In this document: one piece after another, positions 1 through 64,000 of the stretch | Layout of the letters: each line of letters starts with the position of its first letter | Numbering within the stretch: the first letter of the stretch is position 1 | Assembly: GCF_030408635.1 (NCBI RefSeq) | Contig: NZ_CP047198.1 | Location: forward strand, 1,364,001-1,428,000 | From: Corynebacterium coyleae | Lineage (GTDB): Bacteria > Actinomycetota > Actinomycetes > Mycobacteriales > Mycobacteriaceae | DNA: 64,000 nt | Reading direction: 5' to 3' | Notes under the pieces: model-generated | Told to the model about the DNA's origin: nothing | Seen by the model: the letters and a program-made list of their open reading frames with translations, nothing else | The model's database searches: none | Position numbers and translations under genes: made by a program

Positions 1-1
1 G

Positions 2-496
2 CGCCAACTGAAACGAATCGCGGCGACCAACTGGCGGGAAAACCCGACCAACATTCACATCCTCGCACCGACCGGAACAGGGAAAACATACATAGTCTGC
101 GCCATCGGCGTCGCCGCATGCCAAGCCGGATACTCCGTGGCCTACTACCGGCTAGACCAACTCGTAGACATGTTGGCGGTCTTCTCACCGACTGACCAAA
201 ACTACCTCGATAAGATGCGGAAACTGATCAATGTCGATGTCCTTATCATCGACGATTTTATGACCATGAGCATCAACCAGCGCGGGCAAGAAGACCTGAG
301 CAAGATCATATTCGACCGCGACGGTCGACTCCCAACACTGATCTCCTCCCAATCGGCCGCCGCCTATTGGGTCGAAGCCCTCCCCGACAGAGTCGGAGCC
401 GATTCACTCGTTAGCCGCCTCAACAACGGCCACCGAATCCGCATCGGAGACTTCGACATGCGCAAGGCCACCGCCCCAATAGAACCGGACGAATAA
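2..496 (+). CDS. istB: IstB-like transposition helper ATPase (3' part)
   Basis: The reading frame is open from base 2 to the stop at 494-496, so only the C-terminal 164 residues are visible. They carry a Walker A motif, APTGTGKT, at visible residues 22-29 and a Walker B-like VLIIDDF at about residues 80-86, followed by a sensor-like TLISSQ. This is the layout of the IstB/DnaC-type AAA+ ATPase that helps the IstA transposase choose targets in IS21-family elements. The annotated-looking GTG at 137 is only an internal codon, because the Walker A motif lies upstream of it. The C-terminus is short and acidic. The gene looks intact within the window. Whether the element can still move depends on istA, which is outside. 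Confidence 0.85.
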
Positions 497-504
497 GACA
501 AACA

Positions 505-529
505 GCCGGGCCGACTCCGTCGGCCCGGC
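505..529 (+). terminator. Strong hairpin after istB
   Basis: A perfect 11-bp stem (505-515 with 519-529) has a 3-base loop and lies 9 bases past the istB stop. There is no T-run, so it may end transcription inefficiently or only protect the 3' end. Confidence 0.5.
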
Positions 530-530
530 C

Positions 531-586
531 CCGGTACCAACTACCCGGAACACAGCAGTACCGGGTCTCCGGAACACCGGTACCAA
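531..586. repeat. Short direct repeats at the IS end
   Basis: CCGGTACCAA occurs at 531-540 and 577-586. CCCGGAACAC at 544-553 resembles TCCGGAACAC at 569-578. Such repeats are typical transposase-binding units at IS21-type ends. Confidence 0.55.
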
Positions 587-600
587 AAACCCGCATCTGA

Positions 601-1044
601 CACCAACGGCAAAAACAGCGCCTTCTCGCCCTGGCATCCTCGCCACATGGAGCACCGGAGGACATCCGTAACTCCCTCAAATCTGCAATCAACGACCCGT
701 CACTTTTTCAGATTGAACTAGATTCATGGGATCTCATGGGTTTCACCGGCGTTGCTACGCCGGACACTTGGGAGCAGCTTCGGAAGAATCTTCACGATCC
801 GACTTGTCTCGCTGCTACCCAAAAGGCGGAGACTCTCTGGCAAGAACTCGGCGAGATGAAGCCAACAGACCCTGCCGTTGCCATGCTGGTGCGCCGGCTA
901 CAAGCGCTGGCGCAAGCCGGCCTGATGCGAGGTATCTTCCCAACCCTTAACCCCGGAGACGTACCACTTGCACTGTCCGATGTTCCTACGAAGGGCGCAC
1001 AAGGATTAGCGCTTCGAATGCTGGCAGGTGATTTTCCTGCGTAG
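601..1044 (+). pseudogene. 5'-truncated gene of unknown function, cut by the IS element
   Basis: The frame that ends at 1042-1044 stays open back to the TGA at 598-600, which lies in the IS end. It has no ATG, GTG or TTG before the ATG at 736. The residues upstream of 736 (for example [15 protein letters not shown] and PSLFQIELDSWDL) read like ordinary coding sequence. The simplest reading is that the insertion removed the original start and N-terminus. A shortened product of 102 aa could start at ATG 736, where GGGA at 728-731 is a poor ribosome site. The protein is soluble and helical, with a motif rich in Leu and Ala near its C-terminus. I do not recognise the family. Its 3' end overlaps the next gene by 17 bases, so the two were probably an operon. 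Confidence 0.6.
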
Positions 1045-1645
1045 CTTCCTCCGCTTACTTCGAAAACACCCCGGCTTCCGACTAGCCAAGTATGAACTCG
1101 GGCTATACCGAGATCTCATTCGCTGGATCCGCCGAGAGACACTCATCCCTGAAGGGGCAGTTGCGATTCCTCACCAACCGGGTCGATTACAAATGCTTGG
1201 AATAGTCACGGCGGTGCTCGCAATTGAGGCCGGGGTTGTTCACCTCGTATTGCCTGAAGGGATCATTCGAGTCGTTGCGCTACTACTGTCGCTGTGGGCC
1301 CTCGTGTTCGTGTGGGGTCTAATCGCCGCGGAGCGAATTCGTCCCAGCTATTTCGACGACAAGACCGTCGTGCTTCGTCGCGGACGAACGCTTTTTACGG
1401 AAATACCAACGACCTCCGTGCACAGTGTGACGGACTCCCCTTCATATACTTCTGCGGTCGAGGTCGCCGATGGCGTACTCACATTCGGCGGTCCTGCCGG
1501 AACAGACACACTCATCTGCCTACATGAGGACGTGCTGGCCTATCCCGATCGCTACCCGTGGCAGCGACCAGTTCCCGTACGCGTTAGGAAGATACGTTAC
1601 TACCGCGGTAACGGAACCAAGGTGCCTAGCGCTTCTTCCCGATAA
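1028..1645 (+). CDS. Membrane protein of unknown function, two predicted helices
   Basis: This 205-aa protein starts at a GTG inside the end of the truncated upstream gene, with GGCAGG just before it. Residues 1-50 are basic and amphipathic. Two hydrophobic stretches at about 54-76 and 79-100 form a tight membrane hairpin. The remaining 100 residues are a soluble, probably beta-rich domain containing KTVVLRRGRTLF and EVADGVLTFGG. The arrangement resembles small bacterial PH-like membrane proteins, but I see no motif that proves it. Expression may have suffered if its promoter lay upstream of the IS insertion. Its 3' end overlaps the convergent gene by 20 bases. Confidence 0.6.
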   Translation: MIFLRSFLRLLRKHPGFRLAKYELGLYRDLIRWIRRETLIPEGAVAIPHQPGRLQMLGIVTAVLAIEAGVVHLVLPEGIIRVVALLLSLWALVFVWGLIAAERIRPSYFDDKTVVLRRGRTLFTEIPTTSVHSVTDSPSYTSAVEVADGVLTFGGPAGTDTLICLHEDVLAYPDRYPWQRPVPVRVRKIRYYRGNGTKVPSASSR

Positions 1646-1871
1646 TGAAGTAGCCAACCCAGCCAAACGTGTTAACTGCGCCGATAATCGGAGTCCACAG
1701 CCACTTCGGGCCACGAATCCTCTTGGAATTGGTCCGAGCGAGGTCGCGAAGCGCAAAGGCCTTGCCTGCCGTATCGATCGTGGCCAGGACGCCAGCAATT
1801 GTCTTCTGATCCGAAGACAAGCTGTTCCATGCGTCCTTGATGGTGTCGATGAACTCATTGTTTTTAGCCAT
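1626..1871 (-). CDS. PLDc_N-type small membrane protein
   Basis: An 81-aa protein whose last half reads ALRDLARTNSKRIRGPKWLW, then a hydrophobic helix (about 60-78) and a basic end, GKKR. This matches the PLDc_N domain (N-terminal part of some phospholipase D-like proteins), often found alone in actinobacteria as a short membrane-bound protein of unknown role. The ATG at 1871 is preferred over a TTG 19 codons upstream. No Shine-Dalgarno sequence is present, but TAAACT lies 7 bases before the ATG with TTATCG 18 bases further up, which would give a leaderless transcript. Confidence 0.65.
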   Translation of the reverse strand: MAKNNEFIDTIKDAWNSLSSDQKTIAGVLATIDTAGKAFALRDLARTNSKRIRGPKWLWTPIIGAVNTFGWVGYFIIGKKR

Positions 1872-2052
1872 GGTTTGAAGTTTAGCCGGTCGGGTTGATC
1901 GTCGATAAGCGTGTTGCCCCTCTCGCAAAATTTCGGATATTTCTTTTATCTAGGGTCCAATGCACAATATAGTGATCAAACACTTGTGCGAGCAATGTTT
2001 AGCTCATTACGGTCACTGGTAACGCAATTTTTACGACCTAAGGAGCGCAAAA

Positions 2053-2919
2053 ATGTTCCCAGAACCGCTACTACATGTCATAACCGAACGCATCGATTGC
2101 GAGCCCATTGGCGCAACTTTCTATCTTCACGGGGACGGATTCACATCCATACTCGAATCTATTTACGCATATAGGATCGACACACGAAATCCCACTCGGG
2201 GACTCGGAGACATCGCAAATCTTCTCGCCCAATTTCCAGCGCCACTATCCACGCAATATGTGGACACCCCGTACCTCGACGAGCTGTGCGAAGACTACCT
2301 CATCCTCGACTACGCCCGACGCGAAGTGACGCTCAGGATCGACAACTATAAGCCGGACCGCTGCACGTTTGATCATGAAAACGTTAAGCCACTTTACGAA
2401 TTGGCTCGCGCTAGCAACACGGACATGTACTTGCAGCTACCGCCACTTCTTGAACGCAAAGTCATACGGGTTATCTCAAAGCGCAACGGCGAGTACTGTT
2501 CAGGCATGGATATCCTGCTCCCCGCCGGCGGAGACAGGATCCTGACCAATCTGCTTTCACTCCGGGATGAAGGATCCGTTACTGCGGAGATTTTGGCGCA
2601 ATACCTATTCCACTGGAAGCCACCACACGTCCAGATTCGCCCCTTCCAGGACGCATTGCTTGGCGACGAATACGAGACGGTAGTGAAGCCACACTTCCCG
2701 AGCGACTATCCATTCCTCACCATTGATTCGCCGGAAAATTCATTGCGCCTGAGCGATAGTTCCGGCAGGTTGATCATGGTAGTCGACGTCAACGAAGACT
2801 CGATGAAGCGCGTACATGAACGGCTGACACAACCACGCCGAGAATCCATCACAGTTGACTTTCTTACCGACACATCCTGGGCTGACTCCAGCCCTACAAC
2901 TGTTAAAGGTCCGTTCTAA
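2053..2919 (+). CDS. Unrecognised cytosolic protein, 288 aa
   Basis: The start is well supported by AAGGAG at 2040-2045, seven bases before the ATG. A possible promoter lies upstream (TATAGT at 1968-1973 with TTTATC 17 bases before it). The protein has no signal peptide or membrane segment and is rich in Leu, Asp, Arg and Pro. It contains several regular aliphatic patches such as RLIMVVDVNEDSMKRV. No catalytic motif or known family was recognised. It is the only gene in the local plus-strand unit besides the HNH gene 33 bases downstream, so the two may be cotranscribed. The setting next to an IS element suggests accessory DNA. Confidence 0.6.
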   Translation: MFPEPLLHVITERIDCEPIGATFYLHGDGFTSILESIYAYRIDTRNPTRGLGDIANLLAQFPAPLSTQYVDTPYLDELCEDYLILDYARREVTLRIDNYKPDRCTFDHENVKPLYELARASNTDMYLQLPPLLERKVIRVISKRNGEYCSGMDILLPAGGDRILTNLLSLRDEGSVTAEILAQYLFHWKPPHVQIRPFQDALLGDEYETVVKPHFPSDYPFLTIDSPENSLRLSDSSGRLIMVVDVNEDSMKRVHERLTQPRRESITVDFLTDTSWADSSPTTVKGPF

Positions 2920-2952
2920 CACTAATTCCGATTGCGTTAAGGGAGAGAAACC

Positions 2953-4491
2953 ATGTCAACGGAGCTTTCGCGCCACGTCGACACCATCTCCCATGCCCTT
3001 TTCGCAATCAAGGACCTCTTTCACGACCCAGCAACGCTGCACTTCGACGACATCCACAAAGAGATGGAACGCTTCGAAGCAGCCTTCAACGTCAAGGCAA
3101 GCCTCGACGCTTTCTTCGCATTCCTCTGCGAGCGCGATGAAGCTGGCCGCACCGTCGGCGCGAAACATCCGACCCAGTACTTACAGAAGAAGCTTGGCCT
3201 TGAGCCCAAGGAGGCCTACGACCGTCTCGCCCGTGGCCGCGACTACTACGGGGAGCCGGCCGTCGAGGAGACCGCAGACGACGCTGCTGATGCTGACCTC
3301 TTCGACTCCAACGCAGATTCCACGTCGGACGATGCCGCACAGGCGGCAGCGAAAGCAGCTGCACAGCAAGCGGCACGCGAGCAGGCGCGCCGCGAACAGG
3401 AAACGGCACGCCGAAACGCCGAGCGCGTCAATGCCGAAAAACAACGCGTGATTCGTCTCGAGCTGGATCGCCTCGTTGAGGCCGCCAAAGGTGCCCGCGC
3501 TCGTCTCCAGGCTAAGGCGCTCGCAGAGGCTCCGCGCCGTACCGTCAAGGACCTGCGCGCAACCGTACGACGTTGGGTGGAGGAAGCCAACCGCGAACAC
3601 CTCGACCCCGCGAACCCGAACGCAGGGATGGAGAAACGTGGGCTACACATCGGACCGCAGCGTGCCGACGGCACCCACAAGATAACTATCGACGCCACTG
3701 CTAGCGACACCGCATTGTTCAAGGCACTCGCCGACAAGGGGCTAGCGCCGAACTCAAACATGCCGAAGGATGTCGACGACTACCGAACTCCGGCCCAACG
3801 GTCCTACGACCAATTCGCCAAGATGCTGAAGCACTACGACACGTGCCAAAAGCCAACAGGTGGCGGCTGTGCGTCCGTTGTCGTCTCCGTAACGCTCGAC
3901 GAGCTCGCCGATGCCTCCCCGACCACGAAGTTTCAAACCAATACCGGCATCGACCTCACAGCATTCGATCTCGTCCGTCTCGGGATGGACGGCACCGCTG
4001 ACTTCATCCTCAGCGTTGATGGGGCGACTTCTTTGCCCTTGAACCTCTACCGCACGAGCCGCCTTGCATCGTTGGCACAGAAGATCACGCTGCTCGCGGT
4101 GCAAGGCGTGTGTGCCTGGACGGGGTGCACCGCCCCACTGACCCAAACCGAGATCCACCACATCACGTCGTGGCTGCAAGGCGGTGACACCAACATCGAT
4201 AACCTCGCCGCACTCTGTAGAACCCATCACCGGTGTAACAACGACTTCAAAGATCACAGAGACAACACGAGTCACATCGAGCGAGACCTCGCAACTGGTC
4301 GCGCCGGCGTGAAGCAACCCGGGTCCACCGGAATCAGGTTCAATCATGCCGATGCTGCGGAAAACTCAGCCGTCAATCGGATCCGTAGACGAAACCACCG
4401 ACCGAAGACAGCTACAGCGAAACCACCACCGCGCGAGCCTACCGAGCCACCACCCTGGGCAAACCGCCAATCCCCTCACCCGCCGTTTTAG
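2953..4491 (+). CDS. 13E12/DUF222-type HNH endonuclease-like protein
   Basis: A 512-aa protein with GGGAGAG in front of the ATG. Residues 1-110 form a helical N-terminal region. Residues 115-200 are very Ala-, Arg- and Glu-rich and should form a long coiled coil. The C-terminal part has an HNH module from about residue 384: a CAWTGC knuckle, then EIHHI, a central Asn in NIDNLAALC, and THHRCNN. These are the metal and catalytic positions of the family. Corynebacteria and mycobacteria carry many related copies with unclear roles, often near mobile DNA. The basic, Pro-rich tail (last 50 residues) is low complexity. Nuclease activity is inferred from the motif only. Confidence 0.8.
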   Translation: MSTELSRHVDTISHALFAIKDLFHDPATLHFDDIHKEMERFEAAFNVKASLDAFFAFLCERDEAGRTVGAKHPTQYLQKKLGLEPKEAYDRLARGRDYYGEPAVEETADDAADADLFDSNADSTSDDAAQAAAKAAAQQAAREQARREQETARRNAERVNAEKQRVIRLELDRLVEAAKGARARLQAKALAEAPRRTVKDLRATVRRWVEEANREHLDPANPNAGMEKRGLHIGPQRADGTHKITIDATASDTALFKALADKGLAPNSNMPKDVDDYRTPAQRSYDQFAKMLKHYDTCQKPTGGGCASVVVSVTLDELADASPTTKFQTNTGIDLTAFDLVRLGMDGTADFILSVDGATSLPLNLYRTSRLASLAQKITLLAVQGVCAWTGCTAPLTQTEIHHITSWLQGGDTNIDNLAALCRTHHRCNNDFKDHRDNTSHIERDLATGRAGVKQPGSTGIRFNHADAAENSAVNRIRRRNHRPKTATAKPPPREPTEPPPWANRQSPHPPF

Positions 4492-4570
4492 GCCGCCTCC
4501 CGGAACACGCCTGCCTCGAACGAACGTAGGTGGGCGCTAGCCTGGCCACGTCTGCCATGATGGCGCGTTG

Positions 4571-6199
4571 CTATGCCAGCTCGACGATCTCCATGTACTC
4601 GTCACTCCACATGTCCTCATCGCCCTCTGGCATGATGATGACGCGCTCAGGCTCCAGCGCCCGCACCGCACCCGGGTCGTGGGTGACCAGCACGACCGCA
4701 CCCGTATAGGTTTTTAGCGCGTCGAGGACCTGTTCGCGGGATTGTGGGTCGAGGTTGTTGGTGGGCTCGTCGAGAAGCAGCACGTTCGCGCGCGACGATA
4801 CAAGCGTCGCCAGCGCCAAACGGGTCTTTTCACCGCCGGAGAGCGTACCTGCTGGCTGATCGAGCTTGTCGCCGGAGAACATAAAGGCACCAAGCAGACC
4901 ACGCAGGTCCTGCTGGCCGGCATCCGGACAAGCCTCGATCGTATTTTCCCAAACCGACTTCGAGCCATCGATCGTGTCGTGCTCCTGCGCGAAGTACCCG
5001 ATCTTGAGCCCATGGCCGGATACGACGCCACCCTCCCCGTCGGTGCGCTCCACCCCGGCGAGCAGCTTGAGCAACGTGGTCTTACCCGCACCATTCGTGC
5101 CGAGGACAACCACCCGGGATCCTTTATCTACCGCAAGGTCGACACCCGCGAACACTTCGAGGGAGCCATACATCTTCGTCAGCCCCTTGCCAAAGAGCGG
5201 AGTCTTGCCACACGGTGCCGGCTCCGGGAAGGAGATGGAAGCGACCTTGTCGGCGACGCGAACGTCGTCAAGCTCGCCCATCATGCGCTCGGCACGCGCC
5301 AGCATCTGCTTCGCGGCGGCAGCCTTGGTCGCCTTCGCTCCCAGCTTCGCAGCCTGCTTCTGCAGAGCCGAGGCCTTCTTTTCGGCGTTGGCGCGCTCGC
5401 GGCGACGCCGGGCCTCGTCCAGGGCGCGCGCGTCCTTGTACTTGGAGAAGCCCATGTTGTACACGTCGGCTTCGGCGCGGACGGCGTCGAGGAACCAGAC
5501 CTTATTGCAGACTGCGTCGAGGAGCTCAACGTCGTGCGAGATCATGATCAACCCGCCCTCGTGCTTGGACAGGAAGTTACGCAGCCAGGTGATGGAGTCG
5601 GCGTCGAGGTGGTTAGTGGGCTCGTCGAGAAGAAGCGTTGTCTTCGACTTACCCGAACCCTGGCGAGAAGCAAAGAGAATTTGGGCCAGTTCGACGCGGC
5701 GACGCTGACCGCCCGAAAGCGTCTTGAGCTTCTGATCGAGGACCCGCGCCGGCAGGCCGAGATTGTCACAGATCTGCGCCGCCTCAGCGTTGGCCTCGTA
5801 GCCGCCGAGCGCCTGGTAGCGCTCCTCCAGGCGGGAGAACTTCGCAATCGCCTTGTCGCGCTCCTCCCCGTCCGTCTCCTCCATCAGCTTCTGCTGCTTC
5901 GCCATGGAGCGCTGGATCTGATCCAGCCCGCGCGCGGAGAGCACACGGTTCCGAGCGGTTTGTTCGATATCGCCTTCCTTGGAGTCCTGCGGAAGGTAGC
6001 CGATCTCGCCAGACCGAGTCACCGAGCCACCGTAAGGCTCGGTCTCCCCCGCCAGGACGCGCATCGTCGTCGTCTTGCCCGCACCGTTGCGGCCAACCAG
6101 CCCGATGCGATCGCCGGGTTGGACGCGAAGGTGCTGGCCTGGTGCGTCGAGAAGCGTGCGCGCGCCGACGCGGACCTCGAGATCATTGGTGACAATCAC
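4571..6199 (-). CDS. ABC-F family ATPase (Rv1473-like)
   Basis: A 542-aa soluble protein with two ABC domains and no membrane part. Walker A motifs are GRNGAGKT (36-43) and GTNGAGKT (about 366-373). The signature motifs are LSGGQRRR and LSGGEKTR, and both Walker B regions read LLLDEPTN. A basic, coiled linker between the domains (around residues 255-310) is the feature that lets ABC-F proteins act on the ribosome. Length and sequence match mycobacterial Rv1473. Members of this class rescue stalled ribosomes or protect them from antibiotics, and which applies here cannot be told. The GTG at 6199 is chosen over an upstream in-frame codon at 6238 because AAGG sits just before it and homology begins there. 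Confidence 0.88.
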   Translation of the reverse strand: MIVTNDLEVRVGARTLLDAPGQHLRVQPGDRIGLVGRNGAGKTTTMRVLAGETEPYGGSVTRSGEIGYLPQDSKEGDIEQTARNRVLSARGLDQIQRSMAKQQKLMEETDGEERDKAIAKFSRLEERYQALGGYEANAEAAQICDNLGLPARVLDQKLKTLSGGQRRRVELAQILFASRQGSGKSKTTLLLDEPTNHLDADSITWLRNFLSKHEGGLIMISHDVELLDAVCNKVWFLDAVRAEADVYNMGFSKYKDARALDEARRRRERANAEKKASALQKQAAKLGAKATKAAAAKQMLARAERMMGELDDVRVADKVASISFPEPAPCGKTPLFGKGLTKMYGSLEVFAGVDLAVDKGSRVVVLGTNGAGKTTLLKLLAGVERTDGEGGVVSGHGLKIGYFAQEHDTIDGSKSVWENTIEACPDAGQQDLRGLLGAFMFSGDKLDQPAGTLSGGEKTRLALATLVSSRANVLLLDEPTNNLDPQSREQVLDALKTYTGAVVLVTHDPGAVRALEPERVIIMPEGDEDMWSDEYMEIVELA

Positions 6200-6253
6200 G
6201 GCTAGATACCTTACAAGCCTGGTCAAACTGCAGAACAAAGTCTGTCAAATCAC

Positions 6254-6282
6254 TTGACGCGGGCTGTGCGCTAATTTATAAT
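6254..6282 (+). promoter_or_regulatory. Near-consensus sigma-A promoter for the CAP-like gene
   Basis: TTGACG (6254-6259) and TATAAT (6277-6282) are separated by exactly 17 bases. So complete a -35 element is uncommon in corynebacteria. GTCAA at 6244-6248 and TTGAC at 6254-6258 form an inverted repeat over the -35 region. Confidence 0.75.
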
Positions 6283-6332
6283 TATCTTTACGTGCCGTCG
6301 GCATGTCTTGTTCTCCTTCCCGAGAGGTTTCC

Positions 6333-7021
6333 ATGAAGAAGACCCCCCCCCCCTTTCCGCGCTCGCGCTGAGCGTGGCCATGTCTACCACGCTGGTTGTC
6401 ACACCTGCTGAAGCTCAGCCGGCAGCGCCGAATTTCCAACAGATCCAGAAGCAGATTGACGCCACTACCCGCAACGCGCTCATGAATCTGTGGGGCCCCT
6501 ACGAGCAGCTGATTCGTACCTTCCCGCAGCTCAAGCCGGTCCTCGATCCGCTGGTCGCACAGTTCCTCCCTCCCCGGAAGCCTGTCGCAGGACCGAGGAC
6601 CACCGCAAATTCTCTCTTCAACGCGATCAATGCGGGCGTCGATACCTACAACCGGGCGCACCCAGTGCCAACAGGGGGGGTCTTGTATTCCCGTCCGAGT
6701 ACAATGAAGCGCAGCCCGCAGCTGGACGCAATGGCACAGCGAATAGCGAATGAGGCTGTAAACGGCAACACAAATATCAACGGATTAATCGAAAACTACC
6801 GGACGCCTGCACCATTCGAATTCCACGCCGCAATCTGGGAGACGAGCGACAAACCCCACAGCGAAATGGAAGACAAGCTGCGCGCCGGCAATAAAGAGTA
6901 CTTCAATCCCGGAGGCTACCACTGGCACTACGCAGGCACCGCGGTGGCTGAGCGTAATGGCAAGTATGCCTTCATCGTCGTATACGGCGGCAAGTCCGAG
7001 TACGGTATTGAGGACCTCTAA
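6333..7021 (+). CDS. Secreted CAP-like protein, out of frame at a poly-C tract
   Basis: AGAGG five bases before the ATG at 6333 marks the natural start, and the peptide begins MKKT. Eleven consecutive C bases follow (6343-6353), and in this frame translation stops at 6369-6371. The downstream frame carries the rest of a good signal peptide (LSALALSVAM... then cleavage after AEA) and about 205 mature residues ending at 7021. Losing two bases or gaining one in the C-tract would join start and body, giving a classical secreted protein. The mature C-terminal half (SRPSTMKRSPQLDAMAQ ... YHWHYAGTAVAERNG) resembles a divergent CAP/SCP domain, but that assignment is tentative. A TTG at 6308 gives an open frame but lacks a basic N-terminus. 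The gene may be phase-variable, degenerate, or affected by a read error. Confidence 0.6.
6343..6353. repeat. Homopolymer of 11 C in the signal-peptide region
   Basis: Eleven uninterrupted C lie ten bases after the first base of the ATG. This is long enough for slipped-strand mispairing. Lengths of 9 or 12 restore the frame; 11 does not. Confidence 0.9.
6674..6680. repeat. Homopolymer of 7 G in the same gene
   Basis: Seven G in a row lie within the mature part of the CAP-like gene, in frame with the downstream sequence as read. It is a second, shorter slippage-prone site. Confidence 0.7.
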
Positions 7022-7042
7022 GACATAGCCTCAACGCAGAAT

Positions 7043-7082
7043 GAAGCTCCCGCGTACCTTTTCTACGGTACGGGGGAGCTTC
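7043..7082. terminator. Bidirectional terminator between the CAP-like gene and sufT
   Basis: Arms 7043-7058 and 7067-7082 pair over 16 positions with one mismatch and an 8-base loop. The hairpin lies between two convergent genes, so it can serve both. ACTTTT follows on the plus strand. Confidence 0.75.
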
Positions 7083-7098
7083 TGACTTTTGTAGGTCT

Positions 7099-7473
7099 CT
7101 ACACAGCAAACCCGAGCGCGCGCAACTGCTCGCGTCCCTCTTCCGTGATGAACTGTGGGCCCCACGGCGGCATCCAGACCCAGTTGAGCTCGAGGTCGTC
7201 GACGGCAGTGTTCGAAACCACGGCTGAGGTGGCCTGCTCCTCGATCACGTCGGTCAGCGGGCACGCCGGCGAGGTAAGGGTCATGTTGAGCACCGCGACG
7301 GTCTTACCCTCGCGCTCCTCGATCCAGATGTCGTAGACCAAGCCGAGGTCAACAACGTTGATGCCCAGCTCCGGGTCGATGACGTCGTGGAGGTATTCCT
7401 CAACCTCACCGACCAGCTTGAGTTGCTCTTCGGTTTGCTGTGGTCGCTCGGACTGCTTGTTCGATTCGGTCAC
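7099..7473 (-). CDS. sufT: SufT-like metal-sulfur cluster assembly factor
   Basis: A 124-aa protein of the MIP18/DUF59 family. Residues 20-110 hold the core, with DPELGINVVDLGLVYDI and the conserved Cys in SPACPLTD. It ends in a short tail with VWMPPWGPQFIT. Proteins of this family help mature or transfer Fe-S clusters, and the homologue in mycobacteria (Rv1466) closes the suf operon just as here. It starts two bases after the sufU stop, so it should be cotranscribed and translationally coupled. The operon ends at the terminator downstream. Confidence 0.88.
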   Translation of the reverse strand: MTESNKQSERPQQTEEQLKLVGEVEEYLHDVIDPELGINVVDLGLVYDIWIEEREGKTVAVLNMTLTSPACPLTDVIEEQATSAVVSNTAVDDLELNWVWMPPWGPQFITEEGREQLRALGFAV

Positions 7474-7475
7474 AG

Positions 7476-9909
<2,434 letters not shown>

Positions 9910-9920
9910 AGAAGCTCCTT

Positions 9921-11084
9921 TTAGTTTTCGTTGCGCTCGAGTTCGCCGGCGACGCGGGCGATGAGGTCTTCACGGACCGACTCGATTGGGATCTGGTTGA
10001 GGACCTCGTTAAAGAAGCCACGGATGATCAGACGGGTGGCGTCTTCCTCGCGGATACCGCGGGAGCGCAGGTAGAACAGCTGGTCGTCGTCGAAGCGGCC
10101 GACGGTTGCTGCGTGGCCTGCTCCTGCGATTTCGCCGGTTTCGATTTCCAGGTTCGGGATCGCGTCGGCGCGTGCACCGTCGGTAAGCACCAGGTTGCGG
10201 TTGGTTTCGTAAGTGTCGGTGCCTTGCGCTTCGGCGCGGATGAGTACGTCGCCGACCCAGCAGGTGCGGGCCTCGGGCAAGCCGGAGGCCTTGTCGCCTT
10301 GGAGGGCGCCCTTGTAGAGCACGTTGGAGCGGCAGTTCGGTACGCCGTGATCGACGAGCAGGCGGTTTTCAATGTACTGGCCCGCATCGGCGAAGTACAC
10401 GCCGGTCAGCTCAGCGTCGCCGCCCGGTGCCTCGAAGGACACGCGTGGGGAGATTCGCACGACCTCGCCGCCAAAGGTTGCGACATGGTGACGCAGGGTT
10501 GCATCGCGCTTGACGACGATCGCCTGCTGGCCAACATGTACTGCATCAAGATCCCATTCGGCGTCGATGACGACATTGACGCGGGAGCCCTCACCGATGA
10601 CCCAGTTGACGTTGTCGGCGTGAGTGCCGGAGCCCTCGTAGCGCACCAGCACGGTTGCGCCGGAGTTCGCGCCGGTCTCGACAACGATGGTGCCAAACGT
10701 CGTGACGTCTGCGCCTGCACCGGTCACAGTGATGGTGATTGTGTCGTTGAGCTCGACGTTTGCTGGCACCGATACCAGGGTGGCGTTTTCGGAGGAGGTC
10801 CACGCCTGGGCGGCGATGCGGTCGACGGGGGCTCCGGCGGCGGTCACGCGGTCGTCGTCAAGCGCAACTTGCTCAACGGTGACCTCAGACGGAGCGTCAA
10901 CTGTGATCTGGGCGGGAGCCTGCGGCGCAAACTGGCCGTTGTGCAGGCCGCGCAGGCGACGTAGGGAGACGAAGCGCCAGACTTCGTCGCGGCCGCCTGG
11001 AACCTCGAAATCCTCGACATTGAAGGAGGAGTACAGGTCGCCCTTGTTGTTGTGTGTGGTGGCGTTCTTGACGGTTTCAGACAT
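9921..11084 (-). CDS. sufD: Fe-S assembly scaffold protein SufD
   Basis: A 387-aa SufBD-family protein. The C-terminal half carries the beta-helix and the conserved end [18 protein letters not shown], where TVGRFD is the usual core signature. The N-terminal 90 residues are variable and include the conserved [12 protein letters not shown]. SufD joins SufB and SufC in the SufBC2D scaffold and helps iron entry. It begins directly after the sufB stop, with no gap. Confidence 0.93.
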
Positions 11085-12530
11085 TTAGCCCACCGATCCT
11101 TCCATTTGCAGCTCGATGAGACGGTTCAGCTCGAGGGCGTACTCCATAGGTAGCTCCTTGGCGATCGGCTCGACGAAGCCGCGCACGATCATTGCCATTG
11201 CCTCTTCCTCGGCGATGCCACGGGACATGAGGTAGAACAGCTGGTCCTCGGAAACCTTCGACACCTTCGCCTCGTGCCCGAGCGTGACGCGGTCGTTACG
11301 AATGTCGTTGTAGGGGTACGTGTCCGAGCGGGAAATGTTGTCGACCAAAAGCGCGTCGCATTCAACGTTAGATGCGGAGTCGTGCGCATTGGTATTGACC
11401 TGAACCAAGCCACGGTAGGCAGCGCGGCCACCACCTCGGGCGACGGACTTAGACACGATCGACGACGACGTGTGCGGCGCCATGTGCGTCATCTTCGCAC
11501 CAGTGTCCTGGAACTGGCCCTCACCTGCGAATGCGACAGAAAGAACCTCACCGCGGGCGTGCTCGCCGGTCATCCAGACAGCCGGGTACTTCATGGTCAC
11601 CTTGGAGCCGATGTTGCCATCGACCCACTCCATGGTCGCGCCCTCTTCAGCCTTGGCACGCTTGGTGACCAGGTTGTAGACGTTGTTCGACCAGTTCTGG
11701 ATGGTGGTGTAGCGGCAGCGACCACCCTTCTTTACGATGATCTCCACCACGGCGGAGTGCAGCGAGTCCGACTTGTAAATCGGGGCGGTGCAGCCCTCGA
11801 CGTAGTGCACGTACGCGTCCTCGTCGACAATGATGAGGGTGCGCTCGAACTGGCCCATGTTCTCCGTGTTGATGCGGAAGTAGGCCTGCAGCGGGATGTC
11901 CACGTGGACCCCCGGCGGGACGTAGATGAAGGAGCCACCAGACCACACTGCGGTGTTCAGCGCGGAGAACTTGTTGTCGCCGGCCGGAATGACGGAGCCG
12001 AAGTACTCCTTGAACAGGTCCTCGTGCTCACGCAGCGCGGTGTCAGTATCGACGAAGATGACACCCTTTTCCTCCAGGTCCTCGCGGATCTGGTGGTAGA
12101 CAACCTCGGACTCGTACTGTGCTGCAACGCCTGCAACGAGGCGCTGCTTCTCTGCCTCGGGGATGCCCAGCTTGTCGTAGGTGTTCTTGATGTCCTCCGG
12201 CAGATCTTCCCAGGAGGTCGCCTGCTTCTCGGTGGAGCGGACGTAGTACTTGATGTTGTCAAAGTCGATGCCGGAGAGGTCTGCGCCCCAGGTCGGCATC
12301 GGCTTCTTTTCAAAGATCTCGAGCGCCTTGAGACGCTGGTTCAGCATCCATTCCGGCTCTTCCTTGATGCCGGAAATGTCGCGGACAACGTCCTCGTTGA
12401 GGCCGCGTCGCGCGGATGCGCCGGCAACATCGGAGTCGTGCCAGCCGTAGTTGTAAGCGCCGATGGACTCGATGATCTCGTCGTCGTTCATCGGCTTTTC
12501 AAGACCTGGCGTTGGCTTTGCTTCAGTCAT
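11085..12530 (-). CDS. sufB: Fe-S assembly scaffold protein SufB
   Basis: The 481-aa form starting at the ATG at 12530 is chosen because AAGGAG stands 7 bases upstream and similarity to SufB begins there. The longer open frame runs back into sufR. It has SufB hallmarks: [18 protein letters not shown], the EGCTAP segment with a conserved Cys, and [12 protein letters not shown] near the end. SufB is the main scaffold on which the cluster forms. No intein is visible, whereas the mycobacterial orthologue carries one. The start overlaps the sufR stop by 8 bases. Confidence 0.95.
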
Positions 12531-13227
12531 TGTCAGCCGCTCCTTTCGTTTCGTTTCCCGCCTTTGGGGCGAGAGGGATGTTAGTCGTGCAGATGCCGTG
12601 TCCGTCCACAATAAGGGCGAGCGGTTGCACATGCGTATCGACGATGCGCGCAATGGCCTCGTGTTCCGCCTCGCACAATTCTGGATGCTCAGCCGCTACC
12701 GCGGAGACTGGACAGTGGTGTTGGCACAGTTGGATACCTGCTGGCGTACGCCTGACGGTGGGCTCGTATCCGTGGGCTTCGAGCGCGGCAGCAACAGCTT
12801 GCACTGCTGCTTCCGGGTCGTCACTGTCAGCACCAGTCTGGACATCTGCGAAGATGCGTTCGGCCCTCCTGCGAGCGAATTCACGCACCGCTTCCTCGCC
12901 GCCGATAGATTCAATCACATCAACGGCCTCAAGTGCGATGGTGTCGTAGCTCGTACCGAACTCTTCCCTGCCCTTGACGGTGAGCTGGAAGTGCTTTGCC
13001 GGACGGCCGCGGGATGCCTGATCCCCTGCTACCGCACGCGGCGGGCAGGTTTCTGCCATCCCTTCTTCAACGAGTTTGTCCAGATGGCGTCGTACGCCGG
13101 CGGGCGAAAGTCCAAGCTCGGTGCCGATTTCGGCCGCCGCAACGGGCCCTTGTTTGAGCAGGATAGACATCACCTGCGAACGGGTTGTTCCGTTCGCGCG
13201 GTATGCAGTGTCTTTCTCTGCCACCAT
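12523..13227 (-). CDS. sufR: SufR-type Fe-S-sensing repressor of the suf operon
   Basis: A 234-aa protein starting at the ATG at 13227, with GAAAGG upstream. Residues 10-60 form a winged helix ([20 protein letters not shown], then [15 protein letters not shown]). The C-terminal half carries Cys residues in CQHHC and 13 residues later in HPELC, which fit the cluster-binding ligands of SufR. When it holds an Fe-S cluster such a protein represses its own operon. It is the first gene of the operon and is divergent from mptB. A palindrome at 13266-13275 lies upstream at the position expected for its operator. Confidence 0.9.
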
Positions 13228-13260
13228 GCAACCCCTTTCCTTGGCTCTCTGCTCGCCTTT

Positions 13261-13277
13261 ACACAACACTAGTGTGT
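13261..13277. promoter_or_regulatory. Candidate SufR operator
   Basis: ACACTAGTGT (13266-13275) is a perfect 10-bp palindrome, with a second ACAC on its left and GT on its right. It lies about 38 bases upstream of the sufR ATG, between the divergent sufR and mptB genes. Actinobacterial SufR is known to bind ACAC/GTGT-type inverted repeats; binding here is inferred. Confidence 0.5.
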
Positions 13278-13340
13278 CGTAATTATTCCCGCCGAAGCGG
13301 GTCTCCTTGGCGTGGCGCGCACCAAGTAAGCTCTAGCGAC

Positions 13341-15026
13341 GTGACTGCCCAGCCTCCCCGCTCGCCGAGATTGCCGCATCTGCGGCGCCCTGGCCGTGCG
13401 GTCCTTGCGGAGTTTCCCCACATGGGGCGGCCCGGTTCGCGTTCCTCGGAACTGCACAATCCGTCGCCCGGGTTTGATGGTGGTTCGTCCATTCCACAAC
13501 CGTCTTACCGGGAGCGGGACCGGTTTTTCATTTTGCGCTGGCTCGGAGCCCTGGGCGCGTGTCTCATCGCGCTCGGTGGTTTAGGTGCCGGGGCGCTCCC
13601 AGTCGTCGATAATCCGTGGTTCGCCTTCCCCTTTGGGGCCACCATGAGTCGAATGATGCTGGCTTCTAACGCCATCGTGCTCATCGGCGTGGGCATGCTT
13701 GTCGCATCATGGCTGCTTATGGCGCCGTTTGTCGGTGCAGGTGGGCACGCACCACGCATCGGAGCACCGGCGCTGCAGCGCACGTTCGTCGCATGGGTGC
13801 TGCCACTCATGTTGACAGCTCCCCTGTTCACTCAGGACATTTATTCTTATTTGGCTAACGGCGCGATTGTGCGCATGGGGCTTGATCCGTACGCCGCCGG
13901 GCCAGTAGAAATCCTCGGCGTCGACCACCCACTGGCCAGGTCTGTGCCGTTCATTTGGGCGCACTCTCCAAGCCCGTACGGGCCGGTAGCACTGGGCATC
14001 GCGGCGTTAATTTCCATTGTTACCGCCGATGCAGTGTTTTGGGGGGTCTTCCTGCACCGTGTGCTTTCTGTCGCGGGATTGCTCGCAGCATCGTGGGGGC
14101 TGCGCGCCCTTGCGCAACGGTGTGGCGTCAACGCCGCGGCTGCGCTGTGGCTCGGTCTGCTCAACCCACTGACCATCCTGCACCTGGTCGGAGGTATTCA
14201 CAACGAGGCGTTACTGGTCGGCTTCGTCCTCGTCGGCCTCGAGCTCGGGCTCAGAGCAGTCGATCCGATCCGAACTGGCGATGCAACCTTCCGTACTTGG
14301 ATCATCCTGATAGCATCGGGCGCCCTCCTCTCCTGTGCGGGGTTGGTGAAGGTGACCGGGTTCATCCCGCTGGGGTTTATTGGCATGGCGCTCGCGCGCA
14401 GTTTTCACCTCAGGGGAGTCTCTACGGTGCGCTCCATTGCGCGGGCAGTCGCCGTGCAAACGCTTATTTTCTTAGCGACGATCACACTCGTCTCCCTCGG
14501 TACCGGCATCGGGTTCGGGTGGGTGACGGGACAGGGCGGTGCTGCGTCGATACGCAGTTGGCTCTCGCTGACCACCGACATCGGCGTCATCAGTGGATTC
14601 ATTGGGATGCTGCTGGGACTCGGCGATCAGACCGAGGCGATACTCGTCATTACGCGTGGCGCAGGGCTCGCCGTCGCGGCGGCGTTCGCGGTGCGAATGT
14701 TGTGGGCAACGTTTAAAGGCACGATCCACCCCGTCGGCGGGCTCGGCGTATCCATGCTGGTGCTCGTGATCCTGTTCCCGGTGGTGCACCCCTGGTATCC
14801 GCTCTGGGCGATCTTGCCGCTAGCGGCCTGGGCGAACCGGTTCTTTTTCCGGGTGATTGTGGCGTCTTATAGCGCGGTTTTTAGCTTCCTCGTGCTCCCG
14901 CGCGGGCTGGCACTGCCGCCGTTTGCTGTGGTGACAATCTACGGGTCAGCTGCTGTTGCGTTCGCTGCGTTGGTGCTCGTTGCCTGGTTGGGTTTCCGGT
15001 ACTGGCGGGGCCGCGGGCTAGACTGA
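13341..15026 (+). CDS. mptB: Alpha-1,6-mannopyranosyltransferase, MptB-like
   Basis: A GT-C membrane glycosyltransferase of about 561 aa starting at the GTG at 13341. The 52 codons upstream would overlap the sufR promoter and do not look coding. The N-terminal 60 residues are cytosolic, Pro- and Arg-rich. At least eleven hydrophobic helices follow. The acidic catalytic position typical of these polyprenyl-phosphomannose-dependent enzymes is in FTQDIYSYLANG near residue 165. MptB starts the mannan core of lipomannan and lipoarabinomannan in the mycolate-containing envelope. Location next to sufR is conserved with Rv1459c. TAAGCT lies 8 bases before the GTG, so the transcript may be leaderless. 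Confidence 0.85.
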   Translation: MTAQPPRSPRLPHLRRPGRAVLAEFPHMGRPGSRSSELHNPSPGFDGGSSIPQPSYRERDRFFILRWLGALGACLIALGGLGAGALPVVDNPWFAFPFGATMSRMMLASNAIVLIGVGMLVASWLLMAPFVGAGGHAPRIGAPALQRTFVAWVLPLMLTAPLFTQDIYSYLANGAIVRMGLDPYAAGPVEILGVDHPLARSVPFIWAHSPSPYGPVALGIAALISIVTADAVFWGVFLHRVLSVAGLLAASWGLRALAQRCGVNAAAALWLGLLNPLTILHLVGGIHNEALLVGFVLVGLELGLRAVDPIRTGDATFRTWIILIASGALLSCAGLVKVTGFIPLGFIGMALARSFHLRGVSTVRSIARAVAVQTLIFLATITLVSLGTGIGFGWVTGQGGAASIRSWLSLTTDIGVISGFIGMLLGLGDQTEAILVITRGAGLAVAAAFAVRMLWATFKGTIHPVGGLGVSMLVLVILFPVVHPWYPLWAILPLAAWANRFFFRVIVASYSAVFSFLVLPRGLALPPFAVVTIYGSAAVAFAALVLVAWLGFRYWRGRGLD

Positions 15027-15032
15027 TCGGCC

Positions 15033-15959
15033 ATGAGTGATCTTGCTCTTGAAGTCGACAATGTCGTCAAGGAGTACGGCGAAAAGCGGGCTGTCGACGG
15101 ACTGACGTTTACCGCGCGACGTGGTGAACTTTTAGCACTGCTCGGCCCGAATGGTGCCGGCAAAACGACGACGATTGAGATGTGCGAGGGGTTTACCACA
15201 CCAACCTCCGGGTCTATCCGGGTGCTTGGCATCGACCCTGTCACGCAACCGCAGAAGGTCCGTGACCGCATCGGCATCATGCTGCAAGGGGGCGGATCCT
15301 ATGCGTCGTTAAAGGTTCGCGAGATCCTGCAGCTCGCTGCGCGGTACAACACCAATCCTCACGACCCGGACTGGCTTATCGAGCTGCTCGGGCTTGAAGG
15401 CGTAGCGAAGACCACGTACCGCCGCCTGTCGGGTGGCCAACAGCAGCGACTGTCGCTCGCGCTCGCGATGATTGGTCGCCCGGAACTCATCTTCCTCGAC
15501 GAACCCACCGCAGGCATGGATGCCCAGTCGCGCCTCGCAGTATGGGACATCATCCAGGCGATGAAGCGTGACGGCACCACTGTGCTCCTTACCACCCACT
15601 TGATGGACGAAGCGGAAACGCTCGCCGACGACGTTGCGATCATTGACCATGGCAAACTCGTCGCCCAAGGCTCCCCAGCGGAGTTGACCAGTCATGAGGA
15701 GTACCCGGTTGTTGCTGTCCGCACGGACCGTAAGCTCGATGTGCACCTGCTTAACGACGAACTCCGAGCGCTCGACATTACCGCCGAGGCAGTCAGCTCT
15801 CAGCGCTACCGAATTCTTGGCGCCGGTTCCCCGGCCGTCATCGAAGCGCTTGCGCGAAGTGCTGCCCAGCAAAACGTGCTGATCCGGGATTTGTCGATGT
15901 CGCACCGCGACCTTGAGGACGTCTTTTTGGATATCACCGGACGAGAGTTGAGGAGCTAA
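15033..15959 (+). CDS. ABC exporter ATP-binding protein (Rv1458c-like)
   Basis: A 308-aa ATPase of the DrrA/CcmA type. Walker A is GPNGAGKT (38-45), the signature is LSGGQQQRLS, Walker B is LIFLDEPTAGMD, and the switch His is in TTHLMDEAE. The C-terminal 80 residues form the extra domain common in drug- or lipid-export ATPases. It begins 6 bases after mptB and 4 bases before the permease gene, so the three form an operon. The substrate is unknown. Linkage with mptB and ctaA is conserved in mycobacteria. Confidence 0.9.
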   Translation: MSDLALEVDNVVKEYGEKRAVDGLTFTARRGELLALLGPNGAGKTTTIEMCEGFTTPTSGSIRVLGIDPVTQPQKVRDRIGIMLQGGGSYASLKVREILQLAARYNTNPHDPDWLIELLGLEGVAKTTYRRLSGGQQQRLSLALAMIGRPELIFLDEPTAGMDAQSRLAVWDIIQAMKRDGTTVLLTTHLMDEAETLADDVAIIDHGKLVAQGSPAELTSHEEYPVVAVRTDRKLDVHLLNDELRALDITAEAVSSQRYRILGAGSPAVIEALARSAAQQNVLIRDLSMSHRDLEDVFLDITGRELRS

Positions 15960-15963
15960 CGCA

Positions 15964-16752
15964 ATGACCACGCAAGCCCAGACCACCGACCGAGCTCTTA
16001 CCCCTGGTATTTTCACGCCGAACCCGCAACGTGCATCACTTGCACAGATGGCACTGGCACAAGGCCGCGTTGAAGCAAGGCTGATGCTGCGCCACGGCGA
16101 ACAGCTCCTCGTCAACCTCATCATCCCTGCTGCGGTGCTCATCGCAGCCACGCACATGCCGATGTTTGGCGACGACACCGACTTCAACGCACTCGTTCCG
16201 ATGGTGTTTGCTGTTGCTGCTACCTCGGCTGGCTTCACGGGCCAGGCGATTGCCCTTGCGTTTGATCGTCGATACGGAGCGCTCAAGCGCGTGGGCGCCT
16301 CGGGCGTGCCACCATGGACCATTGTCGCCGGGAAAATCTTCGGTGTTCTCGCCACCGTTTTGGTACAGATCGTCGTCCTCGGCGCGATTGCCCTGTACCT
16401 GGGCTGGCGAGTCTCAGTCGCAGGCGCTGGATTCGGCCTGATTACCCTACTGTTCGGCGTGGCGGCGTTTACCGCCATGGGACTACTGATGGGCGGCACG
16501 TTGAGCTCCGAGATAGTCCTTGCGCTGGCAAACCTGATCTGGATTGCGTTCATGGGCATCGTTGGATGGGTGGTCTATTCCGGAGACCTTTCTAGTGCCG
16601 GTGTATGGAATGCTGTGCCCACGGTCGCGCTAGCCGGTGCATTGGCAGATGCTGTTGACCTGCGTTTTAACGTGTCGGCTTGGGTCTCGCTCGCAGTATG
16701 GACTGTCCTAGCGATCATCGGGGCGGTGCGCCTGTTCCGCTTTGACGACTAA
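15964..16752 (+). CDS. ABC exporter permease, ABC-2 type (Rv1457c-like)
   Basis: A 262-aa protein with a cytosolic N-terminus of about 35 residues and six predicted membrane helices, matching an ABC-2 permease. The motif FDRRYGALKRVGASG between helices 2 and 3 is the usual coupling region to the ATPase encoded just upstream. The pair should form a homodimeric exporter. The substrate cannot be read from sequence. Confidence 0.88.
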   Translation: MTTQAQTTDRALTPGIFTPNPQRASLAQMALAQGRVEARLMLRHGEQLLVNLIIPAAVLIAATHMPMFGDDTDFNALVPMVFAVAATSAGFTGQAIALAFDRRYGALKRVGASGVPPWTIVAGKIFGVLATVLVQIVVLGAIALYLGWRVSVAGAGFGLITLLFGVAAFTAMGLLMGGTLSSEIVLALANLIWIAFMGIVGWVVYSGDLSSAGVWNAVPTVALAGALADAVDLRFNVSAWVSLAVWTVLAIIGAVRLFRFDD

Positions 16753-16797
16753 CCGCGATACACTCAAGCCGTTATTCATCCGAAAGTTGGAGAAGTT

Positions 16798-17751
16798 TTG
16801 TCGACCACCACTGCCCAACCAAAGTCCCAAAGCCGCTTCAAAGAGGCCTGGCAAGATCCCTCACTTCACCTGCAGCGCGTTCTCGGCATGGTGCTGCTCA
16901 TCTGCCAAGGTGGCATTACGGTCACCGGCTCGCTTGTCCGCGTGACGGGTTCCGGTCTCGGTTGCGACACCTGGCCGCTGTGCCACGAGGGCTCACTCGT
17001 GCCGGTTGCGGGCGCTGCACCTTGGATTCACCAGACAATCGAGTTTGGTAACCGCCTGCTCGCCTTCGTCGTCGCCGCTGCCGCAGTCCTTGTCCTAATT
17101 GCGGTATACAAAGCGAAGCGCAGCGACGCAATCAAGACGATGGCTTGGGTTTCCTTCCTCGGCGTTGTTGTCCAGGCCGTCATCGGCGGCATTTCAGTAC
17201 GCCTCGACCTGCAATGGTGGTCCGTCGCGGTGCACTTCCTGCCGTCGATGCTGCTCGTGTGGGTTGCGGCAGTGCTCTACATGCGCATCGCAGAAACCGA
17301 TGCGGCCGATCCGACGCGCCGCTTCCCCGCGCATGCTCAGACCTGGACCGTCATCGCCGCCGTCGCGCTCTGCTTTGTCCTCGTTACCGGCACTATGGTT
17401 ACCGGCTCGGGTCCACACTCGGGTGATTCCGGTGTTGGCATGGAAGGTCGTCTCGACCTCGACACCCGGATGCTCGCCTATGTCCACGCCATCTGCATGT
17501 ACGTCTACCTCATCGCAACCTTCGTCGTCGCTTTCATCTTGCGCCGCTCTGATGCCCCTGCAGACGCAAAACGAACCGTCTGGGTGCTCATTGCATTGAT
17601 TTTTGTGCAGTGGGCCATCGGCGTCATCCAGTTCAGGATGGGTGTTCCACGCTGGACAATCCCAGTCCACATCGGCATGTCATCAACGGTCGTGGCATTT
17701 AGTGCATTCCTTTTCGCACACGGAAAGCGTCGTTTGCCTACGCTAGTGTGA
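16798..17751 (+). CDS. ctaA: Heme A synthase CtaA
   Basis: A 317-aa COX15/CtaA-type protein with eight membrane helices. It starts at a TTG preceded by GGAGAAG. The conserved GGITVTGSLVRVTGSGLGC with its downstream CDTWPLC (paired Cys) marks the first extracytoplasmic loop. Heme-ligand His residues occur in SVAVHFLP, AYVHAIC and TIPVHIGM. It oxidises heme O to heme A for the aa3 cytochrome oxidase and works after CtaB, encoded 1 kb away. It ends two bases before qor. Confidence 0.92.
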   Translation: MSTTTAQPKSQSRFKEAWQDPSLHLQRVLGMVLLICQGGITVTGSLVRVTGSGLGCDTWPLCHEGSLVPVAGAAPWIHQTIEFGNRLLAFVVAAAAVLVLIAVYKAKRSDAIKTMAWVSFLGVVVQAVIGGISVRLDLQWWSVAVHFLPSMLLVWVAAVLYMRIAETDAADPTRRFPAHAQTWTVIAAVALCFVLVTGTMVTGSGPHSGDSGVGMEGRLDLDTRMLAYVHAICMYVYLIATFVVAFILRRSDAPADAKRTVWVLIALIFVQWAIGVIQFRMGVPRWTIPVHIGMSSTVVAFSAFLFAHGKRRLPTLV

Positions 17752-17752
17752 C

Positions 17753-18730
17753 ATGAAGGCAATTCTTGTTACCAAACATGGCGGCCCGGAGGTACTCGAA
17801 TACACCGAGATCGCCGATCCCGTTCCAGGCGAGGGGCAATTGCTTGTCGACGTCGACTATGCCGGCGTCAACTACATAGACACGTACTTCCGCTCCGGAA
17901 CGTACGCCTCTGAGCCTCCCTACATCCCCGGCACCGAAGGTTGCGGCCGAGTGGTCGACGACCCATTGGGGGAAATCGCGCCGGGTACGCTCGTCGCTTG
18001 GCACGACGCTCCAGGGTCCTACGCAGAAAAGGTTGCCGTCGACCGCAACCGTCTCGTCGCAGTGCCGGAAGGCGTGCAGCCCGAGGTCGCGGCATCCATG
18101 CTTCTACAGGGGATGACCTCGCACTACCTTCTCCACGGTGTTCGAGATACCAGGCCGGGAGACACCATGGTCATCACTGCTGGCGCCGGTGGCGTCGGCC
18201 TTATCCTGACCCAGATGGCTGCGGCGCTCGAAACCACGGTTTATTCGATTGTTTCGAGTGACGAGAAAGAGGATCTCGCGTACAAAGCCGGAGCGACCAA
18301 GGTGTTCCGATACGGAGACAAGGGCTCCGCTCTCGCAGAGGAAATCAAGGAAGCCAACGGTGGCAAGGGCGTCAACGTGGTCTACGACGGCGTTGGCAGG
18401 GACACTTTCCAGTTTGCCCTTGAGGTCACAGGTCCGCGCGGCCTCGTGTGCTCCTTCGGTTCCGCGTCGGGCGACGTGGAGCCGTTCAAGATTCAAGAGT
18501 TGAACCAGCACGGAGCGCTGTTCCTCACCCGCCCCTCGCTGAAGCACTACGTTGCCACAGACGAGGAGTTCCTCATGCGCGCACAGGCAGTTGTCCGTGC
18601 GATCGAGGACGGTACCGTCCGGATGCGCGTCCACCCGCCGTATGAGCTCAAGAACGCCCGCAAAGCCCATGAGGATCTGCAGGCGCGTAAGACCACAGGT
18701 TCTGTGGTGCTCAAGATCGAGCGGGATTAA
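17753..18730 (+). CDS. qor: Quinone oxidoreductase, zinc-free MDR family
   Basis: A 325-aa NADPH:quinone reductase-like protein. It has the GroES-like N-terminal domain and a Rossmann domain with [14 protein letters not shown] (about 142-155). The zinc ligands of alcohol dehydrogenases are absent, as in Qor proteins. It shares position with Rv1454c beside ctaA and ctaB. No Shine-Dalgarno is seen before the ATG; TACGCT eight bases upstream could give a leaderless transcript from within ctaA. Its stop overlaps the convergent ctaB stop by 4 bases. Confidence 0.9.
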
Positions 18731-19644
18731 AAGAGCAGTTCTCCTATAGTCTCCCAGCCAAGCACGGCGTCAAAGGACAGACCGAGGAACAGGGCCGCGA
18801 GGTAGTTGTTCGACAAGATGAACAGCTTTAGCGGCTTGACCTTCTCGCCACGGACGATGCCGTTGTGCAGCTTGGTCGCCATGACGAGGAATGCGACACC
18901 GGATACCACGGCAATCACGAGGTAAATCCACGACGCAGCCGGCACGAGGCCAAACGAGACAATGACGGTCAGCCAGGAGTACAGCACGATCTGACGGCTG
19001 GTTTCTTCTGGCGAGGCCACCACCGGCAGCATCGGCACATTCGCACGCGCGTAGTCTTCCCTGTACTTCATTGCTAGCGCCCAGGTGTGCGGTGGCGTCC
19101 AGAAGAAGATGATCAGGAACATCACGATGGCCTGCCACCAGTGGTCTGGCGTTCCGTCGGTGACGTTGTCGCGGATCACGGCCCAACCGACGAGCACCGG
19201 CATGCAGCCAGCCGCGCCGCCCCAAATCACGTTTTGCCACGTGCGGCGCTTGAGCCACTTCGTGTAGACGAAGATGTAGAACGCGTTGGTCAAGATGATG
19301 AAGAACGCCGCCAACCAGGACTTACAGAGCAAACCAAGCCACAGCACACTGATGATCAGCAGTGCCCATGCAAAGATGGCGGCCTTTAGCTTGGTGATCT
19401 TGTGACGGACCAGCGGGCGGGCGCGCGTACGCCCCATCTTCTGGTCGATGTCGTAGTCGGCCACCATGTTGAACGTGTTTGCGGCGCCGGCGCCCATCCA
19501 GCCTCCGAGGAGAGTTGCGAGGACGAGCCAAACGTGAACTTCGCCGCGGTCAGCCTGGAGCATCGCCGGGATTGCGGCGACCAGGAGTAGTTCAATGACC
19601 CTCGGCTTCGTCAACGCGAAATATGCCTTAATGGTCTCCAACAA
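18727..19644 (-). CDS. ctaB: Protoheme IX farnesyltransferase CtaB
   Basis: A 305-aa UbiA-type prenyltransferase with about nine helices. The first Asp motif [19 protein letters not shown] is at 56-74, and a second motif with [12 protein letters not shown] follows. It adds farnesyl to protoheme to make heme O. It starts at a TTG 7 bases after AAGGAG, with a second TTG immediately after it. It is divergent from tkt, and 155 bases separate the two starts. Confidence 0.93.
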
Positions 19645-19799
19645 CTCTCTCCTTTTTATTCTTCAGGTGGCGCAGGGCACTCATACCTTTGGACGATGGT
19701 AGCCGTTCCCCCACTGTAGGCACGAATCGAACACGCCATAAGGGTCACGCAGTATGCTCTTGGGAGACCTCATCAGACTCAACTTAAGCGAGGAATGAA

Positions 19800-21971
19800 G
19801 TGACGCTGCCACCCGAGCTGCAAGCCATGACTGTCCGCAACTACCCGTCGGATTGGACCGATACTGACACCCGTGCAGTTGATACTGCCCGCGTGCTGGC
19901 GGCCGACGCGGTGGAGAACTGCGGGTCCGGACACCCGGGTACGGCGATGTCCCTGGCGCCGCTCGCCTACACCCTGTTCCAGCGTGTGATGAATGTTGAC
20001 CCGTCCGACAAGGATTGGGTTGGCCGCGACCGTTTCGTTTTGTCCAACGGCCACTCGTCGTTGACCCAGTACGTCCAGCTTTATCTCGGTGGTTTCGGCC
20101 TCGAGCTGCAGGACTTGAAGGATCTGCGCACCTGGGGTGCAAAGACGCCGGGGCACCCGGAGTACAACCACACGGACCATGTGGAGATCACTACGGGTCC
20201 ACTCGGCCAGGGCCTTGCCTCCGCTGTGGGCATGGCAATGGCTTCTCGACGAGAGCGCGGCCTCTTCGACCCTGAGACGCCTGCTGGCGAGTCCCCGTTC
20301 GATCACTACATCTATGTCATCGCCGGCGACGGCTGCCTCCAAGAAGGCGTTACCGCAGAGGCATCTTCGCTTGCAGGTACCCAGCAGCTGGGCAACCTCA
20401 TCTTGTTCTGGGACGACAACCGGATCTCCATTGAGGACGACACCCAAATCGCGTTCACCGAAGACGTGATGAAGCGTTACGAGGCCTACGGTTGGCAGAC
20501 GCTGACCGTCGAGTCGGGCGAGGATGTCGTGGCAATCGAAGCAGCCGTCGCAGAGGCGAAGGCCGAGACCACGAAGCCGACCATTATCCGTGTGAAGACC
20601 GTCATCGGCTACCCGGCCCCGAACCTGATGAACACTGGTGCGATCCACGGCGCAGCTCTCGGCGCGGACGAGGTAGCTGCGGTGAAGGCTGAACTCGGCT
20701 TCGATACCGACGTTCACTTCCCTGAGGAAGCCGACGTGATCAACCACACCCGCAAGCTGCGTGAGCGCGCAGCCGAAAAGCGTGCCCAGTGGGATGAGAA
20801 GTTCAACGCCTGGGCTGCGGCAAACCCGGAACGCAAGGCGCTGCTGGATCGCCTCACTGCTCGTGAGCTGCCTGCGGATTGGAAGAAGGACTTCCCCACT
20901 TGGGAACCGGATGCCAAGGGCCTAGCTACCCGAAAGGCTTCTGAAGCTGCGATCCAGGCTGCGGCCGCTATGCTGCCTGAGCTCTGGGGCGGTTCTGCGG
21001 ATCTTGCTGGTTCCAACAACACCCTCATTAAGGGCGAGCCGTCGTTCGGTCCTGAGTCGATCTCTACGGAGATGTTCACGGCGAACCCGTACGGCCGCAA
21101 CCTCCACTTCGGTATTCGTGAGCACGCGATGGGCGCTGTCATGAACGGCATTGCCTTGCACGGTGGTACTCGCGTATACGGTGGCACCTTCCTCATCTTC
21201 TCTGAATACCTCTACCCCGCCATCCGCGTTGCCGCACTGTCCGGCATCGATGGCTACTACGTGTTTACGCACGACTCGATCGGCCTCGGCGAGGACGGCC
21301 CAACTCACCAGCCGGTGGAGACTCTGGCTGCGCTGCGCGCCATCCCGGACGTTGCCGTGATTCGTCCGGCAGATGCGAACGAGACTTCTGCTGCGTGGAT
21401 CGCCGCACTCGAGGCGAAGGAACAGCCGAAGGCCCTGGCCCTGTCGCGCCAGAACCTGCCGGTGCTCGAGGGCACCAAGGAGAAGGCGTTCGACGGTGTC
21501 GCCCGCGGCGCTTACGTCCTGGTCGAGGGTTCGAAGGAGACTCCGGACCTGATCATCATGGCGACCGGCTCCGAGGTGCAGTACGCGGTTGAGGCCGCCA
21601 AGGTGCTCGAGGAAGATGGCACCGCAACGCGTGTGGTTTCCGTGCCGTCCATTGATTGGTTCATGGAACAGGACGACGACTACATCGACGCTGTTTTGCC
21701 TCGCGAGGTCAAGGCCCGTGTGTCTGTCGAGGCAGCAACCTCCATGCCGTGGTTCCGCTTCCTCGGCGAGTTCGGCCGCGCTGTGTCGCTGGAGCACTTC
21801 GGTGCTTCTGCCCCGGGCGCGGAGCTCTTCGAACGCTTTGGTTTCACCACCGACAACGTTGTCCGCGTCGCCCGCGAGACTCTTGCATGCGTGCGAGATA
21901 ACCGCAGCGTGCCAACGAGCCAGCGTGTTGGCGACACCGAGTCCGAACCAACCCGCGGCGACGGAAAGTAG
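19800..21971 (+). CDS. tkt: Transketolase
   Basis: A 723-aa enzyme. GSGHPG is at 42-47, the thiamine diphosphate motif GDGCLQEG is near 177, and the catalytic region GLGEDGPTHQP follows in the second half. It moves two-carbon units between sugar phosphates in the pentose pathway. It is the first gene of tkt-tal-zwf-opcA-pgl. The GTG start has GAGG just upstream. A possible -10 (TATGCT, 19753-19758) lies in the ctaB-tkt gap. The last 20-25 residues (CVRDNRSVPTSQRV ...) extend beyond the usual end of corynebacterial transketolases, and are polar and probably disordered. Confidence 0.96.
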   Translation: MTLPPELQAMTVRNYPSDWTDTDTRAVDTARVLAADAVENCGSGHPGTAMSLAPLAYTLFQRVMNVDPSDKDWVGRDRFVLSNGHSSLTQYVQLYLGGFGLELQDLKDLRTWGAKTPGHPEYNHTDHVEITTGPLGQGLASAVGMAMASRRERGLFDPETPAGESPFDHYIYVIAGDGCLQEGVTAEASSLAGTQQLGNLILFWDDNRISIEDDTQIAFTEDVMKRYEAYGWQTLTVESGEDVVAIEAAVAEAKAETTKPTIIRVKTVIGYPAPNLMNTGAIHGAALGADEVAAVKAELGFDTDVHFPEEADVINHTRKLRERAAEKRAQWDEKFNAWAAANPERKALLDRLTARELPADWKKDFPTWEPDAKGLATRKASEAAIQAAAAMLPELWGGSADLAGSNNTLIKGEPSFGPESISTEMFTANPYGRNLHFGIREHAMGAVMNGIALHGGTRVYGGTFLIFSEYLYPAIRVAALSGIDGYYVFTHDSIGLGEDGPTHQPVETLAALRAIPDVAVIRPADANETSAAWIAALEAKEQPKALALSRQNLPVLEGTKEKAFDGVARGAYVLVEGSKETPDLIIMATGSEVQYAVEAAKVLEEDGTATRVVSVPSIDWFMEQDDDYIDAVLPREVKARVSVEAATSMPWFRFLGEFGRAVSLEHFGASAPGAELFERFGFTTDNVVRVARETLACVRDNRSVPTSQRVGDTESEPTRGDGK

Positions 21972-21977
21972 GAGTGC

Positions 21978-23069
21978 ATGACTGCTATCGACGATCTGTA
22001 CAACGTAGGCACGTCAACGTGGCTGGATGACCTGTCGCGTGAACGCATTGCTACCGGCAACCTCGCTGAAGTGAAGGCATCGAAATCGATTGTCGGCGTA
22101 ACCACTAACCCGGCGATCTTCGCTGCGGCGATGAGCTCGGGCACACACTACGACGAGCAACTCGCCGAGTTGAAGGCTGCTGGATCTGCTGCTGATGCAG
22201 CGGTTTACGCAATGAGCGTCAAGGACGTTCAAGATGCGTGCGACCTGTTCCGCGATACGTTCGAGGCAACGGGTGGCAAGGACGGTCGCGTGTCCATTGA
22301 AGTAGATCCTCGCTACGCAGCCGACGAGGCAAAGACCATCGCGCAGGCAAAGGAGCTCTGGAACCAGGTCGACCGGGAGAACTTGATGATCAAGATTCCC
22401 GCGACCGACGAGTCGCTTCCGGCCGTCACCGCCGCCCTCGCTGAAGGCATTTCGGTCAATGTGACGCTGATCTTCTCGGTAGAGCGCTACCAGCAGGTCA
22501 TCGACGCGTACAAGGAAGGCATCCGTCAGGCTGCCGCGAACGGCCACGATGTCAGCGCTATCCATTCGGTGGCATCGTTCTTCGTATCCCGTATGGATAG
22601 CGAGGTGGACAAGCGCCTCGAGGTCATCGGCACCGACGAGGCTCTCGCGCTTCGTGGCAAGGCAGGCATTGCGAACGCCCGCTTGGCGTATGCACTGTTC
22701 CAAAAGGAGTTCGAGGCGGAGCTCATCGACGAACTGCCTAACGGCGCGAACAAGCAGCGTCCGCTCTGGGCGTCAACGGGTGTGAAGAACCCTGAGTACC
22801 CTGCGACGATGTACGTCACGGAGCTGGCCGGACCGGATACTGTAAACACGATGCCGGAGAAGACTCTTGACGCGGCGCTCGCGGATGGCGGTGTGCACGG
22901 CGACACGCTCACCGGCACCGAAGCTGTCTCCCGCGAGGTGTTTGCGGCGCTGCGTGAGGTTGGCATTGACGTTGAGGATGTCGTCGCCACGCTAGAGCGC
23001 GAAGGCGTAGAGAAGTTTGTGGACGCGTGGCAGGAGCTGCTCGATTCGATGAAAGCTAAACTCGCCTAA
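21978..23069 (+). CDS. tal: Transaldolase
   Basis: A 363-aa transaldolase of the actinobacterial type. The Schiff-base Lys139 lies in LMIKIPATDESLPAV, and the N-terminal GVTTNPAIF is at 40-48. It transfers a dihydroxyacetone unit between sugar phosphates. It begins 6 bases after tkt and ends one base before zwf, in a tightly packed operon. Confidence 0.96.
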   Translation: MTAIDDLYNVGTSTWLDDLSRERIATGNLAEVKASKSIVGVTTNPAIFAAAMSSGTHYDEQLAELKAAGSAADAAVYAMSVKDVQDACDLFRDTFEATGGKDGRVSIEVDPRYAADEAKTIAQAKELWNQVDRENLMIKIPATDESLPAVTAALAEGISVNVTLIFSVERYQQVIDAYKEGIRQAAANGHDVSAIHSVASFFVSRMDSEVDKRLEVIGTDEALALRGKAGIANARLAYALFQKEFEAELIDELPNGANKQRPLWASTGVKNPEYPATMYVTELAGPDTVNTMPEKTLDAALADGGVHGDTLTGTEAVSREVFAALREVGIDVEDVVATLEREGVEKFVDAWQELLDSMKAKLA

Positions 23070-23070
23070 T

Positions 23071-24588
23071 GTGACTAACCCACTCCGTTCCCCTGAGGAC
23101 AAGCGGCTGCCCAAGATCGCCGGACCTTCCGGCATGGTTATCTTCGGTGTGACCGGCGATCTGGCCCGCAAAAAGCTTCTTCCCGCGATCTATGATCTAG
23201 CGAATCGCGGTCTGCTCCCCGGCGGGTTCACGCTCGTCGGCTACGGGCGGAGGGACTGGACACAGGCTGATTTTCAGGCCTATGTCCGTGAAGCAATCGA
23301 TGCGGGCGCGCGCACTAGCTTTCATGAGAATGTGTGGCAGCGCCTCGCTGAAGGTCTTCAGTTTGTCAAGGGCAACTTTGATGACGACGACGCCTTCGAC
23401 GTCCTTGCGGCCACGTTGAAACGCAGCGACGCGGAACGCGGCACTGCTGGCAACTGGGCGTACTACCTGTCGGTACCTCCCGATTTTTTCGCGGATGTGA
23501 TCCACCAACTTGATCGCAGTGGTATGGCCCACGCAGGTGAAGGCGAGTGGCGGCGCGTGATCATCGAGAAGCCATTTGGGCACAACGCGCAGTCAGCGCA
23601 CCAGCTCAACGAGGTGGTAGGCGCCGTGTTCGACGAGCGCTCCGTGTTCCGCATCGACCATTATCTGGGCAAAGAAACCGTCCAAAATATTTTGGCCCTG
23701 CGCTTTTCTAACCAGCTCTTCGAGCCCGTGTGGAACTCGCACTACATCGACCATGTGCAGATCACCATGGCCGAGGACATCGGCCTCGGTGGTCGGGCGA
23801 GCTACTACGACGGCATCGGCGCAGCGCGCGATGTTATCCAGAACCACCTGATTCAACTGCTCGCGTTGGTTGCCATGGAGGAGCCGACATCGTTCTCGCC
23901 ACGGCAGCTACGCGCGGAGAAGCTTAAGGTGCTTCGTGCCACCACCGCTGTCGGCCCGTTCTCTGAGACGACGGCACGCGGCCAGTACACCGCGGGTTGG
24001 CAGGGCTCTGAACGCGTCGTAGGGCTGCGGGAGGAAGACGGATTCGATCCGAATTCGACAACTGAGACGTACGCAGCATGCACGCTAGAAATCGCGTCGC
24101 GACGCTGGGCTGGTGTGCCGTTTTATCTGCGCACCGGCAAGCGCCTAGGCCGACGGGTGACCGAAATCGCGCTTGTCTTCAAACAACCCCCGTACCAGCC
24201 GTTTACAGAAGGCCAGACGGATTTGCTGACCAACAACGCAGTGGTCATCCGCGTCCAGCCCGACGAAGGTGTTCTCATGCGCTTCGGTTCGAAGGTCCCT
24301 GGTGCGGGTATGGAGCTTCGGGACGTGAACATGGATTTCCACTACTCGGAGGCGTTCACGGAACAGTCCCCAGAGGCGTACGAGCGTCTCATCCTTGATG
24401 CGCTGCTTGACGAGTCCAGCCTGTTCCCCACCAACGCCGAGGTGGAGCGCAGTTGGCAGATTCTGGATCCGGTGTTGGACTACTGGGCGGAACATGGCGC
24501 CCCTGAAGACTATGAGGCAGGCACCTGGGGTCCTGCGTCCGCTGATGAGATGCTTGCCCGCGAGGGCCGGGCGTGGCGTCGTCCGTAA
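23071..24588 (+). CDS. zwf: Glucose-6-phosphate 1-dehydrogenase
   Basis: A 505-aa enzyme starting at a GTG immediately after tal. The nucleotide motif GVTGDLARKKL starts at 26, and the catalytic RIDHYLGKE is near residue 195. It makes NADPH from glucose-6-phosphate as the first step of the oxidative pentose pathway. In corynebacteria it works with the OpcA protein encoded 22 bases downstream. Confidence 0.96.
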   Translation: MTNPLRSPEDKRLPKIAGPSGMVIFGVTGDLARKKLLPAIYDLANRGLLPGGFTLVGYGRRDWTQADFQAYVREAIDAGARTSFHENVWQRLAEGLQFVKGNFDDDDAFDVLAATLKRSDAERGTAGNWAYYLSVPPDFFADVIHQLDRSGMAHAGEGEWRRVIIEKPFGHNAQSAHQLNEVVGAVFDERSVFRIDHYLGKETVQNILALRFSNQLFEPVWNSHYIDHVQITMAEDIGLGGRASYYDGIGAARDVIQNHLIQLLALVAMEEPTSFSPRQLRAEKLKVLRATTAVGPFSETTARGQYTAGWQGSERVVGLREEDGFDPNSTTETYAACTLEIASRRWAGVPFYLRTGKRLGRRVTEIALVFKQPPYQPFTEGQTDLLTNNAVVIRVQPDEGVLMRFGSKVPGAGMELRDVNMDFHYSEAFTEQSPEAYERLILDALLDESSLFPTNAEVERSWQILDPVLDYWAEHGAPEDYEAGTWGPASADEMLAREGRAWRRP

Positions 24589-24610
24589 CGGAGCAGAAAG
24601 GGTTCGACGT

Positions 24611-25531
24611 ATGATCATCGATCTTCCTAACACCACCACGAAACTGATTGAGACGTCACTCGCACGCGTGCGCGAGAGCCATTCGCTAGCTACCGGTCGC
24701 GTCCTGACGCTTTTGGTTGCGGTAGATGAAGACAGCGAGCTTCTCGACGACACCTTGTCCACCCTCCGGGACGCCTCTTTCGAGCACCCAGCACGTGTAC
24801 TCGTGCTGGTCTCCGGCGACCCGGCTAAGGAATCGCGTCTCGACGCCCAAGTGATGGTTGCGTCCAACGCAGGCGCCTCCGAGGTCGTCGTCATGCATCT
24901 GCGCGGGGAATTGACGCAGCACCTCGGTGCGGTGGTGACACCCCTTCTGCTTCCCGACACCCCCGTTGTCTCATATTGGCCAGGCGCTGCTCCAAAACGG
25001 CCCGCCGAAGATCAGTTGGGACACATTGCGCAACGTCGCATTACCAACATTCGTGGTGCGAGCCGCGATGGATCGCTCGCGGAGTTGGCGGCAGGCTATA
25101 CGCCCGGCGATTCCGATATGTTGTGGTCTCAAATCACTCCCTGGAGGGGAATTCTCGCTTCGGCGCTTGACCGGTTCCCTGAGCACACAATCACGGGTGC
25201 AGAGGTCGCCGGTGCTCCTGGAGACCCCAGCGTGGATCTTGCGGCCGGCTGGCTCGCTGACAGCCTCGATGTGGAGGTAACACGTTGCGATGAGCATATC
25301 TCCGGCTTCCCCATCGCCCACACCATCATCCACACTGACGGCGGCGATGTTGAAGTCGTTGCTGAGGGTGAGTACACGGTACGCATTTCGGTACCAGACA
25401 TGGCTGACTCGCGCGTCGCAATGGGTGAGCGCACTGACGCCGAATGTCTTGCCGAAGAACTTCGCCACCTCGGTCCCGATGCCATCTACGGCAACGCTTT
25501 GAACGGCTTAGGAAAGGTACGACACGCATGA
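24611..25531 (+). CDS. opcA: OpcA, glucose-6-phosphate dehydrogenase assembly protein
   Basis: A 306-aa protein of the OpcA family, known in cyanobacteria and actinobacteria to help assemble or activate G6PDH. The ATG at 24611 (AAAGGG upstream) is preferred; the longer open frame reaches back inside zwf. The core motifs VSYWPGAAPKRPAEDQLG and AQRRITN are conserved. It has no recognised catalytic site. Its stop overlaps the pgl ATG (ATGA). Confidence 0.92.
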   Translation: MIIDLPNTTTKLIETSLARVRESHSLATGRVLTLLVAVDEDSELLDDTLSTLRDASFEHPARVLVLVSGDPAKESRLDAQVMVASNAGASEVVVMHLRGELTQHLGAVVTPLLLPDTPVVSYWPGAAPKRPAEDQLGHIAQRRITNIRGASRDGSLAELAAGYTPGDSDMLWSQITPWRGILASALDRFPEHTITGAEVAGAPGDPSVDLAAGWLADSLDVEVTRCDEHISGFPIAHTIIHTDGGDVEVVAEGEYTVRISVPDMADSRVAMGERTDAECLAEELRHLGPDAIYGNALNGLGKVRHA

Positions 25532-26226
25532 TTTATCCGAATCTCGAGGCTCTTATCGACGACACCGCCGCCGACGTTGCGGCCGCCATCCGCGACGCTC
25601 AGCGCTCTGGCGACGGCCGCGCTCGAGTGGTACTGACCGGCGGAACCGCGGGCATCGCTCTCCTGCGACGTCTGCGCACCGAAGCGATCGACTGGGCAAA
25701 CGTAGACGTGTTTTTCGGCGATGAACGCAACGTACCGGTAGACCACCCCGAGTCCAACGAGGGCCAGGCCCGGGAGGCGTTGCTTGACCATGTCGACATA
25801 CCCGAAGCGAACATCCACGGCTACGGGTTGGACGGTGGGCCCATGGATGCCGCGGTAGCGCGTTATGAAGCAGCCTTAGCGGAGTTTGCGCCGGATGGCT
25901 TCGACCTCCACTTGCTCGGTATGGGCGGCGAGGGTCACATCAACTCGCTGTTCCCTCACACCAGCGCCGTGCGCGAACATGATGCCATGGTCGTCACGGT
26001 TACTGACTCCCCCAAGCCACCAGCCGAGCGGGCAACCCTGACCCTGCCTGCGGTCCAGTCAGCCGACCGTGTGTGGTTGCTCGTTTCCGGCGCAGAGAAA
26101 GCCGAGGCTGCCTCCCACGCAGGTGACGGTGTTACGGCAGCTCAGGATTGGCCGGTCGCCGGCGCAGTTGGGCGTAAAGAAACGGTCCTGCGCATCACCG
26201 ATGATGCAGCAGGACCGTTGAACTAA
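25528..26226 (+). CDS. pgl: 6-phosphogluconolactonase
   Basis: A 232-aa protein of the Pgl/DevB family. VLTGGTAG near residue 31 and VDVFFGDERNVPVDHPESN around 58-76 are family hallmarks, and HLLGMGGEGHINSLFP follows. It hydrolyses 6-phosphogluconolactone, the zwf product. The start at ATG 25528 overlaps the opcA stop and has GGAAAGG upstream. The gene ends the operon. Confidence 0.94.
   Translation: MIYPNLEALIDDTAADVAAAIRDAQRSGDGRARVVLTGGTAGIALLRRLRTEAIDWANVDVFFGDERNVPVDHPESNEGQAREALLDHVDIPEANIHGYGLDGGPMDAAVARYEAALAEFAPDGFDLHLLGMGGEGHINSLFPHTSAVREHDAMVVTVTDSPKPPAERATLTLPAVQSADRVWLLVSGAEKAEAASHAGDGVTAAQDWPVAGAVGRKETVLRITDDAAGPLN
26181..26219 (+). terminator. Hairpin overlapping the end of pgl
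   Basis: An 11-bp perfect stem (26181-26191 with 26209-26219) lies inside the last codons of pgl, before the convergent secG. It lacks a T-run, so termination is only possible, not certain. Confidence 0.4.
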
Positions 26227-26233
26227 TTCGCTG

Positions 26234-26470
26234 TTAGGACGCGAACGTCTGGATCAGGTTCAGACCGATGATGCAGGCGATCCAGATGATCGCCATCAGC
26301 ACGGTCACGCGGTCCAGGTTGCGCTCCACGGTGGTGGAGCCGGACAGGTTCGCCTGAACACCGCCACCGAAGAGGCTGGACAGACCGCCGCCCTTGCCTT
26401 TGTGCAGCAAGACGAACACGGTCATGAGGATCGCCGAAATCACCAGCACGATCTCGAGAGCAAGAGCCAT
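26234..26470 (-). CDS. secG: SecG protein-export subunit
   Basis: A 78-aa protein with two membrane helices (about 3-20 and 56-74) joined by the conserved cytosolic loop LLHKGKGGGLSSLFGGG. This is the SecG signature. It is the small accessory subunit of the SecYEG channel. It follows tpiA by 67 bases. In C. glutamicum ppc lies between the two, but it is missing here. Confidence 0.94.
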   Translation of the reverse strand: MALALEIVLVISAILMTVFVLLHKGKGGGLSSLFGGGVQANLSGSTTVERNLDRVTVLMAIIWIACIIGLNLIQTFAS

Positions 26471-26537
26471 CTGCGATACCTTTCCAAATCACATTGGTGC
26501 AAACTCTGTTGAGCCTACACCACTTTCTGGTGGGACC

Positions 26538-27311
26538 TTACATCGACGCGTTCGCGGCAGCGGCGGCAAGCTTCGCAAACTCCTGGCCATCCAGGGAGGC
26601 GCCGCCGACGAGTCCACCGTCGACGTCGGGCTGGCCCACGATCTCTGCGACGGTGTCCGTTTTCACCGAACCGCCGTAGAGGATGCGGACCTGATCGGCT
26701 GCGTCGTCGCCCGCAAGCTCACGGACAAGTTCACGGATGCCGTGGCAGACCTCTTGGGCGTCCGCGGCGGAGGCTACCTTGCCAGTACCGATTGCCCAGA
26801 CGGGCTCGTAGGCGATGACGACCTTGGACGCATCCACACCAGCTAACGACTCACGCGTTTGCTTGACCACGAAGTCGAGGTGGTCGCCCGCCTCGCGGAC
26901 CTCGAGTGGCTCGCCGACGCAGACGATTGGCGTGATGCCGTGTTCAAGGGCCTTCTTCGCCTTGGCAGCGACCTGCTCATTGGTTTCGCCGTGGTACTCG
27001 CGACGCTCCGAGTGGCCGACGACCACCCAGGTGCAGCCGAGCTTCTCCAGCATCGCGGCAGAAATGTCGCCGGTGTACGCGCCGTTGTCGTGCTCAGACA
27101 CGTCCTGCGCGCCGTAGGTGATCTGGAGCTTGTCGCCTTCCACCAACGTCTGGATTGAACGAAGGTCTGTGAACGGGACAGTCAGGGCGATATCGACTAC
27201 CTCGTAACCATCCTTCGGGAACGCGAAGACAAGCTTCTGCGCGCTCTGGATCGCCTCAAGGTGATCGTGGTTCATCTTCCAGTTGCCCGCGATGAGTGGT
27301 GTACGTGCCAT
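26538..27311 (-). CDS. tpiA: Triosephosphate isomerase
   Basis: A 257-aa TIM-barrel enzyme. Asn and Lys of the active site are in GNWKMNHD (10-17), His in VVGHSERRE, and Glu in [11 protein letters not shown]. It interconverts dihydroxyacetone phosphate and glyceraldehyde-3-phosphate. It starts 12 bases after pgk, with AGGAGG upstream. Confidence 0.96.
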
Positions 27312-27323
27312 GGATAGACCTCC

Positions 27324-28535
27324 TTACTGCAGAACAGAAACGCCAGGCAGGTCCTTACCCTCAATCAATTCGAGGGAAGCGCCACCGCCGGTCGAAATGT
27401 GGGAGAAGCCCTCTTCGTCGAGGCCCAGAGTGCGCACGGATGCCGCCGAGTCGCCGCCGCCGACAACCGTGAAGGAACCGTTGTCCTTCGTCGCTGCGAT
27501 CATTGCCTCAGCCACTGCCTTGGTGCCGTCGGCGAAGTTCGGGAACTCAAACACACCCATGGGGCCGTTCCAGAACACCGTCTTGGAGCCCTTGATTGCC
27601 TCGGCGTAGTTCTTTGCGGTCTCCGGTCCGATATCCAGGCCCATCCAGCCCTCCGGAATCTCATCCAGACCGACGACCTTCTTCTCGGTGTCCTTGTCAA
27701 ACCCAGCACCCGCAGCGACATCAACCGGCAGAAGCAGCTTCTCGCCGAAACGTGCGATGAGCTCCTTGCAGGTATCGATCATGTCGTCCTGCAGCAGCGA
27801 CTTCTGCACGTTGTGGCCCTGGGCCGCAAGGAAGGTGAAGCACATGCCACCACCGATGATGATCTTGTCTGCCTTCTCTGCAAGCGCCTCGATCACACCG
27901 AGCTTGTCGGACACCTTCGAGCCACCGAGCACCACAATGTAGGGGTTCTCTGGCTTGTCCTTGACCGCAGACAGGATCTCTACTTCCTTATCGACGAGGA
28001 AGCCTGCGTACGCCGGCAGCTTCTTCGCAACGTCGTACACGGACGCCTGGGCACGGTGCACAACGCCGAAACCGTCAGAGACGAACGCGCCGTTGTCAGC
28101 CGCCAACGCAGCGAGCTCAGCTGCGAACTCCGCGCGCTCCGCCTCGTCCTTTGAAGTCTCGCGCGGATCGAAACGAACGTTTTCCAGGAGCAGAATCTCG
28201 CCCTCGGTCAGGCCGTTGGCACGCTCGTGGGCGTCCTCGCCACTGACGTCGCCTGCCAGCGGGACAAACTGCCCGAGACGTTCCGACAGTGCCTCTGCAA
28301 CCGGTGCGAGAGAAAACTTCGGGTTCACCTCGCCCTTCGGGCGGCCGAGGTGTGCCATAACGATGACCTTCGCGCCGCCGTCGAGAAGCGCCTTCAGCGT
28401 AGGCAGCGACGCGTCAATGCGACCGGCATCGGTGATGTTGCCGTTCTCGTCGAGCGGAACGTTGAAGTCGGAACGAACGAGGACGTGGCGGCCGTCGACG
28501 CCTTCGTCGAGAAGCTGCTGCAAGTTCTTAGTCAA
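27324..28535 (-). CDS. pgk: Phosphoglycerate kinase
   Basis: A 403-aa enzyme starting at TTG 28535 with AAGGAG nine bases upstream; the longer frame crosses a terminator and is rejected. [13 protein letters not shown] near the N-terminus, the substrate loop in [10 protein letters not shown], and the nucleotide loop [10 protein letters not shown] near the end are all present. It is the second gene of gap-pgk-tpiA. Confidence 0.96.
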
Positions 28536-28575
28536 GGGGTCTCTCCTTTTAGTTCGGTGAACGCATCCCATCGTA

Positions 28576-28615
28576 TGAAAAACGGGTCCGCCGCGCTGGA
28601 AGCGCCACGGACCCG
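28576..28615 (-). terminator. Rho-independent terminator between gap and pgk
   Basis: Arms 28601-28615 and 28583-28597 pair over 15 positions with one 2-base internal mismatch and a 3-base loop. On the minus strand five T follow directly. It should lower pgk-tpiA transcription relative to gap. Confidence 0.8.
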
Positions 28616-28628
28616 GGGGTGCCATAAC

Positions 28629-29899
<1,271 letters not shown>

Positions 29900-30889
29900 T
29901 TAATCTGAATTCACAGGATTCGGAGCCGTTTCCACTCCGTGTGTGTCCGGGATTCCCATCTCGGCTGCTCGACGATCAGCGAGCGACAGCAGTCGTCGAA
30001 TACGTCCTGCAACGGCGTCCTTGGTCATCTGCGGGTCAGCCAAACGACCAAGTTCCTCGAGTGAAGCATGGCGGTGTTCCACGCGGAGGTAGCCCGCTTC
30101 CGCAAGGTGCTCAGGAACATCGTCGCCAAGAATGTCCATCGCACGCTCCACCCGAGCTGCAGCAGCTGCTGCAGCCTGCGCCGAACGGCGAGTATTGGCG
30201 TCATCGAAGGTAGCCAAGCGGTTGTTTACCTTCGCTGTCACAGCCTTCGCCGCGCGCTTGCGGTCCCACTCCAGGCGGGTCAGTGGTGCCCCCATACGAC
30301 TCAGCAGGATTCCGATGGTCTCGCCGTCGCGGATAGTCACTCGCTCCACACCTCGGGTTTCACGGGTCTTCGCGGTCACCGACAGACGACGGGCCAACCC
30401 AACGAGTGCGAGCGCAGCTTCCTGGCCCGGGCACGCCACTTCAAGGGTCGCGGTACGGCCAGGCTCCATCAGCTTTCCTCGCGCGAGAAACGCGCCACGC
30501 CAAGCTGCCTCAACGCCGGCCATTGATCCTGAAATCACCTGTCGCGGCATACCAACCACCGGGTGACCAGACGCTGTCACAAGCTTCAGCCGGCGGATGA
30601 CATCAGCCACGTCACGTTCCACCCGAACGACATACGTGGTGTCTTTACTGCCTTGGGCAGGGGGTACGGTCTCGATGGCAGGCTGAACTGAGCAGAGTTC
30701 TTGAATGGATTCCGCGAGCCTCACCGCCACCGGCTTCTCGCCGAATTCTGCGACGATGGCCAGACCGTTATCGGAAGGCTGGATCGAGCCGGCGAAACGA
30801 ATAAGCGCGGTGGCTTCCGCCGCCCGAGCCTCGGTGGTACCACAAGATACGGCGAGTAGCTCTTCTTTCACCTTGCCCGTAAGCGCCAA
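29900..30889 (-). CDS. whiA: WhiA family regulator
   Basis: A 329-aa protein with an N-terminal LAGLIDADG-like domain and a C-terminal helix-turn-helix (about 230-310; HASLEELGRLADP, then DAVAGRIRRLL). WhiA works with WhiB-type proteins at cell-division promoters in actinobacteria. The TTG start has AAAGGA upstream. The gene order rapZ-yvcK-whiA is conserved in nearly all Gram-positive bacteria. Confidence 0.95.
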   Translation of the reverse strand: MALTGKVKEELLAVSCGTTEARAAEATALIRFAGSIQPSDNGLAIVAEFGEKPVAVRLAESIQELCSVQPAIETVPPAQGSKDTTYVVRVERDVADVIRRLKLVTASGHPVVGMPRQVISGSMAGVEAAWRGAFLARGKLMEPGRTATLEVACPGQEAALALVGLARRLSVTAKTRETRGVERVTIRDGETIGILLSRMGAPLTRLEWDRKRAAKAVTAKVNNRLATFDDANTRRSAQAAAAAAARVERAMDILGDDVPEHLAEAGYLRVEHRHASLEELGRLADPQMTKDAVAGRIRRLLSLADRRAAEMGIPDTHGVETAPNPVNSD

Positions 30890-30943
30890 TGTTTCCGTCC
30901 TTTCATCGCCCCCTTTAACCCGGAGCAGTGTAGCTTGCTGCTC

Positions 30944-31924
30944 TTAGCTGCTCGTCGAGAGGTCCTTGAGCGCAGCAGCAAGCTTCAACGGATCATGAAG
31001 GTTGCCCTTCACACCATCGTCGCCTTCGACACGTAAGGAGCGGTATTCGACGTCCGCGCCGAGCCGTTCCGCCGCACGGCGGACGTTTTCACGTTCGCCT
31101 TGCGTAGTCACCATGTCGCTGTCCGCCAGGAAGCAATCAACCCGCAGGTTGGGGGCGTGTTGCGCAAAGACATGAATATGACGCTCGGTGGTAAAACCAT
31201 GGGTCTCCCCTGCTTCTGGGGAGAGGTTGAGTACCACAACCACCTTCGCTTCGGTCTCGTTCAACGCATCGCGCACTTGAGGCACCAACAGGTGCGGGAT
31301 CACAGAGGAAAACCACGAACCAGGCCCAATGGTGACCAGATCCGCGTCCATGATCGCCTGGATGGCGTCCCGGCTCGCTGGCGGTTCGGACGGAGTCAGC
31401 CGCACACGGCGCACAGTGCCCGGTGTCGTCGCAACGGCGACTTGGCCGTGTACAGAGCGCAGCACCCGTGGGTCGTCGTCAAGCCCTGCAACATCAGCTT
31501 CAATGTCGAGGGGTTGTGGGCTCACTGGAATGACTCGTCCCTGGGAGCCGGTCCATTTGCCAACCTGGTCCAGCGCCGCTTGTGTGTCACCAAGGCGCTC
31601 CGCAAGTCCGGCGATGATCAAGTTTCCCAAGGCGTGTCCAGCCATTGCGCCATGCCCACCGAAGCGGTGCTGGAGCGTGTCGCGCCACATTGCGCCGTCC
31701 CCGCTGTCGTCGGTAAGCGCTGCCAGCGCCATGCGGAGATCTCCCGGAGGAACAATCTCCATCTCGCGACGCAGGCGGCCCGACGAGCCGCCGTCATCGG
31801 CAACTGTCACCACAGCGTTAATACGAGCTGCGCCGGCAACGCGCGCGGCCGTGAGCGTCTGGTAGAGCCCATGCCCTCCCCCGAGGCATGTGTACGTCAT
31901 CGCCGCGGGATCAGTCGCGCGCAT
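30944..31924 (-). CDS. yvcK: YvcK-like gluconeogenesis factor
   Basis: A 326-aa protein of the CofD/YvcK family. The N-terminal GGGHGLYQTL (about 16-25) and ADDGGSSGRLRRE (about 42-54) form the UDP-sugar binding site, and ITIGPGSWFSSVIPHL-like residues occur mid-protein. YvcK proteins affect cell shape and carbon metabolism by binding UDP-GlcNAc. It overlaps the rapZ stop by one base. Confidence 0.92.
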   Translation of the reverse strand: MRATDPAAMTYTCLGGGHGLYQTLTAARVAGAARINAVVTVADDGGSSGRLRREMEIVPPGDLRMALAALTDDSGDGAMWRDTLQHRFGGHGAMAGHALGNLIIAGLAERLGDTQAALDQVGKWTGSQGRVIPVSPQPLDIEADVAGLDDDPRVLRSVHGQVAVATTPGTVRRVRLTPSEPPASRDAIQAIMDADLVTIGPGSWFSSVIPHLLVPQVRDALNETEAKVVVVLNLSPEAGETHGFTTERHIHVFAQHAPNLRVDCFLADSDMVTTQGERENVRRAAERLGADVEYRSLRVEGDDGVKGNLHDPLKLAAALKDLSTSS

Positions 31925-32841
31925 TAGTGCTTCTCCAAATCACGGTGGATGACATTGACATCAACTTGGCCCTGCTGTCGCAGTCGCTTCCCGATCGCTT
32001 CTGCGACCGCAACCGAGCGGTGGTGCCCACCTGTGCAGCCAACGCCCACAGTGATGAAGTCCTTACCTTCGTGGCGGTAGCCCTTCAACGTGCTCGACAA
32101 CAGATCAACGAAATGGTCCACGTATTCCTTCGCACCATCCTGCGACAGGACATAGTCTGCTACAGGTGCGTCGATACCGCGGAAGTCGCGCAGCTCCTCA
32201 ACCCAATATGGGTTGGGTAGGAATCGCACATCAATGATCAGATCAGCGTCACGTGGCGAACCATGCTTGAATCCGAAAGACTCAATAGTGACGTGTTGAC
32301 GCTCCACCGGCAGCTCGCCGACCGATGCCTCAACAGCGCGGCGTAGGTCGTGCACAGACAAATTGGACGTGTCGATGATGACATCTGCGGCCGAACGGAT
32401 GCCTTCCATTTCCTCGCGTTCGCGATCGATGCCGTCCTGCAAGGTACCATCGCCCTGCAGCGGGTGCGTGCGCCGCACGGAGTCGAATCGGCGGATCAGC
32501 ACATCGTCACGCGCCTCAAGAAACAGCACGAACGGTGAGTAACCACGTCGACGGAGCCCCTCAAGGGTGTCGGCCAATGAACCGTTGAACCGGTCTGCGC
32601 GCACGTCCGACACGACCGCCAGCCGTTCCACTGGGGAATCGTCCGCTGCTGCAAGGTCCACAAGCTCTAGAATTAACTGGGGTGGCAGATTCTGAGAAAC
32701 GAAGAAACCTTTGTCCTCGAATACTTTCGCTGCGGTGGACAATCCGCCACCGGACAAACCGGTGATGATCACCGGACGCCAACTGGCGGAACGCAAATCG
32801 TGTGGCAATGCTTGAGCAGAAGCTGTGGACATGGCGCTCAT
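31924..32841 (-). CDS. rapZ: RapZ-like nucleotide-binding protein with altered Walker A
   Basis: A 305-aa RapZ/YvcJ family protein. The P-loop position reads [10 protein letters not shown], so the usual Lys or Arg of the motif is Leu. The C-terminal domain is intact, with [14 protein letters not shown] and [23 protein letters not shown]. RapZ controls glucosamine-6-phosphate synthase through small RNAs in enterobacteria; the role in actinobacteria is less clear. Two ATGs lie near the start, and the second (32832) has the better-placed AGGATGAG. The unusual loop suggests weak or no nucleotide binding. Confidence 0.88.
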
Positions 32842-32873
32842 CCTAACGAAGCGCAGCGAGCCGCGTCGCGGTT

Positions 32874-32905
32874 CCGCAAAAGCTGCCGCAAAAGCTGCCG
32901 CAAAG
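32874..32905. repeat. 12-base tandem repeat before rapZ
   Basis: The unit CCGCAAAAGCTG occurs twice and then partly (8 bases) in the uvrC-rapZ gap. It could vary in copy number. Confidence 0.7.
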
Positions 32906-32921
32906 CCAGCCTCACAACCAG

Positions 32922-34982
32922 CTACGTATGAAGGTGCTCGTAGATCGTCGCGGCGAGTTTCGGACCGACGCCTTTAACCTCCTGGATCTCCTCGATAGAA
33001 GCCTCTTTGATCTTCTTCACCGAGCCAAAGTGCTTCACCAAATCGGTTCTCCGCGCGGGGCCTAGTCCCGGGACTGCGTCGAGGGCGGACGCTCGCATGC
33101 GCTTCGAGCGTTGCTGGCGGTGGTAGGTGATGGCGAACCGGTGGGCCTCATCACGCACCTGCTGGAGCAGATACATGCCTTCGGAGTTTCGCGGCAGGAT
33201 CACCGGCTCGTCGTCGTCCGGCACCCACACTTCCTCGAGGCGTTTGGCCAATCCGATGAGTTGTACATCGACGATGCCGAGGTCGTCGAACACAGCCTGT
33301 GCGGCATTAACCTGGGGTTTGCCACCGTCGACGATGAACAACTGAGGAGGGTAAGCGAAGCGTTTCGCACCGGTCGATTCGTCGGCCTCGTCCTCGAAGG
33401 TCTGCGCCTCAGCGACCTCATCAGGGTTGGCGAGTTTGTCCTCGTTGTAGCGCTTGAAGCGCCGGCGTGTGACCTCGGCGATGGACCCGACGTCGTCGGA
33501 TCGACCATCGCCGGCTGCCTCCTTGATGCGGTATCGACGGTAGTCGTTCTTTTTGGGCAAACCGTCCTCGAACACCACGAGGGAGGCTACAACGTCGGTG
33601 CCTTGGATGTGGGAAATATCGGTGCATTCAATACGCAGCGGCGCTTCGTCCATCCCGAGCGCGTCCTGGATATCTTGCAGGGCCTGCGATCGTGCGGTCA
33701 GGTCACCGACCCGCTTCAACTTGTGCTGGTGGAGCGCTTCGGCGGCGTTTTTGTGCACTGTTTCCATCAGTGCGCGCTTGTCCCCACGCTGCGGCACGCG
33801 AAGGTCCACAGGCCCGCCACGTAGTTCTTCGAGCAGTTGGGTCACTTCCGGCAGTTCCGCAGGCAGCGTCTCGACGAGAATCTCACGCGGCACCGGCATC
33901 GGTGCCGCCGCTTGCGCACGTGACTCCTGATCTACGCCTCGGCGACGAACCTTCTGCGCTTCGATCTTGCGGTCCTCTTCACGCTCTTGCTTCACTCGCT
34001 CGACCGCATCCGAGTAGTACTGGACCAAGAAGTTCTGCATCAACGTTGGCAACGTTGGGTCGGTCTGGCCTTCCTCCAGACGTTCTGCGGCTCCGGGCTC
34101 ATCGCCCGTTTTTTCCACGACCCAGCCCCGCTGTGCACGGATGCGTCCATCACGGACGTTGAAGATCTGCACCGCCGCTTCAAGCTCGTCGGTGTCAAAG
34201 GCGATGATGTCCGCGTCGGTGTCTTGGCTGAGGACGACCGTCTGGCGCTCCATTACCTTTTCGACGGCACCGAGGTCGTCGCGAAGCCGCGCCGCCTTTT
34301 CAAACTCGAGGTTTTCCGCGGCCTCCTCCATCTGTGCGGTGATGCCACGGACAAGCTTCTCGGAGCGACCTGCCATGAAGCCAAGGAAGCCCTGGACGAT
34401 CTCGTCGTACTCGGCTTCGTCGACACGACCGACGCAGGGTGCCGCACACTTGTCGATGTACCCAAGCAAGCAAGGGCGTCCAAGGGATTCGTGACGGTTA
34501 AACACACCGTTGGAACACGTCCGAATCGGGAACACGCGCGTGAGCAGATCGAGGGTCTCGCGCACCGCCCACGCGTGCGAGTACGGGCCGAAATAGCGCA
34601 CGCCCTTACGTTTGGGGCCACGGTAGAAGAACGCGCGCGGGTAGCGTTCGCGCACGCTGACGGCAAGCATTGGGTACGTCTTGTCGTCGCGGTACATGAC
34701 GTTAAACCATGGGTCGAAGCGCTTGATCCATGTGTATTCGAGCTGGAGCGCCTCTACCTCGGATGCGACAACGGTCCATTCGACTGAAGCGCCGGTGTAG
34801 ACCATCTGCCGGGTCCGCGGGTGCAGAGTCTCCGGTGGCTGAAAGTAGTTGCTCAGGCGCGCACGAAGATTTTTGGCTTTGCCAACGTAGATGACACGCC
34901 CGTCGCGGTCCCGGAACTTATACACGCCCGGATCGGTTGGGATCGTTCCGGGCGCTGGGCGGTAAGACTGGGGGTCAGCCAA
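32922..34982 (-). CDS. uvrC: Excinuclease ABC subunit C
   Basis: A 686-aa protein. The GIY-YIG nuclease is at residues 13-95 ([25 protein letters not shown]), the UvrB-binding UVR motif is near 210-245, the RNase H-like nuclease is in the middle, and two helix-hairpin-helix motifs close the protein ([12 protein letters not shown] and [12 protein letters not shown]). It cuts both sides of a DNA lesion. The TTG start has AAGGA seven bases upstream. It follows the PH-domain gene by 3 bases. Confidence 0.95.
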
Positions 34983-34985
34983 GGG

Positions 34986-35519
34986 TTAATCCTTAGGCAT
35001 GTATTTGGCTTCGAGCTTGCGGAATTGCTCGACAGCCTGAATCGCGCGCTCTTTATCGCCTGATTGGATCGCCCACAGGGTGACGTACTCGAATTCCGGA
35101 AGTTCGAGTCGCGCCATGCGGGAGCCCTTGGGAAAGCTCAAACCGTAAATGACGGTCCAGGGGTAGAAACGGGTGCCGATGATGTTGGCTACCTGGACAC
35201 CGTCTTCGTTGGCGCGCACCCGAGGGCGAGTCAGTGCGATCCAGGACAGGACGGAAATAATCAGGCCAACGCCCACGAACGCGAACTTATCCACGCTGGT
35301 AATCGCGATGCCCGAGAATTGCGCGTCCACGGCCCACGCCATGAAGAAATGCACGGCCATGACAAGGATGATCCAGCCGATCGCCACGGTTCGCAGGTAC
35401 CTCGACGAAATCTCAAGCTCCCACGGCTTCGTCGAGGTGTTGGCGTGCGGATCAAGCGCAGTCAGGTAAGCAGCTTCCTGCTCGTTCGTTATGTGTGTGC
35501 CTGCTGGTTGATCAGTCAC
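34986..35519 (-). CDS. PH-domain membrane protein (Rv1417-like)
   Basis: A 177-aa protein. The GTG at 35519 is chosen because AAGGAG lies just upstream, inside the six-codon extension of the longer frame. Two membrane helices (about 44-65 and 78-98) are followed by a bacterial PH domain (RVRANEDGVQVANIIGTRFYPWTVIYGLSFP). Related proteins in mycobacteria keep the same place between ribH and uvrC. The function is unknown. Confidence 0.78.
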   Translation of the reverse strand: MTDQPAGTHITNEQEAAYLTALDPHANTSTKPWELEISSRYLRTVAIGWIILVMAVHFFMAWAVDAQFSGIAITSVDKFAFVGVGLIISVLSWIALTRPRVRANEDGVQVANIIGTRFYPWTVIYGLSFPKGSRMARLELPEFEYVTLWAIQSGDKERAIQAVEQFRKLEAKYMPKD

Positions 35520-35591
35520 TTCCGCACTCCTTGTCAACTTGAAAACGCTCTTGCTTCTCGACGACTCCGTGCCGCGCTCGCTCCGGCTACT

Positions 35592-36077
35592 TTAACCCTT
35601 TAGCGGCAAAGCGCGAACTTTCTGCAGTTCAACTAAGGCTCCAGCGGCCGCACGCATCGCTTCGGCGCCTTTGTCTTCTTTCGCGTCTTCCCCACCGGCA
35701 CGCTCGTAAGCCTGGTCTTCTTCTTCAACCGTGAGCACGCCGTTGCCTACCGGCGTTTCCTCATCCAATGCAATACGGGTGAGGCCAGCGGTGACAGAGT
35801 CGCAAACGTAATCAAAGTGGGCAGTTTCGCCACGGATGACGCAGCCGAGGGCCACTACCGCGTCGTAGCGCTTTGCGCATGCCTGCACCACAACTGGCAA
35901 CTCCAACGCGCCTGCTACCGCATATTCATCGACTTTAACGCCCAGTTCTCGGGCCTCATCTCGTGCGCCAGCGCGCAGCATCTCGACGATCTTTTCATTC
36001 CAGCGGGTGTAAACGACGGCGACGGTAAGCCCCTCCGCTTGCAGGGAATAGTCCTCGGGTGCTCCAGTAGCTGCCAC
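35592..36077 (-). CDS. ribH: 6,7-dimethyl-8-ribityllumazine synthase
   Basis: A 161-aa enzyme starting at GTG 36077, 8 bases after AAGGAG; upstream codons in the same frame belong to ribBA's shadow. The motifs [19 protein letters not shown] and [14 protein letters not shown] are typical. It makes the lumazine precursor of riboflavin and usually forms a 60-subunit or pentameric shell with RibE. Confidence 0.95.
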
Positions 36078-36096
36078 TGGTGGGTCTCCTTGATAC

Positions 36097-37422
36097 CTAG
36101 TTGGTGTGGTGTTGTGGGTGTTGTGTGTTGTGTTCTTCAGTCCAACCGAGAATGCCGGGCAGGTCGTGTCCCATCCTGTCGCGCTTCGTCCGCAAATAGG
36201 CGATGTTGTCGTGGTTAGGAACCACTTCGATCCTACTGCGGTGAGCAACCTTGGGGATCAGACCGGCAAAGGCATCGACTTTTTGGGGATTGTTGGTCAT
36301 CAGATCGACCGAACCGATACCCAGGTCTGCAAGGATGTCGCTTGCTGCGGAATAGTCGCGTGCGTCGACTGGCAGGCCTTGTTCAAGGTTTGCATCAACG
36401 GTGTCGAGCCCGTCGTCCTGTAAACGGTAGGCGCGCAGCTTGGCGAGTAACCCGATTCCGCGTCCCTCATGTCCACGCAAGTAGACGATAACGCCGCGGC
36501 CTTCCTGCTGAATGCGGCGCATTGATTCCTGAAGCTGCGGACCACAGTCGCAACGGCGGGAGCCAAACACATCGCCGGTGAGACATTCCGAATGCACGCG
36601 GACGAGAACGTCCTCGGCGTCGCGCAGTGCATCAAGTTCCCCAGCGATCAGCGCAACATGCTCGGTCTCAGTCAACGTATCCAGGTAGCCAACCGCAGTG
36701 AATTCACCGAACTCCGTTGGTAAACGAGTAGCAGTGCTGCGTTCGACAAATCGTTCATGCTGGCGACGGTACGCAGCGAGCTGCTCGATCGAAATCATCG
36801 GAAGCCCGTGCGTATTCGCGAACCTGCGGAGCTCGTCGAATCGAGCCATGTCTGCAGGGTCATCTTCAGAAACGATCTCGCACAGGGCACCGACAGGGGC
36901 CTTACCCGCAAGCGTCGCAAGGTCTACCGCTGCCTCCGTGTGTCCATCCCGGACAAGTACTCCCCCGTCACGCGCCCGCAGGGGCACAACGTGTCCGGGC
37001 CTCGTAAACGACTCTGGGGTCGCGGAATCGTCGGCAAGCAATGCGATCGTCGTGGCGCGCGAACGTGCGGAAATACCGGTGGTGCCGGTTGCTGCATCAA
37101 CGGTCACGGCGTAGGCAGTCCCGTGCAGGTCCTGGTTTTGCGCAACCATCGGGGGCAGATCGAGGGCAGTAGCCCGCTCGTCCGACATGGACACGCAAAT
37201 GTAGCCAGAGGTGTACCTCACCATAAACGCCACCAACTCCGGCGTGGCGTCTTGTGCGGCGAAGATGAGATCGCCCTCGTTTTCGCGATCCTCACTGTCC
37301 ACGACGACGACTGCTTTGCCCTCGCGGATGGCGGCAATCGCCTCCTCCACAGTGTTCAACTCGGTGTCCAAGTCGGTGGTGTGATTACCGGCGCTACCGG
37401 CGGATGCTGTCATACCGTTCAA
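36097..37422 (-). CDS. ribBA: Bifunctional DHBP synthase / GTP cyclohydrolase II
   Basis: A 441-aa fusion. Residues 25-225 are 3,4-dihydroxy-2-butanone-4-phosphate synthase ([44 protein letters not shown]). Residues 225-430 are GTP cyclohydrolase II, with the zinc Cys triad in [16 protein letters not shown]. It supplies both precursors of riboflavin. It follows ribE by 2 bases. Confidence 0.95.
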
Positions 37423-37424
37423 CC

Positions 37425-38012
37425 CTAGCCCTGCACCATTTTCTCAACGTACTTGGCCACGATATCCACCTCAAGGTTCACCGGATCACCGACCGTAAGG
37501 TCACCAGCAGTGGTATCGCGCAGCGTGGTGGGGATCAGCGACACCTCGAAAAAATCGTCTCCAACCGCGGAAACCGTCAGCGACGTTCCGTTGACCGTAA
37601 TGGATCCTTTCTCCACCACATACCGACCAAGATTCGCGGGCAGAGTGAAGCGCACTACCTCCCAGTGCTGCGAAGGCGTGCGAGAGACAACCTCGGCGAC
37701 ACCATCGACGTGGCCCTGCACGATATGTCCGTCCATGCGCTGACCAGCAGCCAACGCGCGCTCTAGGTTGACCTTGCTCCCCTCGCTATAGGTGCCGAGA
37801 CGCGAGCGATCCAGCGTTTCGCGCATCACGTCAGCGGTGAATACGCCAGCAACGTTGTCAACCACCGTCAGACACACGCCGTCGACCGCGATGGAGTCCC
37901 CCGGTGATGCATCCTCGGTGACCTTCGGCGCACGCACCGCGATCCGAACGGCATCCTCGAGCTGCTCAAGCGTGTCGACGACACCAATCTCCTCAACGAG
38001 TCCCGTAAACAC
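37425..38012 (-). CDS. ribE: Riboflavin synthase alpha chain
   Basis: A 195-aa enzyme with two lumazine-binding repeats. The N-terminal [10 protein letters not shown] and the second-repeat [14 protein letters not shown] are family hallmarks. It converts two lumazines to riboflavin. It lies 3 bases after ribD in the operon. Confidence 0.95.
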
Positions 38013-38015
38013 AGT

Positions 38016-39011
38016 TCAGTCCTTCTCCATTTCCATAAGCACATCGTTGCCGATCCGGCGCACATCAGTGGTGCGGAAACGTTTAGCGTCGCCAATCGTT
38101 CCCGCGATTTCGCGGTCGAGCACTCCCCGCCCGGCCCCCAGCAGTGCAGGGGCAATGTAGGCCTGCACCGCGTCGACCAGGTCGAGTTCCAGGAAACTCG
38201 CCGCCAATGTTGCCCCGCCTTCTACAAGCACATCTCTCGCGCCGCTATTCCACAGCGCTGTCAGCGCGGCCTGTGGAGTGTCGTATTGCTCAAACCCGAG
38301 CTCGGTCAGGTTGCCGCTGGGAACAGCCCGCTTACCGACGACCACACGTCGCGGCTGGTGCTCATACAGAGCGCCATCGCTGTGGCGGGCGGTCAACGAT
38401 GAGTTGTCAGCAAGCGCGGTCCCCGTGCCAATGACAATCGCGTCACGTTTCGTGCGATCTGCGTGCACAGCGGCGCGGGCTTCGTCGCAAGTGATCCACT
38501 TGCTCGTCTTATCGGCCGCTGCCGTAAACCCGTCCAGCGTCGACGCAAACTTCAGCGTCACACTCGGGCGGTTGTTGCGCACCGAGCGAAGCCAGGGCTG
38601 CAGTGCCTCCACACGGGTGTGAAGTAGGGCCACATCCAATCCATGTGTTCGCAGCCAATCTGCGCCGCCGGATGCAGGTTCAAACGGATCAGCGGTCAGA
38701 TACACCACCCTCGCAATTCCGGCATCCACCAACGCTTGGGTGCACGGACCTGTCCTGCCAGTGTGGTTGCACGGTTCCAAAGTGACAACGGCTGTCGCGC
38801 CCTTCGTCCGTGGTCCCGCTTCACGCAGGGCGTTGACCTCAGCATGGGGCCCGCCCGCGGGAGAGGTCCCGCCAGTCGCGATAACTTCCCCGGATGCGGT
38901 CACGATTGCGCAGCCCACCGGCGGGTTCGGCGAGGTCGTCCCGCGCACTGCGTCACCCGCCGCTATGGCCGCAGAAACCGCGTTGGCTAACGCGGGGTTA
39001 TCACGTGTCAC
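38016..39011 (-). CDS. ribD: Bifunctional deaminase-reductase RibD
   Basis: A 331-aa fusion. The N-terminal deaminase has zinc ligands His56 in GGPHAEVNALRE, Cys81 and Cys90 in PCNHTGRTGPC. The C-terminal reductase (about 145-330) carries FASTLDGFTAA and DVLVEGGATLAASF. It performs the second and third steps of the GTP branch. It overlaps the rpe stop by 4 bases. Confidence 0.95.
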   Translation of the reverse strand: MTRDNPALANAVSAAIAAGDAVRGTTSPNPPVGCAIVTASGEVIATGGTSPAGGPHAEVNALREAGPRTKGATAVVTLEPCNHTGRTGPCTQALVDAGIARVVYLTADPFEPASGGADWLRTHGLDVALLHTRVEALQPWLRSVRNNRPSVTLKFASTLDGFTAAADKTSKWITCDEARAAVHADRTKRDAIVIGTGTALADNSSLTARHSDGALYEHQPRRVVVGKRAVPSGNLTELGFEQYDTPQAALTALWNSGARDVLVEGGATLAASFLELDLVDAVQAYIAPALLGAGRGVLDREIAGTIGDAKRFRTTDVRRIGNDVLMEMEKD

Positions 39012-39670
39012 GCCTGCGCAGCCTCAGTTGCCAACTCGCGGAGGCGCTCTACCGCCTGGGCTGGGTCATCAGCGCCGAATACGGCGGAACCAGCAACGAA
39101 TGCGTCCACACCGGCCGCTGCCGCTTGTGCGATAGTGCTGTTGGCAATGCCACCGTCAATACCAATGATGGTGTCCAGGCCCGCTTCCGCAATGCGATCG
39201 CGAAGCGTCATCACCTTGCCCAGGACCTCGGGCATGAACTTCTGGCCGCCAAATCCTGGCTCGACACTCATGACCATGACCTGATCAAAATGCTCGAGGT
39301 CATCGAGGTACGGCTCGATTGCGGTCCCTGGCTTGATGGCGAAGCCGGACTGTACACCGAGTTCGCGGCACTGCTTCGCAGCAGCTACATGGTCGTCGGT
39401 CGCTTCGACATGGAACACGAGGCGGTCGCCGCCGGCCTTGACGTAGGTTTCAAACCACCGCTCCGGCTCCTCGATCATCAAATGCATATCCAGGAATTGG
39501 TCCGTCACGCCGTCAACCGCCTTGGTCACGTCGGGACCAAAGGACAAGTTGGGCACAAAGTGGCCGTCCATGATGTCAACGTGGATCAGGTCTGCGTTGG
39601 GGACCTTGCGGACGTCGTCGCCAAGCGCTGCATAATTAGCGGCAAGAATTGATGGTGCGATGTAAATCAT
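39008..39670 (-). CDS. rpe: Ribulose-phosphate 3-epimerase
   Basis: A 220-aa TIM-barrel enzyme. SILAANYAALGDDV, HVDIMDGHFVPNLSFGP, MSVEPGFGGQKF and GIDGGIANSTI cover the metal site and phosphate loop. It links the oxidative and non-oxidative pentose branches. Clustering with rib genes is conserved in actinobacteria and makes sense because ribulose-5-phosphate feeds RibBA. Confidence 0.96.
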   Translation of the reverse strand: MIYIAPSILAANYAALGDDVRKVPNADLIHVDIMDGHFVPNLSFGPDVTKAVDGVTDQFLDMHLMIEEPERWFETYVKAGGDRLVFHVEATDDHVAAAKQCRELGVQSGFAIKPGTAIEPYLDDLEHFDQVMVMSVEPGFGGQKFMPEVLGKVMTLRDRIAEAGLDTIIGIDGGIANSTIAQAAAAGVDAFVAGSAVFGADDPAQAVERLRELATEAAQA

Positions 39671-39679
39671 GAGGTGTCC

Positions 39680-41158
39680 TTAAACTTCGGTGGTCGGCTT
39701 GGGTCCGAGTTTTCGCAGTACAGCGAAAAACATAGCGTCTGTTCCGTGTCGGTGCGGCCACATCTGGACGCTTGGCAAGTCGCCAACGTCATCCATGCCC
39801 GCTGCGTACTGGCTCGCATCGAGCTCCTCGACCTTGCCATCAGCGAGGATCGTGTCGACGATTCCCCTGGTTTCTCGCACATCGGGTGAGCACGTGGAGT
39901 AGACGACAATACCGCCGGGCTTAACTAGCTCGATTGCAGCCGAGAGCAATTCGCGCTGAAGCACGTTGAGTTCCGCGATGTCTTCCTCACGCTTGGTCCA
40001 ACGCGCCTCTGGGCGGCGGCGAAGCGCTCCGAGACCGGAACAGGGTGCGTCGACGAGAGCACGGTCGTAGCCCGGCTCAAGGCCAGAACGACGACCATCG
40101 GCAGTATGGACGCGCACAGGAAGATCACGCACGGTTTTCCGAATGAGTTCAGCACGGTGCGGACTCACTTCGACGGCATCAACTACTGCGCCATCGATAG
40201 CAGCCAACGCCCCCATGAGTGCCGCCTTACCTCCCGGCCCAGCGCACAAGTCGAGCCATCGGCCTTGTTCGTCTTCGACCGGCACGTCCACTACCGCACG
40301 CGCAATCACCTGCGAGCCCTCGTCCTGGACTGCGGCGAGCCCCTCGCGTACCGGCTGCAACTGTCCTGGATCTCCTTCGGGGAGGTAGACGGCGTACGGT
40401 GAGTAGCGCCCCTCTTCCCCGCCAGTGACCAGCGCTAACTCCTCTGCGCTCATCTCGCCTGGTCGCGCAACAAGATGTACGACCGGACGGGCTGAATCGG
40501 CCTCAAGTGCGGCCTCAAGCTCGTCTTCTCTCGAGCCCAGTGCAGCACGGATCGATTCCGCGATCCACACCGGGTGCGCATGGCGGAACGCCACCGCAGC
40601 AAGCGGGTCCTCCGGTTCAAGCTTGCGCAGCCACTCCTCCGCTGGAGTCCGCGTAATCGAGCGCAATACGCCGTTGACAAAGCCCTTGGCCTTGAATTGA
40701 CCGGCCGCTTCAACCAAACGCACGGAGGTGTCGACGGCCGCATGGTCCTCCACTCGCGTGTACAGCAACTGGTAGGTGCCGAGCCGCAACGCAGTCAGCA
40801 CTTCAACAGCCATTCGGTCCAGGCCGCGGGATGCGTTGTCTGCAATCACAGCGTCAAGAACACCAAGGCTGCGCAGCGTACCGTAAGTCAGCTCGGTTGC
40901 AAACGCCGCGTCACGACCGGTGATCTTTCGCTCACGCAAGACCGTCGGCAGAGTGAGGTTTGCAAACGCCGCGTCGCGCTCGACGCGTACCAACACCTCA
41001 AATGCCGCCTCGCGCGCCGGGTCACCGATGCGTGCGGTTTCGTTCACGGGTGCTGCTTCTTTGCGACGCCTCGGCGCCTGCCGCGTGTTTGCTCGCCCGT
41101 TTCGCTTCGGCTGGTGTTCACGGCGCCCTGCTGCGCGTGACCGGAATCCACCACTCAT
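39680..41158 (-). CDS. rsmB: 16S rRNA cytosine methyltransferase RsmB
   Basis: A 492-aa protein starting at ATG 41158, where ATGA overlaps the fmt stop. The first 35 residues are very basic. Residues 45-190 are the NusB-like domain and the remainder is the methyltransferase, with LDLCAGPGGKAAL for S-adenosylmethionine and two catalytic Cys regions (DAPCSGLGALRRRPEARW and VVYSTCSPDVRE). It methylates C967 of 16S rRNA. Confidence 0.93.
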   Translation of the reverse strand: MSGGFRSRAAGRREHQPKRNGRANTRQAPRRRKEAAPVNETARIGDPAREAAFEVLVRVERDAAFANLTLPTVLRERKITGRDAAFATELTYGTLRSLGVLDAVIADNASRGLDRMAVEVLTALRLGTYQLLYTRVEDHAAVDTSVRLVEAAGQFKAKGFVNGVLRSITRTPAEEWLRKLEPEDPLAAVAFRHAHPVWIAESIRAALGSREDELEAALEADSARPVVHLVARPGEMSAEELALVTGGEEGRYSPYAVYLPEGDPGQLQPVREGLAAVQDEGSQVIARAVVDVPVEDEQGRWLDLCAGPGGKAALMGALAAIDGAVVDAVEVSPHRAELIRKTVRDLPVRVHTADGRRSGLEPGYDRALVDAPCSGLGALRRRPEARWTKREEDIAELNVLQRELLSAAIELVKPGGIVVYSTCSPDVRETRGIVDTILADGKVEELDASQYAAGMDDVGDLPSVQMWPHRHGTDAMFFAVLRKLGPKPTTEV

Positions 41159-42081
41159 TCGAACGTCATCCCTTCCGCCCGCACGTCGTTTGCCAAGCCT
41201 CGAGCCCAATCAGCTGCGTTCATCATTTTCTTGCCGGGTGCCTGAATCGTGCTGAGCACGACGTCACGAGTACCGGTTCCCACTCGCACCTCGTTCTTGC
41301 CAAATGCAACCTGGCCCGGGGCGAGCTCGGTTGAATCGACAGACGTTACTGGCCCGAGCTTGAACCGCTCCTCGCCTCGCATAGTCCACGCACCAGGCGC
41401 TGGAGTATGCGCCCGAATTGCCCGATCGATGACCGTGGAATCGGCGGCCCAGTCAACGCGCGCATCTGCAGTGAGAATCTTTGGCGCATAGGTTCCCTCT
41501 TCAGGCTGTGCTTTCGGCGTCAGTGTGCCGGATTCAAGACCATCCATGGTGCGAACGAGCAGGTCTGCGCCGGAGTACGCCAAACGCTCGAGAAGAACAC
41601 CGGCGGTGTCGTCGTCGGAAATTGTGTCTGTGAGCGTGTCCAAAATGTCGCCGGTGTCCAACCCTTCGTTGATCCGGAACGTCGTCGCACCGGTGGTGGC
41701 ATCGCCCTCGCGGATCGCGGCCTGTACCGGCGCAGCACCGCGCCACTGCGGCAGCAGCGAGAAGTGCAAGTTCACCCAACCGTGCGTCGGAATATCGAGC
41801 ATGCCAGCAGGAATCAGGTTGCCGTACGCAACGACCGGGATCGCGTCTGGGGCGATGTCGCGCAGTCGGGCTGCGGTGTCGTCGTCAAGTTTCTCGGGTG
41901 TGAGCACCTCAATGCCATGCTCGAGTGCAACTGCCTTCACCGGCGACGGATGCAACGTGCGCCCCCTGCCTTTGCGTGCATCGGGTCGCGTCAGCACGGC
42001 CACTACCTCATGTTCCGATGCCAGCAGCCGCTCCAGTGCCACTGCCGCCGGCTCAGGGGTGCCTGCAAATACAAGTCTCAC
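41155..42081 (-). CDS. fmt: Methionyl-tRNA formyltransferase
   Basis: A 308-aa enzyme. The active-site Asn, His and Asp regions are VAYGNLIPAGML, NLHFSLLPQWRGAAPVQAA and GDATTGATTFRINEGLDTGDI. It formylates the initiator tRNA. It sits two bases after def, so the formylase and deformylase are made together. Confidence 0.96.
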   Translation of the reverse strand: MRLVFAGTPEPAAVALERLLASEHEVVAVLTRPDARKGRGRTLHPSPVKAVALEHGIEVLTPEKLDDDTAARLRDIAPDAIPVVAYGNLIPAGMLDIPTHGWVNLHFSLLPQWRGAAPVQAAIREGDATTGATTFRINEGLDTGDILDTLTDTISDDDTAGVLLERLAYSGADLLVRTMDGLESGTLTPKAQPEEGTYAPKILTADARVDWAADSTVIDRAIRAHTPAPGAWTMRGEERFKLGPVTSVDSTELAPGQVAFGKNEVRVGTGTRDVVLSTIQAPGKKMMNAADWARGLANDVRAEGMTFE

Positions 42082-42083
42082 GG

Positions 42084-42584
42084 TTAGTTCTCCTTATTCC
42101 ACTCCGCCGCGGCAATCGCATCGAGTGCCGCTTTGCGGTCAGCTGGCGACATTCGGGCCGTAAACATCACGCCGTCGAGATGGTCTGCTTCGTGCTGAAT
42201 GCAGCGTGCGAGCAATCCGCTGCCGCGTAGTGTCAGCGGGCGCCCACACATGTCGGCGCCATGGGCAACCACGGTGTTGTGCCGCTCAACAGTCCCGCGA
42301 ACATCAGGCACCGAAAGGCATCCCTCCACACCAATTTGGGTATCTTCGCCCAACGGCGTCCACACCGGGTTCACGATGTGTCCCCGAAGGCCCTGACAAT
42401 CGAACACAAACACTCGCTGTGCGACACCGACCTGGTTTGCCGCTAGGCCAACACCCCCAGCCGCATCCATCGTCTCAAGCATGTCACCCACGAGCCTGTG
42501 CAGGCGTTCGTCGAACACATCCACCTCCTCCGCTGCCGTGTTGAGCACCGGATCCCCGAATAGACGAATGTCGCGTATGGCCAT
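42084..42584 (-). CDS. def: Peptide deformylase
   Basis: A 166-aa enzyme. All three motifs are present: GVGLAANQVG, EGCLSVPD and QHEADHLDG, giving the Cys and two His that bind the metal. The ATG at 42584 gives the usual N-terminus MAIRDIRLFGDPVL; an in-frame codon at 42611 is less likely. No Shine-Dalgarno is seen, but TACACT lies 11 bases before the ATG, so translation may depend on a very short leader or none. Confidence 0.95.
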   Translation of the reverse strand: MAIRDIRLFGDPVLNTAAEEVDVFDERLHRLVGDMLETMDAAGGVGLAANQVGVAQRVFVFDCQGLRGHIVNPVWTPLGEDTQIGVEGCLSVPDVRGTVERHNTVVAHGADMCGRPLTLRGSGLLARCIQHEADHLDGVMFTARMSPADRKAALDAIAAAEWNKEN

Positions 42585-42623
42585 GAACGCCAAGTGTACT
42601 GACCTGGACAAGCGAAATTTCGC

Positions 42624-44633
42624 TTACCCGATATCCACCGGATTGACCTGGATACGCAGTGGCAGTTCCTGCTTGGACGTCGTCCACGCGACTGCCCCTG
42701 CCCGCAGCGCCTTGCCCAGCGCCGACCGCCCGGTCAGCGGCGCACGTACCAACATGCGTTGTGCCGGTCCGTATTCACGCCGATCCCACTCGCCCGGCAG
42801 ACGAACACCTGGTGGCAGATCCACAGGCCCCAGAATCTCCGCGTAGTCCGGCAGGTCGGTGCGTTCGAAGAACTGCTCCAGCGCGTCGCGAGGCGCGTCA
42901 ACCACGGCAACGTGGACCGCCGGTGGAAACCTTGCCTCCCGACGCAGCGCCAGCTCTGCCGCCGCGAACCCTGGCGCATCCCAGCGAATGAGGTGCTGCA
43001 CCACCGGCATGCTTGGCTCCGCTACCACCACGACCTCCCCGCCGTCGGCGTGCGGCTGGACGAGCGTGGCAGCAGCCATCCATTTCGACAGCGTGTCCTC
43101 CACTGCCCTTAAGTCAGGGCGTTGCACGAGCGCCCACGCGTCAAGCAACACAGCAGCGCCGTATCCGCCTGGTACTCGAGGCTCCGCACCTGGCGTGGCG
43201 ACGACAATCGCAGGCCCCGCGTCAATCGTGCGCGAAATACGATCGCCCCCGGACGTCTTCACCCTGTATTTGGCAAAGGCACGGCCAAGCTCTTCCGCGG
43301 TGCGCTCAGTGCCCAGCACGACGGCCCGCACGCGCCGGGAACCGCATGACGGACACACATGTGCAGGGTCCATTCGGCCACACCACCGACACGTCGGTGC
43401 CGCTGCTTCACCACCGGACGGCAACCCCAGCGGTCCGTTGCACCAACGGCAACGCGACGGTGTACGACACTGCCCACACGCAAGAGATTGGATATAGCCG
43501 GTGCGTGGCACCTGGAACAACACGGGTGTGCCCCGCTCGAGGGCTTTCGTCGCGGCTGCAAATGCTGACGAAGGCAGACGCGCCTGTTTAGCCCTCGGGT
43601 CCCGTTCAAGCTCAAAGTCAGAATCGCCCGCGGCGTGAATGTAAGGCGAACGTGTACGAAGCGTTTGGCGGGGTGCGACCAGTTCGTGCATCCAGCCAGA
43701 TTCCACCAACAGTTGCGCCTCTGCTGTGCGTGAGAATCCACCGATGACCAAACATGCGCGCTCAAGGCTCGAGCGCGTCGTGAGCACCTCCCTGGCGTGA
43801 ACGTAGGGCGCGCGGGGATCCACCAGGTTGTCATCGCCGTCGAACATCACGACCATCAACCGCAAGTTCTGGACCGGCGCGAACGCGGCGGAGCGGGTCC
43901 CTACCACGATGCGCCCTTGGCCGTGGAGAACGGACAGGTAGCGGGAATACCGTGCTTGGGGTCCCTGGGAGGCGGTCAGAGTCGTCACTTGTTTTGCCGC
44001 AACGAGCTCGCGTAGCGCTTCCTCGCAACGGTCAACAGCATCTTGGTCCGGAACCACAATGAGCGCGCCACCGCCGTCCTTTGCCACCTTGACAGCGAGT
44101 GCGGCAAGCGCGGCAGGCCAATCCTCGCCCGGCACCAACTGCCACGCGGCACGAGCCAGCTTTCCCTCTACTACGGCATCGACGAAGGACTCACCGTGTG
44201 TGTACGTCGTCCATGCGGAAAGGTCCGGCTCGGCTACCTCCCCGAGCTCCACCCATGGTGTGGAGGTATCCGTTTCTTCCGCTTTCGCATGTCGTGCGGG
44301 TATTGCAGAACGATAAATGTCGGATCGGATGCCTGCGTACCGGTCCGCGAGTGCGTCGATAAGCATGCGCGTGTGCTCCGGGGCCACGACCTCGGGTGAG
44401 ATGACGCGTTCGATGAAGCGCAGTGAGCCTTCATGGCTTGTCGACGACACCCGCTCCAGCACGATCGCATCCACGAGCCTGCCTGCAAACCGAACCCGCA
44501 CGCGGACGCCTGGCTGTGCGGCATCGGCATCCTGCTCGTCGACAAGATAATCGAAGGCCCGATCAAGGTGCGCGAGCCCCAACATAGGCAGCACGCGGGC
44601 CACAGGCAGGTTAGCAGCTCGCGTGTTCGACAT
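42624..44633 (-). CDS. priA: PriA-like primosome protein, helicase motifs lost
   Basis: A 669-aa protein related to PriA by its N-terminal DNA-binding domain (ARVLPMLGLAHLDRAFDYLV) and by the zinc-binding region with CGQC, CRWC, CRWC and CPSC pairs. The Walker A position has no GKT (the stretch reads KDGGGALIVVPDQ), so it should not hydrolyse ATP. This loss is common to actinobacterial PriA and such proteins are annotated as probable PriA. The role is presumed to be at replication restart. The ATG at 44633 is preferred to an upstream codon. Confidence 0.85.
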   Translation of the reverse strand: MSNTRAANLPVARVLPMLGLAHLDRAFDYLVDEQDADAAQPGVRVRVRFAGRLVDAIVLERVSSTSHEGSLRFIERVISPEVVAPEHTRMLIDALADRYAGIRSDIYRSAIPARHAKAEETDTSTPWVELGEVAEPDLSAWTTYTHGESFVDAVVEGKLARAAWQLVPGEDWPAALAALAVKVAKDGGGALIVVPDQDAVDRCEEALRELVAAKQVTTLTASQGPQARYSRYLSVLHGQGRIVVGTRSAAFAPVQNLRLMVVMFDGDDNLVDPRAPYVHAREVLTTRSSLERACLVIGGFSRTAEAQLLVESGWMHELVAPRQTLRTRSPYIHAAGDSDFELERDPRAKQARLPSSAFAAATKALERGTPVLFQVPRTGYIQSLACGQCRTPSRCRWCNGPLGLPSGGEAAAPTCRWCGRMDPAHVCPSCGSRRVRAVVLGTERTAEELGRAFAKYRVKTSGGDRISRTIDAGPAIVVATPGAEPRVPGGYGAAVLLDAWALVQRPDLRAVEDTLSKWMAAATLVQPHADGGEVVVVAEPSMPVVQHLIRWDAPGFAAAELALRREARFPPAVHVAVVDAPRDALEQFFERTDLPDYAEILGPVDLPPGVRLPGEWDRREYGPAQRMLVRAPLTGRSALGKALRAGAVAWTTSKQELPLRIQVNPVDIG

Positions 44634-44757
44634 GGTGCAGCATTCTAAACCACGCCACGACACGACACTCCGGACCTAAGGCTCAGCTGTGCGAAACAGT
44701 GCGGTAGTAATAGATGCATCACAAATCAATCGCGCCGATGAGGGACCCGCTTCCGCC

Positions 44758-45750
44758 ATGAAACGTCTGCTTCCCGCAGTCTTATCCGTCTGTATATCCG
44801 CTGCAGTTGCCGCAGGAGCCATGACTGCTCCCCAAACACATGCGGTTGACGTCACAAATCTTTCGCTAGGAAGCAAGCAGACACAACTGCTTTTTGCAGG
44901 CTCCTCCCTTGGCCCGATACTTAGTCCAGGTAACGGCTCGCCGATCGACAACGTATCCGCCTACATCCACGGCTCGTCGCAAGGCGCACAGCAAGCCGTA
45001 CAGGACAACTGGCGCAAGGCATACAACCAACTCCCCCAACAAGTTCGAGATAGCGTGCCACCTCACCTGCGCCCTGCACCGCAGGAAGAAGAGACTGTGC
45101 CGGTAACCGTGGTCCCGGCAGCGGAGCCAACGTTGTCTCCTAACGCGGCCAACTGCAGCAATTGCGTAGCAATTACGTACGACGACGGACCGGTTCCCGG
45201 TACGGACCGCCTGCTCGACATCTTCAAGCGCAAGAATGCGCATGCGACGTTCTTCGTCGTCGGTAACAACGTCAATGCAAACCCGAAGATCCTGCGCCGC
45301 ATCCGCGCCGAGGGCCACACGATTGGCAACCACTCGTATTCACACCCGGACCTGGCGCGCCAATCCGACGCAACGATCGGGTCACAGCTCAGCGACACGA
45401 GTGCTGCCATTGAGAAGCAATCGGGAGTGAAGGTGCACTGGGTGCGCCCGCCCTATGGTTCCTACGACGGCCGTGTAATCAATGCTTCCAAGGCCCGTGG
45501 CCTATCGCTGGCAATTTGGGACGTTGACACGATGGATTGGAGCCACCGTGACACCGCACGCACCTGCTCCATAGCGGTCAATCAGGCGCAAGCTGGATCG
45601 ATTGTGCTCATGCACGACATCCACGAGCCGACCATCAACGCAGCGGAATGCATCATCGATGGTCTGCGCGCCAAGGGGCTGCGTCCGGTAAGCCTCGACG
45701 AGATGATTAAGGACCCCGTCCCGGGGCGTGTGTACACCCACGCGAATTAG
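44758..45750 (+). CDS. Secreted NodB-type polysaccharide deacetylase
   Basis: A 330-aa protein with a signal peptide (MKRLL, then hydrophobic to about residue 22, probable cut near THA-VDV). Residues 135-320 are a NodB domain: TYDDGP near 140, the metal His pair in HTIGNHSYSHPD near 187, RPPYGSYDGR near 238, WDVDTMDW near 254, and the catalytic His region VLMHDIHEPT near 283. It should remove acetyl groups from peptidoglycan or another cell-wall glycan outside the membrane. The ATG at 44758 begins the signal peptide; an in-frame ATG is also possible upstream. It is divergent from priA. Confidence 0.9.
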   Translation: MKRLLPAVLSVCISAAVAAGAMTAPQTHAVDVTNLSLGSKQTQLLFAGSSLGPILSPGNGSPIDNVSAYIHGSSQGAQQAVQDNWRKAYNQLPQQVRDSVPPHLRPAPQEEETVPVTVVPAAEPTLSPNAANCSNCVAITYDDGPVPGTDRLLDIFKRKNAHATFFVVGNNVNANPKILRRIRAEGHTIGNHSYSHPDLARQSDATIGSQLSDTSAAIEKQSGVKVHWVRPPYGSYDGRVINASKARGLSLAIWDVDTMDWSHRDTARTCSIAVNQAQAGSIVLMHDIHEPTINAAECIIDGLRAKGLRPVSLDEMIKDPVPGRVYTHAN

Positions 45751-45768
45751 CCGTTAGACTTCGTCGCC

Positions 45769-46173
45769 ATGACTGATCCAGGCGAGCATGGCGAGCATAC
45801 AGACGAGCAATCGGAAGACACTGCAGACCGCGAAGGTTGGCTCAAGGCACTTCCCTATGCCGTTTTTGCACTGTATGTGATCGCACCTGCACTCGTCATT
45901 CCCGTCGCTGGCACGCCATGGCTCCTCGTTGGTTTCATCTTTGCTGTCGCTGCCATCGCAGGGCTTGTCGACGGCTACTGCTTCCGTCCCTCTTGGACAT
46001 TGCCACTATCCGCCGCTGGCGGTTTCTGGGTGGCGAAGATGCTTTACTTCAATGACGGCACCTTCATCTATGCACTCGGCGTGGCTGTCGTGTCGGCACT
46101 TTGCGTATGGCTGATGTCTTTGGTGCGCAAGCAGCCGGCCCCGGTGTCGTCGACAAGCAGTGCGCAGGTGTAG
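45769..46173 (+). CDS. Small membrane protein of unknown function
   Basis: A 134-aa protein. The N-terminal 23 residues are acidic and hydrophilic, followed by four predicted helices between about 27 and 120 and a short polar tail. It starts 18 bases after the deacetylase gene and three bases before the next gene, so it probably shares their transcript. No family recognised. Confidence 0.65.
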   Translation: MTDPGEHGEHTDEQSEDTADREGWLKALPYAVFALYVIAPALVIPVAGTPWLLVGFIFAVAAIAGLVDGYCFRPSWTLPLSAAGGFWVAKMLYFNDGTFIYALGVAVVSALCVWLMSLVRKQPAPVSSTSSAQV

Positions 46174-46176
46174 CCG

Positions 46177-47025
46177 ATGGAAACCTGGAGCCTCAACCAC
46201 CCGAAGTATGGGCTTATCGAACTGCGTGTGGGATTCGACCGCGACTTCGCGGCAGAGGACCCTGAGTGGCCCGGAGATGAGACTGACAAGGAAGGCACCC
46301 TGGCCACAGACAAACACACGCTGCCCGAACGCGTCGAACTCTGGGCAAAGAATCCGAGTGAGCGCATGGAAGTGCGTGTCGACGGCACCGTGCAGCACCG
46401 CTACAACGACGTGAACAGCGGGCGACTCCCCCTTTTTGGAAACGGCGGGGCAAAACTCGAGACTCCAATGGGGATCGGCGTTGACCGCCAAAAGCCTCAC
46501 CTTAAACTGCGTGCAAGTGGCTTCGACGAACTGCTCAGTGTCGAGTTTCGGGAGGGCGACACCATCGTCGAGTTCGACCCTCCAGAAGGCTCACGCGGTG
46601 CGAAACGGCGTCGGACAATGGAATCGAGTTCGCTCAAGCGCACACTCATCCCTATGGCCGAAGGCTTGGGCAAAGGTGGCTGGGCGCTGGCGGTGATTGT
46701 CCTCGGTCCGATCGTAAGCCGAATCATCGACCGGCTTCTGCGCTACCTTCCGGACTGGGAACTCCCCGACATCACCTTGCCGCACATGGATCTTCCGGTC
46801 CCGCACCTTCCCCAAATGGATCTTCCGCTCCCCCAGATCAACTGGCCTGAATTAGACCTCCCGGACTTGCCCGAGTGGGTTCTTGTTGCGCTCGAATACT
46901 CCAAGATCTGGCTGCCAATCCTCATTGGCGTGGTTGTCGGAATCGTGGCCTTGCGCAACCACAAGAAGTCTGAACAGCAAAAAGCCGCCTGGGACAAACC
47001 CCAAGCGGCTTCGAAGGAAACTTAA
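46177..47025 (+). CDS. Unknown membrane protein with a Leu-Pro-rich external loop
   Basis: A 282-aa protein. Residues 1-140 are soluble, polar and probably beta-rich. A basic patch (RRR, 144-146) precedes helix one (about 167-188). Residues 190-233 form a low-complexity linker with LP about every five residues and Asp or Trp between, and helix two (about 234-259) is followed by a basic tail. By the positive-inside rule both ends face the cytosol and the linker is outside. I do not recognise the family. The stop overlaps the convergent metK stop by 4 bases. Confidence 0.65.
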
Positions 47026-48239
47026 ACGCCTGCGGCTGCGCGCAAGTCGTCCACCTTGTCGGTGTGCTCCCAAGGCACATCGATGTCTGTGCGACCAAAG
47101 TGGCCGTAGGCAGCGGTTTGGCTGTAGATCGGGCGCTTCAAATCCAAATCACGGATGATCGCATCCGGTCGCAGATCGAAGACCTTCTCCACTGCCTGCT
47201 GGATCGACTCGTTGGTCTGCCCCTCAGCGGCGGTACCGAACGTCTCCACGTACAGGCCAACCGGGGTTGCACGACCAATTGCGTACGCAACCTGAACCTC
47301 AACACGGTCTGCGAGGCCCGCAGCGACAATGTTCTTCGCCACCCAACGTGTCGCATACGCGCCGGAGCGGTCCACCTTTGAGGGATCCTTGCCAGAGAAC
47401 GCGCCACCGCCATGGCGTGCCATACCGCCGTAGCTATCCACAATGATCTTGCGTCCGGTCAGGCCTGCGTCCGCCATCGGACCACCGGAGATAAACGAGC
47501 CAGACGGATTGATCAGGACCTTGGTGTCCTCGCGGTAGAACTTCTCCAGACCGGCGTCTTCCATGACCCAAGCGATAACGTGCTCTCGCAGCGCCTTCTC
47601 AAGTGCCTCACCAGTGAAGTGTGGGTCGTGCTGCGTGGAGATCACGATCGTGTCGATAAACGCCGGAGTATCACCGTCGTACGCAAACGTGACCTGAGTC
47701 TTGCCGTCTGGGCGAAGGCCATCGACGATGCCCTCGTGGCGCACCTGGGACAGTCGGCGTGAAAGGCGGTGCGCAGTCGCAATTGGCAGCGGCATGTACT
47801 CAGGGGTCTCGTTGGAGGCGTACCCAAACATCAGTCCCTGGTCACCCGCACCAGACTGGTCAGTCTCTTCAGTGGAGGACTGTTCGCGCACCTCCTGGGA
47901 GGTGGTCACGCCATCCGCAATCTCCTGCGACTGATCACCGATTGCGATGTTGACGCCACAGCTGTTGCCGTCGAAACCAACCTCGGAAGAGGTGAACCCG
48001 ATTTCCACCAATTTGTCGCGCACGATCTTCGCAATATTGGAGTACGCAGACGTGCGAACCTCTCCAACAACGTGAACCTGTCCAGTGGTAACGAGCGTTT
48101 CCACTGCAACGCGGGACTGTGGGTCCTGCGCGAGCATGTCGTCCAAAATCGCGTCCGAGATCGCATCGCAGATTTTGTCTGGGTGCCCTTCAGTGACGGA
48201 CTCACTGGTGAACAGTCGGTAGTAAGTGTCGAGTGACAA
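47022..48239 (-). CDS. metK: S-adenosylmethionine synthetase
   Basis: A 405-aa enzyme with [16 protein letters not shown] near the N-terminus, [10 protein letters not shown] mid-protein and [16 protein letters not shown] in the C-terminal third, which carry the metal and phosphate ligands. It starts at a TTG with AAAGG upstream. An exact McbR operator lies 46-61 bases upstream, so repression by the methionine/cysteine regulator is likely, as in C. glutamicum. Confidence 0.96.
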
Positions 48240-48284
48240 CGGATCTTTCCTTTACGTGGCCTTGAGGCTGATTCTCCAACACAC

Positions 48285-48300
48285 TAGACCAAGCGGTCTA
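48285..48300. promoter_or_regulatory. McbR operator upstream of metK
   Basis: The sequence reads TAGAC, six bases, GTCTA, which is the exact published McbR motif of C. glutamicum (TAGAC-N6-GTCTA). The six inner bases are CAAGCG, and the match extends to TAGACC/GGTCTA. It lies between coaBC and metK, in the metK promoter region. Confidence 0.85.
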
Positions 48301-48311
48301 AGTACGCAAAG

Positions 48312-49541
48312 CTAAGCGCGAAGCTTTTCAATCGCATTCCAGATCCGAGCAGCTACCTCGTGTTTCGTTCCGTCCTCAATTTCCAGTTCTTCGCCAGACG
48401 CACTCAACAACCAACCGCGGTTAGTTGACTGGCCAAACACATTGCCACCAGCAACCGAGTTCAGCATGAGCAAATCCGCGCCCTTACGCTTGAGTTTCGC
48501 GCGACCATTCTCAAGTTCGTTGTCCGTCTCAGCTGCAAACCCGACGATCGTGGCATGAGTCTCGCCAGCATCTCGCTTTTCGACGAGACCTTTAAGGATG
48601 TCCGGGTTCTCGGTCAAGCGAACAACGGAGAGCGCGTCATCGCTCTTGCCCTTCTTCAGTTTCGTCGTAGCTTCAGATTCTGGACGGTAATCGGCCACAG
48701 CGGCCGCCATCACGATGATGTCTGCGCCTGCGGCACGCTCATCCATCGCGTCTTTCATCTCACGTGTGGATTGCACACGCACCACCTCCGCCCCTGAGGG
48801 CACAGATAGTTCCGCGGTTGCTCCAGCCACGATCGTGACCTGTGCTCCCCGCTGCGCTGCGATGTCCCCGAGTGCAAACCCCTGCTTGCCAGAGGATCGG
48901 TTACCAATGAAACGCACAGGATCAATATTTTCTTGCGTTCCTCCCGCGCTAATAAGTACGCGGGTTCCTGCGAGCGTCTGCTTCATTGGACCGGTTGCCA
49001 ACACCGTACGGGCTAGCTGCGCAATCGCCTCAGGGTCCGGCAAACGACCCGCGCCCGTGTCCTTACCCGTCAGGCGCCCATGCGCCGGCTCAAGAACCGT
49101 AATCCCACGCGAACGAAGCACCTCTACATTGTGTTGCGTCGCTAGGTTATGCCACATTTCGGTGTGCATTGCAGGCGCAAGCACGACGGGGCATGTGGCC
49201 ACAAGAATGGTTGCAGCCAGCAGGTCATCTGCTCGGCCTGCTGCGACACGGGCCATGAGATCAGCGGTTGCAGGTGCAACAACGATGAGATCGGCCTCTT
49301 GACCGAGACGGACGTGCTGGACTTCGTCGACACGCTTGAATACCCCAGTATCAACTGGGTTTCCGCTCAGCGCCTCAAATGTTGCTGCGCCCACGAACGA
49401 CAACGCGCTTTCCGTAGGGATAACGCGCACATTATCGCCATGCTCTTTAAAGTCGCGGACCAAGTGGCATGCCTTATACGCAGCAATTCCGCCGGAGACA
49501 CCGATCACAACGTTCTTGGGGGCAGACGTGGCTTCGTTCAT
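48312..49541 (-). CDS. coaBC: Bifunctional CoaBC, coenzyme A biosynthesis
   Basis: A 409-aa fusion starting at ATG 49541. Residues 8-190 are the flavin decarboxylase CoaC (GVSGGIAAYKACHLVRD, then APAMHTEMW, which has His where enterobacteria have Asn, as usual in actinobacteria). Residues 200-409 are the ligase CoaB with ISAGGTQENIDPVRFIGNRS and AAAVADYRP. It makes 4'-phosphopantetheine in two steps. TATGCT eight bases before the ATG hints at a leaderless transcript. Confidence 0.95.
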   Translation of the reverse strand: MNEATSAPKNVVIGVSGGIAAYKACHLVRDFKEHGDNVRVIPTESALSFVGAATFEALSGNPVDTGVFKRVDEVQHVRLGQEADLIVVAPATADLMARVAAGRADDLLAATILVATCPVVLAPAMHTEMWHNLATQHNVEVLRSRGITVLEPAHGRLTGKDTGAGRLPDPEAIAQLARTVLATGPMKQTLAGTRVLISAGGTQENIDPVRFIGNRSSGKQGFALGDIAAQRGAQVTIVAGATAELSVPSGAEVVRVQSTREMKDAMDERAAGADIIVMAAAVADYRPESEATTKLKKGKSDDALSVVRLTENPDILKGLVEKRDAGETHATIVGFAAETDNELENGRAKLKRKGADLLMLNSVAGGNVFGQSTNRGWLLSASGEELEIEDGTKHEVAARIWNAIEKLRA

Positions 49542-49614
49542 GTGGGCCAAGCATACAAAAACGCCGTTGCGGAAGCCCCAATGGCTCACACAACGGCGTC
49601 ATTAGCAGAAGCGT

Positions 49615-49929
49615 TTACTGGCCTTCCTCGTGCTCGAGGAGGCCTGCCTCGATCTCACGCAGCGCGATCGACAGCGGCTTCTCACCAGGCTCTGGCGTTA
49701 CCAGCGGGCCGATGAACTCGAAAACACCATCTTCGGAGTTCTGGTAGAAGCTGTTGATCTGACGTGCACGCTTGGCCGCAAAGATCACCAGAGCGTACTT
49801 CGACGAGACCTTCGTCAGCAGTTCATCGATCGGCGGCGCGGTAATGCCGTCCGGGGTGTCGTAGACACGTTCCTGCTGAGTCTCCTCAACAGCGGTGTCC
49901 TGCGACAGGTCATTGGTTGATTCAGTCAC
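49615..49929 (-). CDS. rpoZ: RNA polymerase omega subunit
   Basis: A 104-aa omega protein. The core [19 protein letters not shown] and AAKRARQIN are conserved and bind the beta-prime C-terminus. It follows gmk by 13 bases, the usual gmk-rpoZ-coaBC order of actinobacteria. Confidence 0.95.
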
Positions 49930-49942
49930 TAAAACCCACTCG

Positions 49943-50530
49943 CTAATTGTTGTCGGATGTTGCGCCTAGAAGGATGCGCGCAATGTGTGCAACGGCATCG
50001 TCGACATCGTCATTCACAACAACGGTGTCGAACTCCCCTTGCGCATCGAGCTCCTCGCGCGCGGTGGTGAGCCTGCGCTCAATCACAGCTTCCGTCTCGG
50101 TCCCACGACCCGTGAGACGTTCAACGAGGACTTCCCACGACGGGGGTGCAAGGAACACTGTACGCGCTTCAGGCATGAGCTGCTTGATGTTGCGAGCACC
50201 TGCGAGGTCCACCTCTACGAGTACCGGGCGCCCGTCTGCAAGAGCTTCACGGACCGGACCCGCAGGCGTGCCCGAGCGCTGAAGGCCTCCGTGAATGTCA
50301 GCCCATTCCAGCATCTCACCAGCATCGATGCGCTGTTGAAAATCATTCGAGGAGACGAAGTAGTAATCCCTGCCGTCGACTTCGCCCGGGCGTGGAGCCC
50401 GAGTTGTCATCGAGACAGAAAAGTAGAGGTCCGGCACCTCGCCGCGCAGGCGGCTAACCACCGTTGACTTACCTACGGCAGACGGTCCGGCCAAAACGAC
50501 CAGCTGCCCGCGGGGCGCCACCTCAGCCAT
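49943..50530 (-). CDS. gmk: Guanylate kinase
   Basis: A 195-aa enzyme. Walker A is GPSAVGKST (15-23), followed by [21 protein letters not shown] for GMP binding. It phosphorylates GMP to GDP. It starts two bases after mihF. Confidence 0.96.
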
Positions 50531-50532
50531 GT

Positions 50533-50868
50533 TTAGTTCTCTTCGAAGCCGAAGCGCTCGAGCAGAGCACGACGCTGACGCTCACCCAGGCCACGCAGGC
50601 GACGGGTCTGAGCGATCTCCAGCTCCTCCATGATCTCGCGAGCCTTGACCTTGCCAACCTTCGGCATGGCCTCGAGCAAAGCGGAAACCTTGGTCTTGCC
50701 GATGATCTCGTCGGTGTCAGCCTTCTCCAGCACGTCCTTGAGCGTGGTCTCGCCGCGCTTCAGGGAGGCCTTCAGCTCAGCGCGCTTCTTGCGAGCCTCA
50801 GCCGCCTTCTCGAGGGCTGCCTTGCGCTGTTCATCGGTCAACTGTGGAAGTGCCACGGGTTCCTCCAT
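50533..50868 (-). CDS. mihF: Actinobacterial integration host factor
   Basis: A 111-aa basic nucleoid protein of the mycobacterial IHF type (Rv1388). The N-terminal helix rich in Ala, Arg and Lys is followed by the DNA-binding core [20 protein letters not shown] and the arginine-rich end [19 protein letters not shown]. The start shown follows GTAGGTAG-type bases. It shapes DNA and heads the mihF-gmk-rpoZ-coaBC unit. Confidence 0.95.
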
Positions 50869-51087
50869 GTAGGTAGTTCATTCAATATGTTCAGGCCGAC
50901 TCGTGCCGGCGCGGGGCCTCCTCCACACTCTGCGTTTCAGAAGGCGCACCGCATCCGACACAGTCTAACACTGCATCTGGTTGGCACCGGGAAAATGGAG
51001 CGCATTCTTGCTGCATTTCTCCATGTCACCGTTGCGACGCACCTAAACTACCAGGGTTTTTCTCAGCCGATGAAATGGACCCGCTAG
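50869..51087. other. 219-base gap before mihF
   Basis: No gene seen. It should hold the mihF promoter; TAGACT on the minus strand (50962-50967) is a candidate -10. ATGGAG near 50995 and CTCCAT near 51018 form a weak inverted repeat. The pyr operon ends at its right side with no clear terminator. Confidence 0.4.
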
Positions 51088-51906
51088 TTATGGCTGTTTT
51101 ACCAGTTCAGCGACACGTTTCCGCAGTTCAGTAACGTCCGGTCCAGCAGACAAGACGGAACGGGAAACATTCGGGAACACCAGGTGTGCGTTTGCACCTG
51201 CAATCTGCGCCGCGTCTTCCATCGTCGCTCCCTGCGCTCCGACTCCAGGCATAAGCACTGGAGCATTGAGCGCGTCGAGCACCGGCGGCTTCGCCACAGT
51301 TGCACCGACAACGACACCAACGTGGCCTACTGCAGCGCCCTGGTTGTACGTGGCGCATTCATCGACCATCCACTGCGACACCATGCGTCCATCGATTTCA
51401 CTCGTCTGGAACGCTTCAGCTTCAGGGTTGGAGTTCGCAGACATCACGAACACGCCCTTACCGTGCGCTGCAGCAAGTGAGATGGCAGGCTCCAGCGACC
51501 CGACACCCAGATACGGTGTCAGCGTGAGCGCGTCCGCTTCCAACGGTGAGCCTGGTTGCAGCCACGCGGCGGCGTATCCAGCCATCGTGGAGCCGATATC
51601 GCCGCGCTTGGCGTCCGCGACGACGAGCGTCCCGCTCTCACGGAGTGCGGCGAGGGTCTCCTCGAGTACCGCGAAACCCGCAGAGCCGAACCGCTCGTAG
51701 AAGGCAACCTGTGGCTTGACCAACGCAACTGATCCTGCAAAGGCCTCGACACAAGCCGAGGAAAACCGTTGCAGACCATCAATGGTGTCCGGAAGACCCC
51801 ACTTGTCTAGCAGCGCCGCGTGCGGGTCGATGCCTACACACAGTCGGCCATATTCGTTACCAGCGGCAACGAGACGCTCCCCGAAGGAGGCATGGGGCTG
51901 TACCAC
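51088..51906 (-). CDS. pyrF: Orotidine 5'-phosphate decarboxylase, type 2
   Basis: A 272-aa enzyme of the actinobacterial class. GIDPHAALLDKWGLPD near the N-terminus and the catalytic DAKRGDIGSTMAGYAAAW are present. It makes UMP. It overlaps the carB stop by one base and closes the operon. Confidence 0.95.
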   Translation of the reverse strand: MVQPHASFGERLVAAGNEYGRLCVGIDPHAALLDKWGLPDTIDGLQRFSSACVEAFAGSVALVKPQVAFYERFGSAGFAVLEETLAALRESGTLVVADAKRGDIGSTMAGYAAAWLQPGSPLEADALTLTPYLGVGSLEPAISLAAAHGKGVFVMSANSNPEAEAFQTSEIDGRMVSQWMVDECATYNQGAAVGHVGVVVGATVAKPPVLDALNAPVLMPGVGAQGATMEDAAQIAGANAHLVFPNVSRSVLSAGPDVTELRKRVAELVKQP

Positions 51907-54900
51907 TACTGGCCACCCTCTGCGTTCTTGGAGACGCTGTGCTCGAGCTCCTGGAGGCTGGTCACATCAATAGAGTTGCTGCGCACTGCTTCGATGCCTT
52001 GGACTGTGGCGGTAACACCCTGCACATCGGTCATGATCGGTACATCCGCGATCACGGCTGCGGCACGGATGTCGTAGCCATCGTGGCGCGCGGTTGTCGA
52101 GCCCGCCGGAGTGTTCAGGATGAGATCAATCTCGCCGTCCAAGATCCGCTCCACGATGGAACGGCCCTTCGCACCTTCGCGGACCTCGGAGCCCTTGAGT
52201 GCTACTTCGCATTCGATGCCGTTGCGGCGCAGCATTTGCGCTGTACCTGCCGTCGCGATCACCTTGAACCCCATGGTGGACAAACGCTGGATCGGGAAGA
52301 TCAGGGTGCGCTTGTCGTGGTTAGCCAGGGAGACAAAGACCGTGCCCTCCGTTGGCAGTTCGCCGTAAGCAGCGGCCTGGGTCTTAGCAAATGCCACACC
52401 GAACGACGGGGCAAGCCCCATGACCTCACCGGTGGACTTCATTTCCGGGCCGAGGATGGTGTCCAGAATCGACCCGTCTGGGCGGCGGAAGCGGCTAAAC
52501 GGTAGTACCGCTTCCTTCACAGCGATCGGGTGGTTCAGCGGCAAGGATCCGCCATCGTAGTCGGACGGGATGAGGCCCTCGTCGCGAAGTTCAGCGATCG
52601 TCGCGCCGAGCATGACGCGTGCTGCAGCCTTCGCAAGGTGGACGCCGGTCGCCTTGGAGACGAACGGCACCGTACGCGATGCGCGCGGGTTTGCCTCGAT
52701 GACGTAGAGGATGTCGTCCTTCAATGCGAACTGGACGTTCATCAGACCCTTCACCCCGATACCGTGAGCGAGTGCCTCAGCGGAGCGACGGACCTTTTCA
52801 ATGTCGTCGGGGCCGAGCGTCATCGGCGGAAGCGCACAGGCGGAGTCGCCAGAGTGAATGCCGGCTTCCTCGATGTGTTCCATCAGACCACCGAGGTAGA
52901 CCTCGTTGCCGTCAGACAACACATCGACGTCAATTTCGATGGCGTTGTCAAGGAAGCGGTCCACAAGCACTGGGTGGTCCGGGCTGAGCTCGGTTGCGCG
53001 CTCGATGTAGTTGCGCAGGGAGTCTTCGTCATAAACGATCTCCATGCCACGGCCTCCGAGCACGTAAGACGGGCGCACGAGGACGGGGTAACCAACCTTG
53101 TTGGCCACTTCGCGAGCCTCTTCGAAGGAGGTTGCGGTGCCAAATGCGGGAGCTGGAAGCTTGGCTGCTTCGAGCACCTTGCCAAACTCGCCGCGGTCCT
53201 CCGCCAGATCGATTGCCTCGGGGCTCGTACCGACGACTGGCACGCCCGCATCCGCGAGTCGCTGCGCGAGGCCCAGCGGGGTCTGACCGCCGAGCTGCAC
53301 AATAACGCCAGCGACCTCACCGGTAGCGGCTTCCGCACGGTAGATCTCCATCACGTCTTCGAACGTCAACGGTTCGAAGTAGAGACGGTCCGCGGTGTCG
53401 TAGTCGGTAGAAACGGTCTCCGGGTTGCAGTTGACCATCACGGTCTCGTAGCCAACGCGGGACAGTTCCAGGGCGGCGTGGACACAGGAGTAGTCGAACT
53501 CGATGCCCTGACCAATGCGGTTCGGACCAGAGCCCAGGATGATGACCTTGCCCTTGCTGTTTTCCTTTGCACCGGTGAACTGGTCAACCTCAGACTCGGC
53601 AGCCGGGTCGAGTTCGTACGCCGAGTACAAGTACGGAACCTTCGCCTCGTACTGGCCCGAGCAGGTGTCCACGGTCTTGAAGGTCGGGTGGATACCCAGC
53701 GTCCATCGCAGTTGACGCACGCCATCTTCGCCCGCGAGTTCTGGGCGCAGCGTAGCAATCTGGGCGTCGGACAAGCCTTGAGCCTTTGCCTCACGCAGAA
53801 GATCTGCGTCGAGCACAGGGGCGTCGATAAGCACCTGGCGGAATTCGACCAGCCCAGTGACTTCCTCGAGGAACCACGGATCGATGCCGGAGGCTGCGTA
53901 GACCTCATCAACGCTCGCGCCGAGGCGGAGCGCAAGCTCGACATCGTAGAGACGCTTGTCGGTCGGCACCTTAAGGTCTTCGAGCACCGCTGCGACGTCA
54001 TTTGCACGCTCTCCTGCGACGTACTCGTCGGAACGAGTCCAGAAGCCGTTTGGCTTGTCTTCCATCGAGCGCATGACCTTGTTCAGGCCCTGGATGTAGT
54101 TGCGGCCAATCCCCATGGCCTCGCCAACCGCCTTCATGGAGGTGCCCAGAGTCTCGTCCGAGCCCGGGAACTTCTCAAAGGTAAAGCGTGGCATCTTGAC
54201 GATGACGTAGTCGAGGGACGGCTCCTCAAGCGCAGTGGTCGCGCCACCGGTCATGTCGTTGGCAATCTCGTCGAGCGTGTAGCCAATAGCTAGTCGGGTT
54301 GCCACCTTTGCAATCGGGTAGCCGGTCGCCTTCGACGCAAGTGCAGACGAACGCGACACGCGCGGGTTCATCTCGATCGTGATCATGCGGCCGTCTTTGG
54401 GGTTGATGGCGAACTGGATATTGCAGCCACCGGTCCTGACACCGACTTCACGGATGATGGCCTTGCCCTGTTCGATCATCTTGGTGACCTCGGGCTCGGT
54501 CATCGTCAACACCGGCGCCACCGTGACAGAGTCGCCCGTGTGGACACCCATGGCATCCACGTTCTCAATCGTCGCAACCGTAATGCAGTTGTCATCCGAG
54601 TCACGAATGAGCTCGAGCTCGATTTCTTTCCAACCGAGGATGGATTCCTCAATGAGCACGTTCGCTTCTGGCGATGCGGTCAGGCCGTCACCTGCGATGC
54701 GGTGCAAGTCGTCCATGTCGTAGGCAAGGCCGGAACCGAGACCACCCATGGTGAACGACGGGCGCACGACGACTGGGAAGCCGAGCTCCGCGACGGTTTC
54801 TTCCACTTCTTCCATGGTGTAGCAGACACGGGAACGGGCAGACTCGCCGCCGATCTTTTCCACGATGTCCTTGAACTTCTGGCGGTCTTCGCCACGTTCA

Positions 54901-55280
54901 ATCGCGTCGATGTCTGCGCCGATGAGTTCAACGCCGTGCTTTTCCAGAATGCCAAGCCGGTCCAGCTTGATGGCCGTGTTGAGTGCAGTCTGACCACCGA
55001 GCGTCGGCAGAATCGCATCAACCGGGTGGCCTTGCTCTGCCTCGCGGGCGAGGATGCGGTCGATGTACTCCGGCTGGATCGGCTCTACGTACGTGTGGTC
55101 GGCGAACTCAGGGTCGGTCATGATCGTCGCCGGGTTCGAGTTCACCAGGGTGACACGCAGGCCTTCTTCTTTGAGCACGCGGCACGCCTGGGTGCCGGAA
55201 TAGTCAAACTCGCACGCCTGTCCGATGACGATCGGCCCGGAGCCGATGACCAGGACGTGGTTGAGATCTTCTCGCTTCAT
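51906..55280 (-). CDS. carB: Carbamoyl phosphate synthase large subunit
   Basis: A 1124-aa full-length CarB. It holds two homologous halves, each with an ATP-grasp fold (first around residues 130-340, second around 690-880), an oligomerisation segment between them, and a C-terminal regulatory MGS-like domain (from about 960). [18 protein letters not shown] at the N-terminus and [17 protein letters not shown] in the second half are the usual signatures. It forms carbamoyl phosphate from bicarbonate, ATP and ammonia. The partner CarA encoded just upstream lacks the glutaminase domain, so the ammonia source is unclear. Confidence 0.96.
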
Positions 55281-55302
55281 AATGTTTCTCCTGGTCTTTC
55301 TT

Positions 55303-55764
55303 TTAAGCTTCTTGCTTTTCGACGATTACCTGCACGCGCACCGACTTACCCTCGTGCTGCGCTTGTGAGACGTGGCGGACCAGCCTGCGGGTGTCTACAC
55401 CCCAGATGCCGGTAATGCCCTGCGCCTTCATTTCTTCTTCCAGGCTGTGCTTTGCTTCCTGGTTCGATGCGATGCGAGCGAGATCGCGGATCACCACGGC
55501 TTTTGCCGTGATTGCCGTACGTTCCTCCCCTGCTCCTTCACCTGTCCAGCCAACATTGCCGATGTGCGGTGTAGCGAACACCAGGATCTTGCCGTCGTTA
55601 TCGGCAGAGCACATTTCGCGCTCGTAACCGAACATATCGATGATGCTCTTGAGATCGCCTTCAATGTCACCTTCCGGTGCTGCGCCGAAGACGAAGCCGG
55701 TGAATTTCTCGCCTGTGTCGAGGACGAGTTGTGCGCGGGTGCGCTGCTGCTGTGTTTTTGTCAT
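55303..55764 (-). CDS. carA: Truncated CarA: N-terminal domain only, no glutaminase
   Basis: A 153-aa protein starting at ATG 55764, with GAAGG upstream. It matches only the N-terminal domain of carbamoyl phosphate synthase small subunit ([40 protein letters not shown]). Normal CarA is about 390 aa; the C-terminal amidotransferase with its Cys-His-Glu triad is missing. The gene ends where that domain would begin, and carB starts 22 bases later, with no remnant in any frame. The stretch that is usually GEVVFNTGMTGYQE with DPSY is also altered ([19 protein letters not shown]). Position and cotranscription suggest the product still exists and may act as a CarB-binding subunit. Whether a full carA exists elsewhere cannot be seen. 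Confidence 0.8.
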
Positions 55765-55768
55765 GGGT

Positions 55769-57052
55769 TTAGGCCTTCTTTGCAGAGTAGGTTTGGGTGC
55801 CGCGCAGCCAGGTGCCAACTACGCGTGCGTTAAATTCGATGCCTTCGTAGGGAGTGTTCGACGCCTTCGACGCCATATCCTTGCCCTTTGCGGTCCAGGT
55901 GTCCTGTGGATCAATCAAGGTGAGGTTTGCTGGCTCGCCAACCGCGATCGGACGGCCCTGGTCCTCAAGCCGCAGAATTTCGGCAGGGCGCTCGCTCATG
56001 ACCTTGGCCACGAAGCGCCAGTCAGCAAGACCCGATTCGACGAAGACTCGGTGCACGATCGCCATGGACGTTTCTAGGCCGAGCATGCCTGGCTTGGCGT
56101 GCTCGAACTCCACGCACTTGTCTTCAGATCCGTGAGGAGCGTGGTCGGTGGCGATGACGTCCACGGTGCCGTCGAGAAGCGCTTGCTTGAGCGCTTCAGC
56201 GTCGCGCTTTTCGCGCAGTGGAGGGTTGACGCGGAACAGGCCGTCGTAGGTGGACAGCATTTCGTCGGTAAGCAGCAGGTGGTGCGGGGTGACCTCTGCC
56301 GTAACGTTGATGCCCTGTGCTTTGGCGAAGCGAAGCAGCTCGACCGTGCCTTCGGTCGACGCGTGGCAGAGGTGGTAACGACCACCGTAGTCACGAGTCA
56401 TGATGGCGTCGCGTGCGACGATGGATTCCTCCGCGACACGTGGCCAACCGCGAAGCCCCAGGCGCGCTGCCTGCTCGCCTTCGTGGGCGACAGCGCCCTC
56501 GGTCATGCGGTGATCTTCCGCATGCTGGGCGAGAATCACGTCGTGTGCCTTGGCGTATTCGATAGCGCGGCGCATGAGCTGCGGGTCGTTGACGCACTTG
56601 CCATCGTCGGAAAACATGCGCACACCGCTGCGGGCCATCAGACCGATCTCGGTGAGCGTCTTGCCCTCGAGTCCCTTGGTAATCGAGCCCACCGGGTAGA
56701 CATCGCACTTACCGTACGTCTGGCCCTTCTCCCAGACCGCCTCGGCGAGGAACGGCTGGTCGATCACCGGGTTGGTATTCGCCATGGTGAATACAGCGGT
56801 GAAGCCTCCCTTGGCGGCAGCATCCGAGCCGGTAGCGATGGTTTCGGTGTCCTCGCGGCCCGGCTCACGCAGGTGCACGTGCATATCGACGAGACCAGGC
56901 AACAACACGTTGCCACCGCAGTCGATGGTTTCATCAGCATCGTCAAACGGGTTGTCCCCAATGGAGTCGATGACACCGTCTTCCACATCAATGAGAATGC
57001 TGGTCACGTCCTCGCCATATGGACGAACGTTGTTGAGTGCAAGCTTGGTCAC
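55769..57052 (-). CDS. pyrC: Dihydroorotase
   Basis: A 427-aa amidohydrolase of class I. Metal ligands are in [10 protein letters not shown], and further His and Asp in [18 protein letters not shown] and VIATDHAPH. It closes the dihydroorotate ring. The GTG start overlaps the pyrB stop by 4 bases, and carA follows 4 bases after its stop. Confidence 0.96.
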
Positions 57053-57987
57053 TTGATCGCTCCTTCTTCGCCGCCAGTGCCGGCGAGCAGTGTGAACAAC
57101 ACGGCCATGCGGGTGTACACGCCGTTAGAGACCTGGCCGAGAACGACAGCATTGTCGCGATCGGCCACGTCGTAGTTAATTTCCATGCCACGCAGCATCG
57201 GACCCGGGTGCATGATCAACGCCGAATCCTTCATGCGGTCGGCTCGGTCAACGCTCAAGCCGTACAAGGTGGCGTACTCGCGGTGCGACGGGAAGAACCC
57301 GCCGTTCATGCGCTCGGCCTGCACGCGCAGCATCATCACGACATCTGCGTGCTCAATCTCGGCATCGAAGTCATACGAGACACGTGCCGGCCAGAACTCC
57401 ACACCGGTAGGCAGCAGCGTCGGCGGCGCAACCAACACAACCTCTGCGCCCAAGATGTGCAGTAGATCCACGTTGGAGCGAGCAACACGGGAGTGCAAAA
57501 TATCGCCGACGATCAGGACGCGCTTTCCAGCGACATCGCCAATGTGCTGGCGCATGGTCACCGCATCCAGCAAAGCCTGTGTCGGGTGCTGGTGCTGGCC
57601 GTCACCTGCGTTCACGATGCTTGTATTCGGCAACCACTTGGCCAGAAGCTGTGCAGCACCCGAAGCAGGGTGGCGCATGATGATCGCGTCTGCACCGATT
57701 GCCTCCAAAGTTGCAGCGGTGTCTTTGAGCGATTCACCCTTCTTCACCGAAGATGAAGACGCAGACAGATTGATCACATCGGCGCTCATCCACTTGCCCG
57801 CTGTCTCAAACGACGAGCGGGTACGCGTCGAGTTCTCGTAGAACAACGTCATCACAGTGCGGCCGCGCAGGGTCGGAAGCTTCTTGATCTCACGACCATC
57901 CAGAGCTTCCCGGAAGCGGTCCGCTTCATCCATCAGCTCGATGATCTCTTCGCGGCTGAGATCTGCAATATCGATGAGGTGCCTCAT
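57049..57987 (-). CDS. pyrB: Aspartate carbamoyltransferase catalytic chain
   Basis: A 312-aa enzyme. The carbamoyl phosphate loop STRTRSS is at 53-59, [13 protein letters not shown] and [14 protein letters not shown] follow. There is no pyrI gene near, as usual in actinobacteria. It starts directly after pyrR. Confidence 0.96.
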
Positions 57988-58548
57988 TTACGCCTCCCGT
58001 TCCAGGGTCACGCGATCTTCACCGTCGAGCTGGGCGATCGCGACAGTGACATCTTCGTCCTTAGATGTGGGGATGTTCTTGCCTACGTAATCCGCGCGGA
58101 TTGGCAGCTCCCGGTGGCCACGATCGACCAGCACTGCGAGCTGGATCGCGGCTGGCCTACCGATGTCGCGCAGCGAATCAAGGGCGGCGCGAATGGTTCG
58201 GCCGGAGTACAAGACATCGTCGACAAGCACGACAATTGCCCCGTCGATGTCGACCGGAATGTGGGTTGGGCGCAGTGCCCGATGTGGCTTGTCGCGGAGA
58301 TCGTCGCGGTACAAAGTGACGTCGAGACTGCCTACTGGCACGCTCACGCCTGAAAATTCTTCAACCGCTTCCGCAATACGCTGCGCTAACGGAACACCAC
58401 CGGACGGGATCCCCAGCAGAATGACCTGCGGTCCGTCGCTGTCGTCCAGCGTTGTCTTCTCGATGATCTGGTGCGCGATGCGTGCAACAGTGCGACCGAC
58501 GTCCTGAGCGTTCAGCAGCTCAACCGTCGACCGTTCGTTTCCACTCAT
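57988..58548 (-). CDS. pyrR: PyrR, uracil-sensing RNA-binding regulator
   Basis: A 186-aa protein of the phosphoribosyltransferase fold. The PRPP motif [15 protein letters not shown] is at 106-120, and the dimer-surface residues [12 protein letters not shown] are conserved. PyrR binds pyr mRNA when UMP is high. It leads the operon, and its own leader carries a hairpin of the PyrR-binding type overlapping the region before AGGAGG (58553-58558). Confidence 0.95.
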
Positions 58549-58560
58549 CGAACCTCCTTC

Positions 58561-58578
58561 CCCGCCTCTCTGTGCGGC
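58561..58578 (-). promoter_or_regulatory. Candidate PyrR-binding hairpin in the pyrR leader
   Basis: In the RNA, CCGC and GCGG pair around the loop ACAGAGAG. The loop contains CAGAGAGG, the core of the known PyrR-binding motif. It ends three bases before the GGAAGGAGG ribosome site, so bound PyrR would block translation, as shown in mycobacteria. Confidence 0.6.
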
Positions 58579-58619
58579 ATTTAAAGGAAATATCGACGCG
58601 GTCCCGCCTATCGGGGCCG

Positions 58620-58647
58620 TGTGAAGTCTCGGAGACTGCGCTTCACA
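58620..58647. promoter_or_regulatory. Nested palindrome between pyrR and the YbjN genes
   Basis: TGTGAAG (58620-58626) and CTTCACA (58641-58647) form an outer inverted repeat. Inside lies AGTCTC-G-GAGACT (58625-58637), a perfect palindrome. It sits between divergent genes and could be an operator; the binding protein is unknown. Confidence 0.45.
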
Positions 58648-58687
58648 TTAGCACCAGCACCGCGCCATCGCGAGGAGTTTCACCCAG

Positions 58688-59188
58688 ATGGGTATTCTCG
58701 CAAGTGTGACTACAGAAGAGACTGAAGCCATCCAGCCCAACGAGCACCCAGAACGCAACGTTCCGGAACCGGTGACTACCGAAGCAATCGCCGCGATTTT
58801 TGAGGAAGAAAATCTTGAATACCGCGTCGAAGATCAAGCCGTGCGCTCTGGTTTTATCAACGCAGCAATCGTCATTGCCCTCGACGGCGATCACCTCATC
58901 TTCGAGGCCCTGTGGCGTGGCGAGTTTCCCCGCGATAGCGCATCGCAGGTGCTGTTTGCCTGCAACGAGCACAACCAGACGCATTTTGCACCGACCCTGC
59001 GTTTCTTCGAACGCGGTGAGGACAACCTGGCTGTGAGCGCCATTCGCTCGATGAACATCGCCGATGGAGCCTCATTCAACCAGCTCGGCTCTTTCATTGT
59101 GACGTCTATCGACGCCACGCTTCAGGCATTCGACTACCTCAAAACCACTTTCCCGACCGTCGTGAACTGGGAGGAACCGCAGCAGTGA
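58688..59188 (+). CDS. YbjN-domain protein, first of a pair
   Basis: A 166-aa protein. Residues 30-160 form a YbjN-like domain (EAIAAIFEEENLEYRVED, VLFACNEHNQTHFAPTLRFFE, FNQLGSFIVTSIDATLQAFDYL), similar in fold to secretion chaperones. The function is unknown. The ATG has GAGGAG about 11 bases upstream; a GTG six codons later is possible. It overlaps the second copy by 4 bases. Confidence 0.78.
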   Translation: MGILASVTTEETEAIQPNEHPERNVPEPVTTEAIAAIFEEENLEYRVEDQAVRSGFINAAIVIALDGDHLIFEALWRGEFPRDSASQVLFACNEHNQTHFAPTLRFFERGEDNLAVSAIRSMNIADGASFNQLGSFIVTSIDATLQAFDYLKTTFPTVVNWEEPQQ

Positions 59189-59652
59189 GCACCGCAACTC
59201 AAGTAACCATCGACCGCGTCATCGAAACGATGGCGAAGCAGGGCATCGAAGTTTCCGACGACCCGTCTGGCCGCGCAGGCCACGCCCATTACAAGGGATT
59301 CAACCTGCTGTTTGTCCTGTTGGACTCAGTGTTGATCCTGCGTGCGGACTCGGTTACCGACACCCCGTCCGACACGCCCGATGCCACCTTGTACCTGGCC
59401 GCAAACCAGGTCAACAGCTCGTACCTCGACGCGCGTGCGCTCGTGGTCAACCGCACCGAGACGATCGTTGTGCGCACCGAATCGGAAATCGCGATCGGCG
59501 CAGGGCTAAGCGACGAGCAACTCGCGTCCTCGCTCAAGGCCGCTGTTGCTGGTGTGTTGGAAACCCAAGATGCCATGCAGGTGCTGGTGGGCGAGATCAA
59601 GCGCACCGCTGAGGAAGCAAGCGCAGCGCAGAACGATACCGAGGAGAGCTAA
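59185..59652 (+). CDS. YbjN-domain protein, second of a pair
   Basis: A 155-aa protein starting at a GTG that overlaps the upstream stop (GTGA). It shares the YbjN layout with the first but is clearly diverged (IETMAKQGIEVSDDPSG, LYLAANQVNSSYLDARAL, ASSLKAAVAGVLETQ). The two may form a heterodimer. A small hairpin (59650-59671) follows the stop and may act as a weak terminator. Confidence 0.75.
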   Translation: MSTATQVTIDRVIETMAKQGIEVSDDPSGRAGHAHYKGFNLLFVLLDSVLILRADSVTDTPSDTPDATLYLAANQVNSSYLDARALVVNRTETIVVRTESEIAIGAGLSDEQLASSLKAAVAGVLETQDAMQVLVGEIKRTAEEASAAQNDTEES

Positions 59653-59686
59653 GCGGTTTTCTCACCGCTTAGGTCGCCCTTCTCCC

Positions 59687-62600
59687 CTATTTACGCCTGC
59701 TCATCAAAACGCCTCCAACGATGAGGCACGCGATTGCCAAGCCGAGAGCATTGCGGACTTCAGCTCCCGTCGAGGCCAGCGAACCTCCTCGTTGTTCATC
59801 AGAGACACGAGGGCTTTGCGCGGTACCTTCTCCGGTCCCCCGCGCCACCTTCTGTGTGCTGCCGACGGCTGCGCCTTGCGCAACCACCGAGTTTGCACGC
59901 GACCGCTGCGTCGTGGGGGTCGTGAGGCTCGTAGGGGTTTTCTGTTTCGAGCCCGTTGATGATGCCGAAGTCCGTGACGCGGACGCAGTCACCGTCGCAG
60001 ACACAGTTGGCCGAGCGGTTGCCTGTTGACTCTCTCGCACAGTGCTCGTTGGGCTGGTAGGCGTTGGCAAGCCACTGGCCGATGTCGAGCCGCTGGCCGA
60101 TGTCGAGCCGCTGGCCGATGGCGACGCCTGAGGCACGTCGTTCCTGCTGGAAATCTGCGTGTCATCGCCAACGAGATACGTCACCGTTGACCATTCCGTC
60201 ACAGGTTCGCCGCTAAGCGAAACGGTACGCATCTCAATGTCATAGACGCCGGGCTGCGTAAAGATCCAGTCTGCGTGCACGTGGAAATTGCCCGGTGTGA
60301 CTCCCGTGATGGTGTGCGTTTGGGAATCATCGGCCAACGTCGCAGGCGGCACGCCGATAGTTGGCAGGTGCCCCGCCCACCAACGTCCACCTGTTGGCGC
60401 AGTTTTCGGGCGCACTTCAATGTTGACACCATCTGGGTAAGTCTCCGCTACTTTCATCGTGTCCCACCCGGGCCAGACGGCGTCGTGAAGCTGCCCGAGC
60501 GGAAGGTGATACACCGTGTCACCTTCCTGGAGGAATCCGACATTCGTTGCAACCTGTGCAGTGCGTTGATCGACTGTGATCTTTCGAGCATCGAACACAC
60601 GCAGTGCAACCGATTCGGGAATGTGATGGGTACTTCCTTCGTGGACGAAGAAGCCAGTCTTGCCGTCGATAACCTTTGGGCCAAAATCAACATGGCCTGT
60701 GGTGATCTCGACCGGCGTAGTCTCAGCTGGAGGTTCTGAGGACGGCAGGGTCGTCGCCTGGGCAGACGTAGTCGGTGCTGCCGTTGGTGCCGTTGTCTGT
60801 GCCGGCGTTGGTGCCGGTGCCGTTGTCGCGACCGTCGTGTCGGGCCCGGTCGTGTCGGGCACCGTCGGCGGAACGAACTCCCCGTCGGCTGCTACCTCGA
60901 ACCGCAGAATTTCCTGCTTTGATGTGGATCCTCCTACCTCGGCGACGGACACTCCGATTTCATAGCTGCCTGGCTTATTAAAGGCCCAGGAAACATGCAT
61001 GTGTTCTGGACCGTCGGTGGTGTACGCACGGGTTGCGTCGTTGCCTGCAAGACGCATGCTCGGATCTGTCTGATCACCGCGAAACGCGATCCAGTTACCG
61101 CCCCGTGGTGCAGATACAGGTGTCAGCGTGAAGGTGTAGTTCTTCCCTGTCTCACCGAAAGCATGTTCTGTGCTTAAGCCAGGCCAGACAACTCCACGGC
61201 GCTGTGTTTCTGGGAGAATATATGCGACCTCCCCTGCTTTTGCGAAGCCTTCGATATCGTCATCCAGCACTGTCCCGACCTGTTTCGGCACGGTGAAAGC
61301 AACGCTGGATGGCGAGCGCCACACCGCACCCTTGTCGTAAAGATTCGTCTCGTCTTTCACGCGCAGGTGAAGTGTGCCTGATTCGTAGAGCGGTGCAATA
61401 TCGACGTGCCCGGAGTGCAGGTTGAGCACTTTCTCCTGCGCTGGAGTGGGCGTCGACGATGGTGAGGGTTCCGCCGAAGGCGCCGGTGAAGGCGCCGGTG
61501 AAGACGGCTGCGGCGACGGCGCTTCAGAGGTTGCAGTCGGCGCTGCAGGTGGCGTTGCAGGTGCTTCACCCAACGTCACTGTGGTCTCGGGAATCGGCGA
61601 GTAATCAGCCTCCTGCAGGTGGTTAAACAAAGCTGCGTCAGTGGCGTTCGATCGCGCTTCGGGCACAATCTTGAAGATCAATTGATGCCCAGGACGGCGG
61701 CAACCGTCAACGAGTTGTTTGCTGGTTCGGGTGCCAGGTGCTGAGGTGAATTCAATTTCGCAATCGGCGATAGCGTGTTCTGGCAATTCAGTCAACGGGT
61801 CACCGTCGATGCGGTAGAAACCACCGGAGACACGAAGCGTGGTGCGATCATCAGCTGGGCGCACCGTGATGTCGATGTTGCGGTCGTCCTCGCCGTAGAC
61901 CTCTCCCGTAGACACCACGACATCTGGACTGGTGATGTTGAACGGCTCGGTTTCAAAAGGCGCGATGTCATCCATCTGCGGGGTTGGAAGCTCCTCAGCG
62001 CGCTCGCTTGTCGACGACGCCACCGCCCCAGTCCTAAACGTCAACGGCGCAGAAATCCAACGTGGCGACGGCGATCCAGATACAGGAATGTAGACCGCCT
62101 GGAAGTCGGAAAACTCTTCGCCGATCATCTCATCCCACGAGGCCTTGCCGTCGACTACTTCCCGTTCCGCAAGGTAGAAGCCGTTGATAAGGAACACGAC
62201 ATGCCCAGCATCTTTCGGGTTACCGGTATCAAACGCCAAATTGGTCAGGATCCCCTCCTGTGCGCCCTTGGTCTCTCCTTGTGCAGGGCGCATCTGGAAC
62301 GTTGGGGAACCTGTCCCCGACGTGTTTGCCTGACTATAGGCTCGGGGCAAATCGTTGATTGTGCGGTCAGCCGGGTTCGTACCGCCGACCTGCCACACGA
62401 GTGTCTGGGGTTCCGAATGGATAAAGGAACCGTCTTTGAGACGGGCTGTCGCCCGATACGTCACCTCATAGCGCCCCGGTCGAGTGAAGGTCGTCGAGTT
62501 GTGAGTGTGGGTACCGGCGTTGACCCACGTTGCACGGAAACCTGGATCGTGGGACGACCAGAGCCGGTTAAGCGGATAGACCTCGTCGCTGTAGTTAAAC

Positions 62601-63103
62601 AACTCCATCTTTCCGGGACCGTGGAAATCGACGATCTCCATATTGAAGGAAGCCGCACGGAAATCCTCTGTCGGCAAGTCAGCGGCCGCTCCGAAACCTG
62701 CCCAAATCGGCATGGTGTTCTTAGGGAAACCGTGCGCGGGCCCACCGAAGTACATCAGTTGCTCGTCGTACGGGTCGAGGAAATCGAATCGGGGATCGTC
62801 GGGAACACGCCAGGCGTAGGCGCCTAGGCCGCCGTCCACGCGTCCCCTACTCACCCAGTTCACGGTGTCCTCAATGGGCAGGTAGCCCGCACTATTGGAC
62901 ATGAGGCGAAACGTTCCATCCTCCCACACAGCGTGGGGTGAGTCGACGTGTGTTTGGGTTCGCACAACCGGCTGTGAGGCTTCACTCCACGACAACGGTG
63001 CACACAGCACCGTGAGCGCTACCGCGGATAACAGCGCCACAAAGCTCTTCCGAGGATGCACGTCTTTTAGATCGCCCATAGCGGAAGTAGTACGGCGGGG
63101 CAT
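59687..63103 (-). CDS. Sortase-anchored surface protein with repeated anchor-M type domains
   Basis: A 1138-aa protein with AAGGAG five bases before the ATG. A signal peptide covers about residues 1-43. Three related domains follow: one near 45-245, one near 560-745 (HSGHVDIAPLYESG), one near 810-1000 (TTGHVDFGPKVIDG). They match the actinobacterial choice-of-anchor M / wall-associated repeat domain that accompanies metal-linked ABC transporters. Linkers are rich in Pro, Ser and Thr. The C-terminus has LASTG, a hydrophobic helix and RRK, a sorting signal for a class E-type sortase. A Zur-like site precedes the gene, so it is probably induced when zinc is low. The ligand is unknown. Confidence 0.85.
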   Translation of the reverse strand: MPRRTTSAMGDLKDVHPRKSFVALLSAVALTVLCAPLSWSEASQPVVRTQTHVDSPHAVWEDGTFRLMSNSAGYLPIEDTVNWVSRGRVDGGLGAYAWRVPDDPRFDFLDPYDEQLMYFGGPAHGFPKNTMPIWAGFGAAADLPTEDFRAASFNMEIVDFHGPGKMELFNYSDEVYPLNRLWSSHDPGFRATWVNAGTHTHNSTTFTRPGRYEVTYRATARLKDGSFIHSEPQTLVWQVGGTNPADRTINDLPRAYSQANTSGTGSPTFQMRPAQGETKGAQEGILTNLAFDTGNPKDAGHVVFLINGFYLAEREVVDGKASWDEMIGEEFSDFQAVYIPVSGSPSPRWISAPLTFRTGAVASSTSERAEELPTPQMDDIAPFETEPFNITSPDVVVSTGEVYGEDDRNIDITVRPADDRTTLRVSGGFYRIDGDPLTELPEHAIADCEIEFTSAPGTRTSKQLVDGCRRPGHQLIFKIVPEARSNATDAALFNHLQEADYSPIPETTVTLGEAPATPPAAPTATSEAPSPQPSSPAPSPAPSAEPSPSSTPTPAQEKVLNLHSGHVDIAPLYESGTLHLRVKDETNLYDKGAVWRSPSSVAFTVPKQVGTVLDDDIEGFAKAGEVAYILPETQRRGVVWPGLSTEHAFGETGKNYTFTLTPVSAPRGGNWIAFRGDQTDPSMRLAGNDATRAYTTDGPEHMHVSWAFNKPGSYEIGVSVAEVGGSTSKQEILRFEVAADGEFVPPTVPDTTGPDTTVATTAPAPTPAQTTAPTAAPTTSAQATTLPSSEPPAETTPVEITTGHVDFGPKVIDGKTGFFVHEGSTHHIPESVALRVFDARKITVDQRTAQVATNVGFLQEGDTVYHLPLGQLHDAVWPGWDTMKVAETYPDGVNIEVRPKTAPTGGRWWAGHLPTIGVPPATLADDSQTHTITGVTPGNFHVHADWIFTQPGVYDIEMRTVSLSGEPVTEWSTVTYLVGDDTQISSRNDVPQASPSASGSTSASGSTSASGLPTPTSPTSTVRESQQATARPTVSATVTASASRTSASSTGSKQKTPTSLTTPTTQRSRANSVVAQGAAVGSTQKVARGTGEGTAQSPRVSDEQRGGSLASTGAEVRNALGLAIACLIVGGVLMSRRK
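60071..60124. repeat. 18-base tandem repeat in the surface protein gene
   Basis: Three copies of an 18-base unit based on GCCGCTGGCCGATGTCGA encode SASGST repeated. Copy number could vary by six residues per unit without changing the frame. Confidence 0.85.
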
Positions 63104-63113
63104 GGCCGCTCCT

Positions 63114-63149
63114 TAAGGTTACTGAAAATGATTGTCGTTAGTAACCTTA
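63114..63149. promoter_or_regulatory. 36-base palindrome with DtxR-like arms around a Zur-like core
   Basis: TAAGGTTACT (63114-63123) and AGTAACCTTA (63140-63149) are perfect inverted arms. Each resembles half of the corynebacterial DtxR box (TTAGGTTAG), but the spacing is 16 bases rather than that of one box. The site ends 10 bases before the ATG of the surface protein gene. Confidence 0.6.
63123..63140. promoter_or_regulatory. Zur-box-like sequence
   Basis: TGAAAATGATTGTCGTTA differs at two positions from the usual actinobacterial Zur core AATGATTATCATT. It lies 20-37 bases before the start codon of the surface protein gene, where bound Zur would block transcription. Confidence 0.65.
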
Positions 63150-63186
63150 CAGGTGTCTGGGCACAGCCGAGGAAGAACCGAAGAAA

Positions 63187-63242
63187 AACAAAACCGTTGC
63201 CAGCAGGTTCATTCCCTAATGAGGAAAACCTGCTGGCAACGG
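63187..63242 (-). terminator. Rho-independent terminator after nusB
   Basis: Arms 63227-63242 and 63194-63209 pair perfectly over 16 bases with a 17-base loop. On the minus strand TTTTGTTTTTC follows. It ends the efp-nusB transcript. Confidence 0.9.
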
Positions 63243-63267
63243 CCTATCTGGGTTTGAGCGAGTTGGA

Positions 63268-63825
63268 TTACTCGGAGGCGTCATCCTCCGACGTTTCCGC
63301 CACGCCTACGCCACCGTCCTGGTCTGCGGACTGGTCGGTATCTTCGGCGTCTTCTTCGCTATCAGGCGACACGAAGAACGGCGAATTCGGATCAACGGAC
63401 GATGCAATCCGATCCAACACAGCGTTGATGTAAGGCGCAGCCTTGGCGCCCGAGTACTCAGAAGCCATCTCGACAGCTTCCTTGATCGAGATTGGCGCAT
63501 CGACTTCGTCGTTAAACAAAATCTCCCAGGCGGCCACACGCAGGATCTGACGGTCGACGGCTGGCAAGCGAAACAGCTCCCAGTCCTCGCTGAGTGAGCG
63601 CTCGATCGCGTCATCCAAATCGTCGAGCTTTTCAGCAGCGCCTGCGACAATCTCGCGAGTGTAGTCAGCAACCGGCGCAACTGCGTTCAACGGATTCCGC
63701 GAAAGCTCAGTGCGGTCCTCAACGATGGCAACGGGATCGATATCCCGTGTCTCCGCCTCGAACAGCATGTCTACCGCACGACGGCGCGCCCGGTAACGGG
63801 CGCCATGACGTTTGTAGTCGAGCAT
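63268..63825 (-). CDS. nusB: Transcription antitermination factor NusB
   Basis: A 185-aa all-helical protein. The core lies at residues 5-140 ([56 protein letters not shown]). The C-terminal 45 residues are an acidic tail common in corynebacteria. It aids rRNA transcription. Its ATG overlaps the efp stop by one base. Confidence 0.95.
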
Positions 63826-64000
63826 TAGTTGTTCACGCGAGAGAGGTACTCGCCAGTACGCGTGTCAACCTTGACCACGTTGCCGGTTTCCAGGAACAGC
63901 GGAACCTGGATCTCAGCACCAGTCTCCAGCGTTGCCGGCTTGGTACCACCGGTGGAACGGTCGCCCTGCAGACCCGGCTCGGTGTGCTCGATCTTGAGGT
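63825..64000 (-). CDS. efp: Elongation factor P (C-terminal part)
   Basis: The last 57 codons of EF-P are visible before the window ends. They include the C-terminal OB domain: [19 protein letters not shown], then [20 protein letters not shown], and the end LSRVNN. EF-P rescues ribosomes stalled at proline runs. The N-terminal part with the modified residue is outside the window. Confidence 0.95.

Follow-up and report, generated by a model that had tools for sequence, protein, structure and literature searches.

How carbamoyl phosphate is made when the small subunit of carbamoyl phosphate synthetase (CPS) has lost its glutaminase domain is the question raised by a pyr operon of Corynebacterium coyleae. 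The operon lies in the window, the whole stretch of 64,000 nucleotides that was analyzed. The initial annotation described a CarA-like protein of 153 residues, reduced to its N-terminal domain, and offered three explanations: that carbamoyl phosphate is made directly from ammonia, that a second full carA or a free glutaminase is encoded elsewhere, or that the short protein is a structural partner of CarB.

The short carA gene and its neighbors

The pyr group begins with pyrR (57988..58548), followed by pyrB for aspartate carbamoyltransferase, which uses carbamoyl phosphate (57049..57987), pyrC for dihydroorotase, immediately upstream of short carA (55769..57052), short carA itself (55303..55764), carB for the large subunit (51906..55280), and pyrF downstream (51088..51906). 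All six are on the minus strand, and the names pyrR, pyrB, pyrC, and pyrF come from translations read by eye rather than from a model. The short carA frame runs from an ATG start to a TAA stop. Its ATG is 4 bases from the end of pyrC at 55769, and a gap of 22 bases without any coding remnant of a glutaminase (55281..55302, minus strand) separates its stop from the carB ATG at 55280, so that a glutaminase domain has no room. The carB product, described as full length and intact in the initial annotation, has 1124 residues and passes TIGR01369 as a full-length chain with 1333 bits (cutoff of 1027).

The only Pfam match of short CarA is to the N-terminal domain of the CPS small subunit (PF00988, CPSase_sm_chain) at residues 13–135, with 84 bits against a cutoff of 27. 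The protein falls under both NCBIfam cutoffs for CarA, scoring 78.3 against 307.35 bits with TIGR01368 and 85.4 against 221 bits with NF009475. Together with the frame, these matches confirm a CarA-like protein consisting of the N-terminal domain only. The class I glutaminase domain of CarA is absent, and the Cys elbow and His-x-Glu motifs of that domain, present in 24 of 24 full CarA proteins, were found in none of the 15 short CarA proteins collected from the genus. The description of carB as following after 22 bases, with no glutaminase motif, was thus correct.

An altered DPSY region had also been proposed and was borne out by the wider comparison. In the window, the residues DMFGYE (55621..55638, minus strand) replace the A/S-M-T-G-Y-Q motif of full CarA, and the subsequent DPSY is gone. 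The pattern T-A/S-M-T-G-Y-Q-E occurs in 23 of 24 full and 0 of 15 short proteins and D-P-S-Y/F in 24 of 24 and 0 of 15, respectively; conversely, M-F-G/A-Y-E/Q is present in all 15 short proteins and in none of the 24 full ones. Ser47 of the E. coli DPSY contacts bound glutamine, and drift at this site would consequently be expected after glutamine handling has ceased.

Several other frames were seen close to the operon. A YbjN-family gene (59185..59652, plus strand; PF10722, 29.3 bits against a cutoff of 22) has a neighbor of 166 residues (58688..59188) with no Pfam match at 1e-5. A protein of 1138 residues (59687..63103, minus strand) likewise has no Pfam match at 1e-5. On reading, it appears to start like a leader and to contain repeats and stretches rich in Pro, Ser, and Thr, with a LASTGA-like stretch ahead of a hydrophobic end.

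Distribution of short carA in Corynebacterium

A search of 242 Corynebacterium genomes with PF00988 and the short protein revealed short CarA in 15, at 146–167 residues and with carB 0–23 bases behind. Members include C. haemomassiliense, C. glaucum, C. riegelii, and C. stercoris, as well as strains MSK041, MSK008, HMSC05H05, HMSC29G08, and Marseille-P4321; the loss is therefore shared by related species. Full CarA was assigned to 225 genomes. For 185 of these the assignment followed from open frames of at least 383 residues among the matches listed, 24 of which were read and contained the glutaminase motifs, and for the remaining 40 it followed from nearly end-to-end matches with a full-length CarA query. 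Genomes G020 and G106 gave no carA match and only distant CarB matches, so that CarB without CarA was not seen in the genus; these two organisms may depend on an external supply of arginine and pyrimidines.

Beyond the genus, a class-wide search of 394 genomes revealed no short CarA among the matches listed, except in G337, where CarA is short and cut by a contig edge. Weak out-of-genus matches proved to be full CarA in G370 and G463 and to be cut at contig edges in G280.

Three peculiarities of carA were observed within the genus. The full-length CarA of G226 (C1:945681-946757) is divergent, with 45% identity to the CarA of G052, as compared with 65–76% for the other 39 full-CarA genomes in the same comparison. 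Genome G128 has two PF00988 matches of equal score ∼7 kb apart on one contig (C2:1062488-1062865 and 1069454-1069831), possibly a duplication. In G055, G069, G070, G167, G168, G206, and G237, carA lies inside an open frame of ∼800–880 residues, which is possibly a fusion with the upstream gene or a chance open frame.

Nitrogen donor of the short CarA-CarB pair

CarB was compared between the 15 short-CarA genomes and 24 of the 225 full-CarA genomes, for the most part the ones closest to the short protein. At 27 positions the two groups share no residue. All of these fixed differences, one of which is an inserted residue (345), fall within residues 46–352, most of them at 220–237, 262–282, and 321–352, and none falls within 353–1124; the segment encoding residues 1–352 (54225..55280, minus strand) thus holds the entire set. 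A looser count gave 26 positions, all within 6–351. In the stretches 212–284, 300–324, and 340–355, positions shared with E. coli CarB and human CPS1 are identical in all 39 genomes, among them the catalytic residues Glu219, Asn240, His247, Glu303, Asn305, Arg307, and Arg310. The ammonia-gate positions Ala255 and Ala318 are also identical in 39 of 39. At the third gate position all 15 short-CarA genomes have Ala, and the others have Ala (17) or Cys (7). The gate residues were taken from PMC4655335 and mapped onto CarB by alignment. The active-site and gate positions named here for the first synthetase domain are therefore kept within these stretches. Two positions in this region carry the residue of human CPS1: position 220 is Ile in 11 of 15 short-CarA genomes (Phe or Tyr with full CarA, Tyr in E. 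coli), and position 321 is Tyr in 15 of 15 (Phe with full CarA and in E. coli). The positions are few, and this likeness may be due to chance.

Judging from these sequences, the short CarA-CarB pair is probably a working carbamoyl phosphate synthetase that gave up glutamine. Using ATP, CarB would make carbamoyl phosphate out of bicarbonate and free ammonia, and the 153-residue CarA remnant would remain attached to the first domain of CarB, the carboxyphosphate domain, in the manner of ordinary CarA. There it would support the domain and contribute to a route for external ammonia into the site. On the most economical reading, the part of CarA that contacts CarB would have been kept and the glutamine-cleaving part dropped. 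That ammonia is the nitrogen donor seems very probable, and the short protein very likely binds CarB; its contribution to the ammonia path, suggested by analogy with CPS1, has about an even chance of being correct. A joint predicted fold of short CarA with CarB residues 1–560 was of low confidence (mean pLDDT 49.0).

Human CPS1, according to PMC4655335, cannot use glutamine and takes external ammonia, and the path proposed for that ammonia starts at the surface, between Glu82 and His142, and follows the interface of the N- and C-terminal moieties. Both residues, as numbered there, lie inside CPS1 43–188, the stretch matched by the short CarA model upon structural alignment (VIA-align).

A glutaminase encoded elsewhere might instead dock in trans on short CarA-CarB and supply ammonia from glutamine. 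The genome that contains the window (2.51 Mb, single contig) has one PF00988 gene at E values up to 1. Queried with a full CarA, it yielded only short carA and two further GATase genes, the latter with E values of ∼1e-9. These searches of the whole contig found no second carA, which was rejected as an explanation. Six GATase matches are present in the same genome. Two are GuaA-like and PyrG-like by reading and frame length, and two, TrpG-like and PurQ, each exceed their NCBIfam cutoff. The remaining two are generic, below every NCBIfam cutoff and without a known partner, and every short-CarA genome contains class I GATases (5–8 PF00117 matches each), so that candidates for a trans-acting partner exist.

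Nevertheless, we consider a trans-acting glutaminase unlikely. All 6 full-CarA genomes examined have a CarA-type GATase match in the position of carA, as compared with 0 of the 15. Across these 21 genomes no GATase type peculiar to the short-CarA group was detected by length and score, with the model scan covering the window genome, and by that comparison a glutaminase special to the 15 was rejected. No more than 5 matches each were found in genomes G099, G095, and G153, and full-CarA genomes contain the same types. The loss of DPSY from all 15 proteins, including the serine that contacts glutamine in E. coli, also argues against glutamine-dependent supply. No functional glutaminase is attached to short CarA-CarB, and neither a second carA nor a free CarA-type glutaminase was found by the searches above, which leaves, from the three options of the initial annotation, direct use of ammonia joined with a structural role for the short protein.

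Short carA could also be a decaying relic without a role, with CarB working alone. Its protein changes faster than full CarA, and branches among the short CarAs are long in the CarA N-domain tree, as might be seen in a relic. The dN/dS values of short carA are 0.115–0.306 (Nei-Gojobori; 10 pairs, an eleventh pair being identical), as against 0.015–0.256 (8 pairs) for residues 1–132 of full CarA, which indicates that short carA is constrained but more weakly than the N-domain of full CarA. Being well under 1, the values reveal purifying selection, and the short frame is kept in 15 of 15 genomes. There are 33 invariant columns in an alignment of 13 of the 15 rows (G061 and G095 left out), and the predicted structure has the whole N-domain fold (mean pLDDT 82.4). 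Furthermore, short carA and the N-terminal half of CarB are present together in the mosaic of strain MSK041 described below, and the two genomes without CarA are also without CarB. A relic is accordingly very improbable.

There is even less to commend the proposal that CarB is no longer the source of carbamoyl phosphate and that another route or import has taken over, although G020 and G106 suggest that doing without CarB is possible in the genus. In the same 10 short-CarA pairs the dN/dS of CarB 1–400 is 0.016–0.072 (Nei-Gojobori), and the conserved CarB positions are invariant in the three stretches examined. Carbamate kinase was rejected as a source: none of 21 genomes has a match over the cutoff, the matches obtained (30.8–42.1 bits, one of them in a gene reading as ArgB) being far below the required 358.25 bits. 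Open frames are present in the window genome both for the pyr operon and for a cluster reading as argC-J-B-D-F-R-G-H at ∼1.238–1.247 Mb (assigned by reading, not by model). Genes reading as PyrB and ArgF, both users of carbamoyl phosphate, are present, so that this compound would be needed for arginine as well as pyrimidines. An assembly or annotation artifact has a negligible probability, and nothing was found in its favor; the layout recurs in 14 other genomes, and nine of the 15 are separately named records, which makes chance or assembly error unlikely.

Urease was found in 2 of 15 short-CarA genomes as compared with 90 of 242 overall, which gives no ecological link from the side of ammonia supply, and an association of urease with short CarA was rejected.

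CarAB, CPS1, and the small CPS of Methanobrevibacter are already known, and the ammonia-using enzyme proposed here would differ from each. Unlike glutamine-dependent CarAB of the E. coli type, it lacks the glutaminase domain and DPSY and carries the 27 fixed CarB differences from its full-CarA kin. It resembles human CPS1 in having no working glutaminase and in keeping the N-domain (S1); CPS1, as presented in PMC4655335, also takes outside ammonia but is one chain, retains an inactive glutaminase-like domain, and needs N-acetylglutamate. Short CarA and CarB, by contrast, are encoded by separate genes, and the glutaminase-like domain is deleted. The small CPS of Methanobrevibacter smithii is a dimer of 41 kDa, and a passage of PMC6022934 describes it, similarly, without mention of a glutaminase part; it is a half-size enzyme for which that passage mentions no CarA remnant, whereas the present pair is a full CarAB minus one domain. 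Searches of the open-licence PMC literature turned up no description of a bacterial CPS that retains the N-domain but has its glutaminase domain deleted.

According to PMC6245113, ammonia serves the E. coli enzyme only when its concentration is very high and probably unphysiological, which weighs against the ammonia reading. If the proposed working is true, short CarA-CarB would be a natural exception to what that source says of the E. coli enzyme and extends to all bacterial CPSs. It would also parallel, in bacteria, the transition from a glutamine-using CPS to the ammonia-using CPS1, taken further by deletion of a whole domain. The role of CarA in cleaving glutamine would thereby be set apart from its role in supporting CarB, and the 15 natural variants offer material for finding CarB changes that let the synthetase run on free ammonia.

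Ancestry of short carA and the N-terminal part of CarB

Trees of the CarA N-domain and of CarB 1–400 both unite the 15 short-CarA genomes, which in the latter form one clade (100/100) inside Corynebacterium. The stem of this clade has 0.33 changes per site, and the next longest inner branch has 0.18; the long stem is a sign of fast change that is separate from the count of fixed positions. Some residues of the CarB N-terminal half agree with E. coli, but a tree with nine outside rows places this half inside Corynebacterium, and a foreign origin was rejected.

A different grouping was obtained beyond this part of CarB. In the tree of CarB 480–1110, G186 (strain MSK041) groups with G223 and G111, and a single clade of the 15 is rejected (AU p 0.0006). 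The PyrR, PyrB, PyrC, and PyrF proteins of G186 are nearest to G111 or G223, and in the rpoB tree G186 is sister to G223 (100/98), one clade of the 15 being rejected there as well (p 2e-7). The CarB of G186 contains 53 columns that tell the two types apart. Of the 41 up to residue 459, 39 match the short-CarA type and the remaining 2 match neither type; position 500 is of the full type, 534, 547, and 551 are of the short type, and from 557 on 8 of 8 are of the full type. This mosaic suggests that short carA and approximately the first 460–550 residues of CarB entered jointly and replaced a full carA; on these sequence patterns, short carA and the CarB N-terminal part appear to have moved as a unit into MSK041. 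The case thereby indicates which piece of the enzyme travelled. Because the 15 share no ancestry beyond CarB 480, the confinement of the fixed differences to the N-terminal half is partly a footprint of recombination.

The other 14 genomes give a less clear picture: they group together in a tree of PyrR, PyrB, PyrC, whole CarB (N-terminal half included), and PyrF, but they do not form one clade in the tree of CarB 480–1110. In the rpoB tree they are intermixed with four full-CarA species (G116, G236, G052, and G079), and one clade is rejected (p 0.018). This mixing could reflect further transfers or a regain of full carA. On balance, we lean toward a single loss of the glutaminase domain having founded an ammonia-only bacterial CPS whose first catalytic domain was rebuilt around the CarA N-domain; short carA and the N-terminal half of CarB would since have been exchanged between species as a module able to replace the glutamine-dependent enzyme.

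The rpoB tree also groups G000 with G145 and G153 (100/100), whereas the pyr genes place G000 with G099. This contradiction indicates that rpoB does not provide a clean species tree, and the rpoB genes of G000, G145, and G153 (L150, L159, and L160) may have recombined too.
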